From Candidatus Nitrosopumilus sp. SW (GTDB lineage: Archaea > Thermoproteota > Nitrososphaeria > Nitrososphaerales > Nitrosopumilaceae), in assembly GCF_006740685.1 (NCBI RefSeq), contig NZ_CP035425.1:1341687-1405686 (forward strand): DNA of 64,000 nt, in the 5' to 3' direction. Below the pieces are notes generated by a model, which saw only the letters and a program-made list of their open reading frames with translations, made no database searches and was not told the DNA's origin. Shown here one piece after another: positions 1 through 64,000 of this stretch. Numbering within the stretch: the stretch's first letter is position 1; every line of letters begins with the position of its first letter. The translations under genes were made by a program, and so were the position numbers.

Positions 1-753
1 TGGCCAAAAGGAATGTTACTTTATGGTCCACCTGGAACTGGTAAAACAATGTTAGCAGCTGCAACTGCAAATGAAATGGATGGTTACTTTATCAATGTCG
101 ATGCCTCTTCTATGATGAGTAAGTGGTTAGGTGAAGCAGAAAAGAATGTTTCAAAATTATTTACTATGGCAAGAAGTTATGCTGAAAAAGAAGGCAAACC
201 GGTAATTTTGTTTGTAGATGAAGTTGATTCTCTATTAGGCTCCAGAAACAGTGAGGTTGGTGGAGAAGTTAGAACAAAGAATCAATTCCTAACTGAAATG
301 GATGGTGTTAATGGTAAAGGAAAAGATTTGATGATGTATGTTATTGGTGCTACAAACAAACCATGGAGTCTTGATTGGCCTTTCCTTAGAAGATTCCAAA
401 AAAGAATCTATGTGTCATTGCCTACTCAGGCAGCAAGAGAAAATCTCTTTGAACAATACACTGCTAAACTAAACAAAGACTATAGAGTTAATCCTACTGA
501 ACTAGCAAAAATGTTTGATGGATACAGTGCAAGTGACATCAAGGATGTTTGTCAAGCTGCTCAGATTAAAACAGTACATGAAATTTTCAATGCTCCTGAT
601 TATCATGAACCCATAGAAGGTGAAGAACCAGTACAACCAAGAGAATTGACTACATCTGATTTCAAAAATATTATGGAAAGAAGAAAACCAAGTGTTTCAA
701 CTGAAATGATTCGTGCATATCACAAATGGAGCGAAGAATTCCAAGCACTATAA
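1..753 (+). CDS. cdvC: CdvC/Vps4-type AAA+ ATPase, 3' part
   Basis: The frame is open from base 1, so the start lies outside the window. The visible 250 residues form an AAA+ core: Walker A GPPGTGKT at visible residues 9-16, Walker [11 protein letters not shown] near residue 70, a LRRF arginine-finger region near 127, and a C-terminal helical tail ending in WSEEFQAL. The pattern matches Vps4, whose archaeal form CdvC remodels ESCRT-III-like CdvB filaments during cell division at the membrane. The N-terminal MIT domain that would clinch CdvC is outside the window; another Vps4-like AAA protein is the alternative. The next gene, carA, is unrelated in function. Confidence 0.85.
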
Positions 754-827
754 TCAAAATTTTTGCGATCAAAAATTATCATTCTTAATACTCACAAAAC
801 TTAAATTCACTTTCTTGCGGACTTTAC

Positions 828-832
828 GAGGG
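828..832 (+). promoter_or_regulatory. Shine-Dalgarno-like GAGGG before the carA ATA codon
   Basis: GAGGG lies 5 nt before an ATA codon at 838 that begins the conserved CarA N-terminus. No ATG, GTG or TTG occurs in frame between the upstream stop at 802-804 and the ATG at 967, so this motif is the main local evidence for where translation starts. Confidence 0.5.
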
Positions 833-837
833 TCACG

Positions 838-1977
838 ATAACTACAAAGAAATCAATCCACGCAAACAAGCATGGAAAGCTGATCTTTGATGATGGAACT
901 GTTTTTGAAGGCCAAGGTTTTGGTTACTCGACGACTGTTTTTGGTGAAATTGTCTTTAACACTGGTATGGTTGGTTATACTGAAGCACTAACTGATCCTT
1001 CCTATAATGGTCAAATTCTAACTCTGACATATCCTCTTGTTGGAAATTATGGTGTACCCGATCCAGAAATTAAAGACGAGGATGGAATTCCAAAATTCTT
1101 TGAATCTGATGTTATGCAAATCAGGGGACTTGTAGTTCATGAACTCTCATTGACTGCAAGTCATTGGAATCTCAAAATGACTTTGGATGAATGGATGTAT
1201 AATGAAAAAGTACCTGGAATCTCTGGCATTGATACTCGTGCCATAACCAAGAAACTCCGAAGTAGCGGTGTTATGATGGCTGCTCTTGTCGTATCTGATG
1301 AAGAAATCGATGTTGAAAAAATCAAAAAAGAACTAGCAGAGGCAACTGATTACAATTCTGAAAAATTTATGGATTCAGTTTCAACTAAAGAAGAAAAAAT
1401 CTACGGAAATGATTCTGAATCTGTTGTGGTAATTGATACTGGTGCAAAAAATGCTATTGTACGAAATGTACGAGAATTAGGATACAAAGCAATTGTTGTT
1501 CCATGGGATACTCCTTATGAGAAAGTAATGTCTCACAATCCAAAAGGTGTGGTTTTAAGTAGTGGTCCCGGTGACCCACAAAACTGTCCTGCAACTGTTG
1601 ATACTGCAAAAAAATTAATTGAAAATAATGTTCCTACATTAGGAATTTGTTTAGGTGCACAAATAATTGGTCTTGCTGGAAATACTGAAACTTACAAACT
1701 AAAATACGGGCATCGTGGACAAAACAAACCTTGTATTAATTTGGACACAAATCAGGTTTATGTTACGAGCCAAAACCACGGTTATGGAATAAAACCTGAA
1801 TCTCTAGAAAAATCTGATTTTAAATTATGGTTTACAAATGCAGATGATAAAACAGTTGAGGGAATAAAACATAAAACACAGAATTGCATTGCAGTTCAAT
1901 TCCATCCAGAAGCTGCACCTGGTCCTTTTGATTGTAAATATGTCTTTGAAGAACTTAAAAAATTAATGGAGAAATAA
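838..1977 (+). CDS. carA: Carbamoyl-phosphate synthase small subunit (glutamine amidotransferase)
   Basis: CarA hydrolyses glutamine and passes ammonia to CarB to make carbamoyl phosphate for pyrimidines and arginine. The N-terminal CPSase domain (DGTVFEGQGFG, GEIVFNTGM, DPSY) is followed by a class I glutaminase with nucleophile motif GICLGAQIIG and the His-Glu pair in VQFHPEAAPG. The first in-frame ATG is at 967, but conserved CarA sequence continues upstream of it (codons for DGTVFEG and GEIVFNTG), so translation must begin earlier. The only sensible position is ATA at 838, after GAGGG, giving 379 aa, normal for CarA. ACG at 835 is an alternative. carB follows after 3 nt, so the pair is one operon. 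Confidence 0.93.
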   Translation: MTTKKSIHANKHGKLIFDDGTVFEGQGFGYSTTVFGEIVFNTGMVGYTEALTDPSYNGQILTLTYPLVGNYGVPDPEIKDEDGIPKFFESDVMQIRGLVVHELSLTASHWNLKMTLDEWMYNEKVPGISGIDTRAITKKLRSSGVMMAALVVSDEEIDVEKIKKELAEATDYNSEKFMDSVSTKEEKIYGNDSESVVVIDTGAKNAIVRNVRELGYKAIVVPWDTPYEKVMSHNPKGVVLSSGPGDPQNCPATVDTAKKLIENNVPTLGICLGAQIIGLAGNTETYKLKYGHRGQNKPCINLDTNQVYVTSQNHGYGIKPESLEKSDFKLWFTNADDKTVEGIKHKTQNCIAVQFHPEAAPGPFDCKYVFEELKKLMEK

Positions 1978-1980
1978 AAA

Positions 1981-4900
1981 TTGCCAAAAAATGAATCTCT
2001 AAAAAAAATCCTTGTGTTAGGAAGTGGTGCAATCAAAATTGGCGAAGCAGGAGAATTTGATTATTCTGGAAGTCAATGTCTAAAAGCAATTCAAGAAGAT
2101 GGAATCAAAAGTGTCCTGATTAATCCAAACATTGCAACAATTCAAACAGATACTAGATTTGCAGACCAAGTCTACCTCTTACCTGTGACTCCAAAATATG
2201 TTGAATCCATTGTAGAAAAAGAAAGACCTGATGGAATCATGTTGGCCTATGGTGGTCAGACTGCTTTGAATTGTGGTGTCAAACTTGAAGAGGCGGGTGT
2301 TCTACAAAAGTATGGGGTCAGTGTCCTTGGAACCCAGGTACAAGGCATCAAAAATACTGAAGACAGACAGCTTTTCAAAGATCAAATGAATGAGGCTGGA
2401 GTTCCTGTACTCAAAAGTAAGACTGTGACAAACTTTGATGATGCAAAGAAAATAGCTGAAGAATTAACCTATCCTGTAATCATACGTGTAGCCTATACTC
2501 TTGGTGGACGTGGTGGTGGTATTGCCCACAATGAGATTGAATTACATGAAATTGTTGAACGGGGCCTAAAAGCAAGTCTTGTAGGTCAGGTTCTAATTGA
2601 AGAATACATTGGTCATTGGAAACAAATTGAATATGAAGTCATGCAAGATTATGATGGCAATAATGTAATTGTGTGTAATATGGAAAATGTTCTTTCAATG
2701 AAAGTTCATACGGGTGATAACATCGTAGTTGCACCTTCTCAAACTATTGATAACCATGAATATCACATGTTACGTTCAGCAGCATTACGTGCAACAAAAC
2801 ATGTTGGTATTGTCGGTGAATGTAATATTCAATATGCATTAGATGCTGATTCTGATAGATATGTTGCTATTGAAATTAATCCTCGTCTTTCACGTTCATC
2901 TGCTCTTGCAAGTAAAGCAACTGGATATCCTCTTGCATACATGTCTGCAAAAATTGGTTTGGGTTACAATTTATCTGAACTAGTAAATAGAATTACAAAA
3001 AGCACTACTGCTTGTTTTGAACCCTCACTTGATTATGTTGTTTGTAAACATCCAAGATGGGATTTCTCAAAATTTGAGCTTGTAAATCGTAAACTTGGAG
3101 TTACCATGAAATCTGTTGGAGAAGTTATGGCAGTTGGCAGAACCTTTGAAGAATCATTACAAAAGGCAATCAGAATGCTTGATATTGGAAATGATGGACT
3201 TGTTTTGAATCGTACAAACGGACAAAAATACACTGAAGAAGAAATTGAATACAAACTTTCACATCATGATGATCAAATATTGTATAATGTTGCAATTGCA
3301 CTGAAGATGGGAATCTCTGTTGATAGAATCTACAAACTATCTGCAATTGATCCTTGGTTTATCGAAAAAATCCAAAACATAGTAGATACTGAATCTAAAC
3401 TCAAAGAATCAGAACTTGATGAATCTATGATGTGGACTGCCAAAAAGATGGGCTTTTCAGACAAGCAGATTGCACGAGTTAAGGACAAGACTCCTGATGA
3501 AGTACGTGAAATACGTAAGAAACTAGGCGTGATTCCTGCTGTAAAACAAATTGACACACTGGCTGCAGAATGGCCTGCTGTTACAAACTATCTTTATCTT
3601 ACATATGGTGGCAATTCTAATGATATTGAGGTTCCTTCAGATGAAAAAGGAATACTCGTTGTTGGTGCTGGTCCATATCGAATTGGAAGCAGTGTGGAGT
3701 TTGATTGGGGAACTGTCAACATGGTATGGGGTCTTCAAGAAAATGGTGAAAAAAATGTTTCAGTAGTTAATTGTAATCCTGAAACAGTTTCAACTGATTA
3801 TGATATTTGTACAAGATTATACTTTGAAGAATTAACTCAAGAAAGGATTCTTGACATTACAGAATTTGAAAATCCAAAAGGTGTAATCACTTGCGTTGGT
3901 GGACAAACTGCAAATAATTTGACTCCTGGTCTTGCACAACATGGGATCAACATTATGGGAACAAGTGCAATAGATGTTGATAGAGCTGAAGACCGCTCAA
4001 AATTCAGTGCTGAACTTGATAAACTACACATACAACAACCAAAATGGCAAGCATTTTCAAATCTTAACGAAGCAAAAAACTTTGCACAAGAAGTTGGATT
4101 TCCTGTAATTGTTAGACCTTCATACGTTTTGTCTGGTGCTGCCATGAAAGTTGTTTGGTCTCAAGATGAATTAAAAACATATGTAAAAGAAGCAACAGAT
4201 GTTTCTCCTGATCATCCAGTTGTAATCTCAAAATTCATGCTAAATTCACTTGAAGTTGATGTTGATGGAATTAGTAATGGAAAAGAAGTTGTAATTGGTG
4301 CAATAGTTGAACATATTGATTCAGCTGGTGTTCACTCTGGTGATGCAATGATGTGTATTCCCCCTTGGAGATTAAACAACAAAATTATAGAAACTATTAA
4401 TGATTATACTAAAAAAATAGCATTAACATTTAATGTCAAAGGTCCTTTCAATTTACAGTTCCTAATTCACGATGACCATGTTTATGTAATCGAACTGAAC
4501 ATTCGTGCATCTCGTTCTATGCCTTTTGTTTCAAAATTAGTAAAAACTAACCTGATTTCACTGGCATCTAAGGCTATTTTGGATAAACCACTTCCTAAAA
4601 TCCCTGAAAATAAATGGCAAAAGATTCACAACTATGGAATCAAAGTACCTCAATTCTCATTCATGCAATTAGATGGTGCTGATATTGCATTGGGAGTAGA
4701 AATGCAATCCACCGGTGAGGCTGCATGTTTTGGTGATAGTTTCTATGATGCTTTATCCAAAGGGCTAACTTCTGTTGGATATAATCTTCCTGATAAGGGA
4801 ACAGCACTTGTAACCGTTGGCGGTGCTACAAATAAAGAAAAACTCTTGCCAAGCATTGACAAGCTAAAACAATTAGGATTCAAAATTTTGGCAACAGAAC

Positions 4901-5223
4901 ATACTGCAGAATTCTTTGAAGAAAAAATCGGTGATGTTGAAATTGTACACAAGATTTCAGAACCAGAACGAAAACCAAACATTTCTGATCTACTTTATGA
5001 GAAAAAGATTGACTTTATCATAAACATCCCAAGTACACTATCTTTGGAAAAATATGTTGGAATGCTTGATGATGAATACCAAATAAGAAGAAAGGCTTTG
5101 GAGTTGGGAATTCCTGTTCTTACTACTATTGAATTGGCAGACTCTTTTGTTAAAACACTTGAGTGGCTACAGAACAATGAAACAACAAAAAATCCAATTG
5201 AACCTTATGATACTATTGAATAA
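1981..5223 (+). CDS. carB: Carbamoyl-phosphate synthase large subunit
   Basis: CarB (1,080 aa, TTG start, 3 nt after carA) carries the two ATP-grasp halves typical of the large subunit. The first opens with VLGSGAIKIGEAGEFDYSG, the second with VVGAGPYRIGSSVEFDWG near residue 560, and each has its own carbamate or carboxyphosphate ATP-binding region, for example LGGRGGGIA in half 1 and LSGAAMKVV in half 2. The C-terminal ~150 residues form the MGS-like allosteric domain (ALVTVGGATNKEKLLPSI onward). The length is full and no domain is missing. With CarA it forms the heterodimer that makes carbamoyl phosphate from glutamine, bicarbonate and two ATP. Its stop abuts the stop of a convergent phosphoesterase gene. 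Confidence 0.97.
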   Translation: MPKNESLKKILVLGSGAIKIGEAGEFDYSGSQCLKAIQEDGIKSVLINPNIATIQTDTRFADQVYLLPVTPKYVESIVEKERPDGIMLAYGGQTALNCGVKLEEAGVLQKYGVSVLGTQVQGIKNTEDRQLFKDQMNEAGVPVLKSKTVTNFDDAKKIAEELTYPVIIRVAYTLGGRGGGIAHNEIELHEIVERGLKASLVGQVLIEEYIGHWKQIEYEVMQDYDGNNVIVCNMENVLSMKVHTGDNIVVAPSQTIDNHEYHMLRSAALRATKHVGIVGECNIQYALDADSDRYVAIEINPRLSRSSALASKATGYPLAYMSAKIGLGYNLSELVNRITKSTTACFEPSLDYVVCKHPRWDFSKFELVNRKLGVTMKSVGEVMAVGRTFEESLQKAIRMLDIGNDGLVLNRTNGQKYTEEEIEYKLSHHDDQILYNVAIALKMGISVDRIYKLSAIDPWFIEKIQNIVDTESKLKESELDESMMWTAKKMGFSDKQIARVKDKTPDEVREIRKKLGVIPAVKQIDTLAAEWPAVTNYLYLTYGGNSNDIEVPSDEKGILVVGAGPYRIGSSVEFDWGTVNMVWGLQENGEKNVSVVNCNPETVSTDYDICTRLYFEELTQERILDITEFENPKGVITCVGGQTANNLTPGLAQHGINIMGTSAIDVDRAEDRSKFSAELDKLHIQQPKWQAFSNLNEAKNFAQEVGFPVIVRPSYVLSGAAMKVVWSQDELKTYVKEATDVSPDHPVVISKFMLNSLEVDVDGISNGKEVVIGAIVEHIDSAGVHSGDAMMCIPPWRLNNKIIETINDYTKKIALTFNVKGPFNLQFLIHDDHVYVIELNIRASRSMPFVSKLVKTNLISLASKAILDKPLPKIPENKWQKIHNYGIKVPQFSFMQLDGADIALGVEMQSTGEAACFGDSFYDALSKGLTSVGYNLPDKGTALVTVGGATNKEKLLPSIDKLKQLGFKILATEHTAEFFEEKIGDVEIVHKISEPERKPNISDLLYEKKIDFIINIPSTLSLEKYVGMLDDEYQIRRKALELGIPVLTTIELADSFVKTLEWLQNNETTKNPIEPYDTIE

Positions 5224-5979
5224 TTACCCTAAAACCTGATCAATGATTGATTCATTTCCAATTATTGTTCCATCCAGTGTAACAATTCTTGCTTTTGCAA
5301 CTGATTTTATTCTGTCAATTATTGGAGAAATTGATTTTTTGTATTTTTTTCTATGTGTGGCGTAAAAGTATTTGTTAAATGAGGGAATTATGGTAATTTC
5401 TAACTCTCCTGATTTGTTTGGAAAAATTTTTTCTTTTTCAATCTTCATTGAAACCCAAACTCTTTGTCCGTTTATCACAGAATCTTCTTGAAAAAATACT
5501 GGATGTACATGTCCCATAATGATCTTATCTACATGCGAAAAATTCTCTGATGGCATTGTATGTCCATGAGTCAACAATGTATTTTCTTCAACAATTCCTG
5601 TTGAACTAATCATTGTAATATTTTGAGGAACAAGTCTGGAAATATTTGCATCATGATTTCCTGGAACCAGAACCACTTCACATTTTTTGCTAATTTTCTC
5701 AAAAAACATTGGAATCTCATCCCATTCGCTTTTTGAAATACTTTTGACGCTTGATTTTACATCTCCAAGCAAAATTACTGAATCAGGTTTTTCTGTATCT
5801 ATCATTTGAGATAGTTCTTCAATTGTTTCATTTATTGTGGAATTTTTTCCAATGAAAATTTCATTTGATGCCATACTACTCTCAAATCCTATATGAAGAT
5901 CTGTTACAACAAGATGCTTTTTCTCTCCTTCCAAAACCAGTGCTGGTTTTGATGGTATGATCCTAGTTTGTAACATCAA
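5224..5979 (-). CDS. Archaeal calcineurin-like metallophosphoesterase
   Basis: This 251-aa protein carries the metallophosphoesterase metal-ligand motifs in order: DLHIG (~27-31), GD in LLGDVK (~97), GNHD (~136-139), and two His motifs, LTHGH (~165) and GHVHP (~183). The order and spacing match the archaeal/YfcE-like phosphoesterase group with a dinuclear metal centre, acting on an unknown phosphodiester substrate. It lacks a signal peptide and should be cytoplasmic. Its stop codon directly adjoins that of carB on the opposite strand. Substrate cannot be read from sequence; related archaeal proteins are often annotated as DNA-repair-associated, but nothing here proves that. Confidence 0.85.
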   Translation of the reverse strand: MMLQTRIIPSKPALVLEGEKKHLVVTDLHIGFESSMASNEIFIGKNSTINETIEELSQMIDTEKPDSVILLGDVKSSVKSISKSEWDEIPMFFEKISKKCEVVLVPGNHDANISRLVPQNITMISSTGIVEENTLLTHGHTMPSENFSHVDKIIMGHVHPVFFQEDSVINGQRVWVSMKIEKEKIFPNKSGELEITIIPSFNKYFYATHRKKYKKSISPIIDRIKSVAKARIVTLDGTIIGNESIIDQVLG

Positions 5980-6010
5980 AGTTATACTGCAGATATCTGA
6001 TTAAATTCTT

Positions 6011-6313
6011 GTGAACAAAGATCCTGATAGAATTGAATCTCTAGTTTCAGAAAAACGAGTAAAATTACATGTTTTTGAGCCTAGTCAAAGGAAAATTTGG
6101 ACTGTTGTTGGTAAAGGGGAAGAGCATTGGGTTGATCCAACTGGTCTTTATTGCTCTTGTCCTGGATTTTATTTTGGTAAATTAAATGGAAAAGATACCT
6201 GTTATCATTTAGATTCTGTAAAACTTGCTCAAAGTGAAAACAAATTTGAAAAAATTATTTTTTCTGATGATGAGTTTTCTGATTTTCTTTCAGGATTACT
6301 TTCAGATTTGTAA
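6011..6313 (+). CDS. SWIM zinc-finger protein
   Basis: A 100-aa protein with a GTG start 31 nt from the divergent phosphoesterase start. Its centre holds the SWIM pattern CxCx(n)CxH, seen as CSCPGFYFG followed by DTCYHLDS, the zinc-binding fold used for DNA or protein contact. In archaea, small stand-alone SWIM proteins are sometimes linked to recombination (the Sws1-type), but no RadA-related gene is adjacent here. The flanking regions are a basic N-terminus and an acidic C-terminal tail (FSDDEFSDFL). The zinc site is clear; the role is unknown. Confidence 0.8.
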   Translation: MNKDPDRIESLVSEKRVKLHVFEPSQRKIWTVVGKGEEHWVDPTGLYCSCPGFYFGKLNGKDTCYHLDSVKLAQSENKFEKIIFSDDEFSDFLSGLLSDL

Positions 6314-6361
6314 TTATTTTTTATTCGAATGTATTAATAACTAGAAAATTTATTGGGAAAT

Positions 6362-6613
6362 ATGGATGATGCACAACAAAACTCTGAAATTGAAAAAATT
6401 GCTAATCTAATGGTACATGATGGTATTTCTCCAGATGAACAGGATTCTGGAAAATTAGAAAAATACAAAAATCAAATCATGGAAGACTGTAATCTAAATG
6501 ATGATGATGCCATGAAACTAGTTTATGAGACATTGTTGTTTAGAAAATTAAAAAGTTCAGATTCTGGTGACCTTTTAGACAAAGGTTCTGATTTTGGTGC
6601 TGGATTTAGTTAA
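6362..6613 (+). CDS. Small acidic conserved-type hypothetical protein
   Basis: The ATG at 6362 gives 83 aa; an upstream TTG at 6353 adds only three residues (MGN), so the ATG is preferred. The protein is acidic and probably helical, with many Asp/Glu, and ends in a Gly/Phe stretch (GSDFGAGFS). No known motif, cysteine pair or membrane segment is visible. It stops 2 nt before the stop of the convergent gene at 6616. Nothing in the context suggests a function. Confidence 0.65.
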   Translation: MDDAQQNSEIEKIANLMVHDGISPDEQDSGKLEKYKNQIMEDCNLNDDDAMKLVYETLLFRKLKSSDSGDLLDKGSDFGAGFS

Positions 6614-6615
6614 TC

Positions 6616-6918
6616 TTATTCTAATGGAATAGATTCAACATCTTCTTTTGAAACACCTTTCCATAACCCAATCATACCTTCAGGTTCTACTTCTTCAACT
6701 TTGGTTATTTGTTGAATCTTGATTTGATTTGGTGCTGGTCCTGGTGGCCATAATTGAACCATGTAATCTCCTACATTGCCCACTTTTGTTGGAATTCCCA
6801 TGGTGATCTTTGCTTCAGAACAACCTTTTGCAGTCAAAACATCAGTTGCTTTTTGTTTGAGATCCATTTTTCCATGCAAGAAAAGAAAAAAATCCTTTTG
6901 TGTATCAATTTCTGTCAT
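6616..6918 (-). CDS. Hypothetical protein, 100 aa
   Basis: A short soluble protein with a helical N-terminal third and a Pro-rich central loop (QLWPPGPAPNQ), then a beta-rich C-terminal part. No catalytic motif, cysteine pair or membrane segment is evident. It converges on the acidic protein gene at 6362 and is divergent from the atpF gene at 7008. Composition and codon use resemble the neighbours, so it looks native. Function unknown. Confidence 0.65.
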   Translation of the reverse strand: MTEIDTQKDFFLFLHGKMDLKQKATDVLTAKGCSEAKITMGIPTKVGNVGDYMVQLWPPGPAPNQIKIQQITKVEEVEPEGMIGLWKGVSKEDVESIPLE

Positions 6919-7007
6919 GAAATTACTAAATTTTTAAACTAAATCAACCTTTCCTGATCTACTATCTTCCAAAAAGGGTTAAATTAGAATGGGCAAAAAT
7001 TGAATTT

Positions 7008-7301
7008 GTGAAAATATTCACTGTGGGAAGCAAATCATTTGTAACCAGTTTTCAGTTAGCCGGCGTTCCGGGCATCATTTCTGAATCTCCTCAAAAAGCT
7101 TTAGAAGATATTCGGAAATTAACTGATGATTCTGATGTGGGATTGGTTCTAGTTAGTGATGATATTACCGAATCAATCAATGATGAGTTAACTGCATTAA
7201 GAGCTGAAAAATCTACTTTGGTATTTGCATTACCTGCAACAGGAAGTGAAAAAACTGAAGTTGATTATAGGGTAATGTTGAAGAAAATCCTCGGCGTTTA
7301 A
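7008..7301 (+). CDS. atpF: A-type (V-type) ATP synthase subunit F
   Basis: This 97-aa protein (GTG start) begins MKIFTVGSKSFVTSFQLAGV and continues with GLVLVSDDI and the C-terminal hydrophobic strand LVFALPATGSEK. That is the CheY-like fold of archaeal/vacuolar ATPase subunit F, which sits on the central stalk of the A1 sector and helps regulate coupling of ATP synthesis and rotation. Length is normal. No other ATPase subunit gene lies in the window, so the F subunit is unlinked from the main operon or at its edge. The call rests on whole-sequence resemblance, as the subunit has no catalytic residue. Confidence 0.85.
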   Translation: MKIFTVGSKSFVTSFQLAGVPGIISESPQKALEDIRKLTDDSDVGLVLVSDDITESINDELTALRAEKSTLVFALPATGSEKTEVDYRVMLKKILGV

Positions 7302-7338
7302 TTTAATCTACTTATACTCAATTTTCTTATGACCAATC

Positions 7339-8367
7339 ATGAAAACTGCATCTGTCAAAGAACCATCTGTAATTTCTATAAGTGAAACAGAAAATCCTTC
7401 TTTGGAATCTGGTGATATTTTAGTTCAGATGCATGCATGTGGAATCTGTGGTTCTGATTTGGAAAAAGTATTTGGTCAATACGGACAACCTTCAATGCGC
7501 TTGGGTCATGAACCTGCTGGTGTTGTCTTAGATGTTGGCTCTGATGTAACTGAATTCAAAAAAGGTGATAGAGTATTTACTCATCATCACGTTCCTTGTT
7601 ATGATTGTCATTTCTGTAATCATGGAAACGAAACAATGTGCAAAAAATACTATGAAACTAATCTATCTCCTTGTGGTTTGTCTGAACAATATGTGGTCCC
7701 TGCATGGAATGTCTCTCATGGGGGTGTATTGAAAATATCTGACTCTCTAAGTTTTGAAGAGGCTGCAATGATTGAACCACTTGCATGTTGTGTTCGGGCT
7801 TGGACCAAATATCATTATCAAGAAGGAGACAGTGCTGCAATATTTGGAGTTGGTCCTACTGGAATGATGCATGTGATGCTTGCCCAAGCAAAAAAATTCT
7901 CAAAAATTTTCTGTTTTGATGTTAATGATTTTAGATTGGACTTTGCAAAAAAATTCAATGTTACAGAATCTATCAACTCTACTGATGAAACTAGGAAACA
8001 AAAAATCTATGATCATACTGATAATAGAGGAGTAGATGTAGCTATTGTTGCAACTAGTAGTCTTAAAGCTCTTGATGATGCAATTGATATGGTTAGAAAG
8101 GGAGGCTCTGTAATGATGTTTGGTGTTCCTTCAAAAGGTGCAAAAATGGATTTAGATATGAGTAAAATCTATTCAAAAGAAATTACTCTTGTAACTAGTT
8201 ATGCTGCATCTGATAATGACACCAAAGAGGCATTGAATCTAATTGAATCCTCTCAAATTGATGTCAAACAATTAATCACCCATACTTATCCAATTAATGA
8301 TACTCAGAAAGCATTTGATCATGCACGTAGTGGTGAAAATGCAATGAAAATAATTATTACAAAATGA
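7339..8367 (+). CDS. Zinc-dependent medium-chain alcohol/threonine dehydrogenase
   Basis: A 342-aa medium-chain dehydrogenase. Catalytic-zinc residues are visible as C37 in CGICGSD and H57-E58 in GHEPAG; the structural zinc loop supplies C87, C90, C93 and C101. The Rossmann domain starts at IFGVGPTGMMH (~172). The enzyme should oxidise a secondary alcohol or sugar/polyol with NAD(P)+, in the cytoplasm. L-threonine dehydrogenase or sorbitol dehydrogenase are the closest familiar types, but substrate cannot be set from sequence. The COG1830 aldolase gene follows after 37 nt on the same strand and may share the transcript. Confidence 0.85.
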   Translation: MKTASVKEPSVISISETENPSLESGDILVQMHACGICGSDLEKVFGQYGQPSMRLGHEPAGVVLDVGSDVTEFKKGDRVFTHHHVPCYDCHFCNHGNETMCKKYYETNLSPCGLSEQYVVPAWNVSHGGVLKISDSLSFEEAAMIEPLACCVRAWTKYHYQEGDSAAIFGVGPTGMMHVMLAQAKKFSKIFCFDVNDFRLDFAKKFNVTESINSTDETRKQKIYDHTDNRGVDVAIVATSSLKALDDAIDMVRKGGSVMMFGVPSKGAKMDLDMSKIYSKEITLVTSYAASDNDTKEALNLIESSQIDVKQLITHTYPINDTQKAFDHARSGENAMKIIITK

Positions 8368-8404
8368 GAAAGGCTTAAGAAAGGCATTTCAAATTCGATG
8401 GAAT

Positions 8405-9430
8405 ATGGATTGGGGATTAAAAAACAGACTCTCTCGTATAATTAAACCACATAATAATCGCGCACTAATGTTAGCAGTTGATCATGGATATTTTCTTGGA
8501 CCTACCGAAAAATTAGAAAATCCAAAAAAGGTGATTGCACCTTTGCTGAAACATTGTGATTCTTTGATGTTAACTAGAGGTGTTCAAAGAACATCTGTTC
8601 CTGCAGAAACTGACACTCCTATGGTACTTCGTGTATCTGGAGGTTCTAGTATTATTGGTGATGATTTGTCCCAAGAAGATATCACAGTATCTATCCAAGA
8701 TGCAATTAGACTAAATGCCAGCGCTCTTGCAATGTCTATCTTTGTAGGCTCAAAATATGAATATCAAACAGTTGTAAATCTAGGAAAACTAGTCAGCGAA
8801 GCAGAACAATACGGAATTCCTGTCTTGGCTGTCACTGCAGTTGGAAAAGAATTAGGAAAAGACGCAAGATATCTTTCCTTAGCCTGTAGAATGGCAGCTG
8901 AACAAGGAGCACATATTGTAAAAACATACTATTGTGAAAACTTTGAAAAAGTTGTTGAATCCTGTCCTGTGCCAATTATTGTTGCAGGAGGAAAGAAAAT
9001 TCCAGAACGTGATGCATTACAACTAACTTACAACGCTGTAAAGGCAGGAGCTGTGGGTGTTGATATGGGACGAAACATCTGGCAATCTGAACATCCTGTT
9101 GCTATGATTAGAGCAACAAGAGCAATCATTCATCAAAATGCAAATGTTGATCAGGCTTTCAAATTATACAAACAATTCTCAAACGAAGAACCAAACAAAA
9201 AACGAAAATCAAAAGGCAAGAACCCTAATCAAAACAAATCAAAAGGCAAGAACCCTAATCAAAACAAATCAAAAGGCAAGAACCCTAATCAAAACAAATC
9301 AAAAGGCAAGAACCCTAATCAAAACAAATCAAAAGGCAAGAACCCTAATCAAAACAAATCAAAAGGCAAGAACCCTAATCAAAACAAATCAAACAAACCA
9401 CAAAATAATCCTCAACCAAAAAAGAACTAA
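8405..9430 (+). CDS. Class I aldolase of the DhnA/LsrF/ADH-synthase family with repeat tail
   Basis: Residues 1-260 form a DhnA-type (COG1830) class I aldolase: AVDHG near 25-28, the Schiff-base lysine in HIVKTYY (K173), and phosphate-binding IIVAGGKK and GVDMGRNIW. Archaeal members act as fructose-bisphosphate aldolase or as 2-amino-3,7-dideoxyheptulosonate synthase of the alternative shikimate route; neither can be chosen here. After residue ~260, where family members normally end, a strongly basic tail of about 80 residues follows, made of six identical copies of a KGKNPNQNKS-type decapeptide. The tail is low-complexity and probably disordered. The stop lies next to that of the convergent gene at 9432. 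Confidence 0.88.
   Translation: MDWGLKNRLSRIIKPHNNRALMLAVDHGYFLGPTEKLENPKKVIAPLLKHCDSLMLTRGVQRTSVPAETDTPMVLRVSGGSSIIGDDLSQEDITVSIQDAIRLNASALAMSIFVGSKYEYQTVVNLGKLVSEAEQYGIPVLAVTAVGKELGKDARYLSLACRMAAEQGAHIVKTYYCENFEKVVESCPVPIIVAGGKKIPERDALQLTYNAVKAGAVGVDMGRNIWQSEHPVAMIRATRAIIHQNANVDQAFKLYKQFSNEEPNKKRKSKGKNPNQNKSKGKNPNQNKSKGKNPNQNKSKGKNPNQNKSKGKNPNQNKSKGKNPNQNKSNKPQNNPQPKKN
9211..9390 (+). repeat. Six perfect tandem copies of a 30-bp unit
   Basis: The unit starts AAAAGGCAAGAACCCTAATC and repeats at 9211, 9241, 9271, 9301, 9331 and 9361 without a single base difference. It lies in frame within the aldolase tail and encodes a basic Asn/Lys/Gln-rich decapeptide. Absence of silent changes implies recent expansion or ongoing homogenisation. 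Confidence 0.98.
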
Positions 9431-9431
9431 C

Positions 9432-9836
9432 TCATCCATTGATCTTTGACAGATGGATGTGAGCAATTTTCCATGTTGGCTGCTTTACTAAAACAAAAGT
9501 CGCTCTTCCATGGATTTCCATGTGCTCTCCAGTGTATGCCTTTGTGTCTACTAACATTCCTTTTTGGTTTAATTCCATTGCAACAACTGCTGAATCTCCA
9601 AAAATACTGATTTTTGGATTTTTTATCTCATAACTGTAATCTGAAATACTGACAAACTTGAGTTCTTCTAACTCTATGGTATTTTGGTAATCTTTGAGAT
9701 CATATGGTGGTAAGTCACTAAAACTAGAAAATTTGGGATCGTTTAGATGAATGTCTCTCAGAATAGATGTATCCTTTGTAATTCCTGCTTGAAATAATGC
9801 TTCAATCACTTTGATAATCTCTTCACTGTCTGACAA
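9432..9836 (-). CDS. SnoaL/NTF2-like protein
   Basis: A 134-aa soluble protein whose layout (helical N-terminus EEIIKVIEALFQAG, then alternating strands with FGDSAVVAMEL, GRATFVLVKQ and WKIAHIHLS) is that of the SnoaL/DUF4440 branch of the NTF2 fold. Members are small pocketed proteins acting as isomerases, hydrolases or stress-associated binding proteins. The closing tryptophan-Lys-Ile-Ala-His pattern is typical. It converges on the repeat-tailed aldolase. Fold call moderately firm, function unknown. Confidence 0.7.
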   Translation of the reverse strand: MSDSEEIIKVIEALFQAGITKDTSILRDIHLNDPKFSSFSDLPPYDLKDYQNTIELEELKFVSISDYSYEIKNPKISIFGDSAVVAMELNQKGMLVDTKAYTGEHMEIHGRATFVLVKQPTWKIAHIHLSKING

Positions 9837-9919
9837 AACTATCTTTTGAATGTGAAAATAATCAGTTTAAGTCTTCTGCACAAATTGAGACAAAATTCTG
9901 ATTATTCTTTAGATAATCT

Positions 9920-9930
9920 TTATTAATTAT
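9920..9930 (+). promoter_or_regulatory. Putative TATA box for the ilvB leader transcript
   Basis: The stretch TTTATTAATTA is A/T-rich and placed so that a start about 25 nt downstream would fall near 9950, just before the mini-ORF at 9955. No comparable box is seen directly before the ilvB start, which favours a transcript with a leader of about 95 nt. Inferred from position only. Confidence 0.4.
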
Positions 9931-9954
9931 AGATTGATTGTTTTTTTGATTTCA

Positions 9955-10014
9955 ATGAGCACAAGATTAGATGTAATGTTTGGCAAAGAATTGCCAGTTG
10001 TCCTAGCACTGTAA
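9955..10014 (+). CDS. Leader mini-ORF upstream of ilvB (19 codons)
   Basis: ATG at 9955 opens a 19-codon frame ending at TAA 10012-10014, not in frame with ilvB. Its product, MSTRLDVMFGKELPVVLAL, contains four leucines written with four different codons (TTA, TTG, CTA, CTG) and three valines, ending in VVLAL. This resembles the leader peptides that sense branched-chain amino acids before bacterial ilv/leu operons. The stop codon lies within the loop of a hairpin at 10005-10022. Translation is not proven; a chance ORF in a non-coding leader is the alternative. Confidence 0.4.
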   Translation: MSTRLDVMFGKELPVVLAL

Positions 10015-10022
10015 AGTGTGCT
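10005..10022 (+). promoter_or_regulatory. Hairpin at the end of the ilvB leader mini-ORF
   Basis: AGCAC (10005-10009) and GTGCT (10018-10022) pair perfectly across an 8-nt loop that contains the mini-ORF stop. A short T-run follows at 10027-10030. It could be an attenuator-like structure or a simple operator. The stem is only 5 bp, so the case is weak alone. Confidence 0.4.
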
Positions 10023-10045
10023 CAAGATTTTAACACATTAAAATT

Positions 10046-11761
10046 ATGGAGAGAAATTTGATGAATAATATGGAAAATATGATTGGTGCAAAGGCCTTGA
10101 TGACTGCAATGGAAAAAGAAGGTGTCAAGGAAGTATTTGGTTTACCGGGAGGCGCAAACCTTCCAATGTATGATGAATTTGCTAGATGTAATATTAGACA
10201 CATTTTGGCAAGACATGAACAGTCTGCAGCACATATGGCTGATGGTTTTGGAAGAGTAAGCAGAAAACCTGGGGTCTGTTTTGCCACCTCTGGACCTGGA
10301 GCAACTAACATTCTAACTGGTATCGCAACAGCACAAGCTGATTCTGCACCAATGGTTGCAATTACTGGACAAGTTCCTACTCCGATGATTGGTAAAGATG
10401 CATTTCAAGAAAGTGATATTATTGGAATGGCAAACCCTGTTGTAAAATATGCCTTTCAGCCAAGACATGCTTCTGAAATCCCCGAAGTTGTAAAGAAAGG
10501 ATTTTTCATTGCAGAAACTGGCAGACCTGGACCTGTTTTAATTGACATTCCAAAAGATGTACAACAAAATGAATCTGAAATGGTTTTCCCTGATGAATTT
10601 AAAATTCAAGGTTATCATCCTTGGGCTGATCCAGACATTGTTGCAGTAGAAAAAGCAATTGATATGTTAATGCATGCTCAAAAACCTGTAATCTTAGCTG
10701 GTGGTGGAACAATCATCTCGTCAGCTTTTGCTGAATTACAAGCTGTTGCTGAAGCATTAATGCTTCCTGTAGTAACTACATTCAAAGGAAAAGGTGCATT
10801 TCCTGAAAATCATCCTTTGTGTTTGGGTCCTATTGGAATGCATGGACATGCAGAAGCAAACAAAATCATGTCTGAGGCTGACTGTGTCTTAGCAATTGGA
10901 ACTCGATTCTCTGATAGGTCTGTTGGAACTTTTGAAGAATTTGAGAAAAATCTCAAGATTATTCATATGGATGTTGATCCTGCTGAAATTGGTAAAAACC
11001 AAACAGCACAACTTGCAGTAGTTGGAGATGTACAGATGAATCTCAGAATTATGGTAAAATTACTTTTGCAAAAAGCTATCAAAAAAACTGAAGAAACCCC
11101 TTGGGTAAAACATGTAAAAGAAACCAAATCTTACTGGCAAGAAAATTTGAAACTTCATCCAGGTGAAATGGGTGCAGCTAAACTCTTACGTAAACTCCGA
11201 GAAATCTTGCCAAAAGAATCAATCATTACTACTGAAGTGGGACAACACCAAATGTGGGCATCATTATTTTATGATGTGATTCAACCTGGAACTTTCTTTA
11301 GCTCTACTGGACTTGGTACTATGGGTTGGGGATTTCCAGCTGCAATTGGTGCCAAAGTTGCAAAACCTGATGTTCCTGTTGTAGATATTGCTGGTGATGG
11401 AAGTTTTGCAATGACTGAAAACTCTCTTGCAACTGCTGTACTAGAAGACATTCCAGTAATTGTATTTGTGATGAACAATTTTACATTGGGAATGGTAGCT
11501 CAATGGCAAAGAACTTTCTATGATAGAAGAATGATTGGTGTAGACCAAGGAAAATATTGTCCTGATTATGTTAAACTTGCAGAATCTTATGGCGCACAAG
11601 GAATACGAGCAGAATCCATGGATGAACTTGATAAAGCAGTTAGAGACGCATTGAGTAGTGATGTTGCAACTGTAATTGATATTCCAATTGATCCTGAAGA
11701 AGATGTATTGCCATTTGTAGCACCTGGAACTTCGCTCAAGGACATGATCTTACCATCATAG
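10046..11761 (+). CDS. ilvB: Acetolactate synthase large (catalytic) subunit
   Basis: A thiamine-diphosphate enzyme of 571 aa that condenses two pyruvates, or pyruvate with 2-oxobutyrate, in the first common step of valine, leucine and isoleucine synthesis. The N-terminal TPP domain has GLPGGANLPMYDEF and the catalytic-Glu motif ARHEQSAAHMADGFGR; the central domain is FAD/DHS-like; the C-terminal domain has the Mg-TPP motif GDGSFAMTENSLATAV with a downstream Asn pair. Start codons at 10046 and 10061 are both possible; the product is full length either way. The regulatory subunit ilvN follows 9 nt later, then leuA and leuB. Confidence 0.95.
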   Translation: MERNLMNNMENMIGAKALMTAMEKEGVKEVFGLPGGANLPMYDEFARCNIRHILARHEQSAAHMADGFGRVSRKPGVCFATSGPGATNILTGIATAQADSAPMVAITGQVPTPMIGKDAFQESDIIGMANPVVKYAFQPRHASEIPEVVKKGFFIAETGRPGPVLIDIPKDVQQNESEMVFPDEFKIQGYHPWADPDIVAVEKAIDMLMHAQKPVILAGGGTIISSAFAELQAVAEALMLPVVTTFKGKGAFPENHPLCLGPIGMHGHAEANKIMSEADCVLAIGTRFSDRSVGTFEEFEKNLKIIHMDVDPAEIGKNQTAQLAVVGDVQMNLRIMVKLLLQKAIKKTEETPWVKHVKETKSYWQENLKLHPGEMGAAKLLRKLREILPKESIITTEVGQHQMWASLFYDVIQPGTFFSSTGLGTMGWGFPAAIGAKVAKPDVPVVDIAGDGSFAMTENSLATAVLEDIPVIVFVMNNFTLGMVAQWQRTFYDRRMIGVDQGKYCPDYVKLAESYGAQGIRAESMDELDKAVRDALSSDVATVIDIPIDPEEDVLPFVAPGTSLKDMILPS

Positions 11762-11770
11762 TGATTTATC

Positions 11771-12256
11771 ATGTGGGCAATTCTCTCTATCTTAGTTGAA
11801 AACAAACCAGGAATTTTGTTTAAAGTAACACACCTATTTCGTGCAAGAGACTTTAACATTGATAGTATCTCTGTAGGTGTAACTGACAATCCTGAATACT
11901 CTAAAATGACAATTACTACCTATGGAGATGAAAAACAGATAGATCAAATCGTAAAACAACTCGATAAAATGATTGATACTGTCAAAGTAGAGCGTTTAGA
12001 TGAGCACAAAACCGTCTATAGAGAACTGAGTATTTTTAAGATTAAACTAAGTAATGCTAATGACAGTATGGAAATAAACAAATTGACAAATGCATATGGT
12101 GGCAAAGTACATGATGTCAAAAAGGACTCTATCATGGTAGAATTAACTGCAACTCCTGATCAAATCAAAGCATTTGAGGAATTAGCAAAACCATTTGGAA
12201 TAATTGATGTTGCAAGAACTGGTGTTGCTGCCTTACAAAGGAGTGGTGCTGAATGA
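11771..12256 (+). CDS. ilvN: Acetolactate synthase small (regulatory) subunit
   Basis: A 161-aa protein with an N-terminal ACT domain (LSILVENKPGILFKVTHLF, residues ~4-22) and a C-terminal ALS-small domain. It binds valine or another branched-chain end product and both activates and feedback-regulates IlvB. The length matches the usual ~160 aa. Its stop overlaps the start of leuA in an ATGA arrangement (12253-12256), so translation of the two is probably coupled. Confidence 0.95.
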   Translation: MWAILSILVENKPGILFKVTHLFRARDFNIDSISVGVTDNPEYSKMTITTYGDEKQIDQIVKQLDKMIDTVKVERLDEHKTVYRELSIFKIKLSNANDSMEINKLTNAYGGKVHDVKKDSIMVELTATPDQIKAFEELAKPFGIIDVARTGVAALQRSGAE

Positions 12257-13767
12257 AAGTTAGAATATTTGATACCACCTTAAGAGATGGAGAACAAACA
12301 ATTGGTGTATCCTTATCTCCAGATCAAAAATTATCTATTGCAAAAAAACTTGATGAATTAGGAGTAGATGCAATAGAAGCAGGATTTCCTGTAATCTCTG
12401 ATGGTGAATTAAAAGCAGTAAAGATGATTACTTCTGAAGGATTGTCTTGTGAGATTGCAGGATTGACAAGAACAATCAAAAAAGATATTGACGCTGCAGT
12501 TGATGCTGGATTAAACTATATTCATACATTCATTGCAACTTCTGATATTCACTTGGAACATAAACTCCAAATGACTAGAGAACAAGCATTAGAAAAGGCA
12601 ATTGAAGCAGTAGAATATGGCAAGTCTCGTGGCCTTCAGGTGGAATTTTCTGCTGAAGATGCTTCAAGAACTGATAGAGAGTTTTTGAAAAAAGTATTTG
12701 GTGAAGTTGCAAAAGCAGGTGCTGATAGAGTGAACATTCCTGATACTGTTGGTTATTCCACCCCTGAATATATGGCACAAATTACAAAGGACACAATCGA
12801 AGCTACAAAACTTCCAGTCAGTGTTCATTGTCATAATGATTTTGGATTAGCTGTTGCAAATTCTTTGGCTGGAATTCATGCAGGAGCTGCATGTGCTCAT
12901 GTCACAATCAATGGCATTGGTGAACGAGCAGGTAATGCATCACTAGAAGAACTTTCTATGGCACTCAAATGTTTGCCACATGAACAAAAGTATGAGACCA
13001 ACATCAAATCTGAATTAATCTATGAAACCTCTAGATATATCTCAAAGACTGTGGGCATAATTGTCCAGCCTAACAAGGCTATTGTTGGCGCAAATGCATT
13101 TGGTCATGAATCAGGAATCCATACTCATGGTGTGTTGAATAATCCTCTAACATACGAGCCAATTAGTCCTGAACTTGTTGGAAGAAAAAGATGGCTTCAG
13201 GTTGGAAAGCATGCAGGTGTACATGGAATGAATGCAATGTTGGCTGAATATGGTGTAAAACCAACTGAAGAGCAATCAAAACAAATCTTAGACAAAGTCA
13301 AAGTAATTGGTGATCAGGGAAAACAACTCACTGATGTAGAATTATTGTCAATTGCAAGTGAAGTAATGGGTGATAAGGATCTTAAACGAATTGTGCAATT
13401 AACTGGATTTTCAGTATCTACTGGAATTGGAACAATGCCTTATGCATTTGTAAAATTAAATGTAGATGGTGAGGATCATGTTGGTACTGATTATGGTGTT
13501 GGCCCAGTTGATGCTGCACTTAATGCAATCCAAAAAGTTACTGGAAAACTTTCTGAAATCCGAATCAAAGATTATGGATTAGCATCTATATCTGGTGGTT
13601 CTGGTGCTTTATGTGAGGTTACTGTTAAAGTAGAAGATGCCTTAGGAAACAAAGTTTCAGCAAAATCTGTAGGTGAAGATATTGTTACTACTTCTGTCAA
13701 AGCAGTTATTGACGCTATTAACAGAATAATGCTCAAAAAATTACTTCAAGAAAAACAGATAAGTTAA
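12253..13767 (+). CDS. leuA: 2-isopropylmalate synthase
   Basis: A 504-aa DRE-TIM metallolyase: the RDGEQ motif sits at ~11-15, the metal-binding SVHCHNDFG lies near residue 195, and NGIGERAGNASLEE follows. The C-terminal ~120 residues make the LeuA allosteric dimer domain, where leucine binds. It condenses acetyl-CoA with 2-oxoisovalerate in the first committed step of leucine synthesis. Citramalate synthase (CimA) and homocitrate synthase share this architecture; the position between ilvN and a leuB-type dehydrogenase favours LeuA. The first codon overlaps the ilvN stop. Confidence 0.9.
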   Translation: MKVRIFDTTLRDGEQTIGVSLSPDQKLSIAKKLDELGVDAIEAGFPVISDGELKAVKMITSEGLSCEIAGLTRTIKKDIDAAVDAGLNYIHTFIATSDIHLEHKLQMTREQALEKAIEAVEYGKSRGLQVEFSAEDASRTDREFLKKVFGEVAKAGADRVNIPDTVGYSTPEYMAQITKDTIEATKLPVSVHCHNDFGLAVANSLAGIHAGAACAHVTINGIGERAGNASLEELSMALKCLPHEQKYETNIKSELIYETSRYISKTVGIIVQPNKAIVGANAFGHESGIHTHGVLNNPLTYEPISPELVGRKRWLQVGKHAGVHGMNAMLAEYGVKPTEEQSKQILDKVKVIGDQGKQLTDVELLSIASEVMGDKDLKRIVQLTGFSVSTGIGTMPYAFVKLNVDGEDHVGTDYGVGPVDAALNAIQKVTGKLSEIRIKDYGLASISGGSGALCEVTVKVEDALGNKVSAKSVGEDIVTTSVKAVIDAINRIMLKKLLQEKQIS

Positions 13768-13793
13768 TCTCAAAACTCTGACAAAGTGATCGT

Positions 13794-14807
13794 ATGTATA
13801 AAATCTCATTAATTACTGGTGATGGAATTGGACCTGAATTATCTGAATCTGCAATTTCTGTATTGACCACCATTAACGATAAACTTGATTTGAAATTTGA
13901 CATAACGAAATTATCTGCAGGAGATAAGGCATTAGAACAAACAGGAAAAGCATTACCTGATGAAACAATTAATGCAATAAAACAATCCGATGCCTGTATG
14001 AAGGCACCTGTTGGAGAAAGTGCCGCTGATGTAATTGTTGTTTTAAGAAGAATGCTTGATCTTTATGCTAATATCCGACCTGCAAAATCTTATCCACATA
14101 TGCCTGCATTGCGTGATGATATTGATATGGTAATTGTTAGAGAAAATACTGAGGATCTTTACACTGGAAAAGAATTCAGTTTGGGCGATGCTGCAGTAGC
14201 TTTGAGAATAATTTCTGAAAATGCATCAAAGAGAATTGCAAAATATGCATTTGAAGCTGCAAAACAAAGAAATTCAAAGAAAAAAGTTACCTGTGTTCAT
14301 AAATCAAATGTTATGCGAGTTACAGATGGATTGTTTTCAAAAGCTTGTACTGAAGTATCAAAAGACTACCCTGACATCAAATTTGAACAAATGTATGTTG
14401 ATGCATGTGCAATGAACTTAATCCGACAACCTCAAGAATTTGATGTTGTAGTCACTACAAATCTATTTGGTGATATCTTGTCTGACGAATCTTCTCAAGT
14501 TGTTGGTGGATTGGGTATGGCTCCAGCTGCAAATATTGGTGATAACTTTGCATTGTTTGAACCAGTACATGGTGCTGCGTTTGATATTGCAGGACAAAAT
14601 ATTGCAAATCCTTCGTCGTTCTTACTTTCAATTAAAATGATGCTTGATTGGCTTGGAACAAAACACAATGATTCAAAATGTTTTGAAGTTGGCCAAAAAT
14701 TAGAATCTACGATATTTGATTTAGTAAAAACTGGAATCAAAACAAAAGATATTGGTGGAGACAAAACTACTTCTGAATTTACAAAACAGATAACTGATAA
14801 CCTCTAA
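13794..14807 (+). CDS. leuB: 3-isopropylmalate dehydrogenase
   Basis: A 337-aa beta-decarboxylating dehydrogenase. GDGIGPEL lies at ~9-16, a substrate-binding RRMLDLYANIRPAKS segment near 84-98, the VRENTEDLY segment near 115 and the NAD motif EPVHGAAFDIAGQNIANP near 255. It oxidises and decarboxylates 3-isopropylmalate to 2-oxoisocaproate. Homoisocitrate and isocitrate dehydrogenases are close relatives, and the RRMLDLYANIRP context with neighbouring leuA supports the leucine role. leuC and leuD are not in the window. The gene overlaps the convergent membrane zinc protein by 4 nt. Confidence 0.88.
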   Translation: MYKISLITGDGIGPELSESAISVLTTINDKLDLKFDITKLSAGDKALEQTGKALPDETINAIKQSDACMKAPVGESAADVIVVLRRMLDLYANIRPAKSYPHMPALRDDIDMVIVRENTEDLYTGKEFSLGDAAVALRIISENASKRIAKYAFEAAKQRNSKKKVTCVHKSNVMRVTDGLFSKACTEVSKDYPDIKFEQMYVDACAMNLIRQPQEFDVVVTTNLFGDILSDESSQVVGGLGMAPAANIGDNFALFEPVHGAAFDIAGQNIANPSSFLLSIKMMLDWLGTKHNDSKCFEVGQKLESTIFDLVKTGIKTKDIGGDKTTSEFTKQITDNL

Positions 14808-15160
14808 TCTTTTCGCTTCTTTACATCTGATTTTGGTGGATTTAGTGACCAAAAAAACATGGCCAAACACACTGGAATCAAAATTAGAACTGCCGCAACA
14901 ACTGATATTACATAAAATCCTCCTTCTAATCCTGGCATAAATGGTCCTGGAAAAACTGCATAAAACCACAAAAATCCAATAAAAACAAAGACTAGCCTGT
15001 TTTTTCTTACTAGTTGCTTTACACTTAATTTTCTTTTGTGAATGTAGCATTCCTTACAACGCGTTCTATCATCTATCATACATGATGTACAACAATTCTT
15101 CTCACAAAAGTAACAAACTCTATCTCCAAAACTTGAACCGCAAAAATCACATTTGTACAC
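14804..15160 (-). CDS. Zinc-ribbon membrane protein, 118 aa
   Basis: The N-terminal ~45 residues carry eight cysteines in paired CxxC-like spacing (CDFCGSSF, CYFCEKNC, CTSC, CKEC), a double zinc-binding treble clef. Two hydrophobic helices follow, about residues 54-72 (LVFVFIGFLWFYAVF) and 80-105, then a basic tail. It should sit in the membrane with the zinc module facing the cytoplasm. It overlaps the leuB stop by 4 nt. Function unknown; zinc-ribbon-plus-TM proteins are common in archaea. Confidence 0.7.
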   Translation of the reverse strand: MYKCDFCGSSFGDRVCYFCEKNCCTSCMIDDRTRCKECYIHKRKLSVKQLVRKNRLVFVFIGFLWFYAVFPGPFMPGLEGGFYVISVVAAVLILIPVCLAMFFWSLNPPKSDVKKRKD

Positions 15161-15239
15161 TAGATTAGATCTGATTCTTTGAATTTATCTCTTTTTCAAA
15201 TTACCAATTTTTATTAATCGGATTTTGGATGAATCTTTA

Positions 15240-15371
15240 ATGGCAAAATGTTGTATTTGTAAACTTGTTGAAGGTACACTCAAAATTAAGGAAGGTAACC
15301 CCAAATACAAAGGAAAACCTATCTGTAAAGAATGCCAGGGTTATCGGAAACTATTGTTAGAAACAAAATAA
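15240..15371 (+). CDS. 43-aa CxxC/CxxC zinc-binding mini-protein
   Basis: ATG at 15240 opens 43 codons with a start-proximal KCCICK and a later PICKECQGY, giving a two-knuckle zinc ribbon separated by about 24 residues. The ORF ends at 15371, one base before the stop of the convergent gene at 15373. Cysteine spacing and basic composition support a real small protein, perhaps nucleic-acid binding. Confidence 0.6.
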   Translation: MAKCCICKLVEGTLKIKEGNPKYKGKPICKECQGYRKLLLETK

Positions 15372-15372
15372 T

Positions 15373-15618
15373 CTATTCAGATTTTGGTTTATTCTTTTCT
15401 GCCCACTCTTCATACATTTTGATTAGTTCATCCACATCTTTCCCATCTTCAGAATATGTTACAATTACTCCAAAGTTTCCTTTTTTATCATGACCTCTGG
15501 CAAAATACCCCCAAAAAGAATCTGGTAGTTTTTGAAAACTATTTGAATCATGTGAAACTCCAATCAGATTATTTCCTATGACTTCAACGACTTTTTTTGC
15601 ATCTTCTTGTTCTATCAT
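15373..15618 (-). CDS. Hypothetical protein, 81 aa
   Basis: A soluble alpha/beta protein: N-terminal helix EDAKKVVEVIG, central strand GNFGVIVTYSEDG and a closing helix ELIKMYEEWAEKNKPKSE. No cysteine pair, signal peptide or membrane segment is present. An A/T-rich element (about 15625-15645) and a hairpin at 15677-15699 lie upstream. Function unknown. Confidence 0.65.
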   Translation of the reverse strand: MIEQEDAKKVVEVIGNNLIGVSHDSNSFQKLPDSFWGYFARGHDKKGNFGVIVTYSEDGKDVDELIKMYEEWAEKNKPKSE

Positions 15619-15676
15619 GAATTAATGTAATTTTATTACAATAAAAATCTGAATGACTATGGACTTAGTTTGACTG

Positions 15677-15699
15677 TTAACCGCCTGATTAGCGGCTAA
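15677..15699. repeat. Short inverted repeat between two minus-strand genes
   Basis: TTAACCGC and GCGGCTAA pair with one mismatch around the 7-nt loop CTGATTA. The element stands 59 nt upstream of the 15618 start and 57 nt beyond the stop of the large secreted protein gene, so it may be an operator or part of a transcription end. Two direct copies of TTGTATTTAG lie near 15712-15733. Confidence 0.6.
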
Positions 15700-15755
15700 T
15701 TTCATGTATTTTGTATTTAGATCTTGTATTTAGGGATTGATCAAAGAGTTTAGAA

Positions 15756-18416
15756 TCAAGGACCAGAGCCACCCATTTGGGCCTCATTTCCTGCAGGATT
15801 AACTCCAGTCAACTCATAAAATGCATCCACCTGACTTTGAGTCAACCATGTATTGTATGATGGAACTTCAGATACTTTGCCAAATCCACAATTCTCAGGA
15901 TCAGGATCTTCTATTCCAGTCAATTCCAAATTAACTGCATGGCCTGAATTTGTATGATAGTGCCACGCATTATCGCACTCTCCATCCCATTGCCATAAAG
16001 TAAACTGAGAAATTGGATATTGGACTCCACCAATTTCTAAAATTGTGAGTGAAGATAATTGTTCCATTTCACCACCTTCATCAATTTCTACCTCAGTCCC
16101 ATCTATGTCGTCTTGTTCATCACCAACTCGCACTTCACTGGGCTCACTAAGATCTAAAACTACTATTTTTTGCAAGTCATCGGCAATTGAATCAAAATCA
16201 TCTTCACCTTGTTCTACCATATCTTTTCCCAATTCATCATTTGAAGAAAATTGTATTCCTATGGAAGTAACAGAAACGTTTTCTTGCCCTAGACCTAGAA
16301 TGTTAAAAACACCTATTACAATATCGTCTCCTTGTGAAACCAAATTACCGGTATCTGAATGTGATGAAACTTCTATAGATCCTAAATCAATTGCTATTGT
16401 GTTAATTCTAGTTATTTCTGAATTTTCTCCTACAATAGTAAATTCCAGTACTTTCAACTCCTCGCCTGGGATGTTTGTAATTTTTGTATCGAAATTATAA
16501 GAAGTGATGGTAGCTGGCGAATACACATTTAGATGAAAAACAGCCATATCTTTTTCTGATTTTGCTTTCTTTAGTGCATCTTGTGCTTTTACATAACCAT
16601 CGTTAATGCTGATAAGATCGTCTCTAACTGACTCAATCAAAATTTCTTGTTGTTCAACACTTTTTTCAAGTTCCAAAATTGGAATGTTGATTTTATTTGC
16701 AATTTCCTCTATTGATGTGATTTGTTGTTGTGTATTTTTGAGAATAGAAACAGAGTTCTTCAAATCCGTATCAGTTTTGTCTTTTAATGTCTGCATTTTT
16801 TGTGCAAGTTCTTGATTCTCAGAGGTTTTTTCTTCAGAGTAAATATCCCATGCAGCATCACTTGCCTCATCAAAAATTTCTGATTCTAAATTCTTTGTTT
16901 CTAAAAGATACGTAAATGCTAACTCATTCCATTTTTGTTCCTTGTATAAATTAAAAATAAAATCTTGACTAATCTCTATTGTGTCTATTTGTTTTTGTTT
17001 TTCCTTAAATGAAATAATCTCTTCTTTCATCATAAACTGTATTCCTTGCTTGAAATCATTATCAGAAATTGCTCCAGCAACCCACCAGTCCGCATTATTT
17101 CGAATCCATTGAGGAATTGCAATGTTGTCACTAATTGCTATTGTACCCTGGGAATCAACTTCGACATTATCTACTTGAACAATTTGTTCTTTGACTAAAA
17201 ATGCCAAAGATGTTGCAAATTCTCTGTCACTAACAATTCCATCTGCCCACCATTGAGCAGAAGTTTTTATCCACTGAGGTAAAGAAGATTCTTCTTTAGG
17301 TTCAATGTCATAGATGGCTAAAAATGCATCTTCATATTTATCAAGAGATTCAATATATTTTCCTTGAGAAGCTAATGATTGAGCTTCAAGTGCAAAATCA
17401 TTAGCGATTGATTTTTGTGTGCTATCTGATTCGGAGGAAATGGTGTCATAAATGGCATCTGCATAATCTACAACTATGCTAGGAGTTTTTTGTTTGAGTT
17501 GTTCAAATTCTAAATCTGTTGTTTCAGTTAATCCTTCTTCTTTTTGAGAATCTGAATTGAGACGAATTACATCTTTAGAAGAAGAAATAAAATCATCTAC
17601 TGAAGCAGCTAGTGCAAATTGATCTGTTGTAGGAATTTGAATGGAGCTTGCAACTTCTTTTTCTTCTTTTGGTAAGCATTCTCCATTAGGATCATCTACG
17701 GGCTCTGTAATCACGGACCAACGAATTTCAGCACCCCCATCATCTCCCTTTAATTTTGTAACAATGTTTGATTGGGGTTTTTCTATTGTATCATTTTTAA
17801 TCCCTAAATGATCATCACCATTTAATCCCGCAATGAAAGTGGCAATACCTGCAACTGCAACTGCTTTTCCTGTAACAACCCACCCTCCAGGACCAAATGC
17901 AAGAGCTGCCCCTGCAACAGTTGTAGCACCACCAATAACCGTATTTGCAGTAGATTGATCAGATTCTCTAAGATCAAATGTGTATGTAATTGGACTCATT
18001 TCAGAACATTCAATGTGCTCATAAAGAACTTCATTTCGAAAATTTTTTACTGGTTCTTCAAACCATCGGTAACAACTCCACGTTGAATCAGGCCTTGATT
18101 CTGAATGGCATGTTGTTAGTCGATAATCCATATAGTTATGATCATAGTCTTTATGATCTTTGAAATTTTCATCATGTCCTTTATGATTAAAAACATAACT
18201 GAAAACAAGTTCTGCTTCCCCTGCATCAATAGGGTCATCTTGGTTTTCATTTAATTTGATACTCTCAAGTATTACTTTGACTTTGATTTTTGGAGCATGT
18301 GCTCCTGGAGGATCATTTGGATTGCTATTATTGTGTGCAAATGCCTGAGAATTTGCAAGAATTGAAGAAGATAAAAGGATTAATGAAAATAAAATAACTG
18401 AAAACTCTTTTTTCAA
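15756..18416 (-). CDS. Large secreted protein with tandem WW-rich repeats and coiled coil
   Basis: An 886-aa exported protein. A signal peptide is plain at residues 1-27 (basic start, FSVILFSLILLSSSIL core, then QAFAH). A Gly/Ala-rich hydrophobic stretch lies near 160-195. Two copies of a domain found in many thaumarchaeal surface proteins follow at about 385-420 and 437-475 (LPQWIKTSAQWWADG and IPQWIRNNADWWVAG). A coiled coil spans ~520-620, then a beta-rich region, an acidic segment (~770) and a C-terminus rich in Trp, His and Cys. It is probably cell-surface bound. No enzymatic motif was recognised. Confidence 0.85.
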   Translation of the reverse strand: MKKEFSVILFSLILLSSSILANSQAFAHNNSNPNDPPGAHAPKIKVKVILESIKLNENQDDPIDAGEAELVFSYVFNHKGHDENFKDHKDYDHNYMDYRLTTCHSESRPDSTWSCYRWFEEPVKNFRNEVLYEHIECSEMSPITYTFDLRESDQSTANTVIGGATTVAGAALAFGPGGWVVTGKAVAVAGIATFIAGLNGDDHLGIKNDTIEKPQSNIVTKLKGDDGGAEIRWSVITEPVDDPNGECLPKEEKEVASSIQIPTTDQFALAASVDDFISSSKDVIRLNSDSQKEEGLTETTDLEFEQLKQKTPSIVVDYADAIYDTISSESDSTQKSIANDFALEAQSLASQGKYIESLDKYEDAFLAIYDIEPKEESSLPQWIKTSAQWWADGIVSDREFATSLAFLVKEQIVQVDNVEVDSQGTIAISDNIAIPQWIRNNADWWVAGAISDNDFKQGIQFMMKEEIISFKEKQKQIDTIEISQDFIFNLYKEQKWNELAFTYLLETKNLESEIFDEASDAAWDIYSEEKTSENQELAQKMQTLKDKTDTDLKNSVSILKNTQQQITSIEEIANKINIPILELEKSVEQQEILIESVRDDLISINDGYVKAQDALKKAKSEKDMAVFHLNVYSPATITSYNFDTKITNIPGEELKVLEFTIVGENSEITRINTIAIDLGSIEVSSHSDTGNLVSQGDDIVIGVFNILGLGQENVSVTSIGIQFSSNDELGKDMVEQGEDDFDSIADDLQKIVVLDLSEPSEVRVGDEQDDIDGTEVEIDEGGEMEQLSSLTILEIGGVQYPISQFTLWQWDGECDNAWHYHTNSGHAVNLELTGIEDPDPENCGFGKVSEVPSYNTWLTQSQVDAFYELTGVNPAGNEAQMGGSGP

Positions 18417-18514
18417 TAAAAATCTCCTATTCTATACGTACATTAACTTTTAGCTAACATTCCAGTATTGGTAATTTTCATTGCTAACATGTGTCTTAAT
18501 TGAAAATATTTTTG

Positions 18515-19801
18515 TCATGGACTTAGTCTGTCAGGATCTCGTGGATACAATACCACTTCACGTACATTATCAATTCCAATCAATGTGGTCATCAATCTAT
18601 CTAATCCCATTCCCCATCCTGAATGTGGAGGCATTCCCCAATCAAACGCTTTAAGGTGGTCAGTAAATTGTGCCGGATCCAAATCTTGTTCTTTTAGTCT
18701 GGCCTTTAGCATCTCTGGGTTGTGTAGTCTTGTTCCTCCTGAAGATAATTCTAGGTATCCAAATTGCAAGTCAAATGAGCGTGATAATTCTGGGTCTTCA
18801 TCTTTTTCTCTAATGTAAAATGGTTTTAGTTTCATAGGCCAGTCTGTCAAAAAGAAAAATCCTGGATGATTGTCTCCTATTATTCTAAGATGTGAATCTA
18901 ACAAATCGTCTCCAAACTCTACTTTTTCATCTGCACTCTTTAGTTCATCAATACATTGATTGTATGTAATTCTCTCAAATGGTGATTTTGGAACTTCTAT
19001 TGTATGTCCTATTTCTTCTTGTTCTTTTTTACAATTTTCTGCAGTATACTTGTAGACTTCCATAACTAGTGATTCTAAAACATCCATAACGTCATTGTAA
19101 TCCATGAATGCTGCTTCAATGTCTATGCTTGTAAATTCACTAAGGTGTCTTCCTGTATGAGAATTTTCTGCTCTGTAAAAGTTTGAAATTTCAAATACTC
19201 TTTCTAATCCTATTGTCATCTGTTCTTTGTATAATTGTGGACTTTGAGCCAAATATGCTTTCTTTCCAAAGTACTCCAATGAAAAGAGATTTGCCCCGCC
19301 TTCACTTGCACTACCAATAATTTTTGGCGTAGTAATTTCTATGAATTTTTTTTCTGCTAATGTCTTTCTTAGTGACTGTAAAACATAATGTCTTAATTTG
19401 AAAATGGATGCTGTTTTTTGATTTCTCATATCTAGTGCACGATGATTTAGTCTTGTATCGATGTTACTTTCTACCCTTCCAATAGGATCAACTGGCAATG
19501 GATGAATTGCTTTTCCTAACACTTCAATTTCTTCTGCTTTAATTTCAAATGCAAAATCTCTTGCTTTTGTTTCTTGTACTATTCCCTTTACACTTACAAC
19601 ACTTTGTCGGTTAATTTCTCCAAGGTTGTCGTTTAATTCACCTTTTACAATGACTTGGGAAATTCCAGACACGTCACGTAATGTGATAAATGACATTTTT
19701 CCTAACTTTCTTAAATCCTCAATCCAACCACCTAAAACAACTTGTTTTCCAATTAATTCAGATGTGAGTTCTGAAATGTCATGAGTTTTTACAAAGACCA
19801 T
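18515..19801 (-). CDS. aspS: Aspartyl-tRNA synthetase, archaeal type
   Basis: A 428-aa class IIb synthetase. The N-terminal OB-fold anticodon domain (GGWIEDLRKLGKMSFITLRD) is followed by the catalytic core with motif 2 FRAENSHTGRHLSEFTSID and motif 3 GWGMGLDRLMTTLIG near the C-terminus. The length matches archaeal AspRS, which lacks the bacterial insertion. Many archaeal forms also charge tRNA-Asn; discrimination cannot be settled by eye. The ATG overlaps the TAA of the upstream KH-protein gene by one base, so the two are cotranscribed. Confidence 0.93.
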   Translation of the reverse strand: MVFVKTHDISELTSELIGKQVVLGGWIEDLRKLGKMSFITLRDVSGISQVIVKGELNDNLGEINRQSVVSVKGIVQETKARDFAFEIKAEEIEVLGKAIHPLPVDPIGRVESNIDTRLNHRALDMRNQKTASIFKLRHYVLQSLRKTLAEKKFIEITTPKIIGSASEGGANLFSLEYFGKKAYLAQSPQLYKEQMTIGLERVFEISNFYRAENSHTGRHLSEFTSIDIEAAFMDYNDVMDVLESLVMEVYKYTAENCKKEQEEIGHTIEVPKSPFERITYNQCIDELKSADEKVEFGDDLLDSHLRIIGDNHPGFFFLTDWPMKLKPFYIREKDEDPELSRSFDLQFGYLELSSGGTRLHNPEMLKARLKEQDLDPAQFTDHLKAFDWGMPPHSGWGMGLDRLMTTLIGIDNVREVVLYPRDPDRLSP

Positions 19802-20319
19802 TACTTTCTACCTTTATCCTCAAATTCTATCTCAATGTCAAGGTTTCGGGCATTTTTGACAATTTCAACAACTTTTTCAGTATCAATTGGGAATTTAGGC
19901 GTCCATTTGCCTGAAACAACTGCTTTTGTCTTTTGAACTCCTCCTGGTGCCCAAACTGAATTTATTGAAAGGATTTTGGTTGGAAAGAATAAATCTTCAA
20001 TGAACCTCTTATCTGTCTCATCAGCTTCTACCAGCCAAATCTTGCCTTTGAATTGGTCCTGAAGTAGTCTGTATAATGTCCTGCTTTGTCTAATAATCAT
20101 GATGTCATTTTTTGCCAACGATAATACGAAATTGCCTTGAAATTCCTTGCATGAATATAATGTAAAATTTTCAATCTCATTATTTGATTTTGCAACTTTG
20201 GCCAGAACCATTGATGCGTCAACATCAGCTTGAGTTAATTCTCCTGATTCAACTTTACCTTCACATTGTGGGCATAGTATTGAATTTTTTGCATCAAAGC
20301 CACATATTGGTAATTTCAT
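19801..20319 (-). CDS. NusA-related KH-domain protein with N-terminal zinc finger
   Basis: The 172-aa protein starts with a Cys region (ICGFDAKNSILCPQCE) and continues into a KH-like module (KNDIMIIRQSRTLYRLLQDQ, then IWLVEADE). This layout matches an archaeal family related to NusA KH domains, probably RNA binding in translation or transcription. It sits directly upstream of aspS with a one-base overlap, pointing to an information-processing role. The usual KH GxxG loop is not perfect, so RNA binding is inferred. Confidence 0.65.
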   Translation of the reverse strand: MKLPICGFDAKNSILCPQCEGKVESGELTQADVDASMVLAKVAKSNNEIENFTLYSCKEFQGNFVLSLAKNDIMIIRQSRTLYRLLQDQFKGKIWLVEADETDKRFIEDLFFPTKILSINSVWAPGGVQKTKAVVSGKWTPKFPIDTEKVVEIVKNARNLDIEIEFEDKGRK

Positions 20320-20399
20320 TTGAATCGATTTTTCATTCTGACAAAGTTGTTTATATCCCTTAGTGCAAAACAGAAATTCTAGTTTGGATATGAAAAATC

Positions 20400-21335
20400 A
20401 TGGGATTTCTATCTGTTAATGGATTAACATCTAGATATGATTCCTCAAAAGGTCCTGTCTATGCTGTAGATGATGTGGATTTTTCATTAAATGATGGTGA
20501 ATCAATAGGAATTGCAGGTGAGAGTGCATGTGGAAAAAGTACTTTGGGCTTGTCTATCATTCGCATGCTTTCAGGGGGAAAAACTCAAGGGGAGATTGTC
20601 TTTGATGATAAATCCATTTTAGACATGGATGAAACTGAATTCAATGAGAATTTTAGGTGGAAAAAAATTTCTATGGTCTTTCAGGGTGCAATGAATTCAC
20701 TTGATCCTGTTTTTACTATTAATGAACAATTTCTTGAAATCCTAAAACAACATAACTTTGAAGGTGATTCAAAACAGTTAATCTCTGATGCAATGAATTC
20801 TGTAAATCTTGATGAGAATGTTCTAAAAAAATATCCTCATGAGCTTAGTGGTGGCATGAAACAAAGAGTTGTAATTGCTATGGCTCTGCTCTTAAAACCA
20901 AAATTTGTAATTGCTGATGAACCTACTACTGCACTTGATGTTCTTATTCAGGCCCAAATAATCAATCTCTTAAAATCCCTGAAAAAATCTGGTATGTCTA
21001 TTATGTTAATTACGCACGATTTGGCAGTTTTATCTGAGATTGCTGATAAAATTGGGATAATGTATGGTGGGCAAATAATTGAATTTGGCTCTTTAGAAGA
21101 AATTTATAAAAATCCAAAACATCCGTACACTCAAGGACTTTTAGAATCTATTCCAACTTTGAAGGGAAACAAACCAAAATACATCAAAGGAATTCCTCCA
21201 AGCTTACTTGATGCTCCAACTCAGTGTAGGTTTATTGACAGATGTCCTAAGGTTGTTGAAAAATGTAAACAACTCCCACCTAAATTCAAAACTGAAACTG
21301 GATATGTTCGCTGTTGGCTGTATGAAGAAAAATAG
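20400..21335 (+). CDS. Dpp/Opp-type peptide ABC transporter ATP-binding protein
   Basis: A 311-aa ABC ATPase: Walker A GESACGKST (~40-48), Q-loop VFQGAMNSLDP, signature LSGGMKQR, Walker B FVIADEPTTALD and H-loop THDLAVL. The C-terminal extension with CRFIDRCPKVVEKC is the Cys motif of DppD/OppD subunits. It would power import of peptides or related solutes at the membrane. No permease, binding protein or second ATPase gene is adjacent, so it appears alone, which is odd for a subunit that normally works in a pair. A TATA-like TTTATATCC at about 20350 precedes it. Confidence 0.85.
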   Translation: MGFLSVNGLTSRYDSSKGPVYAVDDVDFSLNDGESIGIAGESACGKSTLGLSIIRMLSGGKTQGEIVFDDKSILDMDETEFNENFRWKKISMVFQGAMNSLDPVFTINEQFLEILKQHNFEGDSKQLISDAMNSVNLDENVLKKYPHELSGGMKQRVVIAMALLLKPKFVIADEPTTALDVLIQAQIINLLKSLKKSGMSIMLITHDLAVLSEIADKIGIMYGGQIIEFGSLEEIYKNPKHPYTQGLLESIPTLKGNKPKYIKGIPPSLLDAPTQCRFIDRCPKVVEKCKQLPPKFKTETGYVRCWLYEEK

Positions 21336-21336
21336 T

Positions 21337-21630
21337 CTATTTTGATTTTAGATACTCTTCATCGATTTTTTTTAAATAGATTTCTTGTATTTGTGTAATC
21401 TCTCTTTGTGTGGTATTTTTACAAATCATCTTTGCGTATTTTATCAAATCTGGATTGTCTTGTGTTTTTTCAAATTCCTCTATTTTTTTAAAAGACTCTT
21501 GCTCAAATTTCATGACTTCTCTAAGTTCCTTTCCTATATCTTCTGCATTCATTTTTTCATATTCTTTAGAATTTGATTTTCTAAAACTGATCTCATCAAT
21601 TAGTTTTTGAATTTCATCAGGTTCGTCCAT
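21337..21630 (-). CDS. Hypothetical helical protein, 97 aa
   Basis: A charged, predicted all-helical protein (for example IQKLIDEISFRKSNSKEYEK and ELREVMKFEQESFKKIEE). No cysteine pair, membrane segment or motif was recognised. Its stop is 1 nt from the end of the convergent ABC gene. The opposite strand also has open frames here, but they are Phe/Ser-rich and look like shadows. Confidence 0.6.
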   Translation of the reverse strand: MDEPDEIQKLIDEISFRKSNSKEYEKMNAEDIGKELREVMKFEQESFKKIEEFEKTQDNPDLIKYAKMICKNTTQREITQIQEIYLKKIDEEYLKSK

Positions 21631-21660
21631 GTTATTTCATATTCAAAGTAATAAAAAAAG

Positions 21661-21756
21661 CTAATTTTGATTTTCTTTTTTATGCTCTAAAACATGTTTC
21701 AACCCATCTGTCATACTAAGCGAATCTAAATCGATCTCACAATATGGACACTTCAA
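21661..21756 (-). CDS. 31-aa C2H2-like zinc-finger micro-protein
   Basis: A TTG at 21754-21756, directly after an in-frame stop, opens 31 codons starting MKCPYCEID and ending LKHVLEHKKENQN. Cysteines 3 and 6 and histidines 21 and 25 fit a CX2CX14HX3H zinc finger. The ORF begins 3 nt after the stop of the gene at 21760 and is probably translated from the same mRNA. Confidence 0.5.
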   Translation of the reverse strand: MKCPYCEIDLDSLSMTDGLKHVLEHKKENQN

Positions 21757-21759
21757 TTT

Positions 21760-22134
21760 CTAAGAATATTTTTTTACAATTGGTAAACAAGAGTCAATAA
21801 TTCTGAGTACCTCTGATCTAATTACTTTTTTATCAATTGATATCCAAACTCTTTCTTTTTTGATTGCAAATGATATTGTTTGTACTTTTTTTCGTTCTTC
21901 CCACACAAATTCGATTTCTCCTAGATTTTTATCAAAAAATCCTTCCAAGTCTGTCTTTATTGCAATATGTGAGAATTGGTATTGGGTATTTTTTTCATTC
22001 AATAATGGCACTAAATCTGCTCGTCTTTTGTATGCCTGTAATTCCCCACTTTCTCCTATTACTCCTACAAATCTGATGTATGGGCTAATTCCTGCTATTG
22101 TATCACAAATTTTTTCATAATCTTTTTTTGTCAT
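21760..22134 (-). CDS. Hypothetical protein, roadblock-like layout
   Basis: A 124-aa soluble protein that starts with a helix (KDYEKICDTIAG), then strand IRFVGVIGESGELQAYKR, and later paired strands (EIEFVWEERKKVQTISFAIKKERVWISI) and a closing helix. This order is reminiscent of roadblock/LC7 or profilin-like small signalling proteins. Proteins of this type appear common in thaumarchaea, but I cannot name a family with certainty. It leads the 31-aa zinc-finger ORF. Confidence 0.6.
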   Translation of the reverse strand: MTKKDYEKICDTIAGISPYIRFVGVIGESGELQAYKRRADLVPLLNEKNTQYQFSHIAIKTDLEGFFDKNLGEIEFVWEERKKVQTISFAIKKERVWISIDKKVIRSEVLRIIDSCLPIVKKYS

Positions 22135-22224
22135 TCACAGGAGTTGATAAAATATGATATTTTAATGATTGTCATACATTCTTTTCTAGTTTTAATTAAA
22201 TAATACATGAAAACAGTTTGAACA

Positions 22225-22857
22225 GTGGATTTTGTTGATCTTTTTCCATTTGCTCCTGAAATAGGCTATCTTAGTTTGGGACTAGTCAACTTTTTTGGTT
22301 CTCTTGTCCCCTTTGTTCCTTTACCTGGATTTTTGTTGTTGGCTACAATGGCTGTAGGTGATCAATTTGATCTGCATATATTGGCAATTCTATCTGCAGT
22401 AACTGCAACTGTCGCAAAACAGATAATTTTCTATGTCAGTTACGGCGGTCGAAAGATTATCAATGAAAAAACTCGAAAAAGAATGCGACCATTTGAAAGA
22501 TTAGTAAAAAGATATGGTGCAGGTGCTGCATTCTTTGCAGCTGCAACCCCCATTCCTGATGATTTGGTATATGTTCCATTAGGACTTGCAAAATATAATC
22601 CAAAACGATTCTTTATTGCAACTCTGACTGGAAAATTTGTTCTAAGCTATACTATTGTCTTTGTTTCTCACTATCTTGGATTGTCTTTGGTTGAACCATT
22701 TCTTGAAAACATAGATGACGCTACACCTGTTTACATTGGAATTATTATTTTTGGAGCAACAATGACTGCTGTTGTGGTTTTGCTTTTACGATTAGATTGG
22801 CAAAGAATTCTTGGAAAATTTGCCCCTTGGACTTTGGATGAAAACAATGACGACTAG
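22225..22857 (+). CDS. DedA-like (VTT-domain) membrane protein
   Basis: A 210-aa integral membrane protein (GTG start) with about five hydrophobic helices. The family signature is visible as FGSLVPFVPLPGFLLLA near the N-terminus and the mid-protein KRYGAGAAFFAAATPIPDD stretch with its conserved Gly and Pro, then GKFVLSYTIVF. DedA/SNARE-associated proteins are linked to membrane homeostasis and lipid flipping. The 3' end overlaps the convergent glycosylase gene by 4 nt. Confidence 0.8.
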   Translation: MDFVDLFPFAPEIGYLSLGLVNFFGSLVPFVPLPGFLLLATMAVGDQFDLHILAILSAVTATVAKQIIFYVSYGGRKIINEKTRKRMRPFERLVKRYGAGAAFFAAATPIPDDLVYVPLGLAKYNPKRFFIATLTGKFVLSYTIVFVSHYLGLSLVEPFLENIDDATPVYIGIIIFGATMTAVVVLLLRLDWQRILGKFAPWTLDENNDD

Positions 22858-23411
22858 ATTTTTATTTTAAAATTCCACAACTTGTCTGTTGCTTCTTTAA
22901 TTCCTATCCTTGGCGATGACACAATCTTTTTTGCCTCTATTCCTTCTGTTATGTATAATTTTGAATTTTTTGTCAAATCTAATCCGTAATGCTCTTTTGT
23001 AATCTCCAATGCCTGAGTTAACTTTGCAGGTCCATTAGTAAGATTTTTCAAATCTTTTTTATTTCGATTTTCTTGCATTTTCTTTATTCCTTTTTCTGGC
23101 TCGATTGCTCGAATAAGGACTGCTCCTGCAGCAACTTTTGGATTCCGAGCTACTACGTTAAAACAATAATACATTCCATATGTGAAATAAACATAAGCCA
23201 TTCCTACATCTCCAAACATTGCCTTGTTCCTGTCTGTGATTTTTCTATATGCGTGACTTGCAGGATCATCTTTGTGTCTGTAAGCTTCAGTTTCTGTAAT
23301 TATACCTGAAATTTCACTCCTTCCTATTTTCCTGATAATTTTTTTACCTAGCAAGTTTTTTGCAACAGTTACTGTATCTTGAAGATAAAATTTTCTAGGA
23401 AGTGTACTCAA
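22854..23411 (-). CDS. Alkyladenine (3-methyladenine) DNA glycosylase, MPG/AAG family
   Basis: A 185-aa member of the AAG/MPG family. It has the ETEAYRHKDDPASHAYR catalytic region (~40-57), the MFGDVGMAYVYFTYGMYYCFNVVA core (~65-88) and the GPAKLTQALEI segment near 127. It excises alkylated and deaminated purines to begin base-excision repair. It overlaps the upstream uracil-DNA glycosylase gene by 17 nt, forming a repair operon that also includes TldD. Length is normal for prokaryotic forms. Confidence 0.92.
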   Translation of the reverse strand: MSTLPRKFYLQDTVTVAKNLLGKKIIRKIGRSEISGIITETEAYRHKDDPASHAYRKITDRNKAMFGDVGMAYVYFTYGMYYCFNVVARNPKVAAGAVLIRAIEPEKGIKKMQENRNKKDLKNLTNGPAKLTQALEITKEHYGLDLTKNSKLYITEGIEAKKIVSSPRIGIKEATDKLWNFKIKI

Positions 23412-23985
23412 TATCTATCATAACTGCTTTATTGTTTTTTAACTCTCTGATTAAATCAAATAGTTTTACAATGTCTTCATTTAATGTTGAGATTAACTCT
23501 TGATTGTATATAGTTGCAGCAGGATGAATTGTTAAAAAATACAACTGATCATCTTTTCGTACTAACTTTCCTCTAAATTTTGTAATTTCTGAGCCTCCCA
23601 ACACGGAATTAAATGCAGTATTTCCTAAAACACAAATAATTTTTGGTTTTATTATTGAAATTTCTTTTTTTAGGTATTCTTTACATGTGTCTCTTTCTTT
23701 TGTATTTGGCACTCTGTTATTTGGAGGTCTACATTTTACAACATTGGTGATGTATACATCTTCTCTAGAAATTCCTGCTCCTTCAAGTGCTGCAGATAGT
23801 TTCTTTCCTGCAACTCCTACAAATGGCTCTCCATTCTTGTCTTCATTTCTTCCAGGTGCCTCACCTACAAATATTACGTCTGATTCAAAATTACCTTTTC
23901 CTGGAACAGAATTTGTTCTGGTTTTACATAAATCACACTTTGTACATTTGATTACATTTTGTTTTACTGTCTCTAGTTGATTCAT
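23395..23985 (-). CDS. Family 4 uracil-DNA glycosylase (Fe-S)
   Basis: A 196-aa type-4 UDG. [4Fe-4S] ligands are C14, C17, C84 and C101. Active-site motif 1 is GEAPGRNED (41-49), and the second motif is IHPAATIYN near residue 156. It removes uracil arising by cytosine deamination. The first base follows the TldD stop immediately, and its 3' end overlaps the alkyladenine glycosylase gene by 17 nt, so the genes are cotranscribed. Confidence 0.93.
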   Translation of the reverse strand: MNQLETVKQNVIKCTKCDLCKTRTNSVPGKGNFESDVIFVGEAPGRNEDKNGEPFVGVAGKKLSAALEGAGISREDVYITNVVKCRPPNNRVPNTKERDTCKEYLKKEISIIKPKIICVLGNTAFNSVLGGSEITKFRGKLVRKDDQLYFLTIHPAATIYNQELISTLNEDIVKLFDLIRELKNNKAVMIDIEYTS

Positions 23986-25407
23986 CTAGTTCACACTCTT
24001 TACTGTTGCAACTCCTCTAATTGATGGTCCGCCATTTCCCATAATCATTGATTGCATTGGATCTCCCTTCCCGCAATTTGTAATTGGTCTGACTGTAAAG
24101 TCGTTTCCACATGCATCAATTGATTCAAAAAACTCTGGTGAGGTTCCCATGACAATCACATCTCTAAGTAAATCTGTAACTTCACCATTCTCAATTTTTT
24201 GTGCATACTGACAGGATATGCTCCAATTGTACCGTTTCATGTCAATTGATGGGATTTTCATATTGGAAATAAGATATCCATTTTTTACTTCTTTTATCAT
24301 TTCTTCAACATCCCAATCTCCATTTCCAATACACGTACATGCCATTCTGATTAATGGCATAAAACGAAAGTTAGTTGCTCTCATGTTTCCGGTAGGCGGT
24401 TTGTTGAAAATTTGCCCTGTTTCTCTATTTTGCATGTGATTTTTTAAAACACCTTTTTCCATCAGAGTGGTTTTCCTTGTCTGAACTCCTTCATCATCAA
24501 AAAAATACCATCCTAAACTTTCTTTGATGGTAGGGTCATCAAACACATTTAGCTGTTCTGATCCGATTTTTTCTCCAATTTTTCCTTTCCACCAAGCTCC
24601 TCCTGCCCATGCCATCTCTTTTCCTAACACCCTGTCTGCTTCTGATGGATGACCTAAAATCTCATGTGTAAGCAATGCCACAAAATCTGGATTCATGACA
24701 ACGGTTGATTTTTCTTCTTTTGCAGGTTTTGCTGATAATAATTCTGATGCTTTTTTAGCAATTTCTTGTGCACTGTTTTGTGTTTTATCATTCCTTGTTA
24801 TTTGCTCCATGCCTCCTCTTCCTCCTTCTGTAATGTTTACTGATTGAGTTAAACCAGATTCATGTGCAGTAGCAACCATGTCAATTACTACATCTGAAAA
24901 ATTCTGTAATATTTCAGATCCTTCACTATTTGTAAAATATTTTGAATTATTTGTATACCATGGATTTACAATTGACTTGATAATTTTTGGTGCATCTAAA
25001 ATATTTTTATTACACTCTATTCCGATTTTCATCAATTTTTCTAAATCTGGTTTTTCTAATATTGGATAATCTATCTTTTTCTTTACTGCAACATTTGGAT
25101 ATATGCTGAATTTTTCTTTTTTATTTTTTGCATAATGAACAGAATTTTTAATTGATTCGTCAATCGAATTTTTAATTTGTTCTTTTGATTTTGGGTTTGT
25201 GATTGAGCAAAAACTCCATGTTCCGTTTTTTACCAGTCTTATTCCTATCCCTGTATCATTAATTGATCTAACGTGCTCTGTTTCTCCATTTTCCATTAAT
25301 ACTGATTTTCTCTCTTGTTCTTCAGCTCTTGCATCGCAGTATTGAACACCTGCATCAACTGCATATTTTATGGCATAATCTGCTAACTCTTGTAACTGAG
25401 TATCCAT
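23986..25407 (-). CDS. tldD: TldD-family metalloprotease
   Basis: A 473-aa TldD-type protein. The zinc site H248-E249-xxx-H253 is visible in LTHEILGHPSEADR, and the GGRGGM and MIMGNGGPSIRGVA regions fit the family. TldD normally works with TldE to degrade unfolded peptides or mature ribosomal natural products and antitoxins. No TldE-type gene adjoins it, though the upstream neighbour is only a 45-codon ORF. It probably leads the glycosylase operon. Confidence 0.88.
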   Translation of the reverse strand: MDTQLQELADYAIKYAVDAGVQYCDARAEEQERKSVLMENGETEHVRSINDTGIGIRLVKNGTWSFCSITNPKSKEQIKNSIDESIKNSVHYAKNKKEKFSIYPNVAVKKKIDYPILEKPDLEKLMKIGIECNKNILDAPKIIKSIVNPWYTNNSKYFTNSEGSEILQNFSDVVIDMVATAHESGLTQSVNITEGGRGGMEQITRNDKTQNSAQEIAKKASELLSAKPAKEEKSTVVMNPDFVALLTHEILGHPSEADRVLGKEMAWAGGAWWKGKIGEKIGSEQLNVFDDPTIKESLGWYFFDDEGVQTRKTTLMEKGVLKNHMQNRETGQIFNKPPTGNMRATNFRFMPLIRMACTCIGNGDWDVEEMIKEVKNGYLISNMKIPSIDMKRYNWSISCQYAQKIENGEVTDLLRDVIVMGTSPEFFESIDACGNDFTVRPITNCGKGDPMQSMIMGNGGPSIRGVATVKSVN

Positions 25408-25447
25408 ATGCTATGAATCTGGGAGGTATTCCTAAGTCTTCTGGTCT

Positions 25448-25585
25448 TTAATTATTTGAAATAGCAGGCATGGTAAAGTAATATTCATCTTCGAATTCAT
25501 AGTCCTTTTTTCCTACTTTACGCAAGAATTCAAAGTATTGTGTACAGTTTTTATAAAATTCTCTGTTTTTTTCATGCTCATCCAT
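25448..25585 (-). CDS. 45-aa hypothetical protein
   Basis: ATG at 25583-25585 opens a 45-codon frame (MDEHEKNREFYKNCTQYFEF start, ending MPAISNN). It is charged and aromatic-rich with a single cysteine, and the flow of codons looks coding. It lies between the tldD start and the kinase stop. No motif or known relative was recognised. Confidence 0.5.
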   Translation of the reverse strand: MDEHEKNREFYKNCTQYFEFLRKVGKKDYEFEDEYYFTMPAISNN

Positions 25586-25653
25586 ACTGTATCTTGATAA
25601 ATTGACATTTTTTGAGGATAGTGAGTGATTTTAGTTCTCAGAGCTTATTTTCT

Positions 25654-27546
25654 TTAAGCAGTCCCTACTGGACTTCTTGGCTGTTCTCCAGAACCTTGTT
25701 TTGGTAGGGTTAATGAAAATACTGCTCCTTGATTTGGACTGCTTTTAACTGAAATTTTTCCACCATGATTGTCCACAATTCCCTTACAAATTGCAAGACC
25801 TAAACCACTTCCACCTGTTTCTCTTGTTAAAGTTGCATCTACTTGATAGAATTTTTTGAATAGATCTTTTTGTTTATCAATTGGAATGCCTATGCCATTA
25901 TCTGAAACATTGATTTTAATTTCTGTTGGAGACTCTTCCATCGTAATTTCAATTTTACCTGTACCTGGAGATACTGCAGTTAAACTGTTTTTGATTAGAT
26001 TCGTTATTACTTGTTTGATTCTGTCGGAGTCATGGTTTATTTCTAAATCTTTAATGTTTGAAGTCAATTCAATGTTGTTCTTTTCTGCCTCTGGCAATAA
26101 TGAATTTACTGAACTGCATACTGTCTCATTGATGTTTTTCATTTCTTTTTTCATTCTTAATTGACCTAACTCTAATTTTTGTGCGTCAAGTAAGTCTGAG
26201 ATAATTGATAGTAATGTCTCAGAACTGTTTTTGATAATTGTGATTCTTTCTTTTTGTTTTGCTGTTAATTTTCCTAAATGTTCACTGAGCAGAATGTCTG
26301 AATATCCTTGAATTGGAACTAGAGGTGTTTTTAATTCATGTGTGATCATTGCAAGGAATTCATCTTTTGCAATGTCTGTTTGTTTTGCCTCTTCTTCTTT
26401 TTCTTTAATTGTATTTGACATTATGTTAAAGTTATTCACTAATTGTCCTACTTCATCTGAACCTGAATATTCTATTTTTTCACCATATACCCCTTCTTTG
26501 ACTTTGGAAATTGCGCTTGTAATTGACTCAAGTGGTGATAATGATTGTTTAATCACAAATACAACTATTACAAAAATTGCTATGTTTATGGCTAATAATC
26601 CTTGAATAATTCCCTCTCCTGATGAACTTTCAGAGATTAATTTGTCATTCCATGTTTTAACAACATGATCTACATGTTCAAACAAAATCAATTTCTGCTC
26701 ACTCATTTCATTTTTAGCCAAATTAAATTCTGGAGACAAGAGTGCTCTTTCTTCAAGAATTTGGATTCTGATTTGAATAGATTCCCATAATGGCTCTAAT
26801 TGTCGTAATGCACTTGAATTCTCTCTAGGTATTCTCTTCAAGTCCTCGTGAGTTTTTCCTACACTCTCTACATCTAACCCTGACGTTGAAATTCCTAATA
26901 GTTTTCTAAGATCAATTTCAAATTCTAGCCTTTCTTCTTTTAGTATTTCTTGTGAATTTACTTCTTCTCCAATTGAAATTAACAGAGTTTGTTGACCTAT
27001 ATTTTTAGCATATTCTGCTAATTCTTGTGCAATTTGTTTATGTCTATTAAAATCTCTGTCTAATGGATCTAATTCCTTGATTAATTGATCTGTAAGTAAA
27101 ACTAAATCTTGATTCTTTTGTAGTACATAGTTAACTGCATCTGTAGCTTCTTTATCAAATACTGATGTTGCTTTCACATTTTCTACTTTGAATTTATAAT
27201 CTTCCCATTGCGTAATAGTATGATCAAAATGAGTAGTAATTTCGGGTGTTGGGGTTTTAGCAATTGTTAAACCGTCGATATTACCGCCATTTTTTATTTC
27301 ATATAATATTAACTCAACTTCATTAATTTCGTTTTGTAGTTTTTCCTTATCCTCTGTATTTCCGTTTGCAATTGAAACTGCAAATCCTGCAATTGATTCT
27401 GATTTTACTTTAATGTCTGCTATTTTGATAATGGAATGTGATTCATCATATTCTCCGGCACCTTCTTGATATAGCAAGAATAAGTTAATTGCAGCTACTG
27501 CTACCAAAACTGATATCAAAAGATATGTCTTTGTGACTATCTTCAT
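25654..27546 (-). CDS. Membrane sensor histidine kinase (4-helix sensor, HAMP, HisKA, HATPase)
   Basis: A 630-aa sensor kinase. TM1 is at ~7-27, a long extracellular helical sensor at ~30-312, TM2 at ~313-333 and HAMP at ~334-386. The HisKA domain has phospho-acceptor H403 in ITHELKTPL. The HATPase domain carries the N-box NLIKNSLTAV, DNGIGIP and GGSGLGLAI boxes. It would autophosphorylate in response to an external signal and pass phosphate to a partner. Divergent from it, 62 nt away, lie an Hpt protein gene and a response-regulator gene, the likely partners. The sensor has no recognisable ligand domain. Confidence 0.93.
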   Translation of the reverse strand: MKIVTKTYLLISVLVAVAAINLFLLYQEGAGEYDESHSIIKIADIKVKSESIAGFAVSIANGNTEDKEKLQNEINEVELILYEIKNGGNIDGLTIAKTPTPEITTHFDHTITQWEDYKFKVENVKATSVFDKEATDAVNYVLQKNQDLVLLTDQLIKELDPLDRDFNRHKQIAQELAEYAKNIGQQTLLISIGEEVNSQEILKEERLEFEIDLRKLLGISTSGLDVESVGKTHEDLKRIPRENSSALRQLEPLWESIQIRIQILEERALLSPEFNLAKNEMSEQKLILFEHVDHVVKTWNDKLISESSSGEGIIQGLLAINIAIFVIVVFVIKQSLSPLESITSAISKVKEGVYGEKIEYSGSDEVGQLVNNFNIMSNTIKEKEEEAKQTDIAKDEFLAMITHELKTPLVPIQGYSDILLSEHLGKLTAKQKERITIIKNSSETLLSIISDLLDAQKLELGQLRMKKEMKNINETVCSSVNSLLPEAEKNNIELTSNIKDLEINHDSDRIKQVITNLIKNSLTAVSPGTGKIEITMEESPTEIKINVSDNGIGIPIDKQKDLFKKFYQVDATLTRETGGSGLGLAICKGIVDNHGGKISVKSSPNQGAVFSLTLPKQGSGEQPRSPVGTA

Positions 27547-27608
27547 ATGGGAAAATCTCTGGCATATAGTATAAAAGTAATGGTCAGATTTTAGCTGTTG
27601 TTATTGTA

Positions 27609-27962
27609 ATGTCTGATGAATTTATCAAACTGGCAACTAAAGAAATCCATGAAGAAATTTTAGGCATGGGAAACATCTTAAATTCTTGTTCTGATGATGC
27701 TAAAGTTTTTCAAAACTCTGATCGACTCCAAAAACATACTCATAAAATCAAAGGACTGGCACCAATGATGGGAAAAGGCTCCATGGGCAGTTTAGCAAAT
27801 GTTCTTGATGATATTTTAAAACAAATTATGGTTGGAAAAACCCCTGGGGGAATATTTGATGTCTTTGCTTATTCTCATGAAAAATTAACGCAAAATATGA
27901 GTAATAATTCAGATTTGGAGCCTGTTATTGAAAAGGCCAAAAATTTCCTAAATGACATGTAA
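27609..27962 (+). CDS. Stand-alone Hpt phosphotransfer protein
   Basis: A 117-aa helical protein with the Hpt signature HKIKGLAPMMG: H45 is the candidate phospho-acceptor, followed by the K48-G49 pair seen in HxLKG. The rest is predicted helix, as in four-helix Hpt bundles. It would relay phosphate between the divergent histidine kinase and the response regulator 39 nt downstream. Context and motif agree, but phosphotransfer has not been shown. Confidence 0.75.
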   Translation: MSDEFIKLATKEIHEEILGMGNILNSCSDDAKVFQNSDRLQKHTHKIKGLAPMMGKGSMGSLANVLDDILKQIMVGKTPGGIFDVFAYSHEKLTQNMSNNSDLEPVIEKAKNFLNDM

Positions 27963-28001
27963 TTCTAAATATTTTTTACATGTGATGACTTTTAATCTCA
28001 C

Positions 28002-28370
28002 ATGACCAAAATTATGATAGCTGATGACTCTGATGCTATCCGTCTGGTACTAAAAGATATTTTGTCTATTGGTGAACATGAGGTAATTGCTGAAGCTGTT
28101 GATGGTGCTGAAGCTGTTGATTTTTACAAACAACACAGTCCTGAAATTCTTTTACTTGATTTGGCTATGCCAAAAAAGGATGGATTAGAAGTGGTAAAAG
28201 AACTAATCATATATGATCCTAATGCAAAAATAATTTTGATTACTGCAAGCGATGATCAAAAAATTATTAACGAATGTATGAAATCTGGCGCCACCTCGTA
28301 CATTTCAAAACCTTTTGATTTCAATAGCGTTCTAAAATCAATCACTGATATCTCAGGAAACGATAATTAG
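28002..28370 (+). CDS. CheY-like single-domain response regulator
   Basis: The 122-aa receiver has the acidic pair D8-D9, phospho-acceptor D53 in LLLDLAMP, T81 and K103 in SKPF, all the conserved residues of an active receiver. There is no output domain, so it acts by protein contact or as a relay. It is the second gene of the Hpt transcript and faces the divergent kinase. The PIN-ATPase gene follows after 30 nt. Confidence 0.92.
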   Translation: MTKIMIADDSDAIRLVLKDILSIGEHEVIAEAVDGAEAVDFYKQHSPEILLLDLAMPKKDGLEVVKELIIYDPNAKIILITASDDQKIINECMKSGATSYISKPFDFNSVLKSITDISGNDN

Positions 28371-28400
28371 GACACATTATAATTAGAATTTGTAAGAAAT

Positions 28401-30218
28401 TTGTCAAAAATTGTAGCTGATACTAGTGTTGTAATTAATGGACAACTGATATCACAAATAGAAAAAGGTACAGTTCGAAACTCTCAAATCATTATTCCTC
28501 AAGCTGTTTTAGACGAACTGCAATCTCAGGCATCAAATAAAAAAGAACAAGGATTTGTAGGATTGGAAAAAATTCGTAAGATAAAAGATCTTTCTGGTAG
28601 TTTTGGATTAGAAGTTGTCTTAGAGGGTTCTCATCTGTCTTCAGATGAAATTAAACTTGCTGGTAGTGGAAGAATTGATGCAATAATTGCTGATATTGCA
28701 AAACAAAATGATGCTACACTTTACACTTCTGATCATGTTCAATATTTAGTTGCACAAGCAAAAGGAATTCAAACTGTCTTTCTAAAGACTGAAGTTAAAA
28801 AAGAAACTTTGGAATTTCTAAAGTTCTTTGATGCTGAAACCATGAGTGTTCATCTAAAAGAAAATCAACCTCCTCTTGCTAAAAGAGGCAAACCTGGTGC
28901 ATTTTTACTCACAAAAATCAATGATGATGTTCTTTCACGAGACTATTTGGAGATGATTTCTTCTCAAATATTGGATGCAGTAAATGCAAATGATTCAAAC
29001 ACTGTTGAGATATCTAAAACTGGAGCTTCTGTAGTTCAGTATGAAGATTACCGAATTGCAATTACACATCCTCCTTTCTCTGAATCATTTGAAATAACGA
29101 TTGTGCATCCAATAATACAACTGTCTCTTGATGATTATAGTATCTCTGAAAAACTAATGGAGCGATTTTCTGATAGAGCAGAAGGAATTGTAATCTCCGG
29201 TCCTCCTGGTTCTGGAAAAAGTACTTTAGCATCTGGACTGGCAAATTTTTATCACAACAAGGGAAAGATTGTAAAAACATTTGAATCTCCACGTGATTTA
29301 CAAGTTGATCCTGGTATTACTCAATATAGTAAACTTGATGGTAGTTTTGATAACACTGCTGATATCTTACTTCTCGTACGTCCTGATTATACTGTATTTG
29401 ATGAAGTAAGACGTCGTGAAGACTTTAGAACATTTGCTGATTTGAGATTAACCGGAGTTGGAATGGTTGGAGTGGTTCATGCAAATTCTCCTTTAGATGC
29501 AATTCAAAGATTTATTGGAAAAATTGAACTTGGAATCATTCCAAATGTTTTAGACACTGTGGTGTTTGTTAAAGATGGACAAATTGGAACTGTCTATGAT
29601 TTAGAGTTAAAAGTCAAAGTACCTTCTGGAATGACTGAATCTGATCTTGCTAGACCTGTTATTGAAATTAGAAATTTTGCTGATAATACATTAGAACATG
29701 AAATATACACATTTGGAGAAGAAAATGTGATAGTTCCTGTAGGTAAAAAAACCAAAGTAGGCATAGAAAAACTGGCTGAAGACAAAATACGTGAGACCTT
29801 TAAAAAATACGATCCACGTGCCCAAGTCGAAATTCTTTCTGATAATCGAGTCAAGGTGCTAGTTGATGAACAATATATTCCATCTATCATTGGCCGAGGG
29901 GGTTCTAACATTAACGAAATTGAAAAATCACTACAAGTACATATTGATGTTGTTAAAAAAGACTCTGAAAATTATCATTTAGATTCTAATGACTTACCAT
30001 TTACTTTTTCAGAATCAAAAACAGCTCTGATTCTTACTGTGAGCAAAGAGTATACTGCAATGCACGCTGACATTTATGTTAATGATGAATATGTCACATC
30101 AACTAGGATTGGAAAAAAAGGACAAATCAAAATTCCAAAACGTTCTGATGTTGCAAGAAATTTAATGAAACTTGCATCTTCTCAAAATGACATTCAGTTA
30201 TTTCTCAAAGATTTTTAA
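28401..30218 (+). CDS. PIN-domain, ATPase and KH-domain protein
   Basis: A 605-aa archaeal protein (TTG start) with three modules. An N-terminal PIN nuclease-like domain (D7, E39 and D93 among acidic positions) is followed by an AAA/PilT-like secretion-type ATPase with Walker A GPPGSGKST (267-275), and a KH domain containing the RNA-binding loop IIGRGG near residue 498. It is a common archaeal protein, probably linked to RNA processing or quality control. The 3' end overlaps the convergent DtxR-family gene by 14 nt. The exact function is not known. Confidence 0.85.
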   Translation: MSKIVADTSVVINGQLISQIEKGTVRNSQIIIPQAVLDELQSQASNKKEQGFVGLEKIRKIKDLSGSFGLEVVLEGSHLSSDEIKLAGSGRIDAIIADIAKQNDATLYTSDHVQYLVAQAKGIQTVFLKTEVKKETLEFLKFFDAETMSVHLKENQPPLAKRGKPGAFLLTKINDDVLSRDYLEMISSQILDAVNANDSNTVEISKTGASVVQYEDYRIAITHPPFSESFEITIVHPIIQLSLDDYSISEKLMERFSDRAEGIVISGPPGSGKSTLASGLANFYHNKGKIVKTFESPRDLQVDPGITQYSKLDGSFDNTADILLLVRPDYTVFDEVRRREDFRTFADLRLTGVGMVGVVHANSPLDAIQRFIGKIELGIIPNVLDTVVFVKDGQIGTVYDLELKVKVPSGMTESDLARPVIEIRNFADNTLEHEIYTFGEENVIVPVGKKTKVGIEKLAEDKIRETFKKYDPRAQVEILSDNRVKVLVDEQYIPSIIGRGGSNINEIEKSLQVHIDVVKKDSENYHLDSNDLPFTFSESKTALILTVSKEYTAMHADIYVNDEYVTSTRIGKKGQIKIPKRSDVARNLMKLASSQNDIQLFLKDF

Positions 30219-30669
30219 AATTTTCAATAATTTTTGGATTTGCTTTTAGAAATGTAATGAATTTTCTTAACTGTTTGATTGTTTTTGGATTTAGATGATG
30301 TTCTATTCCTTCTGCATCTTGATTTGCAGTATCATACCCAACACCTAGAATCTCAAAAAACTCCAATAATATTCCGTGTTTTTGTCTTATCCCTTCAGCT
30401 ACCTCTGCCCCTTTTTTTGTTAAATTGATTCCATGATATTTCTCATATTCTAGGTATCCTCCTTCATCTAATCTTTGTAGCATTTTGGTAACGCTTGGTG
30501 CACTTACATTCATGTGTCTTGAAATGTCTAGTGTAGTTGCATATCCTTTTAATTCTACTAATTCTGAAATGATTTCCAAATAATCTTCCATTCTTGTACT
30601 AGAACGAGCTCTTTCTGATTGATGGGCTGCTTTGATGGAATCTAGTCTCTTGGAATTTTTACCTTTCAT
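30205..30669 (-). CDS. DtxR/MntR-family metal-dependent regulator
   Basis: A 154-aa regulator. The winged helix (DYLEIISELVELKGYATTLD, then SAPSVTKMLQRLDEGGYLEY) lies at ~28-75, and the helical dimer/metal domain has EGIRQKHGILLEFFEILGV and EGIEHHLNP with its Glu-His-His ligands. Members repress metal uptake genes when Mn(II) or Fe(II) binds. An inverted repeat at 30728-30756, between it and the divergent gene at 30806, is a candidate operator. The 3' end overlaps the PIN-ATPase stop. Confidence 0.88.
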   Translation of the reverse strand: MKGKNSKRLDSIKAAHQSERARSSTRMEDYLEIISELVELKGYATTLDISRHMNVSAPSVTKMLQRLDEGGYLEYEKYHGINLTKKGAEVAEGIRQKHGILLEFFEILGVGYDTANQDAEGIEHHLNPKTIKQLRKFITFLKANPKIIENFKNL

Positions 30670-30727
30670 GTAATCTTTGTATCTAAATTTTATCTATTAT
30701 AATTGAGTGTCTTTTTCAGAGATTTTT

Positions 30728-30756
30728 GGTTACTCTTTGTTGACTCAGAAGTAACC
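30728..30756. promoter_or_regulatory. Dyad GGTTACT-N15-AGTAACC upstream of the DtxR-family gene
   Basis: Perfect 7-bp arms at 30728-30734 and 30750-30756 flank a 15-bp spacer in the 136-bp divergent promoter region. Its location fits an operator for the DtxR/MntR-like regulator or its divergent neighbour. The spacer is longer than in many DtxR boxes, so the match is positional only. Confidence 0.4.
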
Positions 30757-30805
30757 GTTGTTGATCTTTGAATCTTAACTATTTTTTCCTACATTCTAGG
30801 TAGGA

Positions 30806-31162
30806 ATGGCAGACCCCCTAAAGGAACGACTAGAAAAACTTCGAAAAATCTCAGAATCTGCAAAACGTAGAGCAAGTTTGTATTCTGATGTTGCAAAAAT
30901 AGATGACAAACATACTGCTCGGTCGTTAGGTGCCCTTCAAAAAGCTCCTGCCCCTGGAAAAAAACTGCAAAAAATAGGCTTTCTTATGTTGTGGATACCT
31001 GAACCTACAGGTGTTACCTGTGCTGTTGGCGGTCCTATGATAGTTGCAGGACGATACTTGGAAAAGAAATACAACAGTGCCACAATTCACGATATTGGCC
31101 ACCAAACAAAAAACACCTTTTCATCAATTAGTGATTTTAAAACATCTGTGATGAATCATTAG
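30806..31162 (+). CDS. Hypothetical protein with a central hydrophobic segment
   Basis: A 118-aa protein with a basic helical N-terminal half (KERLEKLRKISESAKRRASL), a short hydrophobic Gly/Pro-rich central segment (IGFLMLWIPEPTGVTCAVGG) near 53-75 and a polar C-terminus. The central stretch could be one weak membrane helix or a buried core. It is divergent from the DtxR-family regulator with a shared dyad between them. Function unknown. Confidence 0.6.
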   Translation: MADPLKERLEKLRKISESAKRRASLYSDVAKIDDKHTARSLGALQKAPAPGKKLQKIGFLMLWIPEPTGVTCAVGGPMIVAGRYLEKKYNSATIHDIGHQTKNTFSSISDFKTSVMNH

Positions 31163-31170
31163 ATTGTCTT

Positions 31171-31914
31171 TTAGATGAGAATATCTTTTTCTGAATTAAT
31201 TAATGGTTTTTTTGGAATATCAAATATCTCAAATGAATCTAAATATCTCAAATGTTTTGAAATTGATTTTTCATCTAATGTGATGAGTATTCTGTCATTG
31301 TGCTGTATTTCATATTGCGATATGTCTGATAGGAATTTTTTTCCATTAACATAAACTTGAACTGTTTTCTTTCCCTCTCCACAAAATTCATTGACATCTT
31401 TAGAAAAATCATATTCGACAAAAATACAATCTTGCGTTATTTTTAATCCAATTGATGCAAAAAGCATTTCCAGTGGAACTCCTGTTGCATGTTTGTGAAT
31501 TAGATATGGGTTATGATCCTCAAAATGGATATACTTGCTAGATAGTTGGAATTGTGGTAGACCGAAATTTAGCTGTTCTCCATCTAACACAACAAGCATT
31601 GCTGCATGTGAATGATCACTTCCATACCTTCCAATGTTGTATTGATCTGCCAAAATTTGTTCAGGACTCATGTTTAATGTATTTTGGACAATTTGAGAAT
31701 CTATTTCATTTTGATTAATAAAATAATATGAAAAGAATCCTGCTGACACAATTACAAAAACTATAACTCCTATTACAAGACTCTTACTTTTTGATTTTGG
31801 TGTAATTGCTTGTTGTGGAATTGGTTGTAGATATTCAAAATTACTTTCTTCATAACGTCCAGGTAAACTGTCATCTGAGTCGATATCTTTTGGAAGTACT
31901 TTGTCTTCAGACAA
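31171..31914 (-). CDS. Membrane-anchored extracellular protein with His-rich domain
   Basis: A 247-aa protein with an N-terminal cytoplasmic tail (~1-43), one membrane helix (~44-67, SLVIGVIVFVIVSAGFFSYYF) and an external domain. The latter has a DHSHAAMLVVL strand, HFEDHNPYLIHKHATG and a later GKKTVQVYVNGKKF, a ubiquitin-like beta-grasp layout with many histidines that could bind metal. Its partner is unknown. It converges on the hypothetical gene at 30806. Confidence 0.7.
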   Translation of the reverse strand: MSEDKVLPKDIDSDDSLPGRYEESNFEYLQPIPQQAITPKSKSKSLVIGVIVFVIVSAGFFSYYFINQNEIDSQIVQNTLNMSPEQILADQYNIGRYGSDHSHAAMLVVLDGEQLNFGLPQFQLSSKYIHFEDHNPYLIHKHATGVPLEMLFASIGLKITQDCIFVEYDFSKDVNEFCGEGKKTVQVYVNGKKFLSDISQYEIQHNDRILITLDEKSISKHLRYLDSFEIFDIPKKPLINSEKDILI

Positions 31915-31999
31915 TTACATGGAATTTCTCTTGTTTGTATAAATGTCCTTGATTCTAAAATTGATTAACGTATTTTAAAAGGCGCATTCAAATTGAAAT

Positions 32000-32491
32000 G
32001 TGACTACTAGGGCTCAGGCACTAATTCCAATCTCAATTGCTGCTGTTATTATTGGAGTTGTAGGCTTGATGTCCATTCCTAGTGAGAGTAAATTAGAATC
32101 AGTTGAGTTTCCTAGGGGTACAATAATGGTTGATGATGTCCCGCTTGAGGTGCAAATAGCAGATACTGAACCTAGAAGAGTACGTGGTCTGATGTTCCAA
32201 GATCAATTACCATATGATCAAGGGATGATCTTCGTCTTTGGTGAACCTGGACTTTATTCTCTGTGGATGCTTAACATGCAATTTCCACTTGATATGATCT
32301 GGTTTGATGAAAACGGCAAAGTTGTTCACATTGAACAGAATGTTCCTCCATGCAAAGCTGCTCTAGAAATTGCTACATGTCAAAGTGTAGTTCCTGATAG
32401 TAATGCAGTTTACATTCTTGAGGTAACTGCTGGATTTATTGAACAAAACAATATCACAAAAGATTCCATTCTAACTATAATCTCAATTTAG
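32000..32491 (+). CDS. DUF192-type exported protein
   Basis: A 163-aa protein with a GTG start and an N-terminal signal anchor (~10-25). The body has the DUF192 pattern: PRRVRGLMFQDQLPYDQGMIF, then YSLWMLNMQFPLDMIWFDENG and a closing VVHIEQNVPPC. DUF192 is a compact beta-rich domain found on many archaeal and bacterial surface proteins, function unknown. The TAG at 32491 is followed 32 nt later by the next exported-type gene. Confidence 0.8.
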   Translation: MTTRAQALIPISIAAVIIGVVGLMSIPSESKLESVEFPRGTIMVDDVPLEVQIADTEPRRVRGLMFQDQLPYDQGMIFVFGEPGLYSLWMLNMQFPLDMIWFDENGKVVHIEQNVPPCKAALEIATCQSVVPDSNAVYILEVTAGFIEQNNITKDSILTIISI

Positions 32492-32531
32492 AATTGCAAA
32501 ACCTTATCTTTGAATAGTAGATTTGTTGTTT

Positions 32532-33167
32532 GTGAATAAATTAATTGTAATTCCAATAATCCTTGGCATTGCAGCTGTTCTCTCATATTCTATGTTAGTT
32601 TCTGATGATCCTTCTGAATCTCTTACTACTCCTATCTATGATTCTGGTTTTACTTATTATGACATTGAAGCAATTCAAACATCTCTAAAGGAACATGATA
32701 TTTTTGTTTCATCTCCTACAGCTATAACTGATCATACTATTGGTCAATACTGTACATTTTTTGAAAAAGGACTTCCGAGAAATGTAGAATACTGTACAAC
32801 TACTGCTGTTTTAGATTCAAATGGTAATACCCTTGGAAATATCAATATCGGTGGAAGTATCTCCTCTCCAATTTTGGCAATTGCAAATCTTGAAACTGAT
32901 ACCTTGGAATCTGATAAAGAAACAACATACGCAATATTTGAGGCTGTAATTCAGACACTTGTTTGCGATTGTTGGGAAGAAGAAGAATCAATTGGATTTG
33001 AAACTATTTCTGAATGGGTAGACACAGTACATACTTTCTATTATGACTCTGATGAGCGTAATATCAAATCCAAAATTAACAATTTGGCTGATACTAAAAT
33101 CCTCCTTGAAATTACTTCAAAAGATAATTCTGTGTTACAGACATTAATTATTACAAAACACGTCTAA
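32532..33167 (+). CDS. Exported hypothetical protein
   Basis: The GTG at 32532 gives 211 aa starting MNKLIVIPIILGIAAVLSYS, a natural signal anchor; an upstream TTG at 32523 adds three residues and is less likely. The remainder is a soluble beta-rich extracellular part containing CTFFEKG, EYCTTT and CDCWEEEE. The cysteines (four visible) may form disulphides. No known domain recognised. It lies between the DUF192 and TauE-type genes on one strand. Confidence 0.65.
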   Translation: MNKLIVIPIILGIAAVLSYSMLVSDDPSESLTTPIYDSGFTYYDIEAIQTSLKEHDIFVSSPTAITDHTIGQYCTFFEKGLPRNVEYCTTTAVLDSNGNTLGNINIGGSISSPILAIANLETDTLESDKETTYAIFEAVIQTLVCDCWEEEESIGFETISEWVDTVHTFYYDSDERNIKSKINNLADTKILLEITSKDNSVLQTLIITKHV

Positions 33168-33190
33168 TTATATACAACAAAATTCTTTGA

Positions 33191-33970
33191 TTGGCGATTA
33201 CAATGATTGATCAACTATGGCTTATTCCTTTAGGATTTGTAGCAGGTGTGTTGGGTTCTATGATTGGATTAGGTGGGGGCATTATTGTAGTTCCAGTTTT
33301 AACTTTCTTGGGATTTCCTCCAACAACTGCTGCTAGTAGCAGTCTTTTTGCTGCTCTTAGCAATGCAATTGCATCTACTATATCCTATTCCAAACAAAAA
33401 CGAATTGAATATTCTTTAGGATTAAAACTTGGGTTGCTATCTGTTCCTGGAACTGTATTGGGTGCTATTGTTTCTAGCGGTGTGGCTTCCGATATTTTTA
33501 AGATATTATTTGGATTTGTGTTGATTGCTTCAGCAGCTTACATCTTCTTGAGAAAAAAACTTGCAACAAAAGAAAAGAACACTTCTCTGCAAATGATGAT
33601 TTTTGCAGTAGGTGCTAGTTTTTTTGCAGGAATCATCTCTTCATTCTTTGGAATAGGTGGTGGAATTGTGTTTGTACCGTTAATGGTGGTTGGAATGGGA
33701 ATGGCAATGAAAAAAGCTGCACCAACTTCCCAAATGATATTACTATTTGCTTCATCGTCTGGAGTAATTGTTCATAGTTTATTGGGACATCCTGATTTTC
33801 TTCAAGCGGGATTTTTAGCAATTGGTTCTTTTATTGGTGGATTGGTTGGAGCAAGGTTGTCTATTGATGTCAAAGAAAGATACCTCCAAATTTTGGTTTC
33901 TGTAGTTATTTTAATCGCGGCAGGAAAATTATTCTTTGATTCCTTGATAGGGAATTTTACGTCTTTGTGA
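33191..33970 (+). CDS. TauE/SafE-family membrane permease
   Basis: A 259-aa integral membrane protein with about eight hydrophobic helices in two homologous halves. The half-repeats carry the family glycine motif: GSMIGLGGGIIVVPVL (~22-38) and SSFFGIGGGIVFVPLM (~150-166). The family exports sulphite, sulphonates or organic anions. The TTG at 33191 and ATG at 33203 are both possible starts. It overlaps the minus-strand small zinc ORF by 14 nt. Confidence 0.85.
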   Translation: MAITMIDQLWLIPLGFVAGVLGSMIGLGGGIIVVPVLTFLGFPPTTAASSSLFAALSNAIASTISYSKQKRIEYSLGLKLGLLSVPGTVLGAIVSSGVASDIFKILFGFVLIASAAYIFLRKKLATKEKNTSLQMMIFAVGASFFAGIISSFFGIGGGIVFVPLMVVGMGMAMKKAAPTSQMILLFASSSGVIVHSLLGHPDFLQAGFLAIGSFIGGLVGARLSIDVKERYLQILVSVVILIAAGKLFFDSLIGNFTSL

Positions 33971-34091
33971 TTTTAGGCAATTTTGATTTCTCTTCTGCAA
34001 GTAATTTTTCTACTTCGATTTTGTGATGCTTACAATACAATCCATTTTCTACACAGTCAGGACATCTTAGATATTTGTAATAATCAATCAT
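33957..34091 (-). CDS. 44-aa zinc-binding mini-protein
   Basis: An ATG at 34089-34091 opens 44 codons with LRCPDCVENGLYCKHHKIE, a CxxC plus CxHH arrangement that could bind zinc, followed by a charged helix EVEKLLAEEKSK. The stop at 33957 lies inside the 3' end of the TauE-type gene. Coding character and Cys spacing support it. Confidence 0.55.
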   Translation of the reverse strand: MIDYYKYLRCPDCVENGLYCKHHKIEVEKLLAEEKSKLPKITKT

Positions 34092-34251
34092 GTTGCAACT
34101 CGTTTCTTATTTGTTATAATACATTTCACCTGTTTCCTCACATGTAATGTAGTGTATTTTTATCAGAAAATGTGCCGCTACTTGTAAAATGGATCTGAAT
34201 CTAAAAATGAAAAAAATTATTTTATGTTTTATGCCGATTTGAAATTATTTT

Positions 34252-34647
34252 TTATAATCCGCCACCAAAAATTTCGCTTAACTCTACAACGTATCCATTC
34301 ACATCTTTAATGTACACTGATTTGGAATTATCAAATGTAACTTCTCCTCCATAAAGTATTTCGACACCTAATTCTTTGCATTTGTTTGATACTTGCTCAA
34401 AATTTCTAACATGGAAACCAAAGTGAGTAATGCCACCTTCAGGAGACATATCTGGTACTTCATACAAACAAAGAATGACTGAATCATTCCCTATTATTTT
34501 TGATGGAACATTCAATTTGTTTGGAGTATTATCTTCTACTTTAACTTCAAACCCAAATAATTCTTTGTAGAATTTTACACTTTGTTCCAAGTTTTTTACT
34601 TTCATATTGATATGATCTATGGCTGTTGCTTTTAGAAAGTCATTCAT
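34252..34647 (-). CDS. Glyoxalase/VOC-superfamily protein
   Basis: A 131-aa protein of two beta-alpha-beta-beta-beta halves: IDHINMKVKNLEQSVKFYKELFG (~10-32) and ITHFGFHVRNFEQV (~73-86), with a closing Glu (YVVELSEIFGG). Metal ligands usually come from His in the first strand, Glu or His in the second half, here H12, H74 and E126. Function could be a glyoxalase, epimerase or dioxygenase-like step; the substrate is not evident. Confidence 0.8.
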   Translation of the reverse strand: MNDFLKATAIDHINMKVKNLEQSVKFYKELFGFEVKVEDNTPNKLNVPSKIIGNDSVILCLYEVPDMSPEGGITHFGFHVRNFEQVSNKCKELGVEILYGGEVTFDNSKSVYIKDVNGYVVELSEIFGGGL

Positions 34648-34749
34648 GAATTGTGTCCATTGAAATTACAATTAAATGATTCTTAAATTAGAAACAGCTA
34701 ATTAGCTTGGGCTATTAATTCTAATCTTATAGAACTTTGATTCAAAAAA

Positions 34750-35562
34750 CTATCTTCTTTTACGTTTTAGATAGTCTGAAATAATTTTTCCAGCAAGATC
34801 ATCTGGAGTAAGTTCTTTCTTGTTTGATTGGCTTGCAAGCTTTCTAGCATTGGTTTTGGATAGTTTTATTGACAAATTTTGTTTTATTTGCATGTTTTTT
34901 GCCCTTTTTAGTAACTTTTGATGGGATGATTTTGGGGATTGTGATAATGCCTGAAGATATCTTTTTCGTAAACCTGATTCTAGTTTTGAAACCCTCTCAA
35001 CAATTTTTTCAGCCTTTTTGATATTTGGAACTGTAAGGTAAAGTTTTGTCATCTCATCTCTTGAAATTTGATGAGGGACTAGTGTTCTTAGTCTATCTGG
35101 AACTCCTGCAAATCCCAGGTATTTGTTAAGAGTTACAGATGACATTCCCATTGATTTTGCAGCAGCTGATTTTCCCATCTGTTCTGTCAAAAACTTGCAA
35201 GAATCAGCAATCTCTTTGTGATTCATATCATTTCTATGAATATTTTCAACAACTGATGCGGCCTTTGCATTTTCTAGATCATAAGATGTTTGCTTTGTTA
35301 GAACATGAACTGGAATCTTCTTTGCACCTAATCTTTTCATTGCTGCAAGTCTTCTCTGCCCCGACATTAGCAAGAATGTGTTTTTACCTTCTTTTTGAAC
35401 AAGAGGTGGATTCAACAGTCCTTCATTTTTAATTGATTTTGCAAGCTCTGAAATATTTTCTCTGTCAAGCTTTCGTGCCTGAGCTTCTTTCCAAACTTTG
35501 ATCTGTTTTATCGGAATCTCTCTTAATCTGTATGAGATTGTTGGTTTGTATCTTCTCACCAT
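34750..35562 (-). CDS. ParB/RepB-family DNA-binding protein
   Basis: A 270-aa ParB-like protein. The N-terminal ParB box has LLMSGQRRLAAMKRLGAKKIP (~64-84) with VVENIHRND (~103-111), followed by a helix-turn-helix (SAAAKSMGMSSVTLNKYLGFAG). The tail is basic. The NTPase-type GxRR motif reads GQRR instead of the common GERR. It could bind centromere-like sites or act as a regulator. No parA neighbour is present. It borders the ~250-bp non-coding stretch that opens the accessory region. Confidence 0.82.
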   Translation of the reverse strand: MVRRYKPTISYRLREIPIKQIKVWKEAQARKLDRENISELAKSIKNEGLLNPPLVQKEGKNTFLLMSGQRRLAAMKRLGAKKIPVHVLTKQTSYDLENAKAASVVENIHRNDMNHKEIADSCKFLTEQMGKSAAAKSMGMSSVTLNKYLGFAGVPDRLRTLVPHQISRDEMTKLYLTVPNIKKAEKIVERVSKLESGLRKRYLQALSQSPKSSHQKLLKRAKNMQIKQNLSIKLSKTNARKLASQSNKKELTPDDLAGKIISDYLKRKRR

Positions 35563-35812
35563 TATTTCAAAAACATCATCTTTAATGTAATCATTGGTCT
35601 ATTGAAAATAATTACAACTCTAATTATCTCAACAAGATTTTTTTCCAAAACAAAATCAATCTAAAAAAGTTGAGTTAACCTAAAAAATTCCTGATGTCCG
35701 GATTATTTAGTTAACCATCTTACTAAATTTCTTTAAAACTGCTGCAATAACAATTTTGCAGATGTTTTTATCGATGGTTTTATAACAGGTGGTATGATAA
35801 CATTTTGCCACT
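35563..35812. other. Non-coding region between parB-like gene and truncated methyltransferase gene
   Basis: No ORF of weight is seen. It holds two direct copies of AGTTAACC (35673-35680 and 35709-35716) 36 bp apart, each containing the palindrome GTTAAC, roughly 110-150 bp upstream of the ParB-like gene. They could be sites for that protein or a neighbouring regulator. Confidence 0.4.
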
Positions 35813-36139
35813 ATGAAAGAGCTTAAAATAAAAAAAGATTTTACAAATATTTACACACAAAAATTTCCAAACTCATATTTGAAGGAAATGAAAAGATTAG
35901 ATTATCGCATTCCTGATAAAACAAAACCATTGTATCTTTCAATTGCAAAACAACTCTCCAACAAACTCTCAAAAAAATTGAAAATTATGGATGTTGGAAG
36001 CTCTTATGGGATAAATTCTGCATTAATGAAACATAATCTTACAATGTCTGAACTTGATGATTTCTTTTTAAAAGAAGAACCTTCTGTAGAACAATCAAAA
36101 CAATATTTTGAACAATTATCAAAAATACAGACAGTATAA
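35813..36139 (+). pseudogene. Truncated SAM-dependent methyltransferase
   Basis: Only 108 codons are open. The last half shows SAM motif I (KIMDVGSSYGINSALMK), the start of a class I methyltransferase domain, after which the frame ends with KIQTV. A functional enzyme would need further strands and the SAM-binding loops, roughly 150 more residues, and no continuation is seen in any frame downstream. It is therefore called a 3'-truncated remnant; a short functional protein is less likely. A ribbon-helix-helix gene begins 26 nt later. Confidence 0.55.
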
Positions 36140-36164
36140 AAGAGAAAAATTGTCTCTTTAATGA

Positions 36165-36308
36165 TTGTCAAGACGAATAACAATAGTATTAGATGATGAT
36201 CTGTACAAAAAATTACGAGAAAAACAATCAAAAAAGACCAAAGAAATGGCAGTATCTGTAAGTTTTTCTAGAATGGTCAACGAAACACTACGTAAAAATC
36301 TCAAATAA
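36165..36308 (+). CDS. Ribbon-helix-helix (CopG/Arc-like) regulator, 47 aa
   Basis: A TTG at 36165 opens 47 codons: the beta strand RRITIVLDDDLYKKLREKQ is followed by a helix and VSFSRMVNETLRKNLK, the order of a CopG/MetJ-type RHH fold that dimerises to bind DNA. It may be a regulator or an antitoxin lacking a partner. A partial copy of the same coding start lies at 37845. Downstream follows a 21-bp repeat shared with the region at 37969. Confidence 0.7.
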   Translation: MSRRITIVLDDDLYKKLREKQSKKTKEMAVSVSFSRMVNETLRKNLK

Positions 36309-36315
36309 AATTAGA

Positions 36316-36336
36316 TTCAAGTCTCTAAAGATTCAA
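36316..36336 (+). repeat. 21-bp repeat, copy 1
   Basis: TTCAAGTCTCTAAAGATTCAA lies just after the intact RHH gene and recurs with one mismatch at 37969-37989, 59 bp after a truncated RHH gene. This suggests the RHH unit and its flank were duplicated together, or that both carry the same transcription-end or regulatory element. Confidence 0.85.
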
Positions 36337-36361
36337 TCTAAAAATAAGAAAAATAAAAAAA

Positions 36362-36718
36362 TTATGGTGAAAAACCTGCACCGCTGACGTCTCTATCCCA
36401 TGCATCTACCATTGGATTTTGTCTTTTGTCCAGTTCTTCCAAATATCCGTTGGTTTCCATTGAAGGAACATAAAATATTGCAGATACTGTATCGCCGACT
36501 TGAGCGTTACACTCTGGTACAACTACACTAACTCCATACTGTGATTCTCCAACACATCCATTTTCTGTAATTGCTAGTACTGTTACTTCTTCAGTAACTT
36601 GAGTTGGAATGATGTTCCAAGGTGTTATTGTAAAGATAATCGTTACAGCCATACCTGTAATCAATAAGGCCATCAATGTACGTCGGGATAATCTTTTGTC
36701 TGTTTGTTTTGTTAACAT
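36362..36718 (-). CDS. Small membrane-anchored extracellular protein
   Basis: A 118-aa protein with a basic N-terminus, one membrane helix at ~14-33 (TLMALLITGMAVTIIFTI) and an outside part with cysteines at ENGCVGE and VPECNAQ before VGDTVSAIFY. A similar layout, with TM, an E-E-V motif, two cysteines and a GD-V closing strand, occurs in the protein at 55546. The two are likely paralogues and may form a disulphide. Function unknown. Confidence 0.65.
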   Translation of the reverse strand: MLTKQTDKRLSRRTLMALLITGMAVTIIFTITPWNIIPTQVTEEVTVLAITENGCVGESQYGVSVVVPECNAQVGDTVSAIFYVPSMETNGYLEELDKRQNPMVDAWDRDVSGAGFSP

Positions 36719-36800
36719 TTGTTCTCACCATCATTACGTGAATACCAGATAAAAGGGACATGGATAATTCATCGAATTGATTCTGCTGGTTACAACTAAT

Positions 36801-37229
36801 TTAGATTTTAATCTTTGATTTGCAATCACTGCAATAACCAATCAACTCAAAATTACTCTTTAAAATTAGATATTTTGATTTCTTTGCAGCCTTTGTCTGT
36901 ATTTCTCTTAGTGATTTCTCATCTAAATCCTCAATTTTGCCACATTTCATACAAACCAAGTTGATATGCTCATCAGTGTGTGCATCAAATCTTGCTTCGC
37001 CATCAACTTCTATTTCGTTGACAAGCTTTTTTTCTCTTAACAGTTCTAATGTCTTGTATACCGTTGACAGGCTGACCATGGGGTGTCTCTTTCTTACAAC
37101 CTTGTGAATCCGCTCTGCATTAGGGTGGTCTTCAGTTTTTAGCAGATAATCTACTATTGCAATTCTTTGAGGTGTTATTCTGAATCCTTCATCTCTAAGT
37201 GAGTCAACGATCTGTTCTAATTGCTGCAT
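36801..37229 (-). CDS. Fur-family metalloregulator (Fur/PerR type)
   Basis: A 142-aa Fur-family repressor. The winged helix (FRITPQRIAIVDYLLKTEDHPN, residues ~16-37) precedes a helix ending in STVYKTLELL, and the dimer/metal domain has DAHTDEHINLVCMKCG with a C-terminal YCSDCKSK, giving two CxxC zinc motifs plus sensor-site histidines. It binds iron, zinc or reacts with peroxide. It is divergent from the zinc-ribbon operon at 37329, and two boxes in between match an inverted repeat that may be its operator. An A/T-rich stretch at about 37250-37262 fits its own promoter. Confidence 0.9.
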   Translation of the reverse strand: MQQLEQIVDSLRDEGFRITPQRIAIVDYLLKTEDHPNAERIHKVVRKRHPMVSLSTVYKTLELLREKKLVNEIEVDGEARFDAHTDEHINLVCMKCGKIEDLDEKSLREIQTKAAKKSKYLILKSNFELIGYCSDCKSKIKI

Positions 37230-37269
37230 GCTATCACTTCCTAGCGATCCTATTTAATATTTATTCCTT

Positions 37270-37288
37270 ATTAAGAACAATTCCTAAT
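37270..37288. promoter_or_regulatory. Putative Fur-type operator, copy A
   Basis: ATTAAGAACAATTCCTAAT is a 9-1-9 imperfect palindrome (two mismatches) nearly identical to copy B 34 bp away. It lies 41-59 bp upstream of the Fur-family gene start and can act on both divergent transcripts. Assignment is by position and symmetry. Confidence 0.6.
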
Positions 37289-37303
37289 AAACAACAACAC
37301 TTA

Positions 37304-37322
37304 ATTAAGAATCATTCCTAAT
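37304..37322. promoter_or_regulatory. Putative Fur-type operator, copy B
   Basis: ATTAAGAATCATTCCTAAT is a 9-1-9 palindrome with one mismatch. It sits 7 bp before the first codon of the zinc-ribbon operon at 37329, so binding would block that transcript. Centres of copies A and B are 34 bp apart, about three helical turns. Confidence 0.65.
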
Positions 37323-37328
37323 AAGATT

Positions 37329-37496
37329 ATGATAATCCAACCAATTCAAGAAAATAGATTAGAATTAAACAAAAAAATAGTAAACAAGGCAGTTAGGATA
37401 TGTGTAAACTGTGGGAATATTGCAGTAAAAATCCAAAATCACGGTATTTTTTGTAAAGACTGTGGCTCTTTTTTTGATGTGGAGGATGAAAAATGA
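37329..37496 (+). CDS. 55-aa zinc-ribbon protein
   Basis: ATG at 37329 opens 55 codons containing ICVNCGNIA and FCKDCGSFF, a CxxC...CxxC zinc ribbon of the kind found on RNA-polymerase or TFB-like small proteins. It opens a run of tightly overlapping tiny genes under the palindromic boxes at 37270 and 37304. Its stop codon overlaps the next gene in an ATGA arrangement. Confidence 0.65.
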   Translation: MIIQPIQENRLELNKKIVNKAVRICVNCGNIAVKIQNHGIFCKDCGSFFDVEDEK

Positions 37497-37663
37497 GTAA
37501 AAATTCCTGTAGAAGTATTTGCGGATATTATGACGCAAAGGCTGAATTTCGAAATTCACAAAATAACATGTTTAGAAAGTATTGCTCTACCTGTGATCTG
37601 GAACTAGTTTCAAGATATTCTAGTTGTCCTTGTTGTCATCAATCATTTGGAGGCAGAAAATAA
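37493..37663 (+). CDS. 56-aa zinc-ribbon protein (CPCC family)
   Basis: ATG at 37493 overlaps the previous TGA. The product has NSCRSICGYY at the start, YCSTCD centrally and SSCPCCHQ near the end, the pattern shared with the proteins at 37663 and 40174 (Cx3C, then CxxC, then CPCC). The paralogues are likely nucleic-acid or protein-binding zinc modules. It stops at 37661-37663, overlapping the next start by one base. Confidence 0.65.
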   Translation: MSKNSCRSICGYYDAKAEFRNSQNNMFRKYCSTCDLELVSRYSSCPCCHQSFGGRK

Positions 37664-37845
37664 TGGGGTTTTCATGCAAAGGTGTTTGTGAAGATTTTAG
37701 AGGAGAAAGTATTCCAAATGGTTCTAGATACAACTATGGCCAAAAAAGATGTTCTTTATGCAGTCTCTTTTTGACTGTACCAAGTGTACGATGCCCATGT
37801 TGTGGTGCTGTTTTGAGAACAAACCCAAGAGGTAAAAGGCGATAA
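37663..37845 (+). CDS. 60-aa zinc-ribbon protein (CPCC family)
   Basis: ATG at 37663 overlaps the TAA of the previous gene (TAATG). The 60-aa product has SCKGVCEDF, YGQKRCSLCSLFL and VRCPCCGAVLRT, closely parallel to the protein at 40174 (QCRGTC, KGQKRCTLCAVF, IRCPCCNAKLRT). A longer in-frame reading from 37624 would overlap the previous gene and is unlikely. Its stop overlaps the start of the RHH fragment at 37845. Confidence 0.75.
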   Translation: MGFSCKGVCEDFRGESIPNGSRYNYGQKRCSLCSLFLTVPSVRCPCCGAVLRTNPRGKRR

Positions 37846-37910
37846 TGGCAAAAAGAACAACCATAATTTTAGATGATGATAATCCTAAAAAACTTCGTAC
37901 AAACCAATAA
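37845..37910 (+). pseudogene. Truncated ribbon-helix-helix gene fragment
   Basis: ATG at 37845 overlaps the preceding TAA and encodes only MAKRTTIILDDDNPKKLRTN plus one Gln before TAA. The first 17 residues match the RHH strand and helix 1 of the 47-aa protein at 36165 (RITIVLDDDLYKKLR), but helix 2 and the rest are missing. It is read as a truncated duplicate. A functional 21-mer is improbable. Confidence 0.6.
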
Positions 37911-37968
37911 TTCAATACCACAATGGGGTTTTGGAGTCCTTAACTAAAACTTCTAATCCCTTTGATGG

Positions 37969-37989
37969 TTCAAGCCTCTAAAGATTCAA
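37969..37989 (+). repeat. 21-bp repeat, copy 2
   Basis: TTCAAGCCTCTAAAGATTCAA matches copy 1 at 36316-36336 in 20 of 21 positions, and lies after the truncated RHH fragment just as copy 1 lies after the intact RHH gene. Confidence 0.85.
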
Positions 37990-38005
37990 ATCAACACTTA
38001 CAACA

Positions 38006-38018
38006 TGAACAATGTTAG
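38006..38018. promoter_or_regulatory. Palindrome-type element, copy 1 (minus sense)
   Basis: TGAACAATGTTAG is the reverse complement of CTAACATTGTTCA, matching the TTAACATTGTTCA forms at 40504 and 42773 in 12 of 13 positions. It lies 41 nt before the SHOCT-protein start at 38060, consistent with a promoter or operator site. Confidence 0.4.
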
Positions 38019-38059
38019 TTAAAATAGAACCTCTGCACTAGAGATTTGGAATTCACATC

Positions 38060-38521
38060 ATGGTCAGTAACAAAGAAAAACCCCCAAACCCTAAGAAGAC
38101 CCTCAAGAAAAAACAAGAGAATATTCTAGATGTAACAAAAAATTATACTCAAACAGTAGAACATGGGAAACAAATTGGAAGAGAAACTATGGAAAAAATA
38201 AATCAAGCTACCCATAACGCTGGAGATTTTATAAAATCTCAAGAATATCTAAAAGCACTAAAAATTAACTCACTACAAATTAGAGAAAAAGGCATAGAAC
38301 AAAAAAATTTACTAAAAAAGAACAGTCCTAAATTTTATAAAAAAATTGTTAATGGGTTTTTTTACTTTTTTGAATTAATTGTAGGGAGAATCAAACTAGG
38401 TACTCAGTATGGCTCTGCAAGCCTTGAAATTCTAGAAAAACTCGCCAAGCTCAAAGAATTAGGAATAATTACTGACAGAGAATTTAATGAAAAAAAGAAA
38501 AAGATCTTGGATAGAATTTGA
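38060..38521 (+). CDS. SHOCT-domain protein with an internal hydrophobic helix
   Basis: A 153-aa basic protein. After a charged coiled region (~1-90) comes a hydrophobic segment at ~96-107 (GFFYFFELIVG), and the last 28 residues are a SHOCT domain (LEKLAKLKELGIITDREFNE and so on). SHOCT domains are short C-terminal oligomerisation modules. The protein at 57815 has a similar tail. An element of the TTAACATTGTTAA type lies 41 nt upstream. Confidence 0.65.
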   Translation: MVSNKEKPPNPKKTLKKKQENILDVTKNYTQTVEHGKQIGRETMEKINQATHNAGDFIKSQEYLKALKINSLQIREKGIEQKNLLKKNSPKFYKKIVNGFFYFFELIVGRIKLGTQYGSASLEILEKLAKLKELGIITDREFNEKKKKILDRI

Positions 38522-38522
38522 G

Positions 38523-38541
38523 TAGAATGTGGGATTTGAAC
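38523..38541 (-). other. tRNA 3'-end-like fragment
   Basis: On the minus strand the sequence TTCAAATCCCACATTCTAC resembles a T-loop, T-stem and 3' acceptor strand (TTCAAAT loop plus CCCAC). The 5' T-stem half TTAGG does not pair fully, and no matching 5' acceptor GTAGAAT is seen upstream on that strand, so it is not an intact tRNA. It could be a 3'-tRNA remnant such as an integration-site scar. The following ~220 bp to 38760 hold no gene, only a GC-rich hairpin with GGCC arms at 38552-38585. Confidence 0.3.
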
Positions 38542-38760
38542 CTAAATTGATGGCCTTGAACTAATTTGACGTCACCTCGAGGGCCTATGCAATTTGATTT
38601 AAGACTCTGTGATGGCATAATTTTGAATCTCATTTAATTCCCAAAATAGCATCTGGCCTTTTTGGACTAATACCTTGAAGAATTGAATTAAACTGCTATG
38701 CTCTTTTTTTTGTGAAAATAGAATTCACTGTTAATATTGAGGTGTTTTTGGATTTAATTT

Positions 38761-39177
38761 ATGGATCTTAACAGAATTTTAGTTCCACTTGATGGTTCAA
38801 AAAAATCCTTTGAAGCATTAGATAGAGCAGTTACTCTGGCAGGATTTACTCATGGACATATCATGTGTATTCATGTGATTCCTCATGTTATGGAGGGTGG
38901 TCCTAGGACAAAGGCATTTGACAAACAACTCCAAGAAGATGCAAAAATACTTTTGAAAAAAGCTGAAAAACGTGCAACAAACAAGAATGTGAAATTTACC
39001 GCAAAACTATTGAGAGGTTCACCTGGTCATGTTACTCTGCATACTGCAAGATCTGGAAAGTTTGATCATATTGTTATGAGTACAACGGGTTCTGGCACTG
39101 CAAAAAAAGATATGATTGGAAGTGTATCAAACCATGTTCTTCAAAAATCTAAAATTCCAGTATATTTGATAAAATGA
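38761..39177 (+). CDS. Universal stress protein (UspA family)
   Basis: A 138-aa Usp domain: first strand ILVPLDGSKKSFEALDRAV (~6-24), central VTLHTARSGKFDHIVMSTTG, and the ATP-binding-type stretch GSGTAKKDMIGSVSNHVLQK (~112-131). The protein would be a small homodimeric stress or nucleotide-binding protein. It sits 52 nt before the CBS-domain gene, and the pairing of Usp with CBS modules is common in energy sensing. Confidence 0.9.
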   Translation: MDLNRILVPLDGSKKSFEALDRAVTLAGFTHGHIMCIHVIPHVMEGGPRTKAFDKQLQEDAKILLKKAEKRATNKNVKFTAKLLRGSPGHVTLHTARSGKFDHIVMSTTGSGTAKKDMIGSVSNHVLQKSKIPVYLIK

Positions 39178-39229
39178 CTCTTTTAAGAAACTATAACATT
39201 TCTTTGAATGCGATGGTGGATTTCATATT

Positions 39230-40093
39230 ATGACTCAACTTAAATCTATAATGAAAACGCCCATTACAATTCAAAATGATGCATCCCTTTCACATGCAAT
39301 CTCAAAACTATTGCAAGAAAACATTAGTCGACTGTTAGTAAAAGAGAATGATCATTACAGTATCATCACTGAAAAAGATATTGGATTCTTTTTACTTAAT
39401 GATGATTCTGAAAAAAATCTTGATGAGATTCCTGTTTCTCAAATAATGAAGAGAATTACGTCAGTTAATGATGCTATGGCTATTGAAACCTGCATTGAAA
39501 TTATGCTTGAAAGAGGAATTGGTTCTTTAGCTGTGACTAGAGGTGATGAGGGTATTGTTGGAATTATTACAAAAACTGACATTGCACAATATTATGTTCA
39601 AAACTGTGTCGGCAGTCATACTGTAGGTGATCTAATGACAATTTCTTACCTCTCTATGCAATCTGATGATTATCTGAAAGATGTTGTCTCAAAAATGATT
39701 GAAGAAAAAATCTCTAGAATTTTCTTAAAAAATAAAAACAATGAACCTGAAGGAATTCTCACATTTCGTGATTTGTTTCATATTGCATTAGAGCAGGGAA
39801 ATTCTGATTCAGTATTGGATAATTCTGATGACTCTATTTCTGTAGTTTTTTCAAGAAAAGGATTTCTATCTGATTCTGGATTTGGAAAAACCATACAGGC
39901 AAAAGATGTGATGACAAAGACATTTGAATCTGTTGACTTTAAAGAAGATCTTTCTGTGGCATGTGAAGAAATGATTCAAAATAGAATTAATGGTGTTGGT
40001 GTCCTAATCAATGGAAAACTGGGTGGAGTTGTTAGTAAAACTGATGTCCTAAAGGCAATTTATGTTGATAATAAATCCAAAAAATCTTCTTAA
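39230..40093 (+). CDS. Multi-CBS-domain protein
   Basis: A 287-aa protein made of four CBS motifs: SIMKTPITIQNDASL (~6), QIMKRITSVNDAMAIETCI (~72), DLMTISYLSMQSDDYLKD (~138) and DVMTKTFESVDFKEDLSV (~227), each with its closing GIITKTD/GVVSKTD-type strand. CBS pairs bind adenosine nucleotides and regulate partners by energy state. No enzyme domain is attached. It follows the UspA-like gene and may share its transcript. Confidence 0.92.
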   Translation: MTQLKSIMKTPITIQNDASLSHAISKLLQENISRLLVKENDHYSIITEKDIGFFLLNDDSEKNLDEIPVSQIMKRITSVNDAMAIETCIEIMLERGIGSLAVTRGDEGIVGIITKTDIAQYYVQNCVGSHTVGDLMTISYLSMQSDDYLKDVVSKMIEEKISRIFLKNKNNEPEGILTFRDLFHIALEQGNSDSVLDNSDDSISVVFSRKGFLSDSGFGKTIQAKDVMTKTFESVDFKEDLSVACEEMIQNRINGVGVLINGKLGGVVSKTDVLKAIYVDNKSKKSS

Positions 40094-40173
40094 TTTGATT
40101 AAGAAAAATATGCGTAACTACGTCCATTTTTGACTCCGAAAAAGTAGCCAAGTTCACGTGGACTCTCTTTTTC

Positions 40174-40365
40174 TTAGTTTTTTCTTTTTTTATTACTTCT
40201 TGCACGTGTTCTGAGTTTTGCATTACAACATGGACATCTGATGTTTATCGTTTCCATAAAAACAGCACATAATGTACATCTTTTTTGCCCTTTTTCATAT
40301 TTTTGTGATGTGGTTATGTGATTTGTTTTTAATTGCAAACATGTACCTCTACACTGAATTGTCAA
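40174..40365 (-). CDS. 63-aa CPCC-family zinc-ribbon protein
   Basis: A TTG-initiated 63-aa protein with QCRGTC, KGQKRCTLCAVF and IRCPCCNAKLRTRARS, a paralogue of the 60-aa protein at 37663 and the 56-aa protein at 37493. The basic C-terminal tail (NKKRKN) could bind nucleic acid. It stands apart from the zinc-ribbon operon. A palindromic element at 40504 lies 139 nt upstream of its start. Confidence 0.75.
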   Translation of the reverse strand: MTIQCRGTCLQLKTNHITTSQKYEKGQKRCTLCAVFMETINIRCPCCNAKLRTRARSNKKRKN

Positions 40366-40503
40366 TTAAGAGAACCTCCTTTCTTTACTAAAATTTCTCT
40401 AATCTCCGCCAACACTGATTTTTATTTTCTGCAAAATTTTCTTTTTTTTTATTTCTTCATATTTCATAAAGAATTGGGGTTAAAATGTTCTAATAAAATT
40501 AAA

Positions 40504-40516
40504 TTAACATTGTTCA
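40504..40516. promoter_or_regulatory. Palindrome-type element, copy 2
   Basis: TTAACATTGTTCA lies in the ~280-bp divergent region between the zinc-ribbon gene (start 40365) and the membrane-protein gene (start 40647). It matches the perfect copies TTAACATTGTTAA in 12 of 13 positions; with its 3' flank it is identical to copy 42773 over TTAACATTGTTCAGTTTT (18 nt). The rest of this region is A/T-rich and holds no gene. Confidence 0.5.
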
Positions 40517-40646
40517 GTTTTTGCTAAATACTACACACAACATAATAAATTCAGTATGTCTGGTCTAGAAAATTTTAATATTGATACGTTTCCCAAGAAT
40601 CATAATAAGATGAATAAGACTCGATGTGATTTTAGGAGTAATTGTT

Positions 40647-41015
40647 TTGTCTGATAATAGAAATGATATTCTAAGTTCTATGGATATTTTTATAGAAAAA
40701 ATCCAACATATTAGGGGACTTATGCTGGGAGTCTCACTATCTGCTTTAATTCTAGCACCATTGGCCATAGGTATTTCATCTTACTTGATTACTCATCCAA
40801 GATTCCTTCATTTGATAGAAAATGAGCGTGATTTCTCATTAATGTTGGTAGTTTTGTTAATGGTTGTTTTAGTCACATCTGGAATATGGTTGGTTACTGG
40901 ACTGCAACAATTTAGATCACTAAATTCTTGGAATAAGCGATATTGTAACTATTTAGAAAGGAAAAAAAACTTGGATAATTCTATCTCTGCAAAATATAAT
41001 TTGGATGAAGAATAA
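40647..41015 (+). CDS. Small membrane protein, two helices
   Basis: A 122-aa protein when started at TTG 40647, which has a GGAG ribosome site at 40635-40638, seven or eight bases upstream; a longer GTG start at 40626 is possible but lacks support. Two hydrophobic helices lie near residues 25-45 (GLMLGVSLSALILAPLAIG) and ~62-82 (LMLVVLLMVVLVTSGIW). The C-terminal tail is charged. It sits next to the winged-helix gene. Function unknown. Confidence 0.6.
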   Translation: MSDNRNDILSSMDIFIEKIQHIRGLMLGVSLSALILAPLAIGISSYLITHPRFLHLIENERDFSLMLVVLLMVVLVTSGIWLVTGLQQFRSLNSWNKRYCNYLERKKNLDNSISAKYNLDEE

Positions 41016-41025
41016 TCTAAAAATC

Positions 41026-41328
41026 TTACTTGGAACTTTCATTTTTTCTTGGAAATAGTTTTTCATAAGGGTCTATAATTTCTTGACAAAAAATCCTCCC
41101 TTTTTCTGTAACTTTGAATACGTTGATTGTTCTTTTACCTTCATTTTTTTCAGTTCTTTGAATTAATTCATTTTTTTCTAAATTATTTAAAATCGATTTA
41201 TGTTTTGAAATGTTTAATCCACAAAAACTAAACAATGCAGTTTGATTAAGCTCTCCATATTCAGATAGAGTAAGAATTATGTCTTTTATAATGTAAATTC
41301 TATCTCGATATTTTTTTGATTTATTCAA
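41026..41328 (-). CDS. Winged-helix regulator, Sso10a-like
   Basis: A 100-aa (TTG start) all-alpha-plus-wing protein: helices IYIIKDIILTLSEYG, LNQTALFSFCGLN and ISKHKSILNNLEKNELIQRT (the recognition-type helix and wing start), then a beta wing TINVFKVTEKGR and a closing helix QEIIDPYEKLF. This matches archaeal ~95-aa winged-helix proteins of the Sso10a/HTH_45 type. A perfect 17-bp palindrome stands 48 nt upstream of its start, a plausible operator for this protein or the divergent C2H2 gene. Confidence 0.75.
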   Translation of the reverse strand: MNKSKKYRDRIYIIKDIILTLSEYGELNQTALFSFCGLNISKHKSILNNLEKNELIQRTEKNEGKRTINVFKVTEKGRIFCQEIIDPYEKLFPRKNESSK

Positions 41329-41376
41329 TACCGTTATTTGAATACAAGCACTTTAACTATTTTGCAAAATCTATAG

Positions 41377-41393
41377 GCTTAACATTGTTAAGC
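41377..41393. promoter_or_regulatory. Perfect 17-bp palindrome, copy 3
   Basis: GCTTAACATTGTTAAGC is an exact 8-1-8 palindrome in the intergenic gap between the divergent winged-helix gene (48 nt away) and the C2H2-finger gene (33 nt away). It is the best copy of the recurring motif and a strong operator candidate, with the winged-helix protein as the first suspect for binding. Confidence 0.6.
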
Positions 41394-41426
41394 AATTCCT
41401 TATTAGAAGAAAACTTATTTCCAACT

Positions 41427-41588
41427 ATGAGTTCTAAGACATCAATTAGTGTATCAATTAAAAAAATATTCAAAAGAAATCAAGAATTTACCAATATTTG
41501 TAAAATCTGTAATATGGAATTTAATGATCCAGAACGAACAAAACGACATATGTTAAGAGCTCATTCTAAACCAAAAAAAGAGAAGTAG
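41427..41588 (+). CDS. Single C2H2 zinc-finger protein
   Basis: ATG at 41427 gives 53 aa ending in a C2H2 finger: ICKICNMEFNDPERTKRHML then HSKPKKEK, i.e. CX2C...HX4H. A longer in-frame reading from 41316 has a non-finger N-terminus overlapping the winged-helix gene and is disfavoured. A similar finger is seen in the proteins at 55378 and 52516. It probably binds DNA or protein. It is followed by a 29-aa ORF 11 nt later. Confidence 0.75.
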   Translation: MSSKTSISVSIKKIFKRNQEFTNICKICNMEFNDPERTKRHMLRAHSKPKKEK

Positions 41589-41599
41589 GAAGAAATCTT

Positions 41600-41689
41600 A
41601 TGAAAGAATGTATTGTATGTGGAAAACAATTTGACCATTGGTGTGATGATGTATGTTCTATTGAATGCTCAAATGAATTGGAACATTAA
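41600..41689 (+). CDS. 29-aa cysteine-rich micro-protein
   Basis: ATG at 41600 opens 29 codons: MKECIVCGKQFDHWCDDVCS plus IECSNELEH. Two CxxC-like knuckles plus extra Cys/His could bind one zinc ion. It is short enough that chance cannot be excluded, but Cys density and its position right after the C2H2-finger gene support it. Confidence 0.5.
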   Translation: MKECIVCGKQFDHWCDDVCSIECSNELEH

Positions 41690-41718
41690 ATCTAAACGTC
41701 TTCTAATAACATCTTACA

Positions 41719-42378
41719 CTATACACTCATAGATGTTTTTGTAAGTTTCATAATAATTCCACTAAATGCAATTGATGAAAGAAAATACCATGCCCAAAGA
41801 TATAATGCATTTTCTTGGGTACATACATTTTCTGGATCTAATGCCTGTTCTGCAGTACATGTTAAGTGAAAGAAATCCCCTGGGATGACATTTAATGGAA
41901 TTGGGGAAAGTGCTACAGTGTGTGCAAATAGCTGTGGTAATACTAGATAGAATATCAGAATCAATGGAACAAACGTGATCATCATTGGCCTCATATTCAT
42001 CTGCATCATTTCCATTGACATTTTGTTCATGTATGCAGATTTTTTGTTAAGTTCAGCTGTTTTTGCGGTATCTTTTGCTCTCATTGCCGCCATTCTTTCT
42101 TTTTGATATTCTCTGGTTTCTTTTGTAATTCGTTTTAATTTTGTTTGATCTACCATTTTCTTTCTTACCATGGCATTAAACAAATTTAATGCAACTCCAA
42201 ACCCTGATACTGCAAATAATGTTGGGATTATTCCTTTTACTATTGGGTCATCACTTCCCAATGTCCCTCTATCACCACCAATAAACCCAAAAATTCCCCC
42301 ATCTCCTCCTTGAAGGAAGACGGAATCTATGAACAAAATAAAAAAATTATAATCTATATTCTCCATCATGCCATTCAT
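41719..42378 (-). CDS. DUF106/EMC3-like membrane protein (Oxa1 superfamily)
   Basis: A 219-aa archaeal DUF106 protein of the Get1/EMC3/TMCO1 insertase group. A helix at ~47-70 (IIPTLFAVSGFGVALNLFNAM) precedes a charged helical hairpin region rich in Met and Lys (~80-130, EYQKERMAAMRAKDTAKTAEL), then TM helices at ~135-155 and ~190-212. It should act in membrane-protein insertion at the ribosome exit or translocon. It lies 9 nt downstream of the DUF1059 gene. The N-terminus is uncertain. Confidence 0.8.
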   Translation of the reverse strand: MNGMMENIDYNFFILFIDSVFLQGGDGGIFGFIGGDRGTLGSDDPIVKGIIPTLFAVSGFGVALNLFNAMVRKKMVDQTKLKRITKETREYQKERMAAMRAKDTAKTAELNKKSAYMNKMSMEMMQMNMRPMMITFVPLILIFYLVLPQLFAHTVALSPIPLNVIPGDFFHLTCTAEQALDPENVCTQENALYLWAWYFLSSIAFSGIIMKLTKTSMSV

Positions 42379-42386
42379 TTTGTATT

Positions 42387-42596
42387 TCAGCTGCTTTTTC
42401 TTAAGATGAACTGCATCAGTGCTTCTTTTGGATAATCTATTCCATGTTCATCTTCTGTATGTGTTCCAAATTCTTCAATTATTTTTTCTGTATCTCCTTC
42501 TACGTTAAAATCACAATCAAATCCATAGTCACTACACTTTAATTTTGCCAATTTGATTTTGTGATGATTTTCTATGTAATATACTTCAGTTAACAT
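42387..42596 (-). CDS. DUF1059-type small protein
   Basis: The 69-aa protein has AKLKCSDYGFDCDFNVEGDTE and EDEHGIDYPKEAL, the C-x6-C and HG-centred pattern of DUF1059 small metal-binding-type proteins. Function is unknown in the family. The start codon lies inside a perfect TTAACATTGTTAA palindrome (42590-42602), so any protein bound there would occlude translation start or promoter. It precedes the insertase-like gene. Confidence 0.75.
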   Translation of the reverse strand: MLTEVYYIENHHKIKLAKLKCSDYGFDCDFNVEGDTEKIIEEFGTHTEDEHGIDYPKEALMQFILRKSS

Positions 42597-42602
42597 TGTT
42601 AA
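42590..42602. promoter_or_regulatory. Perfect palindrome TTAACATTGTTAA, copy 4
   Basis: A 6-1-6 perfect palindrome covering the start codon of the DUF1059 gene (minus-strand ATG at 42594-42596). It is identical to the core of the 17-bp copy at 41377. Confidence 0.55.
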
Positions 42603-42630
42603 TTTTTGAATTGAGTTTTTTAATTGAATA

Positions 42631-42740
42631 TATGCAGAAGCATAAGGGAAAATATGCTGTGTCTATTACTACCATGCTGAATCCTTGAAAACTATCATTG
42701 ATTCTGATATTTTCCCTTTGGATAGGAGTGCTTCTGCATA
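42631..42740. repeat. 110-bp inverted-repeat element
   Basis: Terminal arms TATGCAGAAGCA (42631-42642) and TGCTTCTGCATA (42729-42740) are perfect 12-bp inverses. Inside them AGGGAAAATAT (42645-42655) and ATATTTTCCCT (42707-42717) are perfect 11-bp inverses, and GAATC/GATTC (42679-42704) gives a further small stem. The 51-nt centre is not coding. It looks like a structured RNA, a strong hairpin, or a miniature inverted-repeat element between the DUF1059 gene and the MaoC gene. Confidence 0.75.
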
Positions 42741-42772
42741 ATTAGATTATTTTTTTATTATATATTGTAAAC

Positions 42773-42785
42773 TTAACATTGTTCA
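42773..42785. promoter_or_regulatory. Palindrome-type element, copy 5
   Basis: TTAACATTGTTCA, one mismatch to the perfect form; with its 3' flank it repeats 18 nt of copy 40504 exactly. It lies between the inverted-repeat element and the stop of the MaoC-type gene, 177 nt upstream of the DUF1059 start on the minus strand. Confidence 0.5.
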
Positions 42786-42847
42786 GTTTTGTTAAATTGT
42801 GAATTTTGTAATTGAATTTAAAAGTAAATAGACATACAAAATATTTG

Positions 42848-43297
42848 CTATCTTGGTGGTTCTTTCTTGATTCTGTAGATGTTTCTTTTAGAAAGTACAA
42901 TTGTTTCTCCTTCGTTATCTGTTCCTTCATAATCTACTGCAATCTTTCCAAATTCATCATCAATATCTTCAATTTGTGATATTGTAAATTTTAATTTTAA
43001 AACTTGATCTGTGTGTAATGGTTTGAGAAATCGTGTGTTTCTATTTTTCCATTCTGGATCTCCATCTGTTCCAAGAAAAATAATGTGGTTTCCATAAATC
43101 TGACTTAGTCTTGTGAACTCTCCTTCCATTCTTGATAATATTGCACGCCCTGAAACAATCTGCTCTCCCTTTTGCTTGTCTTCTAGGAATGCATTTCTAA
43201 CTCTTGAAAAATTTAGATACTCTTCTAATTCTTTCTCTGAAATACTGCATGTGGATTGAAATGTGTCTCCTACTCTGAATTCAGAAAATTTTTTCAT
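42848..43297 (-). CDS. MaoC-like (R)-hydratase
   Basis: A 149-aa hot-dog-fold protein with VGDTFQSTCSISEKELEEYL at the N-terminus and, further on, GEQIVSGRAILSRMEGEFTRL plus VDYEGTDNEGETIVLSK. This is the MaoC dehydratase pattern; the catalytic Asp-x4-His signature is not clearly preserved, so enzymatic activity is not assured. The gene is directly downstream of a tandem-SDR gene (2 nt apart), suggesting a shared acyl-CoA or keto-acid pathway. Confidence 0.7.
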   Translation of the reverse strand: MKKFSEFRVGDTFQSTCSISEKELEEYLNFSRVRNAFLEDKQKGEQIVSGRAILSRMEGEFTRLSQIYGNHIIFLGTDGDPEWKNRNTRFLKPLHTDQVLKLKFTISQIEDIDDEFGKIAVDYEGTDNEGETIVLSKRNIYRIKKEPPR

Positions 43298-43299
43298 TC

Positions 43300-45066
43300 T
43301 TATCTTGATTCATCAACACAGAAAGTTACTTCAGATGATGAAGCTGCATTTTCTGATACAAGGAAATTAAATGCGTCTGCAATCTTTTGATTGTCTGGTT
43401 CTATACCTGTAACAGAACCTGGGAAAACAGTAAACATTCTGATTTTAGATTTTAGAACATCACTTAATTCTTGATTAACTGTAGTTGTAAATGGTCTTAA
43501 TGCTCCTCTGAAAACTTCTACTTGAGCTCTTTGAGTGCCAGTAACTTTTCTTCCTACTGGTAAATCTGGACCAATTATCATAATGGCGCCTGTTGTATCT
43601 TTGAAGAGTCTTGGATCCTTTCCTCCTCCTGGAACAAACTGTTCTAGTGCTCTTTGTGCAACAGTTGCAGGAGTTGAGATGAATTTTGCTACTAGTTCTT
43701 CCCATCCTTCTCTAGTCAAGTCTGTTAAGTTTCCTACTTCTGGTAGTTTTCCTGTAACATGAACTACTGCTAGAATTTCTCCAATGTTTGTTTTAGCTGT
43801 GTTTAGCCATCTTTCTACCTCTTCAGGATTTTTGATATCTACTACATGAGAGTGGAACTTGCTACTGATTGAATCCTGAATTTCTTGAGGAGTTGATTGT
43901 GAAATAAAACATGCAACTTTACCGCCATTTTTCTCAATGTGTCCTGCCAAAAATTCTACTCTTTCTGCATCTGCTTTGTCTGTTCCATCAATAGTAAATA
44001 CTACTGCCTTTCCTGTAAAGTCTGGTTGATGAACTCCTGGAGTTGTAGTTCCGATGTGTGGTTTTACTGGATAAAATACTCTATCTCCTGGAATTACTTT
44101 ACCGTTGAGAATTTTTGCAATTTCATCATCACACAAGTTCAGAACTGATTCAGCAACTTGTGATTGTGACAAAAATTCTCTGTTTGCAATCATATGTGAT
44201 GTATTGTTTTGAACTTTCTCTGCTATAGTTTGAATTTTGGTTAATAGATTTGTAAATGTCTCTGTTAGTTTTGCAACATCTCTTCCGTTTGCTAATTTCT
44301 CTGCAGTTTTTGCAATTCCTTCTTTATCAATTCCATCTGCTTGTATACATTCTAACAAATCATCTTTTGCTTCTTCGACTTCTACTGGAGTCAAGTCTTC
44401 AAATCCACTTACTCTCATAAATTCTGCTGCTGCTTTTGGATATACAGTTTTGTAAATTCTATCTGAATGAACTGGACCAGGATTTGTTGCAATTGATATG
44501 ATTCCTTTATCAGTTAATTCCCATGACATACATTCAGCTAACCTATTTTTTGCACCTTGTGATGCCGTATATGGACTTCTAAATCTGTAGGGTCTTTGCT
44601 CTAGTGGTCTTTCTTCAGTAAAGAATGTTGAAATTGTAATTATTTTTCCTCCCTCTTTCATTACTTTTAGTGCTTGAACTGAACCCCAAAATGTTCCAGT
44701 CAAATGAATTCCAATTGTACTTTTGAATTCATCTAATGGTGAATTTGCAAAACATGTGACAGGACCTGATACTCCTGCATTATTAATTATGTAATCTACA
44801 TTTGTTCCCTCATTTTTTAGAGTGTCAAACATTTCATTCATTGCTGTTTCATCTGCAACATCTACACCTGCAAAAATTTTGACTGTTGCGTTTGTACCTT
44901 GTGGGATTTTTCCTTCAAGCTCTTTTGCAGCTTCTTGCAATGGCTCTTTTCTTCTACCAAGAATAATCACACTTGCACCATTTTCTACAAATTTTGTTGC
45001 AATGGCTTTTCCAATACCTGTTCCGCTTCCTGTAACTAGTGCGACTTTGTCTTGGAATTTCAGCAA
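43300..45066 (-). CDS. Tandem-SDR protein resembling the N-terminal half of malonyl-CoA reductase
   Basis: The 588-aa product has an SDR domain at ~1-270 (TGSGTGIG at 12-19, NNAG at 95-98, S146) and a second degenerate SDR-like domain at ~340-588. Double-SDR layout, a middle linker and the NPGPVHSDRIYKTV stretch recall the N-terminal half of Chloroflexus malonyl-CoA reductase, which reduces malonate semialdehyde. The active-site YxxxK reads Y166-TAS-Q170, so the Lys is Gln, although K173 is three residues on. The second domain lacks a clear GxxxGxG. Function is therefore uncertain: an oxidoreductase of CO2-fixation type or a structural relative. Paired with a MaoC-like hydratase. Confidence 0.7.
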   Translation of the reverse strand: MLKFQDKVALVTGSGTGIGKAIATKFVENGASVIILGRRKEPLQEAAKELEGKIPQGTNATVKIFAGVDVADETAMNEMFDTLKNEGTNVDYIINNAGVSGPVTCFANSPLDEFKSTIGIHLTGTFWGSVQALKVMKEGGKIITISTFFTEERPLEQRPYRFRSPYTASQGAKNRLAECMSWELTDKGIISIATNPGPVHSDRIYKTVYPKAAAEFMRVSGFEDLTPVEVEEAKDDLLECIQADGIDKEGIAKTAEKLANGRDVAKLTETFTNLLTKIQTIAEKVQNNTSHMIANREFLSQSQVAESVLNLCDDEIAKILNGKVIPGDRVFYPVKPHIGTTTPGVHQPDFTGKAVVFTIDGTDKADAERVEFLAGHIEKNGGKVACFISQSTPQEIQDSISSKFHSHVVDIKNPEEVERWLNTAKTNIGEILAVVHVTGKLPEVGNLTDLTREGWEELVAKFISTPATVAQRALEQFVPGGGKDPRLFKDTTGAIMIIGPDLPVGRKVTGTQRAQVEVFRGALRPFTTTVNQELSDVLKSKIRMFTVFPGSVTGIEPDNQKIADAFNFLVSENAASSSEVTFCVDESR

Positions 45067-45162
45067 GATAAAAGTCTCAAATCTTTTGTAATATTTAATT
45101 GGATTGATCTCTAGATATTTTTTCTTGATATCTTTATTTGTGGGTATGATTCATGATTTTTA

Positions 45163-45399
45163 ATGCATGATACAGAGCCAGATACATTTGTCTATCAGAC
45201 CTGGCCTGAAAAATTTAGTAGTATGTTAAAGGAGATCGGTGTAGATTCTGAATCCAAAGAGATTGGAACTGATGATGTTGAACAAGGTGATTATTACAGT
45301 AGATATTTTGCTCATACAGCAAGAATGATAACAAATAGAGGATGTCTTGATGTCAAGAACTCTAACATTGACGTGATTCAAATTATTCAAAAGGGGTAA
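45163..45399 (+). CDS. Hypothetical protein, 78 aa
   Basis: A soluble 78-aa protein beginning with MHDTEPDTFVYQTWPEKFSS and ending IDVIQIIQKG. One cysteine, no membrane segment, no motif. It precedes the 125-aa hypothetical protein by 2 nt and is probably cotranscribed, so the two may work together. Function unknown. Confidence 0.65.
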   Translation: MHDTEPDTFVYQTWPEKFSSMLKEIGVDSESKEIGTDDVEQGDYYSRYFAHTARMITNRGCLDVKNSNIDVIQIIQKG

Positions 45400-45401
45400 A
45401 A

Positions 45402-45779
45402 ATGCAAGATCCAAATCCACTCCCTTGGGGCGCATTAGATAGATATCAAGCACACTTTATTGTACGAAAAAATACGGATAGAGGTATAGGTAACTATGTT
45501 GCAAAAACACAACTTAAAACTAGAGGTCATTTTGCATCAAAAACTGTTGAGAGTGTAAGTTGGGATGGACCCGGTGCTCTTGCTGAAAAACTAAATCAAG
45601 ATTCTGAATTAAACGAGATGATTGCAAAACAATCTGTAAAAGACGCAACAATCTATGTTGAACCTACTGATAATGCAATAAGAATTCGTGGTAAATGGGA
45701 TAATCACTTGGCATTTGGAATTACAAAAGAACTTTTTGAAATCTATGATCGTATTGCTGGTCACATAAAATCTGTTTAG
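45402..45779 (+). CDS. Hypothetical protein, 125 aa
   Basis: A soluble alpha/beta protein with GALDRYQAHFIVRKNTDRG near the N-terminus and VEPTDNAIRIRGKWDNHLAFG toward the end. No motif recognised. It follows the 78-aa gene by 2 nt and overlaps the tRNA endonuclease gene by 4 nt on the other strand. Conserved-looking and well formed, but no function can be given. Confidence 0.65.
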   Translation: MQDPNPLPWGALDRYQAHFIVRKNTDRGIGNYVAKTQLKTRGHFASKTVESVSWDGPGALAEKLNQDSELNEMIAKQSVKDATIYVEPTDNAIRIRGKWDNHLAFGITKELFEIYDRIAGHIKSV

Positions 45780-46312
45780 GCTTTCCACCAATCTAAAGCT
45801 AAAAAGTCTACATTATCTTTGCCTTTTGGAATTGCCAAAATGAATTGTTTTCTTACTGTAGTTGCCAGTCTTCCTGCAAGTACAATCCCTGTTGATGTAA
45901 TTGGTTCATTTCTATTATACACTTGAATCAAAAACGGTGCATGGTCTATACCTGGACCTTTTTCATATACTGCAAAATCACAACCAAACTTTATTCCAGG
46001 ATTGATGATGTATCCTTTATCTCTAAAGTTTTTGTAAACTAAATATTTTTTATCAAAATCATGATGTTCTTTTTTGCAAATCTCTATCATTTGTTCCACT
46101 GTAACTTTGTGTTTTGATTTTGTAATTGTAATTTTTTTATTTTCAAGCAAATACAATGATTCAATTAAATCTAAAACTAGAGGTGCATCAATTTCTTCAA
46201 TTTTTGGTTTTGGAATCCCTATGGGTTTCCCATAATATCCTCCACTGAAAAGTTTTCGAGAGTCTTCGATATTCCAAACAATTACTCTGTTTTCAATTAA
46301 CTCTCCTTTCAT
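45776..46312 (-). CDS. endA: tRNA-splicing endonuclease
   Basis: A 178-aa archaeal tRNA-intron endonuclease. The catalytic triad is Y116 in DFAVYEKGPG, H124 in DHAPF, and K155 in VRKQFILA, with the KNFRDKGYI strand before it. It cuts bulge-helix-bulge motifs in pre-tRNA and pre-rRNA. The short length matches the homotetrameric type. Its 3' end overlaps the convergent hypothetical gene by 4 nt. Confidence 0.95.
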   Translation of the reverse strand: MKGELIENRVIVWNIEDSRKLFSGGYYGKPIGIPKPKIEEIDAPLVLDLIESLYLLENKKITITKSKHKVTVEQMIEICKKEHHDFDKKYLVYKNFRDKGYIINPGIKFGCDFAVYEKGPGIDHAPFLIQVYNRNEPITSTGIVLAGRLATTVRKQFILAIPKGKDNVDFLALDWWKA

Positions 46313-46404
46313 GATTTTTCAAAAACTTTAGTGTATATGAATTCATTAGGTATTGGATATTATTTAAAATAGAAAATAAAGTAAAAATGTAGTTTGTGAT
46401 TTGT

Positions 46405-47058
46405 TTATAGGCTCAATGCTAACAAAATGAAAGAATCTGATACTCTTTGACATTTATCTGCCATTTCCTCAATCCCTTCAATCACGTCTTTCATTAACAT
46501 TAATTCTTTGGTGTTTGTTACTTCGGTTAGAAGTTTTATCGTTGCTTGTCTGTATTTGATGTCGATTTCTCTTTCAATTGTTTGTGTTTCTTGTGCTAAT
46601 TCAATTGCATTTGCAGTGTTTGTGTTAAGACTTCTAATGATTTCATTTAGTTTGTAGACTTCATCTACTACTAATTCAATTAGTTTTGTCAAGTCTTTGT
46701 CTAATTTTGCACTTTTTAGAGTTGCTGGTTTTACATTTGAAAGTTTGAATGAAATTCCGGTAATGTAACCTGCAATTTCATCCATTGTGTATGCTGTGTT
46801 TAGAAGATTCTCTCTGTTCATGATCAAACCTCCAACATCTGCAACTTCTCGTGTAATTTTTCTTCTCAGGTTTTCAACTTCTTCTTCAATTGTAGAGATT
46901 TGTTCTAATGTGTTTTTGATTCCTGTCTTGTCTTTTTTCATCATTAGTTCAGGAAGTGTTGCTAATTCTCTGGATGCATTTAGAATTCTATTGATTTCGT
47001 CTTGTAAAACTGCTATAGCCTTTCTTTTTGCTTGAACCTCAAGCTCTCCGCTATACAT
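46405..47058 (-). CDS. PhoU-like (DUF47) protein
   Basis: Started at ATG 47058 (MYSGELEVQAKRKAI), giving 217 aa; a longer TTG start at 47073 adds five residues. The protein is all helical with a coiled arrangement typical of PhoU/DUF47 metal-binding bundles (TIEEEVENLRRKITREVADV, and EGIEEMADKCQRVSDSF at the end). Such proteins often partner with phosphate transporters. No Pit or Pst gene is in the window. Fold call good, role inferred. Confidence 0.8.
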   Translation of the reverse strand: MYSGELEVQAKRKAIAVLQDEINRILNASRELATLPELMMKKDKTGIKNTLEQISTIEEEVENLRRKITREVADVGGLIMNRENLLNTAYTMDEIAGYITGISFKLSNVKPATLKSAKLDKDLTKLIELVVDEVYKLNEIIRSLNTNTANAIELAQETQTIEREIDIKYRQATIKLLTEVTNTKELMLMKDVIEGIEEMADKCQRVSDSFILLALSL

Positions 47059-47124
47059 AACAAAAATTAACAAATCCTGAGGTAATTTAAATCCTCTATG
47101 ATTTTTGATATTTTTTGAGCATGA

Positions 47125-48891
47125 TTACATGAGGCTTTTGTCATGTGCTACTTTTTTCTGACCCTGATACAATGTGATCACTTCTTCGTTTGTAGATGCG
47201 TCCTCGGCCATTTTCTCAACTCTTATCTTTCCTGTAAACTTTGGAAATCTTAATGCAAGTCCTGCACCTTTTCTTACTTTGTCTCTAGCTGCTCTGTGAA
47301 TTGGACTAAGTGTAATTTCAGATGCGACCACTTCAATTACTAACTCTGGTTCAAACCACACATCTGCTTCCATCTCACTATCAATTCGTGGATTTTTCTT
47401 AATTGTTACTTTGGGGTTTAGAATTTGATACAATTGATCTAATGCCTCATCTGAAAAACCTGTACCTACTTTACAAATGCTGGTGAACATATCTTCATCT
47501 TCTTCATATGTTGCTAAAAGTAAAGTTCCGTAATTTCCTGTCCTTCGTCCCTTTCCAAAAAATCCTCCAATCACAACAAGATCTAAACTATCTCCTAATT
47601 CATTTTGATATTCTCTTTTGAGTTTAAGCCAATGACTTCCTCTTGATCCTGCTTGATATGGTTTGTCTAACATCTTTAACATTAATCCTTCACTTCCTGC
47701 ATTGATACTGTTTTCAAAAAAGTCTTCAATGTCGTTTTCATTTTTTACAATAGTCATTGGTATGTATTTTACAAAATCATCTTCTTTTACCACTTTTTCC
47801 ATCTTCTCTCTTCTTTCTTTATAGTCTAATTCCAAACAACTTTTTCCATTACAATACAAAACATCAAACAGATTAACTGTAATTGGATATTGCGTAACTG
47901 CTTTTTCAATCTTGTATTTTCTTCTTCTATGCATTAATTCTTGAAACGGCAAAAACTCTCCAGTGTTTTCATTGATTGCAACTGCTTCAGCCTCTAATAC
48001 TATGTTTTCAGCTTGAATTGATTTTGGAATTTTTTCTATAATGTCTGGATAATAACTTGAAATATTTTCTAAACTTCTTGAAAACAAAACTACTTTTTCT
48101 CCTTCGATGTGTAATTGTACTCTTTCCCCATCTAGTTTGTATTCAGCTGCAAATTCATTTCCCATTTTTTCAATTGCTTCTTGTTCACTCTTTACTCTGT
48201 CTGCAAGCATTGGTCTGATTGGATTAAACAAAATTATTTTGAACTTTTCGACTCCTTCTAATCCTTCAGTTGCCAAAACTTCTGCAACCTTTCCTAAATC
48301 ACTAGAAACATTGTATGCATGCTCCAAAATTTTTCTGTTTTCTTTGTTACCTGAAAATGCTATTGCTAATGCATCCATAACTGTATTTTCTGCAATTCCT
48401 AGTCTTAGTGTTCCTAGCAATATTTTTAGAATGAAACTTGCCTCCAATGGGCTTGCATCATTAAGTAGACTGGAAATGTATTTCATTTTCATGTCTTGTG
48501 ATCTGTTTCCTTCTAATTTTGCAATTTTGAAGAGTGTTTCATAGACTCTTTCAACTGTAATGTCTTCTACAAGAAATGTTGTCTGAGTTTTTTGTTCCAG
48601 TATTACAGTAGCAGCATGTCCTAGATCTCCTCCTTTTCTATACTCTTCCTCAATTTTTTTAATTGGAATTCCCGAAGATTTTGAAATTGCTCTTATTGCG
48701 AGTTTTTCTGCAACTCCTAATTCAACTCCTTCAAAATCTGGCCTAAGTTTACCTTGCAATAGATATACTATCTTTGAAATTACTTCTTGTGGGGTATTTT
48801 CAAATAATTCTACCAAGTATTGTGTTAATTCTAGTCTTTTTCTTGTTGATTCCATTTTGTTAAATGAATCAGCTAAGATGGAAAACTCCAT
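47125..48891 (-). CDS. lig: ATP-dependent DNA ligase
   Basis: A 588-aa archaeal LigI-type ligase. The N-terminal DNA-binding domain (~1-220) is followed by the nucleotidyl-transferase domain with motif I EYKLDGERVQLH (AMP-lysine near residue 252), motif III and motif IV GLMLKMLDKPY, and the OB-fold domain with the final SPIHRAARDKVRKG. It seals nicks at Okazaki joints and in repair. The length is standard. Confidence 0.95.
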   Translation of the reverse strand: MEFSILADSFNKMESTRKRLELTQYLVELFENTPQEVISKIVYLLQGKLRPDFEGVELGVAEKLAIRAISKSSGIPIKKIEEEYRKGGDLGHAATVILEQKTQTTFLVEDITVERVYETLFKIAKLEGNRSQDMKMKYISSLLNDASPLEASFILKILLGTLRLGIAENTVMDALAIAFSGNKENRKILEHAYNVSSDLGKVAEVLATEGLEGVEKFKIILFNPIRPMLADRVKSEQEAIEKMGNEFAAEYKLDGERVQLHIEGEKVVLFSRSLENISSYYPDIIEKIPKSIQAENIVLEAEAVAINENTGEFLPFQELMHRRRKYKIEKAVTQYPITVNLFDVLYCNGKSCLELDYKERREKMEKVVKEDDFVKYIPMTIVKNENDIEDFFENSINAGSEGLMLKMLDKPYQAGSRGSHWLKLKREYQNELGDSLDLVVIGGFFGKGRRTGNYGTLLLATYEEDEDMFTSICKVGTGFSDEALDQLYQILNPKVTIKKNPRIDSEMEADVWFEPELVIEVVASEITLSPIHRAARDKVRKGAGLALRFPKFTGKIRVEKMAEDASTNEEVITLYQGQKKVAHDKSLM

Positions 48892-48927
48892 TCTATTTCT
48901 TTGTGTGCTGTTGAATAAAAATTGAAT

Positions 48928-49335
48928 CTAGATGTATCTGAAAATTGTTGGTTTGTCTGACTTTGGAAGATCTGATACGAGCGCAAAATTGTATAATGGA
49001 TAAGATTTCTTGTATTGTTTCATAAAACTCCATGCAACATCATGTGTCTTGAACTCTGTCCTTAATCCGTCAATCTCACTCTTTTTTCCATATACGTCAA
49101 ATACTACTACTGAATACTGTTTTGGACGATTGTGGGGTTTTGCTTTGAGTAGCCATGCAAGTGCAAACACAAACACTGCTCCTAATACAACATACTCTCC
49201 TGCAACTTTGAAAAAGTCTAAGACTACTACTGGTATGGTCTTGCCAAATAACACTGCCATAAAATTTGAAAATGAAATTACTGCTAATGCTGTGAAAATA
49301 TACGTCTTCCAATCAAATATCTTTTGAAAATTCAT
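48928..49335 (-). CDS. Two-helix membrane protein
   Basis: A 135-aa protein with hydrophobic helices at about residues 13-33 (YIFTALAVISFSNFMAVLF) and 43-65 (AGEYVVLGAVFVFALAW), then a soluble cytoplasmic domain with KQYSVVVFDVYGKKSEIDGL and a C-terminal helix/strand pair. No family recognised. It lies just beyond the ligase gene. Function unknown. Confidence 0.65.
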   Translation of the reverse strand: MNFQKIFDWKTYIFTALAVISFSNFMAVLFGKTIPVVVLDFFKVAGEYVVLGAVFVFALAWLLKAKPHNRPKQYSVVVFDVYGKKSEIDGLRTEFKTHDVAWSFMKQYKKSYPLYNFALVSDLPKSDKPTIFRYI

Positions 49336-49403
49336 TCTTACCTGAGTCTTGTAAGGTCTTTTTCGATTTAACTATTTCTTATGATTTGCAGATTTTGAAA
49401 TGA

Positions 49404-50549
49404 CTAATCTGGATCTTCGTAATTCTCTTTTCTGTCACCACTGGATGTAGTTCCTTCCATTGGTTTCATCTTACTTTCAAGAACATCCATTCTAGCTCTG
49501 TATCCTTCTGCATATTCTAATTCTGATGGAACAAGTGTTGCTGGATGGATAAATCCTTGACTTCTAATTGACATAGCTTTTTCTGTGGCTCTTTCTCTAA
49601 TTAGATCCCAATCTGGAGTTGAGAATCCATCAAATGGTCCAGTAAACTTTCCATTATGCATGCTAAAGACAAGTGCTTCTACTATTGGAATACAAAAGTT
49701 GATTGTAGCTGCAGAGTTTAGTTTTACAGGCATCAATGGCATGTTATGACTTCCTCTTGTGTTTCCTGCAACAAAATGTGGATTGTTAAACACACTTCCT
49801 ACTTCTTCAGTTGCAGGGAATTTCTTTTGAGTTCTTACAACACAAATTGGATCGTCTTTTCCGACATATGTTCCTGCAATGTTGTGTAATCTGTCTGTTG
49901 AAGCTGCTAGAATTGGTTCTCCATCTTTTGTTGTAACTGAATCTACAACATATCTTCCTGGATACATTAATGCAGCTTCAATTGTTGGTTTGTCTTGCCA
50001 TAACTCTAATTCTGCAATCTGAGCTTTTTCAACATCCATGATATTGATTTTCACTCCCTCTGCAAGATTCTTGTTTACAATCAATCCTGTATTACTTAGT
50101 GCATCTACAAACATTCTGTAAATTGGATAGTTGAATGCACCTGGTTCTGTTTTGTCTGCTGCAAATACTGTAAATGCCTCATTTGGTCTTTCTTCAAATT
50201 CCATCTCTGCAACTCCTGGACCCATTCCTTTTACGTTTCCAGAAAATGAATCTTTGAGCAAATCTTGTCCTGCTCCATACAATCCTTCTTCTTTAGCAAC
50301 TTGAGTTCCTGCCATGAATGCATCCCATGCTAATTTGTGAATCTGTTGATTGTCCACTCCATGAGTATGAGACATTACGATGTGAGTGTCATCACCACAA
50401 TATCCTATGTAATAATCAATAAGCAAATCTGCTGAATTTTTAACGGTATTTTTAATTGCGTCTAATAGTCCGTCACTAGGTTTTGTGTGTCCTCCAACAC
50501 CGCCAACATCGGCTTTGATAACTGAAACTGTAATTTTCATATCTTCCAT
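49404..50549 (-). CDS. fbp: Archaeal bifunctional FBP aldolase/phosphatase
   Basis: A 381-aa class V FBP aldolase/phosphatase of the gluconeogenic kind. It begins KITVSVIKADVGGVGGHTKP, has YIGYCGDDTHIVMSHTHGVDN (metal site, ~50-70) and the later AADKTEPGAFNYPIYRMF and GPFDGFSTPDWD regions. The enzyme makes fructose-6-phosphate from triose phosphates in one active site. Length is normal; a C-terminal acidic tail (YEDPD) closes it. It is divergent from EF-1A. Confidence 0.93.
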   Translation of the reverse strand: MEDMKITVSVIKADVGGVGGHTKPSDGLLDAIKNTVKNSADLLIDYYIGYCGDDTHIVMSHTHGVDNQQIHKLAWDAFMAGTQVAKEEGLYGAGQDLLKDSFSGNVKGMGPGVAEMEFEERPNEAFTVFAADKTEPGAFNYPIYRMFVDALSNTGLIVNKNLAEGVKINIMDVEKAQIAELELWQDKPTIEAALMYPGRYVVDSVTTKDGEPILAASTDRLHNIAGTYVGKDDPICVVRTQKKFPATEEVGSVFNNPHFVAGNTRGSHNMPLMPVKLNSAATINFCIPIVEALVFSMHNGKFTGPFDGFSTPDWDLIRERATEKAMSIRSQGFIHPATLVPSELEYAEGYRARMDVLESKMKPMEGTTSSGDRKENYEDPD

Positions 50550-50670
50550 TTTTGGACCTTTGATTTATGTGCTTTTAGCAAAGTCTTCTGATCTGAAATT
50601 AATTGAAAAATTTTAGATTTTTTTTCAAAAATTCATAACAGTAATAAATGCCCTCAGATACGCACTCTAC

Positions 50671-51969
50671 ATGGCAGATAAACCACACTTGAACCTGATT
50701 GTTACAGGTCATATTGATAATGGAAAATCAACAACTATGGGTCATTTCTTGATGGATCTTGGTGTTGTAGATGAAAGAACAATTGCAGCACATGCATCCG
50801 AATCCGAGAAGACCGGAAAAGGTGATACTTTCAAGTATGCATGGGTTATGGATAACATTAAGGATGAAAGAGAGAGAGGTATTACAATCGATCTTGCATT
50901 CCAAAAGTTTGAGTCTCCAAAGTACTTCTTTACTTTGATTGACGCTCCTGGTCACAGGGACTTTATTAAAAACATGATTACTGGTGCTTCTGAAGCCGAT
51001 GCAGCAGTCTTAGTACTTTCAGCAAAAGAAGGTGAAACCGACACTGCAATCGCAGCAGGTGGTCAAGCAAGAGAACACGCATTCTTGCTCAAGACTTTAG
51101 GTGTAAACCAACTAATCGTTGCAATCAACAAAATGGATGATAGTAACTATTCTGAAGAAGCATTCAAAGTAGCCAAAGAAAAAGGTGAAAAATTAGTTAA
51201 ATCTGTAGGTTACAAACTAGAAAACGTACCATTCATTCCAGTTTCTGGATGGAAAGGCGATAACTTGGTTAAGAAATCTGAGAACATGCCATGGTACTCT
51301 GGTAAAACACTACTTGAAGCATTTGATGACTTTACAGTATCTGAAAAACCAACTGGTAAACCACTACGTGTTCCAATTCAAGACGTTTACACCATTACTG
51401 GTGTCGGAACAGTACCTGTAGGTAGAGTTGAAACAGGAGTTATGAAAGCAGGCGACAAAATTGTTGTAATGCCTTCAGGCGCTCCTGGTGAAATCAAATC
51501 TATTGAAACTCACCACACAGAGATGCCATCTGCAGAAGCAGGTGATAACATTGGTTTCAACCTTAGAGGTGTTGAAAAGAAAGATATCAAGAGAGGAGAT
51601 GTTCTCGGAAGTCCTGACGCTCCACCAAAAGTTGCTAAAGAATTCAAAGCACAAATTATTGTAATTCACCACCCAACAGCAATTGCTCCTGGTTATACTC
51701 CAGTTATGCACGCACACACTGCACAAGTTGCAGCAACAGTTACTGAGTTCTTACAAAAGATCAACCCAGCATCTGGTGCCGTTGAGGAAGAAAATCCAAA
51801 ATTCCTTAAAGTTGGAGATTCCGCAATTGTCAAAATTAGACCGGTAAGACCAACTTGTATCGAAACTTTCCAAGAGTTCCCTGAAATGGGTAGATTCGCC
51901 CTTAGAGATATGGGTGCAACTATCGCAGCAGGAATCGTTAAGGAAATTACCGAAGAGTACAAACCATAG
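50671..51969 (+). CDS. tuf: Elongation factor 1-alpha
   Basis: A 432-aa aEF-1A. GTP motifs: G1 GHIDNGKST (~12-20), G3 DAPGHRD, G4 NKMD; domain II and III follow with the usual RVETGVMKAG and HAHTAQVAA stretches. It delivers aminoacyl-tRNA to the ribosome. In many family members the G1 motif reads GHVDHGKS, so the Asn replacing the last His is notable. The gene leads EF-1A, S10 and RpoP in that order, with S10 11 nt downstream, a conserved archaeal operon. Codon use leans to C-ending codons, a sign of high expression. Confidence 0.97.
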   Translation: MADKPHLNLIVTGHIDNGKSTTMGHFLMDLGVVDERTIAAHASESEKTGKGDTFKYAWVMDNIKDERERGITIDLAFQKFESPKYFFTLIDAPGHRDFIKNMITGASEADAAVLVLSAKEGETDTAIAAGGQAREHAFLLKTLGVNQLIVAINKMDDSNYSEEAFKVAKEKGEKLVKSVGYKLENVPFIPVSGWKGDNLVKKSENMPWYSGKTLLEAFDDFTVSEKPTGKPLRVPIQDVYTITGVGTVPVGRVETGVMKAGDKIVVMPSGAPGEIKSIETHHTEMPSAEAGDNIGFNLRGVEKKDIKRGDVLGSPDAPPKVAKEFKAQIIVIHHPTAIAPGYTPVMHAHTAQVAATVTEFLQKINPASGAVEEENPKFLKVGDSAIVKIRPVRPTCIETFQEFPEMGRFALRDMGATIAAGIVKEITEEYKP

Positions 51970-51980
51970 GCGGATTTTTT

Positions 51981-52289
51981 ATGACCCAAACCGCCCGTGT
52001 AAAACTCACATCCACTAGCCTACCAAAACTAGATGGTGTATGTGGGGAAATCATGGGTATCGGTAAAAAAACTGGTGTTAAGGTAAAGGGTCCAACCCCA
52101 CTTCCTGTAAAAAGACTACATGTTGCTACTAGAAAATCTCCATGTGGTAGTGGAACTGAAACCTATGAAAAATGGGAGATGAAAATGCATAGAAGAATTA
52201 TCAATATCAACGCTGATGATAAAGCCATTAGACAACTCATGAGACTAAAAATCCCTGACGATGTATACATTGAACTCTCATTAACATAA
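51981..52289 (+). CDS. rps10: Ribosomal protein S10 (uS10)
   Basis: A 102-aa uS10 protein with ARVKLTSTSLPKLDGVCGEI at the N-terminus, the loop region PTPLPVKRLHVATRKSPCGS, and HRRIININADDKAIRQLM at the end. It belongs to the 30S head and binds 16S rRNA. It lies 11 nt after EF-1A. Length matches archaeal S10. Confidence 0.97.
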   Translation: MTQTARVKLTSTSLPKLDGVCGEIMGIGKKTGVKVKGPTPLPVKRLHVATRKSPCGSGTETYEKWEMKMHRRIININADDKAIRQLMRLKIPDDVYIELSLT

Positions 52290-52320
52290 TCTCTAAATTA
52301 CAGAAATTTTGATGATAAAC

Positions 52321-52515
52321 ATGGCTGAAGAAAACTTTGATGAAGTAGAAGAAACACCTGTTGAGACATTTGATGTAAATTATTCTTGCCTTAGATGTGG
52401 AACAATGGTTTCAAACACTGAATTATCTAGATTACCTGAAATCAAATGTATTTGTGGATTCAGAGTATTTACCAAAGTAAGACCTCCAGTAGTTAAAACA
52501 GTTAAAGCAATTTAA
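52321..52515 (+). CDS. rpoP: DNA-directed RNA polymerase subunit P (Rpo12)
   Basis: The ATG at 52321 gives 64 aa starting MAEENFDEVEETP; a TTG at 52309 is possible but adds only four residues. The zinc site is CLRCGTMV plus IKCICGFRVF (CxxC...CxC), and the closing RPPVVKTVKAI is typical of RpoP. It is a small assembly/scaffold subunit of archaeal RNA polymerase, with a eukaryotic counterpart, Rpb12. It completes the EF-1A-S10 operon. Confidence 0.92.
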   Translation: MAEENFDEVEETPVETFDVNYSCLRCGTMVSNTELSRLPEIKCICGFRVFTKVRPPVVKTVKAI

Positions 52516-52713
52516 TCATCTGTCTTTTTTGTAACTGTGTTCTTTTTGCAAATGAGTTCTCATATCTTCCATGTTTGAAAAAAATTTGTTACATTCTTTG
52601 CAATCGTATTGCAAATCTTTTCCATGAACGATTTGTTTGTGATTCATCAATTCTTCTTGTTTTGAAAACTTACTGTTGCAAATATTACATTTAATTTTCT
52701 TAAAAAAACCCAA
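52516..52713 (-). CDS. Two-finger C2H2 protein
   Basis: A 65-aa protein with two classical C2H2 fingers: KCNICNSKFSKQEELMNHKQ with following H, and DCKECNKFFSNMEDMRTHLQ with KEH. Both keep the aromatic and Leu core positions. It likely binds DNA. It is 3 nt from the three-repeat zinc protein at 52717, and directly abuts the RpoP stop on the other strand. Confidence 0.85.
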   Translation of the reverse strand: MGFFKKIKCNICNSKFSKQEELMNHKQIVHGKDLQYDCKECNKFFSNMEDMRTHLQKEHSYKKDR

Positions 52714-52716
52714 CTG

Positions 52717-53127
52717 TTATCCTAACTCTGCTTTTTTTTCATCCCAACATTTTCTACATAACTGTCCATCAATCTTCCATTTTCCTTTTGGATTGTATCT
52801 GATTAATCCCATTTTACCTCCACATAATGAACAGAAATTCTTCTTTTTTCCATGAGACTCTTCTTTTTTATCAAAACATGTTTTGCAGAGAAGACCTTCC
52901 ATATCCCACTGCCATCTTGGTTCCCACAAATCTGTAATTTTTTGAGTTTTACCACATTCTACACATGGTTGTCTTACTTTACCTTCGTAGTACTCTTTTT
53001 GTTTGTCAAAATGACAATCTCCACAAAGTGGACCTTTGATGTTCCATTCTCTTTTTGGTTTGTGTTTGTGGGTTAGTTCTTTATTGCAAATAGTACAATG
53101 TGATGGTTTTTTACTAAATAATCCCAT
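52717..53127 (-). CDS. Protein with three tandem zinc-ribbon repeats
   Basis: The 136-aa protein consists of three repeats of a CxxC...W-x-hydrophobic-G-x-LCxxC unit: HCTICNKELTHK...LCGDCHFD, PCVECGKTQKI...LLCKTCFD and FCSLCGGKMGL...LCRKCWDE. Each includes an aromatic RW/KW-IKG or MEG turn. The repeated module suggests three zinc-binding domains in a row, a rare layout. Function may be in nucleic-acid or protein binding. It is the first gene of the pair with the two-finger protein. Confidence 0.75.
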   Translation of the reverse strand: MGLFSKKPSHCTICNKELTHKHKPKREWNIKGPLCGDCHFDKQKEYYEGKVRQPCVECGKTQKITDLWEPRWQWDMEGLLCKTCFDKKEESHGKKKNFCSLCGGKMGLIRYNPKGKWKIDGQLCRKCWDEKKAELG

Positions 53128-53191
53128 TCCAAATCTACCTAATACAGCTTATTCTATAAATGTAAACAAAATAAAAATAACAAAAAAGCGT

Positions 53192-53314
53192 TTATTCGCT
53201 TAGAATTTTTTCAAGAGCTTGGCTTGCATTGAGCATACCGTTTCTTTTGGCATACTCTTCGATCATTTTGTATTGTTTTTCAGTAAAACATACAGGCATT
53301 GAACGTCTTTCCAT
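53192..53314 (-). CDS. Ribbon-helix-helix protein, 40 aa
   Basis: ATG at 53312-53314 starts 40 codons: MERRSMPVCFTEKQYKMIEE, then AKRNGMLNASQALEKILSE. The strand and two helices fit the RHH fold, with the Asn-Ala-Ser turn before helix 2. It may regulate or act as an antitoxin, but no toxin gene adjoins. The 16 bp before its start match a stretch in the RHH gene at 36165. Confidence 0.6.
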   Translation of the reverse strand: MERRSMPVCFTEKQYKMIEEYAKRNGMLNASQALEKILSE

Positions 53315-53388
53315 GAATAACAATAGTATTTTTTACTAATATCCTTTTCTCTCGGAAGATATTTCAAACCAGTTTCTTACTTTGAAGT

Positions 53389-53898
53389 ATGGTGAAGAGA
53401 AGACAGATCCTAGTAATTGGTCATAATACCAAAGGGTGTTTGCCTGAACATGAAAAAATTGCTTATGATGTTGGATCAGAGGTTGCAAAATCTGATTCTG
53501 TTCTAATTTGTGGTGGATTGGGAGGTGTAATGACTGCAGCAGCTCACGGAGCAAAGGATGCAGGCGGTTTGACTATTGGAATAATCCCTCAAAACGATCC
53601 CGCTGAAGCAAATGAGTACTGTGACATTGTTATTCCAACTGGCATGGGCTTGGCACGTGATTTTCTTAATGCATTATCTGCTGATGGTGTGGTGATTGTT
53701 GGTGGTGGTTCTGGAACTTTATCTGAGACTTGCGCTGCATACATGCACAAAAAACCAATGGTCGCAATCCGAAATTTGGATAGTTCTGTTGATCCGTTCA
53801 TCGATGGTTATCTTGATCATAGAAAAAATGTCAAAATAATTGGAGTTGATACTCCTCAAGAAGCAATTACAAAAATTCTAGAATTGATCTCTGCATAA
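53389..53898 (+). CDS. LOG/TIGR00725-type Rossmann protein
   Basis: A 169-aa protein with LICGGLGGVMTAAAHGAKDAG (~39-59), the VIVGGGSGTLSETCAAYMHKKP segment (~102-123) and the ARDFLNALSADG stretch between. The fold matches lysine-decarboxylase-like (LOG) Rossmann proteins of the TIGR00725 group, mostly uncharacterised; relatives cleave nucleoside monophosphates. The usual PGGxGTxxE appears as GGGSGTLSE. It likely acts on nucleotides. Confidence 0.8.
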   Translation: MVKRRQILVIGHNTKGCLPEHEKIAYDVGSEVAKSDSVLICGGLGGVMTAAAHGAKDAGGLTIGIIPQNDPAEANEYCDIVIPTGMGLARDFLNALSADGVVIVGGGSGTLSETCAAYMHKKPMVAIRNLDSSVDPFIDGYLDHRKNVKIIGVDTPQEAITKILELISA

Positions 53899-53930
53899 TA
53901 TTCTTTAATCAAAAGAGTGTACATTATACA

Positions 53931-54182
53931 ATGCCAATTCAAAATGATGAAGAATGCAAACAACTCATTGACAAATTAGACAAGGGATTGCCTCCTCAAA
54001 TGATTGATGAAATTATATCTTATCTTGAGAAAACAAACAACTCTGAATTTACAATGACTTTGGTAAAATACTTGAACAATCAAAACATTCAATCACGAAA
54101 CTCTGTTTGGGCATTAAGTAGTCAAATTGCAATGGTTGGAGAAGATGTTGGTAAAATCAAAGAGCATTTAGGAATTACTTGA
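53931..54182 (+). CDS. Hypothetical helical protein, 83 aa
   Basis: A small predicted all-helical protein (ECKQLIDKLDKGLPPQMIDE, then EFTMTLVKYLNNQ and VWALSSQIAMVGEDVGKIKE). It lies 32 nt after the LOG-type gene and ends 1 nt before the convergent dehydrogenase stop. No motif recognised, function unknown. Confidence 0.6.
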   Translation: MPIQNDEECKQLIDKLDKGLPPQMIDEIISYLEKTNNSEFTMTLVKYLNNQNIQSRNSVWALSSQIAMVGEDVGKIKEHLGIT

Positions 54183-54183
54183 T

Positions 54184-55323
54184 TTACTGCATGGATACAA
54201 GTAGTGGGTCTGGTTTGTAGAATTCACCGTGCTCTTCGGCAAGCTTGTTTAACTCATCTACAATATTTTTGATGCCTATCTCTTTTGCAGTCTCAAATAA
54301 TGGCTTTTTTAATCCTAAACCTAACTGAGCAGCTTTTTCAATTTCATCAATGTCGCTTGCTCCATTTGTTACAAGCCATGCTGCGTTGTTTAGAATGTTT
54401 GCGACAAGTTGAATTGGATTGCATTTCTCTGCTAATTCTTCAGATAGTGCCACTCTTTCATATTTGTCATCAGAATATTTGTAATAACCTTCTCCAGATT
54501 TTTGTCCCAGTTTTTTCTCATCAAACATTTTTTCAACTAGTGGATGTGGATTGATTACTTTTTTGTCTCTCAAATGCATTTCAACTGTTGCTTTGTGAAT
54601 AACATCCATACCTGTAAAATCTGCTAACTCAAAGATGCCCATTGGAAATCCTAGTTTGAATTTAACTGCTGAATCAATTTCTTCAAGAGTTGCACCTGTT
54701 CTGTCTTTAACAAAACATGCTTCATGAACCATTGGGATGAATAGTCTGTTAATGATAAAACCTGGAACATCTTTTCTACACAAAACTGCTTGTTTGTTAA
54801 CTGACTTTACATAATCTTTAGTCAAATCCGTAACTTCTTGAGATGTTTTTTCACCTGGAATCACTTCTACCAATTTCATAAGTTGTGGGGGATTGAAGAA
54901 ATGAATTCCTATGAACTTCTCTGGTCTTGATGTTGTATTTGCAATCTCTGTAATTGGTAGGGTGCTTGTGTTTGATGCAAAGATAACTTCTGGTGCAGCA
55001 ACTTCATCAAGTTCTGCATATACCTTTTTCTTCAAATCCATAATTTCTGGAACTACCTCGATTACCAATTCTGCATCTTTCACTGCTTCTTTCAAATCTA
55101 CAACTGGTTTAATTCTGCCAAAAATTGCATCTCCTTCTTCTTTTGAAATTTTTTCTTTTGAAACTAGTTTATCTAAACTCCATCTGATTTTTTCCATGGC
55201 CTTGTCCAAAAATTCTTGTTTGATGTCTCTTAGAACGATGTTGTATCCTGCTGTGGCTGAAACTTGGGCAATACCGTGTCCCATCACTCCTGAACCCAAG
55301 ACTGTGATATTTTTTATCGTCAT
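54184..55323 (-). CDS. 3-hydroxyacyl-CoA dehydrogenase
   Basis: A 379-aa enzyme with NAD motif VLGSGVMGHGIAQ at ~9-21, catalytic-region IHFFNPPQLMKLVEVIPG (~140-157, His-Glu pair) and the C-terminal 3HCDH domain (VPGFIINRLFIP and GFPMGIFELADFTGMDV). It oxidises (S)-3-hydroxybutyryl-CoA or similar to the ketone. In thaumarchaea this step belongs to the 3-hydroxypropionate/4-hydroxybutyrate CO2-fixation cycle, and a role there is a fair inference. A second C-terminal domain repeat extends the protein past the common ~290 aa. Confidence 0.9.
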   Translation of the reverse strand: MTIKNITVLGSGVMGHGIAQVSATAGYNIVLRDIKQEFLDKAMEKIRWSLDKLVSKEKISKEEGDAIFGRIKPVVDLKEAVKDAELVIEVVPEIMDLKKKVYAELDEVAAPEVIFASNTSTLPITEIANTTSRPEKFIGIHFFNPPQLMKLVEVIPGEKTSQEVTDLTKDYVKSVNKQAVLCRKDVPGFIINRLFIPMVHEACFVKDRTGATLEEIDSAVKFKLGFPMGIFELADFTGMDVIHKATVEMHLRDKKVINPHPLVEKMFDEKKLGQKSGEGYYKYSDDKYERVALSEELAEKCNPIQLVANILNNAAWLVTNGASDIDEIEKAAQLGLGLKKPLFETAKEIGIKNIVDELNKLAEEHGEFYKPDPLLVSMQ

Positions 55324-55377
55324 GTTTTTCCAAAAATCACGTATCCTTTATAATGTATTTCAAAATTTTAAGAAAAT

Positions 55378-55545
55378 ATGGGTTTGTTCAAACGTAACAA
55401 AGACAATGACAGTAAAACAAAATGTGATACTTGTGGTACAGAACTGCATGATCCTGAACGCTTGAAAAGACATATGAAAAAAGCACATGGAAATGTTCCT
55501 GCAAAGAAATTAGATCCTAATGCAGGTGACGGCGGTACCTGGTAG
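55378..55545 (+). CDS. Single C2H2 zinc-finger protein, 55 aa
   Basis: ATG at 55378 opens 55 codons with KCDTCGTELHDPERLKRHMK then HGNVPAKK, a CX2C...HX4H finger very like those at 41427 and 52516. The gene at 55546 starts on the very next base after its stop, so the two are probably cotranscribed. Confidence 0.75.
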   Translation: MGLFKRNKDNDSKTKCDTCGTELHDPERLKRHMKKAHGNVPAKKLDPNAGDGGTW

Positions 55546-55824
55546 ATGGAACTTAGTTCAAGTCAAAAAGCCGGATTGGTTTTTGGGGGTGCTTTTGTAG
55601 TGGCAGGATTGGTATTGTCGACTCTAGTTTTCCCATTTTGGAATTTAATTAGAGAAGATGTGTCTGAAGAAGTTGAAATTTTGAGTAATGATAACGGGAT
55701 ATGCTATGTTGAAACCCGTGATGATATTCCTAAAACTATTGAAAATTGCATTATGCAACCTGGTGATGTGGTAACTATAATGTATGGTGAAGGTTTGGCA
55801 TGGGCAACAATTACTGAACCGTGA
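55546..55824 (+). CDS. Small membrane-anchored extracellular protein
   Basis: A 92-aa protein with one membrane helix at ~10-32 (GLVFGGAFVVAGLVLSTLVFPF) and an outside part having CYVETRDD, ENCIMQPGDVVTIM. The order (TM, EEV strand, Cys, Cys, GD-V) parallels that of the protein at 36362. It begins immediately after the C2H2 gene's stop, with no intergenic base. Function unknown. Confidence 0.65.
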   Translation: MELSSSQKAGLVFGGAFVVAGLVLSTLVFPFWNLIREDVSEEVEILSNDNGICYVETRDDIPKTIENCIMQPGDVVTIMYGEGLAWATITEP

Positions 55825-55859
55825 TTAATGATTTAATATTAAAAAAAATATGAAGTACC

Positions 55860-56267
55860 ATGGATTGTATATTTTGTAAAATCATTGCAAAGGAAATTCC
55901 ATGTAAAATTCTTGGAGAAACATCCACATCAATCTCATTTTTGGATGCATTTCCTCTTGCAAAAGGACATGTTTTGGTAATTCCAAAGAATCATCACCAA
56001 AAAATTCAAGATATGTCAAATGATGAAAATACTGATTTATTTTCTCTTGTACACAAGATGATTTCAAAAGTTGATTCTATTACTGGTGCAACTCTAGTTG
56101 CAGTTCATAATGGAAAAGAAGCTGGACAAGAAGTGCCTCACGTTCATGTACATTTAGTTCCAAGATCATCTGCTGATTCTGCATCTGCAATACATAGCAT
56201 GTTTGATGGTACTGTAAAATTATCTGAATCTGAATTAGATGAACTTTATGAAAAACTAAAAATCTGA
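55860..56267 (+). CDS. HIT-family protein
   Basis: A 135-aa HIT protein with CIFCKIIAKEIPCKI at the start and the HVHVH triad at 94-98 (HxHxH). It probably hydrolyses adenosine 5'-nucleoside phosphoramidates or related nucleotide linkages, as members of this family do. Length and motif order are standard. It is convergent with the DnaJ-ferredoxin gene, 2 nt between stops. Confidence 0.9.
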   Translation: MDCIFCKIIAKEIPCKILGETSTSISFLDAFPLAKGHVLVIPKNHHQKIQDMSNDENTDLFSLVHKMISKVDSITGATLVAVHNGKEAGQEVPHVHVHLVPRSSADSASAIHSMFDGTVKLSESELDELYEKLKI

Positions 56268-56269
56268 TT

Positions 56270-56944
56270 TTAGTAAGGATACATTCTTTCTTTGGTGTCT
56301 GTATCTTCAACAATGATTGCTTTTGTAGGACAAGTCATTGCTGCATCCATGATCTTGTTTACTCCTGCACCTTTTTGATTAATCACTGATGACTTTGGAT
56401 TCATCATTTTTTCTTTGTTTATTTCAAAAACATCTGGGGCAATTATTTCACAACTACAACACCCAATACACAAACTCTTATCCACATCTACAAAGAGATT
56501 GGGCTGTTTTTTAGGCTCTTTTGCCTTTTCGTATTCCCCATTTCTCCCATCTGGACGAACCCTGGCATTGTATTCTTCCCAGAAATTTTTCTCATACTCT
56601 TTCCAAAAATCAGGATCTCCTTCTTCAAACTCTTTAGTGTATTTGCCCCAATCTTGCTCAGGAATACTCTCATCCTCAGGTGCTCCCCATGGTTTTCTTT
56701 TGAAATTTGATTTTGGTTGAGGTTCGTGATAGACATCATTTCTTTGATGGTGGTTTTTCTTTAGGAATTCATATGCCTCTGTAATTTTTTTAAATTCTAA
56801 ATCCTCATTCTTGTTCTTATTTTTGTCTGGATGGTGCTCTAATGCCTTTTTTCTAAATGCTGATTTTATCTCTTCTTGAGATGAATTGGAATCTATATCT
56901 AATACTTTGAGTGCCTGATAGGTATTCACTATATTTTTAGACAT
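56270..56944 (-). CDS. DnaJ-ferredoxin fusion protein
   Basis: A 224-aa protein: N-terminal J-domain (HPD at 38-40; helices IKSAFRKKALEHH and EFKKITEAYEFLKK), an acidic/aromatic linker (~70-145), and a C-terminal ferredoxin-like domain with C159xxC162xxC165 and C205-P, the ligand pattern of one [4Fe-4S] cluster. A J-domain joined to a ferredoxin is known from thaumarchaea and plants. It might direct Hsp70 to Fe-S proteins or sense redox state. Confidence 0.85.
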   Translation of the reverse strand: MSKNIVNTYQALKVLDIDSNSSQEEIKSAFRKKALEHHPDKNKNKNEDLEFKKITEAYEFLKKNHHQRNDVYHEPQPKSNFKRKPWGAPEDESIPEQDWGKYTKEFEEGDPDFWKEYEKNFWEEYNARVRPDGRNGEYEKAKEPKKQPNLFVDVDKSLCIGCCSCEIIAPDVFEINKEKMMNPKSSVINQKGAGVNKIMDAAMTCPTKAIIVEDTDTKERMYPY

Positions 56945-56991
56945 TTGCCATATTTTAAAAATAATTTCATACTGTGTTGCGTGGGAATGGA

Positions 56992-57354
56992 TTATTCTAG
57001 TATTGTTTCATCTTTTGCTTTCCATGCTGGCTCTACAATACACAAAAATCTCAAATTTCCCTCCCCCACATTCTCAATGTTTTGTTTGGTATTTGGTGGG
57101 ATGTATGCTGAATCATCTTTTTCAAGTTCCATATCTTCATTATCTGCCCTCAAGATTGCTTTACCTTCTAATATGTAGTAAATTTCAGATGATTTTATTT
57201 GATGCAGTTTTGATTTTTTTCCTGGTTCTAAAGTGAATTGAGCAAGACTGTACCCTATTCCTTCCAGTGTATTGTGAGGATGAAAAAATTGTTTGATGCT
57301 TGTTCCTTCATTTCCTTGAATTGATTCTATCTCTGAATTTCTTCTCAGTGACAT
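56992..57354 (-). CDS. Cupin-domain protein
   Basis: A 120-aa single cupin barrel: motif 1 KSKLHQIKSSEIYYILEGKA (~48-67) and motif 2 AYIPPNTKQNIENVGEGNL (~87-105). Metal ligands are reduced: the first motif has only one clear His, so metal binding is uncertain. It may bind a small carbohydrate or act as a dioxygenase/isomerase-like protein. It lies 2 nt downstream of the second cupin-type gene at 57357. Confidence 0.8.
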   Translation of the reverse strand: MSLRRNSEIESIQGNEGTSIKQFFHPHNTLEGIGYSLAQFTLEPGKKSKLHQIKSSEIYYILEGKAILRADNEDMELEKDDSAYIPPNTKQNIENVGEGNLRFLCIVEPAWKAKDETILE

Positions 57355-57356
57355 CT

Positions 57357-57812
57357 TTAGATTATTGTAGTAGCTTTTGCTTTAAAATCTGATTCCCACC
57401 AAACTGTTTTGTATTCAGAATTCTTTCGTGACAATATGTTTATTGCAATATGAGAAAATGTCTTTTTCTTATCTATTGAGCCGTGGGTGTGAAGTGTTTT
57501 TGCCGGAATGTGTACAATATCTCCTTCATTAAGAGTAATTTTTTGAGTCTTTTTTATCTTAAAATTATTTTTACTTGTCCCATACCTTCTAAAAATCTCT
57601 AAACTTCCTCTGCCTTTAGTTGCAATTAGAACTTGATTTCCATTATGTGCATGAAGTTTGGTTCTAGAACCTTTTTCAAAATGAACATGATAAATATCTT
57701 GATCAGTTGATTTTATCTTTTCAGATAACACCTTCATCCATGTCTTGGATGTAAACCAATTTGGATTTACATTTCTTTTATCATTAGTACCGTGAATGTT
57801 TGATTTTTTCAT
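57357..57812 (-). CDS. Cupin-type protein
   Basis: A 151-aa protein with a cupin-like core: HVHFEKGSRTKLHAHNGNQVL (~42-62, several His), then EGDIVHIPAKTLHTHGSIDKK (~97-117). It keeps more potential metal ligands (the HAH and HTH sites) than its neighbour. The pair at 56992 and 57357 sits in the same orientation and may act together. Substrate unknown. Confidence 0.75.
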   Translation of the reverse strand: MKKSNIHGTNDKRNVNPNWFTSKTWMKVLSEKIKSTDQDIYHVHFEKGSRTKLHAHNGNQVLIATKGRGSLEIFRRYGTSKNNFKIKKTQKITLNEGDIVHIPAKTLHTHGSIDKKKTFSHIAINILSRKNSEYKTVWWESDFKAKATTII

Positions 57813-57814
57813 CT

Positions 57815-58177
57815 CTAAATTCTTCCTAGAATTTTCTTTTTCTTTGCTTGGAATTCTTTTTCAGTGATGACTCCTGACTTTCTGAGCTTTCCTAGTCTTT
57901 CCAATGTCTCTAAATCATCTTCTGTGCTTGAAGACATGTTCTTTGCAGCAGTAATTCCTTCATTAATTTTTTTGACACCTCTTTTTTGCAACTCATCTCT
58001 TTCTTTTTTTGCCTGTTTACGGAACTCTTTGCTTGCTTGTGCTGCCTGTTTTGCAGTCATTGTTCCAAACTCTACTGCATCTTCTAGTACTTCATCGGCC
58101 CTTTTGACTCCTTCTTGGATGGCTTTGTCTGCTTTTTTTAGAAATTTTTCAATATATCCTGCCTTTTTTGCTGCCAT
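57815..58177 (-). CDS. SHOCT-domain protein, second copy
   Basis: A 120-aa highly charged helical protein (~1-80, for example EKFLKKADKAIQEGVKRADE) ending in a SHOCT domain (LETLERLGKLRKSGVITEKE and so on) much like the C-terminus of the protein at 38060. It lacks the membrane segment of that protein. SHOCT is often found as an oligomerisation tag. Function unknown. Confidence 0.7.
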   Translation of the reverse strand: MAAKKAGYIEKFLKKADKAIQEGVKRADEVLEDAVEFGTMTAKQAAQASKEFRKQAKKERDELQKRGVKKINEGITAAKNMSSSTEDDLETLERLGKLRKSGVITEKEFQAKKKKILGRI

Positions 58178-58259
58178 ATTATATGGTGGATCTCAAATCT
58201 ATTATCTCTTTTCATGACAGAATCTGTTTAATAGATGGAATTGCATACTCTGTATAGTT

Positions 58260-58964
58260 TTGAGCGATACATATGATGTAAAGACTGTTGTTTTACGAAA
58301 AAACATAGACCTAGATGAAGCAACAGAGATTGTAGAAGACAAGAAAACAAAGCCCTTCAAGTCATTGTTGTCTAGACCAAAAAAAGAACAGGTCCACATA
58401 CATTCCATCAAACTATACTATGAGTGCATACTGATGGTATCTGGAAAATACATTGCTGATTATTATAGAAAAGCCACTCATACCATCTCTGTTGACTCCA
58501 ACGTAAAGGAGGTAGAACTGGGAGATGGTGTTTTTCAAACTCGCCCAAAATCTGTGTTGGAGAAAACGTTTGTTGGAAAAAAGGGCAAAAACAAAATTGA
58601 CCTAAAATTAGAAGAACATGTGTTTGTTGAAGAAGAAGATGAACTGACCTTTGATCATCATGGGAGAGATGTAAAGTTCCCCTTCAAAGTAAACTCAAAA
58701 ACTGTAGAGAATTATCCGAAGAGAATATTGAAAAAAAATGAACCAAACATCAAAAAACCTGAAATGACTTATGATGCCGCTCTGGAAAAACTCAAGTCAC
58801 TTTTGAAAAAACCATTGGAGACTGACGTTAGAGAACTGACTGAAGAATTTGTATTGCGTGAAATTTCTGAAGTATACGTTCCTATATTTGAGGCAAGGTT
58901 AATTGGTCCTAAAAAGAAAATTGAAATTATGCGAATTGATGCAGTACGTAAAAAGATTCTATAA
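58260..58964 (+). CDS. Hypothetical protein, 234 aa
   Basis: A TTG start gives 234 aa. The protein has charged N-terminal helix, KKEQVHIHSIKLYYECILMV (~40-60), a beta-rich centre and a charged C-terminal part ending ARLIGPKKKIEIMRIDAVRK. It is soluble, without a recognised motif. The last 6 nt overlap the convergent TPR gene. Looks conserved-type, but function unknown. Confidence 0.7.
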   Translation: MSDTYDVKTVVLRKNIDLDEATEIVEDKKTKPFKSLLSRPKKEQVHIHSIKLYYECILMVSGKYIADYYRKATHTISVDSNVKEVELGDGVFQTRPKSVLEKTFVGKKGKNKIDLKLEEHVFVEEEDELTFDHHGRDVKFPFKVNSKTVENYPKRILKKNEPNIKKPEMTYDAALEKLKSLLKKPLETDVRELTEEFVLREISEVYVPIFEARLIGPKKKIEIMRIDAVRKKIL

Positions 58965-59780
58965 TTTAACTAATTTTCTAAACTGATCATTGCTGTGTAG
59001 TTTTGTAAAAACTGGTTCTTCTTTTGCCCATGCTCGAATAACTTTGGGACTTACAGAAACTGCTTTTTTTAGTAATTCTAATGATTCGGGATATCTTTCA
59101 AGTGCTGCCATGCTGCGTGATTTGGCATAGACCACATTTACGTTGTCTTTGAATTTTTTTGAGATTTCATCAAAAACATCCAGTGCTTTTTTATGTTCTC
59201 CTAACTCTGCTAATTGGACTCCTTTTTGGAAAAACGCATCCAAGTTATTTGGATATTTTTTACAAACATTTGAAAAACAATTCAATGCTTCTTCATTTCT
59301 TTTCAATTTACCTAAGACAATGCCTTTGTAGATCATAGCATTTGGTTTTCTTGGATCAATTGATATTGCTTTTTCTAAAACTGTTAAAGCTTCTTCATGT
59401 TCTTGGAGTTTGTCTAGTAAGACCCCTTTGTTAAAATAGGCTGAAGCGTATTTGGAATCTGCTTCGATTGCTTTGTCATAATATTCTGCGGCTCCTTGAA
59501 TATTTCCTGTCTCTGCCATAGATATTCCTCTGTTGTTTAGTGCTTGAGCGTCTTTAGGATCAATAGATATGAGTTTGTCAAAGCAGGTTATTGCATCTTG
59601 GTATTTTTTTATCAAGTTTAATGCCAATCCTTTTTGGAGTAAAGCTTCTGTGTTTTCTGGTTCTTGCTTTAGAACTTTGTTGAAAAACGAAATGGCTGCC
59701 TTTGGTTGGTTCTTCTCTAGCATTCCCATTCCTTCATACATTAAATCTTCAGGGTCCTCTTTTTTACCAAACAATCCCAT
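58959..59780 (-). CDS. TPR-repeat protein
   Basis: A 273-aa protein made of seven or so tetratricopeptide repeats, each with the Trp/Leu-Gly-Tyr-Ala-Pro pattern, for example AISFFNKVLKQEPENTEALL, AITCFDKLISIDPKDAQALN and AAEYYDKAIEADSKYASAYF. It is a scaffold for protein-protein contacts. The N-terminal MGLFGKKEDPEDLMYEGMG is shared in spirit with other short-coded starts here. It lies 30 nt downstream of a 40-aa ORF. Confidence 0.9.
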   Translation of the reverse strand: MGLFGKKEDPEDLMYEGMGMLEKNQPKAAISFFNKVLKQEPENTEALLQKGLALNLIKKYQDAITCFDKLISIDPKDAQALNNRGISMAETGNIQGAAEYYDKAIEADSKYASAYFNKGVLLDKLQEHEEALTVLEKAISIDPRKPNAMIYKGIVLGKLKRNEEALNCFSNVCKKYPNNLDAFFQKGVQLAELGEHKKALDVFDEISKKFKDNVNVVYAKSRSMAALERYPESLELLKKAVSVSPKVIRAWAKEEPVFTKLHSNDQFRKLVKL

Positions 59781-59810
59781 AATTTCTCACTCTCCTAATC
59801 TCAAATCTTG

Positions 59811-59933
59811 CTAACTATTCAATGATTTGAATTTCTTAATTGCCTCTTTTGCCATGTCTTCTTGAGATTTTGCATCTGCATTAGTTGGGTTATCTGTGGC
59901 ATAGGCTTCCTTTTCATCTTTTTTCTTTTCCAT
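59811..59933 (-). CDS. 40-aa charged micro-protein
   Basis: ATG at 59931-59933 opens 40 codons (MEKKKDEKEAYATDNPTNAD start), Lys/Glu/Asp-rich and probably helical at its end (AKEAIKKFKSL). It sits 30 nt upstream of the TPR gene and could share a transcript. No motif. Coding is plausible but not proven. Confidence 0.45.
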   Translation of the reverse strand: MEKKKDEKEAYATDNPTNADAKSQEDMAKEAIKKFKSLNS

Positions 59934-60010
59934 GGAATAACGTGTTTATTATTTTATAAAAATTTGATTATTGCATTCAATTTTAATTGTAGATATAATC
60001 TATTAACACC

Positions 60011-60838
60011 ATAACTCCAAGAAAATTTTTCATCTACAAGGCTGATGGAAGCCGTGTCCCATTTAATGAAAACAAAATTCTTAGCACTTGCATTAGAGCA
60101 GGCGCCAGTAAAAAAACTGCAAAACGTATTCTCAAAAAAGTAAAATCTGAAGTATATCGTGACATGACTTCAAATAATATCTACAAAAAAGTCCTTCACG
60201 CCATCTCTGAAGAAAGAGGATTAAGAGCACTTCATCAAAGATATCAATTAAAAAATGCAATAATGAGAATGGGACCTGCTGGTTTTGCATTTGAGAATTA
60301 TGTTGCAGCAATTTTAGAGTATTATGATTTCCAAGTAACTGGAATTCGCTCCAAAATTAAAGGAGAATGTGTGGTGCATGAAATTGATTTAATTGGAATG
60401 AAAAAAAATAAAAAATTTCTAATTGAATGCAAATATCATTCAAAACATGGTGTCTACACAGGACTCAAAGAATCTATGTATACTCATGCTAGATTTCTTG
60501 ATATGAGATCAAAGTTTTCAGGTGAGATGATATTTTGTAACACCAAGGTATCAGGTAATGCGAAAAAATATGCAAAATGTATTGGGCAAGAAATAATTTC
60601 TTGGAGGTATCCTGCAGCAAACAGCCTTGAAAAAATGATTGAAAGACACAACCTCTATCCAATAACTATTTTGAATCTATCTCAAAAAGAACTACAGATA
60701 TTTTCTGAAAGCAATATTATGATTGCACAAGATTTACTACGATACGATTCCCATCAAATATCTAAAATGACTGGAATCTCTCAGAAAAGAATCTACAACA
60801 TGCAGCAACTAATTGAGAAAATTTTCAACCCCCAATAA
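60011..60838 (+). CDS. ATP-cone and Mrr-like restriction-endonuclease protein
   Basis: Read from ATA at 60011 the product has 275 aa. Residues ~1-95 form an ATP-cone (KADGSRVPFNENKILSTC, then RAGASKKTAKRILKK), a nucleotide-sensing domain otherwise best known from ribonucleotide reductase. An Mrr-type nuclease follows with D126 (HEIDLIG), E139 and K141 (IECKYH), the PD-(D/E)xK core, and a C-terminal helix-rich DNA-binding-like end (ISKMTGISQKRIY). The first in-frame ATG is at 60164, inside the ATP-cone, and no ATG, GTG or TTG lies between 59996 and 60011, so the start is non-canonical, ATA or ATT at 60002. The next gene overlaps by 26 nt. Confidence 0.8.
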   Translation: MTPRKFFIYKADGSRVPFNENKILSTCIRAGASKKTAKRILKKVKSEVYRDMTSNNIYKKVLHAISEERGLRALHQRYQLKNAIMRMGPAGFAFENYVAAILEYYDFQVTGIRSKIKGECVVHEIDLIGMKKNKKFLIECKYHSKHGVYTGLKESMYTHARFLDMRSKFSGEMIFCNTKVSGNAKKYAKCIGQEIISWRYPAANSLEKMIERHNLYPITILNLSQKELQIFSESNIMIAQDLLRYDSHQISKMTGISQKRIYNMQQLIEKIFNPQ

Positions 60839-61253
60839 CCTTGATGAAGATAGGCTTATTTTGAATCTGTTTTGTTCTTCTATATTGCCAAATTCTGAAA
60901 TTTCGTTTCTAGCTGAAAAAGTATTTGTTCACAGATGGCCTCATGATACCCCTCTATGGGATGATGATACAAAAAAGAAACTAGATAACACCATCTCAAA
61001 AAACCCTGAACCAAAAAAAATTATTGTTTCAGAAAAACACATCCAAATTCAAGACTTTCAATTTTCTAACCTCAAAAAGATTGGAATTTCTGTTCCCTTT
61101 TTCAAAGATGAATGTAGGATGATATTTGAATCTCAATTTGGAAAGTTATATGCTCATATTCACATCACTGTAAAGTCTTCAGAATACATGGAAATTTTTG
61201 CAAAACTCAAATCTTGGAAATCAGAATTTTTTCCAAATGATTCTAACAAGTAA
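60813..61253 (+). CDS. Hypothetical protein, 146 aa
   Basis: A TTG-started 146-aa protein overlapping the nuclease gene by 26 nt, so probably translated as a coupled partner. It has helix [14 protein letters not shown], a Pro/Trp-rich centre ([14 protein letters not shown]) and strands [15 protein letters not shown]. No motif recognised. The tight overlap hints that it serves with the ATP-cone nuclease. It converges on the aminotransferase gene with an 11-nt overlap. Confidence 0.6.
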
Positions 61254-62550
61254 ATTCTTCAGATGCTAAAACAATGTTTTTGATATCTTCTTTAGAGTGT
61301 GCATTTGATATTGCGCCAAGTTTTCCTGGCAAAAAGAATATTCCGTCATGGGCTATCATTTTGAAATGATATTTTGCTAGTGTTGAGATATCGCATTTTG
61401 CAACATCTGCAGAATTTCTGATTTCATCAACTCCAGCTCTTGCAAAATGTGTCATAAACAAAGAGCCTTTGCCTGTAACTATTACCTTTCCATCAAATGA
61501 CTTGGTTAGTTCGTTTCTAGCATATTCTCCTATGGTATTAATTTTAGAATAGATTGATTTTTTATTTTTTAGCTCAGACAACGTTGAAAAACCTGCTACC
61601 ATTGAGGCAGGATTTGCAGAAAATGTTCCTCCTCCAACATAACTTCGTTCAGATTTTTTCTTACCTGTTGTATCTGCAAATTCCATGATTTCTTTTCTTC
61701 CACACATTACACCAATTGATAATCCTCCGCCAACTATCTTGCCCAGAGTTACAATATCTGGATCAAGTTTCATTGTTGGATAGAGGCATCCAAATCTGAA
61801 TCGAAAGCCAGTTACAATTTCATCTAAAATGAATAATGAATTGTTTTTCTTACAATATTCTTGAATCCCTTTCAAATAATCTGATTCTGCTGGTATGCAT
61901 CCTCCTCCACCTAAAACAGGTTCAATAATTACACCTGCTAAATCTTTAGAATGTTTTTTCAAAATGGATAATGATGTTTCCAAGTCATTGTAGGGAATTG
62001 ATACAATCTGTTCTTCATTTACAATTCCTGAACTCTCAGATTCTGAAAAAGGCCAGTTTACTGACTTTAGCAAGTCTGATGTGTATCCATGCCATCCTCC
62101 ATCAATCTTTGCAATTATTTTTTTACCAGTAACTGAACGTGCCAATCTAACTGCATACATTGTAGCCTCTGTACCTGATGTGACGTAGCGGATTTTCTCA
62201 GCAACTGGTACTGCTTTAGAAATTAATTCAGATAATTTTATTGTCTGTTCATTTACTGTTCCATACATCCAACTTTTTTCAATTTGTTTTTGCAACGACT
62301 CTTTGACTGTTTTTGGACCGTGTCCTAAAATCAAAGCCCAATGACCCATCCAATAATCTGTATACTTGTTATCATCAACATCAATCAAATTTTTTCCTGC
62401 AGATTTTTTTACAACAAATGGATATGGTTCATAAAATCTTATGTTATGAGAAACACCGTTGACATGCAGTTTTGCTGATTTTGAAAACAGCTTTGCTGAT
62501 GTAGGTGTTTTCTTTTTGTATTCTTTGATGTAATCCAAAAGCAAATTCAC
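61243..62550 (-). CDS. HemL-like class III aminotransferase
   Basis: A 435-aa PLP-dependent enzyme of the glutamate-1-semialdehyde aminotransferase type. [17 protein letters not shown] lies at ~122-138, the cofactor Asp is D243 in [14 protein letters not shown], and the Schiff-base lysine is K271 in TLGKIVGGG. It may make 5-aminolevulinate for tetrapyrroles. Related transaminases act on other amino-sugar or amino-acid substrates, so the hemL call is tentative. No other tetrapyrrole gene is in the window. Confidence 0.85.
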
Positions 62551-62926
62551 AAGAATATCTCTATCATTTTAACTATTGATAATGGCATAGTTTGGCATAG
62601 TTATCAGGCACAGTTTTTCAAAACTGCCTAGTTTTGCATAGTTGTGATGTTGTAATTTTTACAAAAAATGGCATCGATCAGGCTTATTTTCACGCATGGT
62701 TTATATGGTTTCTACATGGTTGACCTTTTGCATACGTAACGCAATAGGCGGCGCTTGTGATGAAGTATGGTATTATGCCATTTTGTGATTCATGGGCCTC
62801 CAGTTACGCATACAAAAATGAGGATTTGATCAAGTGATCAATATCTGAGATGTGAAGATTATGTGCATCCGTCAATTCCAATTAAAGTACAAATGTACTT
62901 CAATAATCAAAATCAAAAAATTTCAG
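62551..62926 (+). promoter_or_regulatory. rRNA promoter and 16S leader region
   Basis: No gene is seen. A TATA-like TTTATATGG at 62700-62708 places a start near 62727, giving a leader of roughly 200 nt. Upstream are short copies of GCATAGTT (62585, 62595 and 62636) and a hairpin, AGGCACAGTTTT against AAAACTGCCT (62606-62629). The leader holds the palindrome TTGATCAAGTGATCAA (62826-62841) and hairpin AAGTAC-AAAT-GTACTT (62885-62900), which may belong to the pre-16S processing stem whose other strand is outside the window. Confidence 0.6.

Positions 62927-64000
<1,074 letters not shown>

Follow-up and report, generated by a model that had tools for sequence, protein, structure and literature searches.

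A tandem-SDR protein conserved in ammonia-oxidizing archaea is a candidate for the missing malonyl-CoA reductase of their 3-hydroxypropionate/4-hydroxybutyrate cycle

The 64,000-nucleotide stretch of the Candidatus Nitrosopumilus sp. SW genome that we analysed (the window) carries on its minus strand, at positions 43300..45066, a gene for a tandem-SDR protein whose family is conserved among ammonia-oxidizing archaea (AOA) and is found in nearly every AOA examined. We propose, with a probability of roughly 0.58 and on the strength of a predicted fold and an active-site motif, that this protein is the missing stand-alone malonyl-CoA reductase (MCR) of the AOA 3-hydroxypropionate/4-hydroxybutyrate cycle, NADPH-dependent and of altered chemistry; that it would be related to the bifunctional enzyme of bacteria but have a single activity, and work without the canonical SDR lysine (Gln170/Lys173), is in our judgement a little better than an even bet. 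AOA rank with the most abundant autotrophs of ocean and soil, and their malonyl-CoA reduction step has so far had no assigned gene; since the candidate is one strictly conserved gene, the question becomes directly testable.

Malonyl-CoA reductase activity has been shown in extracts of Nitrosopumilus maritimus with the gene left unidentified (PMC6038301, PMC6964070), and a marker set of 2026 has no marker for malonyl-CoA reduction in the AOA variant of the cycle (PMC12894919), all of which agrees with the remark in a first-pass annotation of the window that this step lacked a clear gene in thaumarchaea. The malonic semialdehyde reductase of N. maritimus is a separate and characterised enzyme, the iron alcohol dehydrogenase Nmar_1110 (PMC5797428), so that a single-activity half of MCR is what the AOA cycle lacks. 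In the host genome (1.50 Mb, single contig) we found two genes of the Fe-ADH family and only two of the semialdehyde-dehydrogenase family, of which, on reading, one appears to be an Asd and the other, with LysX/LysZ-like ORFs next to it, a LysY/ArgC, leaving no spare MCR of the Sulfolobales type. The Sulfolobales malonyl-CoA/succinyl-CoA reductase, which would catalyse the same step, is Asd-like and of a fold family unrelated to the tandem SDR. Nothing in the literature searched, mostly without subscription papers, names the present family as the AOA malonyl-CoA reductase; a Nitrosocaldus paper pointed to SDRs that share about 30% identity with the Chloroflexus enzyme as candidate malonic semialdehyde reductases (PMC5797428).

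The gene is an ORF of 588 codons with a TTG start, in whose translation Pfam recognises two SDR stretches and in which the NPGPVHSDRI and YTASQ stretches are present as the first-pass annotation had described them; among the NCBIfam models listed none reaches its cutoff, and only a generic SDR name results. The first SDR domain (residues 1-204; 44455..45066, minus strand, as are all parts of the gene) is of the catalytic type, with a putative NADPH site made of TGSGTGIG and R38/R39, and contains both the active-site motif Y160-RF-R163-SP-Y166-TAS-Q170-GA-K173 (44548..44589) and, at its end, the PVHSDRI stretch with R203 (44455..44475). A predicted helical insert follows (residues 205-300; 44167..44454) in the place of the extra domain of MCR, its helices being modelled at 203-219, 227-239, 248-258 and 264-289 and its length read from the sequences as about 97 residues, against about 150 in the C-terminal half of MCR (MCR-C) and 45 in the N-terminal half (MCR-N). 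The second SDR-like domain (residues 345-588; 43303..44034) is of the non-catalytic type: TGxxxGxG occurs in 0/133 homologues, the domains SDR2 and SDR4 of MCR are likewise without a nucleotide motif, and it is with SDR4 that this domain superposes within the full-length match of the predicted fold. A classical, FabG-like SDR is a single domain of about 250 residues with the motifs TGxxxGxG and YxxxK, whereas here there are two domains in 588 residues and YxxxK is absent.

A first likeness to MCR lies in the predicted fold. An AlphaFold2 model built without template from 26 sequences reached a pLDDT of 75.7 and a pTM of 0.80; the active-site loops 149-162 and 201-209 are poorly predicted, and for that reason we claim no active-site geometry. 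When the model was compared by Foldseek with 350,542 PDB chains, the top 24 matches were all MCR, with the C-terminal domains ranking first (8i70 best, E 1.7e-23; TMq 0.67-0.73 over the full length), the N-terminal domains next (E about 1e-21, TMq 0.66-0.68), and the first non-MCR match, the tandem SDR 2et6, well behind at a TMq of 0.56 and an rmsd of 16.6. Single SDRs gave a TMq of about 0.35, and a TM-score twice this one-domain value indicates that both domains superpose together; the predicted model has the fold and the arrangement SDR3, extra domain, SDR4 of MCR-C. The protein 2et6, the dehydrogenase of peroxisomal multifunctional enzyme 2, also has two SDR domains per chain but arranges them differently and is a 3-hydroxyacyl-CoA dehydrogenase.

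The first-pass annotation had likened the protein to the N-terminal half of MCR, for which the C-terminal, acyl-CoA-reducing half must be substituted as the slightly better match; Chloroflexus MCR does have a double-SDR half, as it stated, but not in its N-terminal half alone, since both halves are double SDRs (PMC10470521). With MCR-C (Chloroflexus aurantiacus 8i70/8a30, Porphyrobacter 6k8s, Roseiflexus 8hi5) the archaeal protein shares the succession of SDR, helical insert and degenerate SDR, the YxxRxxY malonate motif, the arginine of GPVxxDR and an NADP-type fold. It differs in being stand-alone and shorter, in its shorter insert, in having Gln170/Lys173 where MCR-C has Lys/Gln, in an identity of only about 18-20% by structural alignment, and in a second half without MCR-specific sequence similarity. 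MCR-N (8hi6, 6k8v, 8aew) is likewise a tandem SDR with YxxRxxY (PMC10470521), but it reduces the semialdehyde, has a shorter insert than the AOA protein and keeps the Lys.

It would be conceivable that the AOA protein is an alcohol-dehydrogenase-type SDR like MCR-N and that its substrate is malonate semialdehyde or another acid aldehyde related to it. The N-terminal domains score close behind the C-terminal ones, YxxRxxY binds the semialdehyde in SDR1, the members of one archaeal family of the order, f2, match SDR1 best in a pairwise search, and f2 and f56 are without a strong iron-alcohol-dehydrogenase match. We nevertheless consider this improbable, given that the MCR C-domains score best, that MCR-N has a shorter helical insert, and that Nmar_1110 is already characterised for that step (PMC5797428), yet families f1 and f3 keep both genes. 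As an observation in its own right, genomes of f2 and f56 (e.g. G224, G276, G352) keep the tandem SDR while being without the strong iron-alcohol-dehydrogenase match of f1/f3, presumably the malonic semialdehyde reductase, and the second reduction may there be carried out by the tandem SDR or by another enzyme.

A second line of evidence for a malonyl-CoA reductase is the active-site motif. In bacterial MCR malonyl-CoA reduction belongs to the C-terminal half, and in the Roseiflexus enzyme the residues that hold the malonate moiety are Y743, R746 and Y749, which make up a YxxRxxY motif that SDR1 and SDR3 have in common, whereas CoA is bound, according to simulation, by R799 and R1164 (PMC10470521). 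This motif aligns with Y160-R163-Y166 of the tandem SDR (Y731-R734-Y737, followed by K741, in Chloroflexus MCR, whose query sequence equals PDB 8hjw over 1219 residues) and is kept in 133/133 homologues. It is absent from 47 control SDRs, namely 35 scorable archaeal SDR ORFs and 12 plasmid SDRs picked from the best matches of either the AOA protein or MCR, two of these 12 having the Arg of the motif without its first Tyr. R203, within a stretch that aligns with GPVEGDR, corresponds to Chloroflexus R773, and both R773 and Y731 have been mutated by PDB depositors, as the entry titles tell. Y160, R163, Y166, Q170, K173, H200-R203 and R218 are invariant in all 133 homologues, the most distant of which are about 44% identical. 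The invariant Arg218, Arg520 and Arg524 lie near the places expected for the equivalents of R799 (extra domain) and R1164 (SDR4), in regions where the alignment is too unreliable for a confident mapping.

An alternative within the AOA cycle is an MCR-like reductase whose substrate is succinyl-CoA, or both dicarboxylyl-CoAs. Succinyl-CoA, too, would fit the carboxylate-binding motif, and the succinyl-CoA reductase of AOA is also listed as unidentified (PMC6038301, PMC4510362); the structural relatives, as far as they are known, are enzymes of malonyl-CoA, and we regard this alternative as unlikely.

The residue that sets the family apart is the lysine of YxxxK, which, as the first-pass annotation noted, is missing and stands here as Gln170. 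The Roseiflexus enzyme has a catalytic triad S731-Y749-K753, and exchanging S731, Y749, K753 or R799 for Ala abolishes activity (PMC10470521); of this Ser-Tyr-Lys triad the AOA proteins keep the Tyr, with Thr147 in place of Ser and Gln170 in place of Lys in all 133. The caution that the altered motif had called for is justified inasmuch as a Lys-to-Ala change kills the Roseiflexus enzyme, but the Gln is family-wide, which rules out a local mutation or a sequencing error and, as we read the alignment, makes Gln170 a family trait, which on its own does not point to an inactive protein. After the catalytic Tyr, SDR3 of MCR has Lys at +4 and Gln at +7, whereas the AOA protein has Gln at +4 and Lys at +7, a reversal of order that we infer may be a functional swap.

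Sequence comparison is less discriminating than the fold. Alignment with MCR and structure prediction, both proposed in the first-pass annotation, gave a fold that matches MCR and pairwise similarities that do not separate it from FabG-like SDRs: in pairwise and HMM searches with the first domain, FabG-like SDRs score as high as MCR per domain, MCR leading only because both SDR halves match, and we therefore rejected sequence similarity alone as proof of kinship. In a search of the host genome, Chloroflexus MCR likewise scored 62.7 bits against the tandem SDR and 61.8 against a FabG-like SDR, near-equal values that may be the reason why this family was passed over. The second half scores hardly above shuffled sequence against MCR in hhalign, with no MCR-specific profile similarity (the MCR sequences compared being one full-length sequence and pieces of a second). 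In a tree with the 47 SDRs, the AOA protein groups with the MCR domains with support 97/90, and with SDR3 with 94/50; removing the active-site stretch, along with all columns from the start of the GPVHSDR motif onwards, abolishes the AOA+MCR clade. Since the clade depends on active-site columns and the second half is unspecific, the case rests on fold and motif, and there is better support for a protein that works like MCR-C than for one that shares descent with MCR. The control set for the trees left out the piece from L118, a split AOA copy; in this locus, from a Ca. Nitrosomaritimum khambatensis MAG, the SDR gene lies in two ORFs, possibly through an assembly or sequencing error.

The distribution of the family follows that of AmoA. 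A strong match, mostly of full length, is present in 60/61 genomes of the same taxonomic family (the exception, G041, is a draft of 93% completeness), and the gene recurs, with 46-51% identity, in three other families of the order, f2, f3 and f56. Across 150 genomes of the order, AmoA and the tandem SDR are each present in 110, with 109 genomes having both, 39 neither and two being discordant, G420 (tandem SDR, no AmoA) and G435 (AmoA, no tandem SDR), both of them multi-contig drafts. The tandem SDR was not found in families of the order or class that are without AmoA or outside the AOA families, nor in the other sampled members of the phylum. The AOA being of one shared ancestry, the co-occurrence may go back to a single gain; it is consistent with a role in the AOA cycle but does not prove one. 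A plasmid collection held no full-length MCR and no AOA homologue of the tandem SDR, and IMG/VR gave only SDR matches with 22-30% identity to the first domain. Taken with fold and motif, the distribution strengthens the link to MCR and to the gap in the AOA cycle that had been drawn from the DNA letters, with the half (C-terminal, not N-terminal) and the meaning of the Lys change revised. HpaB_N, the 4-hydroxybutyryl-CoA dehydratase family, was tried as a sharper distribution profile and proved uninformative, being broader than AOA; its occurrence in many non-ammonia-oxidizing relatives (e.g. in f4: G327, G379) makes it, alone, a poor marker of a complete carbon cycle.

Gene neighbourhood contributes little. 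In the genome that we take as N. maritimus SCM1, from an exact match to the published Nmar_1028 primer, the orthologue (95% identical; G039 917089-918852) lies downstream of Nmar_1028, at a distance of 12.7 kb, Nmar_1028 being the 3-hydroxybutyryl-CoA dehydrogenase of the AOA cycle; in the window, operon linkage with cycle genes was rejected, since nothing but a 3-hydroxyacyl-CoA dehydrogenase ORF (54184-55323), on the same minus strand and about 9 kb off, provides a loose tie. A 149-residue ORF (42848..43297, minus strand) does start 2 nt after the tandem-SDR ORF, the spacing first given for it. Its description as a MaoC-like hydratase is right as to the fold, a MaoC-type hot-dog fold in the AlphaFold model (TM about 0.6-0.7 against 1q6w and 4ffu), and not as to the hydratase motif D-x-N-x-x-H, which was not seen and in whose place stands FSRVRNAF; no Pfam family, MaoC included, matches above cutoff. 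The 149-residue family has an invariant motif of its own, SGRA..SR.EGEFTRL.QIYGN, in place of the hydratase dyad. In a comparison of loci the gene adjoins the tandem SDR in 99 and was not found beside it in 31 more whose sequence reached far enough, among them every f2 and f3 locus examined; an obligate partnership is thus rejected, and adjacency limited to part of the Nitrosopumilaceae is no evidence on function or pathway.

That f2 and f3 loci have no conserved neighbours, together with the missing YxxxK Lys and the generic sequence scores, would also fit an AOA-specific SDR that has kept an MCR-like architecture while having some other redox function or none, for instance in the metabolism of lipids or cofactors or as a non-catalytic scaffold. 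With the NADPH site and the malonate motif strictly invariant and the predicted fold of MCR type over its full length, we find this doubtful.

For a malonyl-CoA reductase, the reading that we prefer, substrate, direction, cofactor and residue roles are inferred as follows. The first SDR domain would bind NADPH through TGSGTGIG and R38/R39; Y160, R163, Y166 and R203 would hold the free carboxylate end of malonyl-CoA, with the wall that binds CoA formed by the helical insert together with the second, degenerate SDR domain; the NADPH hydride would attack the thioester carbonyl and CoA would leave, the role of the YxxxK Lys being perhaps taken over by K173, one helical turn on, or by R163; and malonate semialdehyde would be released for a different enzyme to take up, in N. 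maritimus the iron alcohol dehydrogenase Nmar_1110. If this is true, the gene would provide a marker of the AOA cycle for a step that current marker sets leave blank, the protein would be a natural single-activity MCR of interest for 3-hydroxypropionate production, and the archaeal and Chloroflexus 3-hydroxypropionate routes would be joined at one enzyme family.

Two further features of the window may be recorded. An ORF of 886 codons at 15756-18416 (minus strand) has no Pfam match at 1e-5, and the start of an archaeal 16S rRNA gene, cut by the window end (62927-64000, plus strand), accounts for the rise in G+C to 0.44 there.
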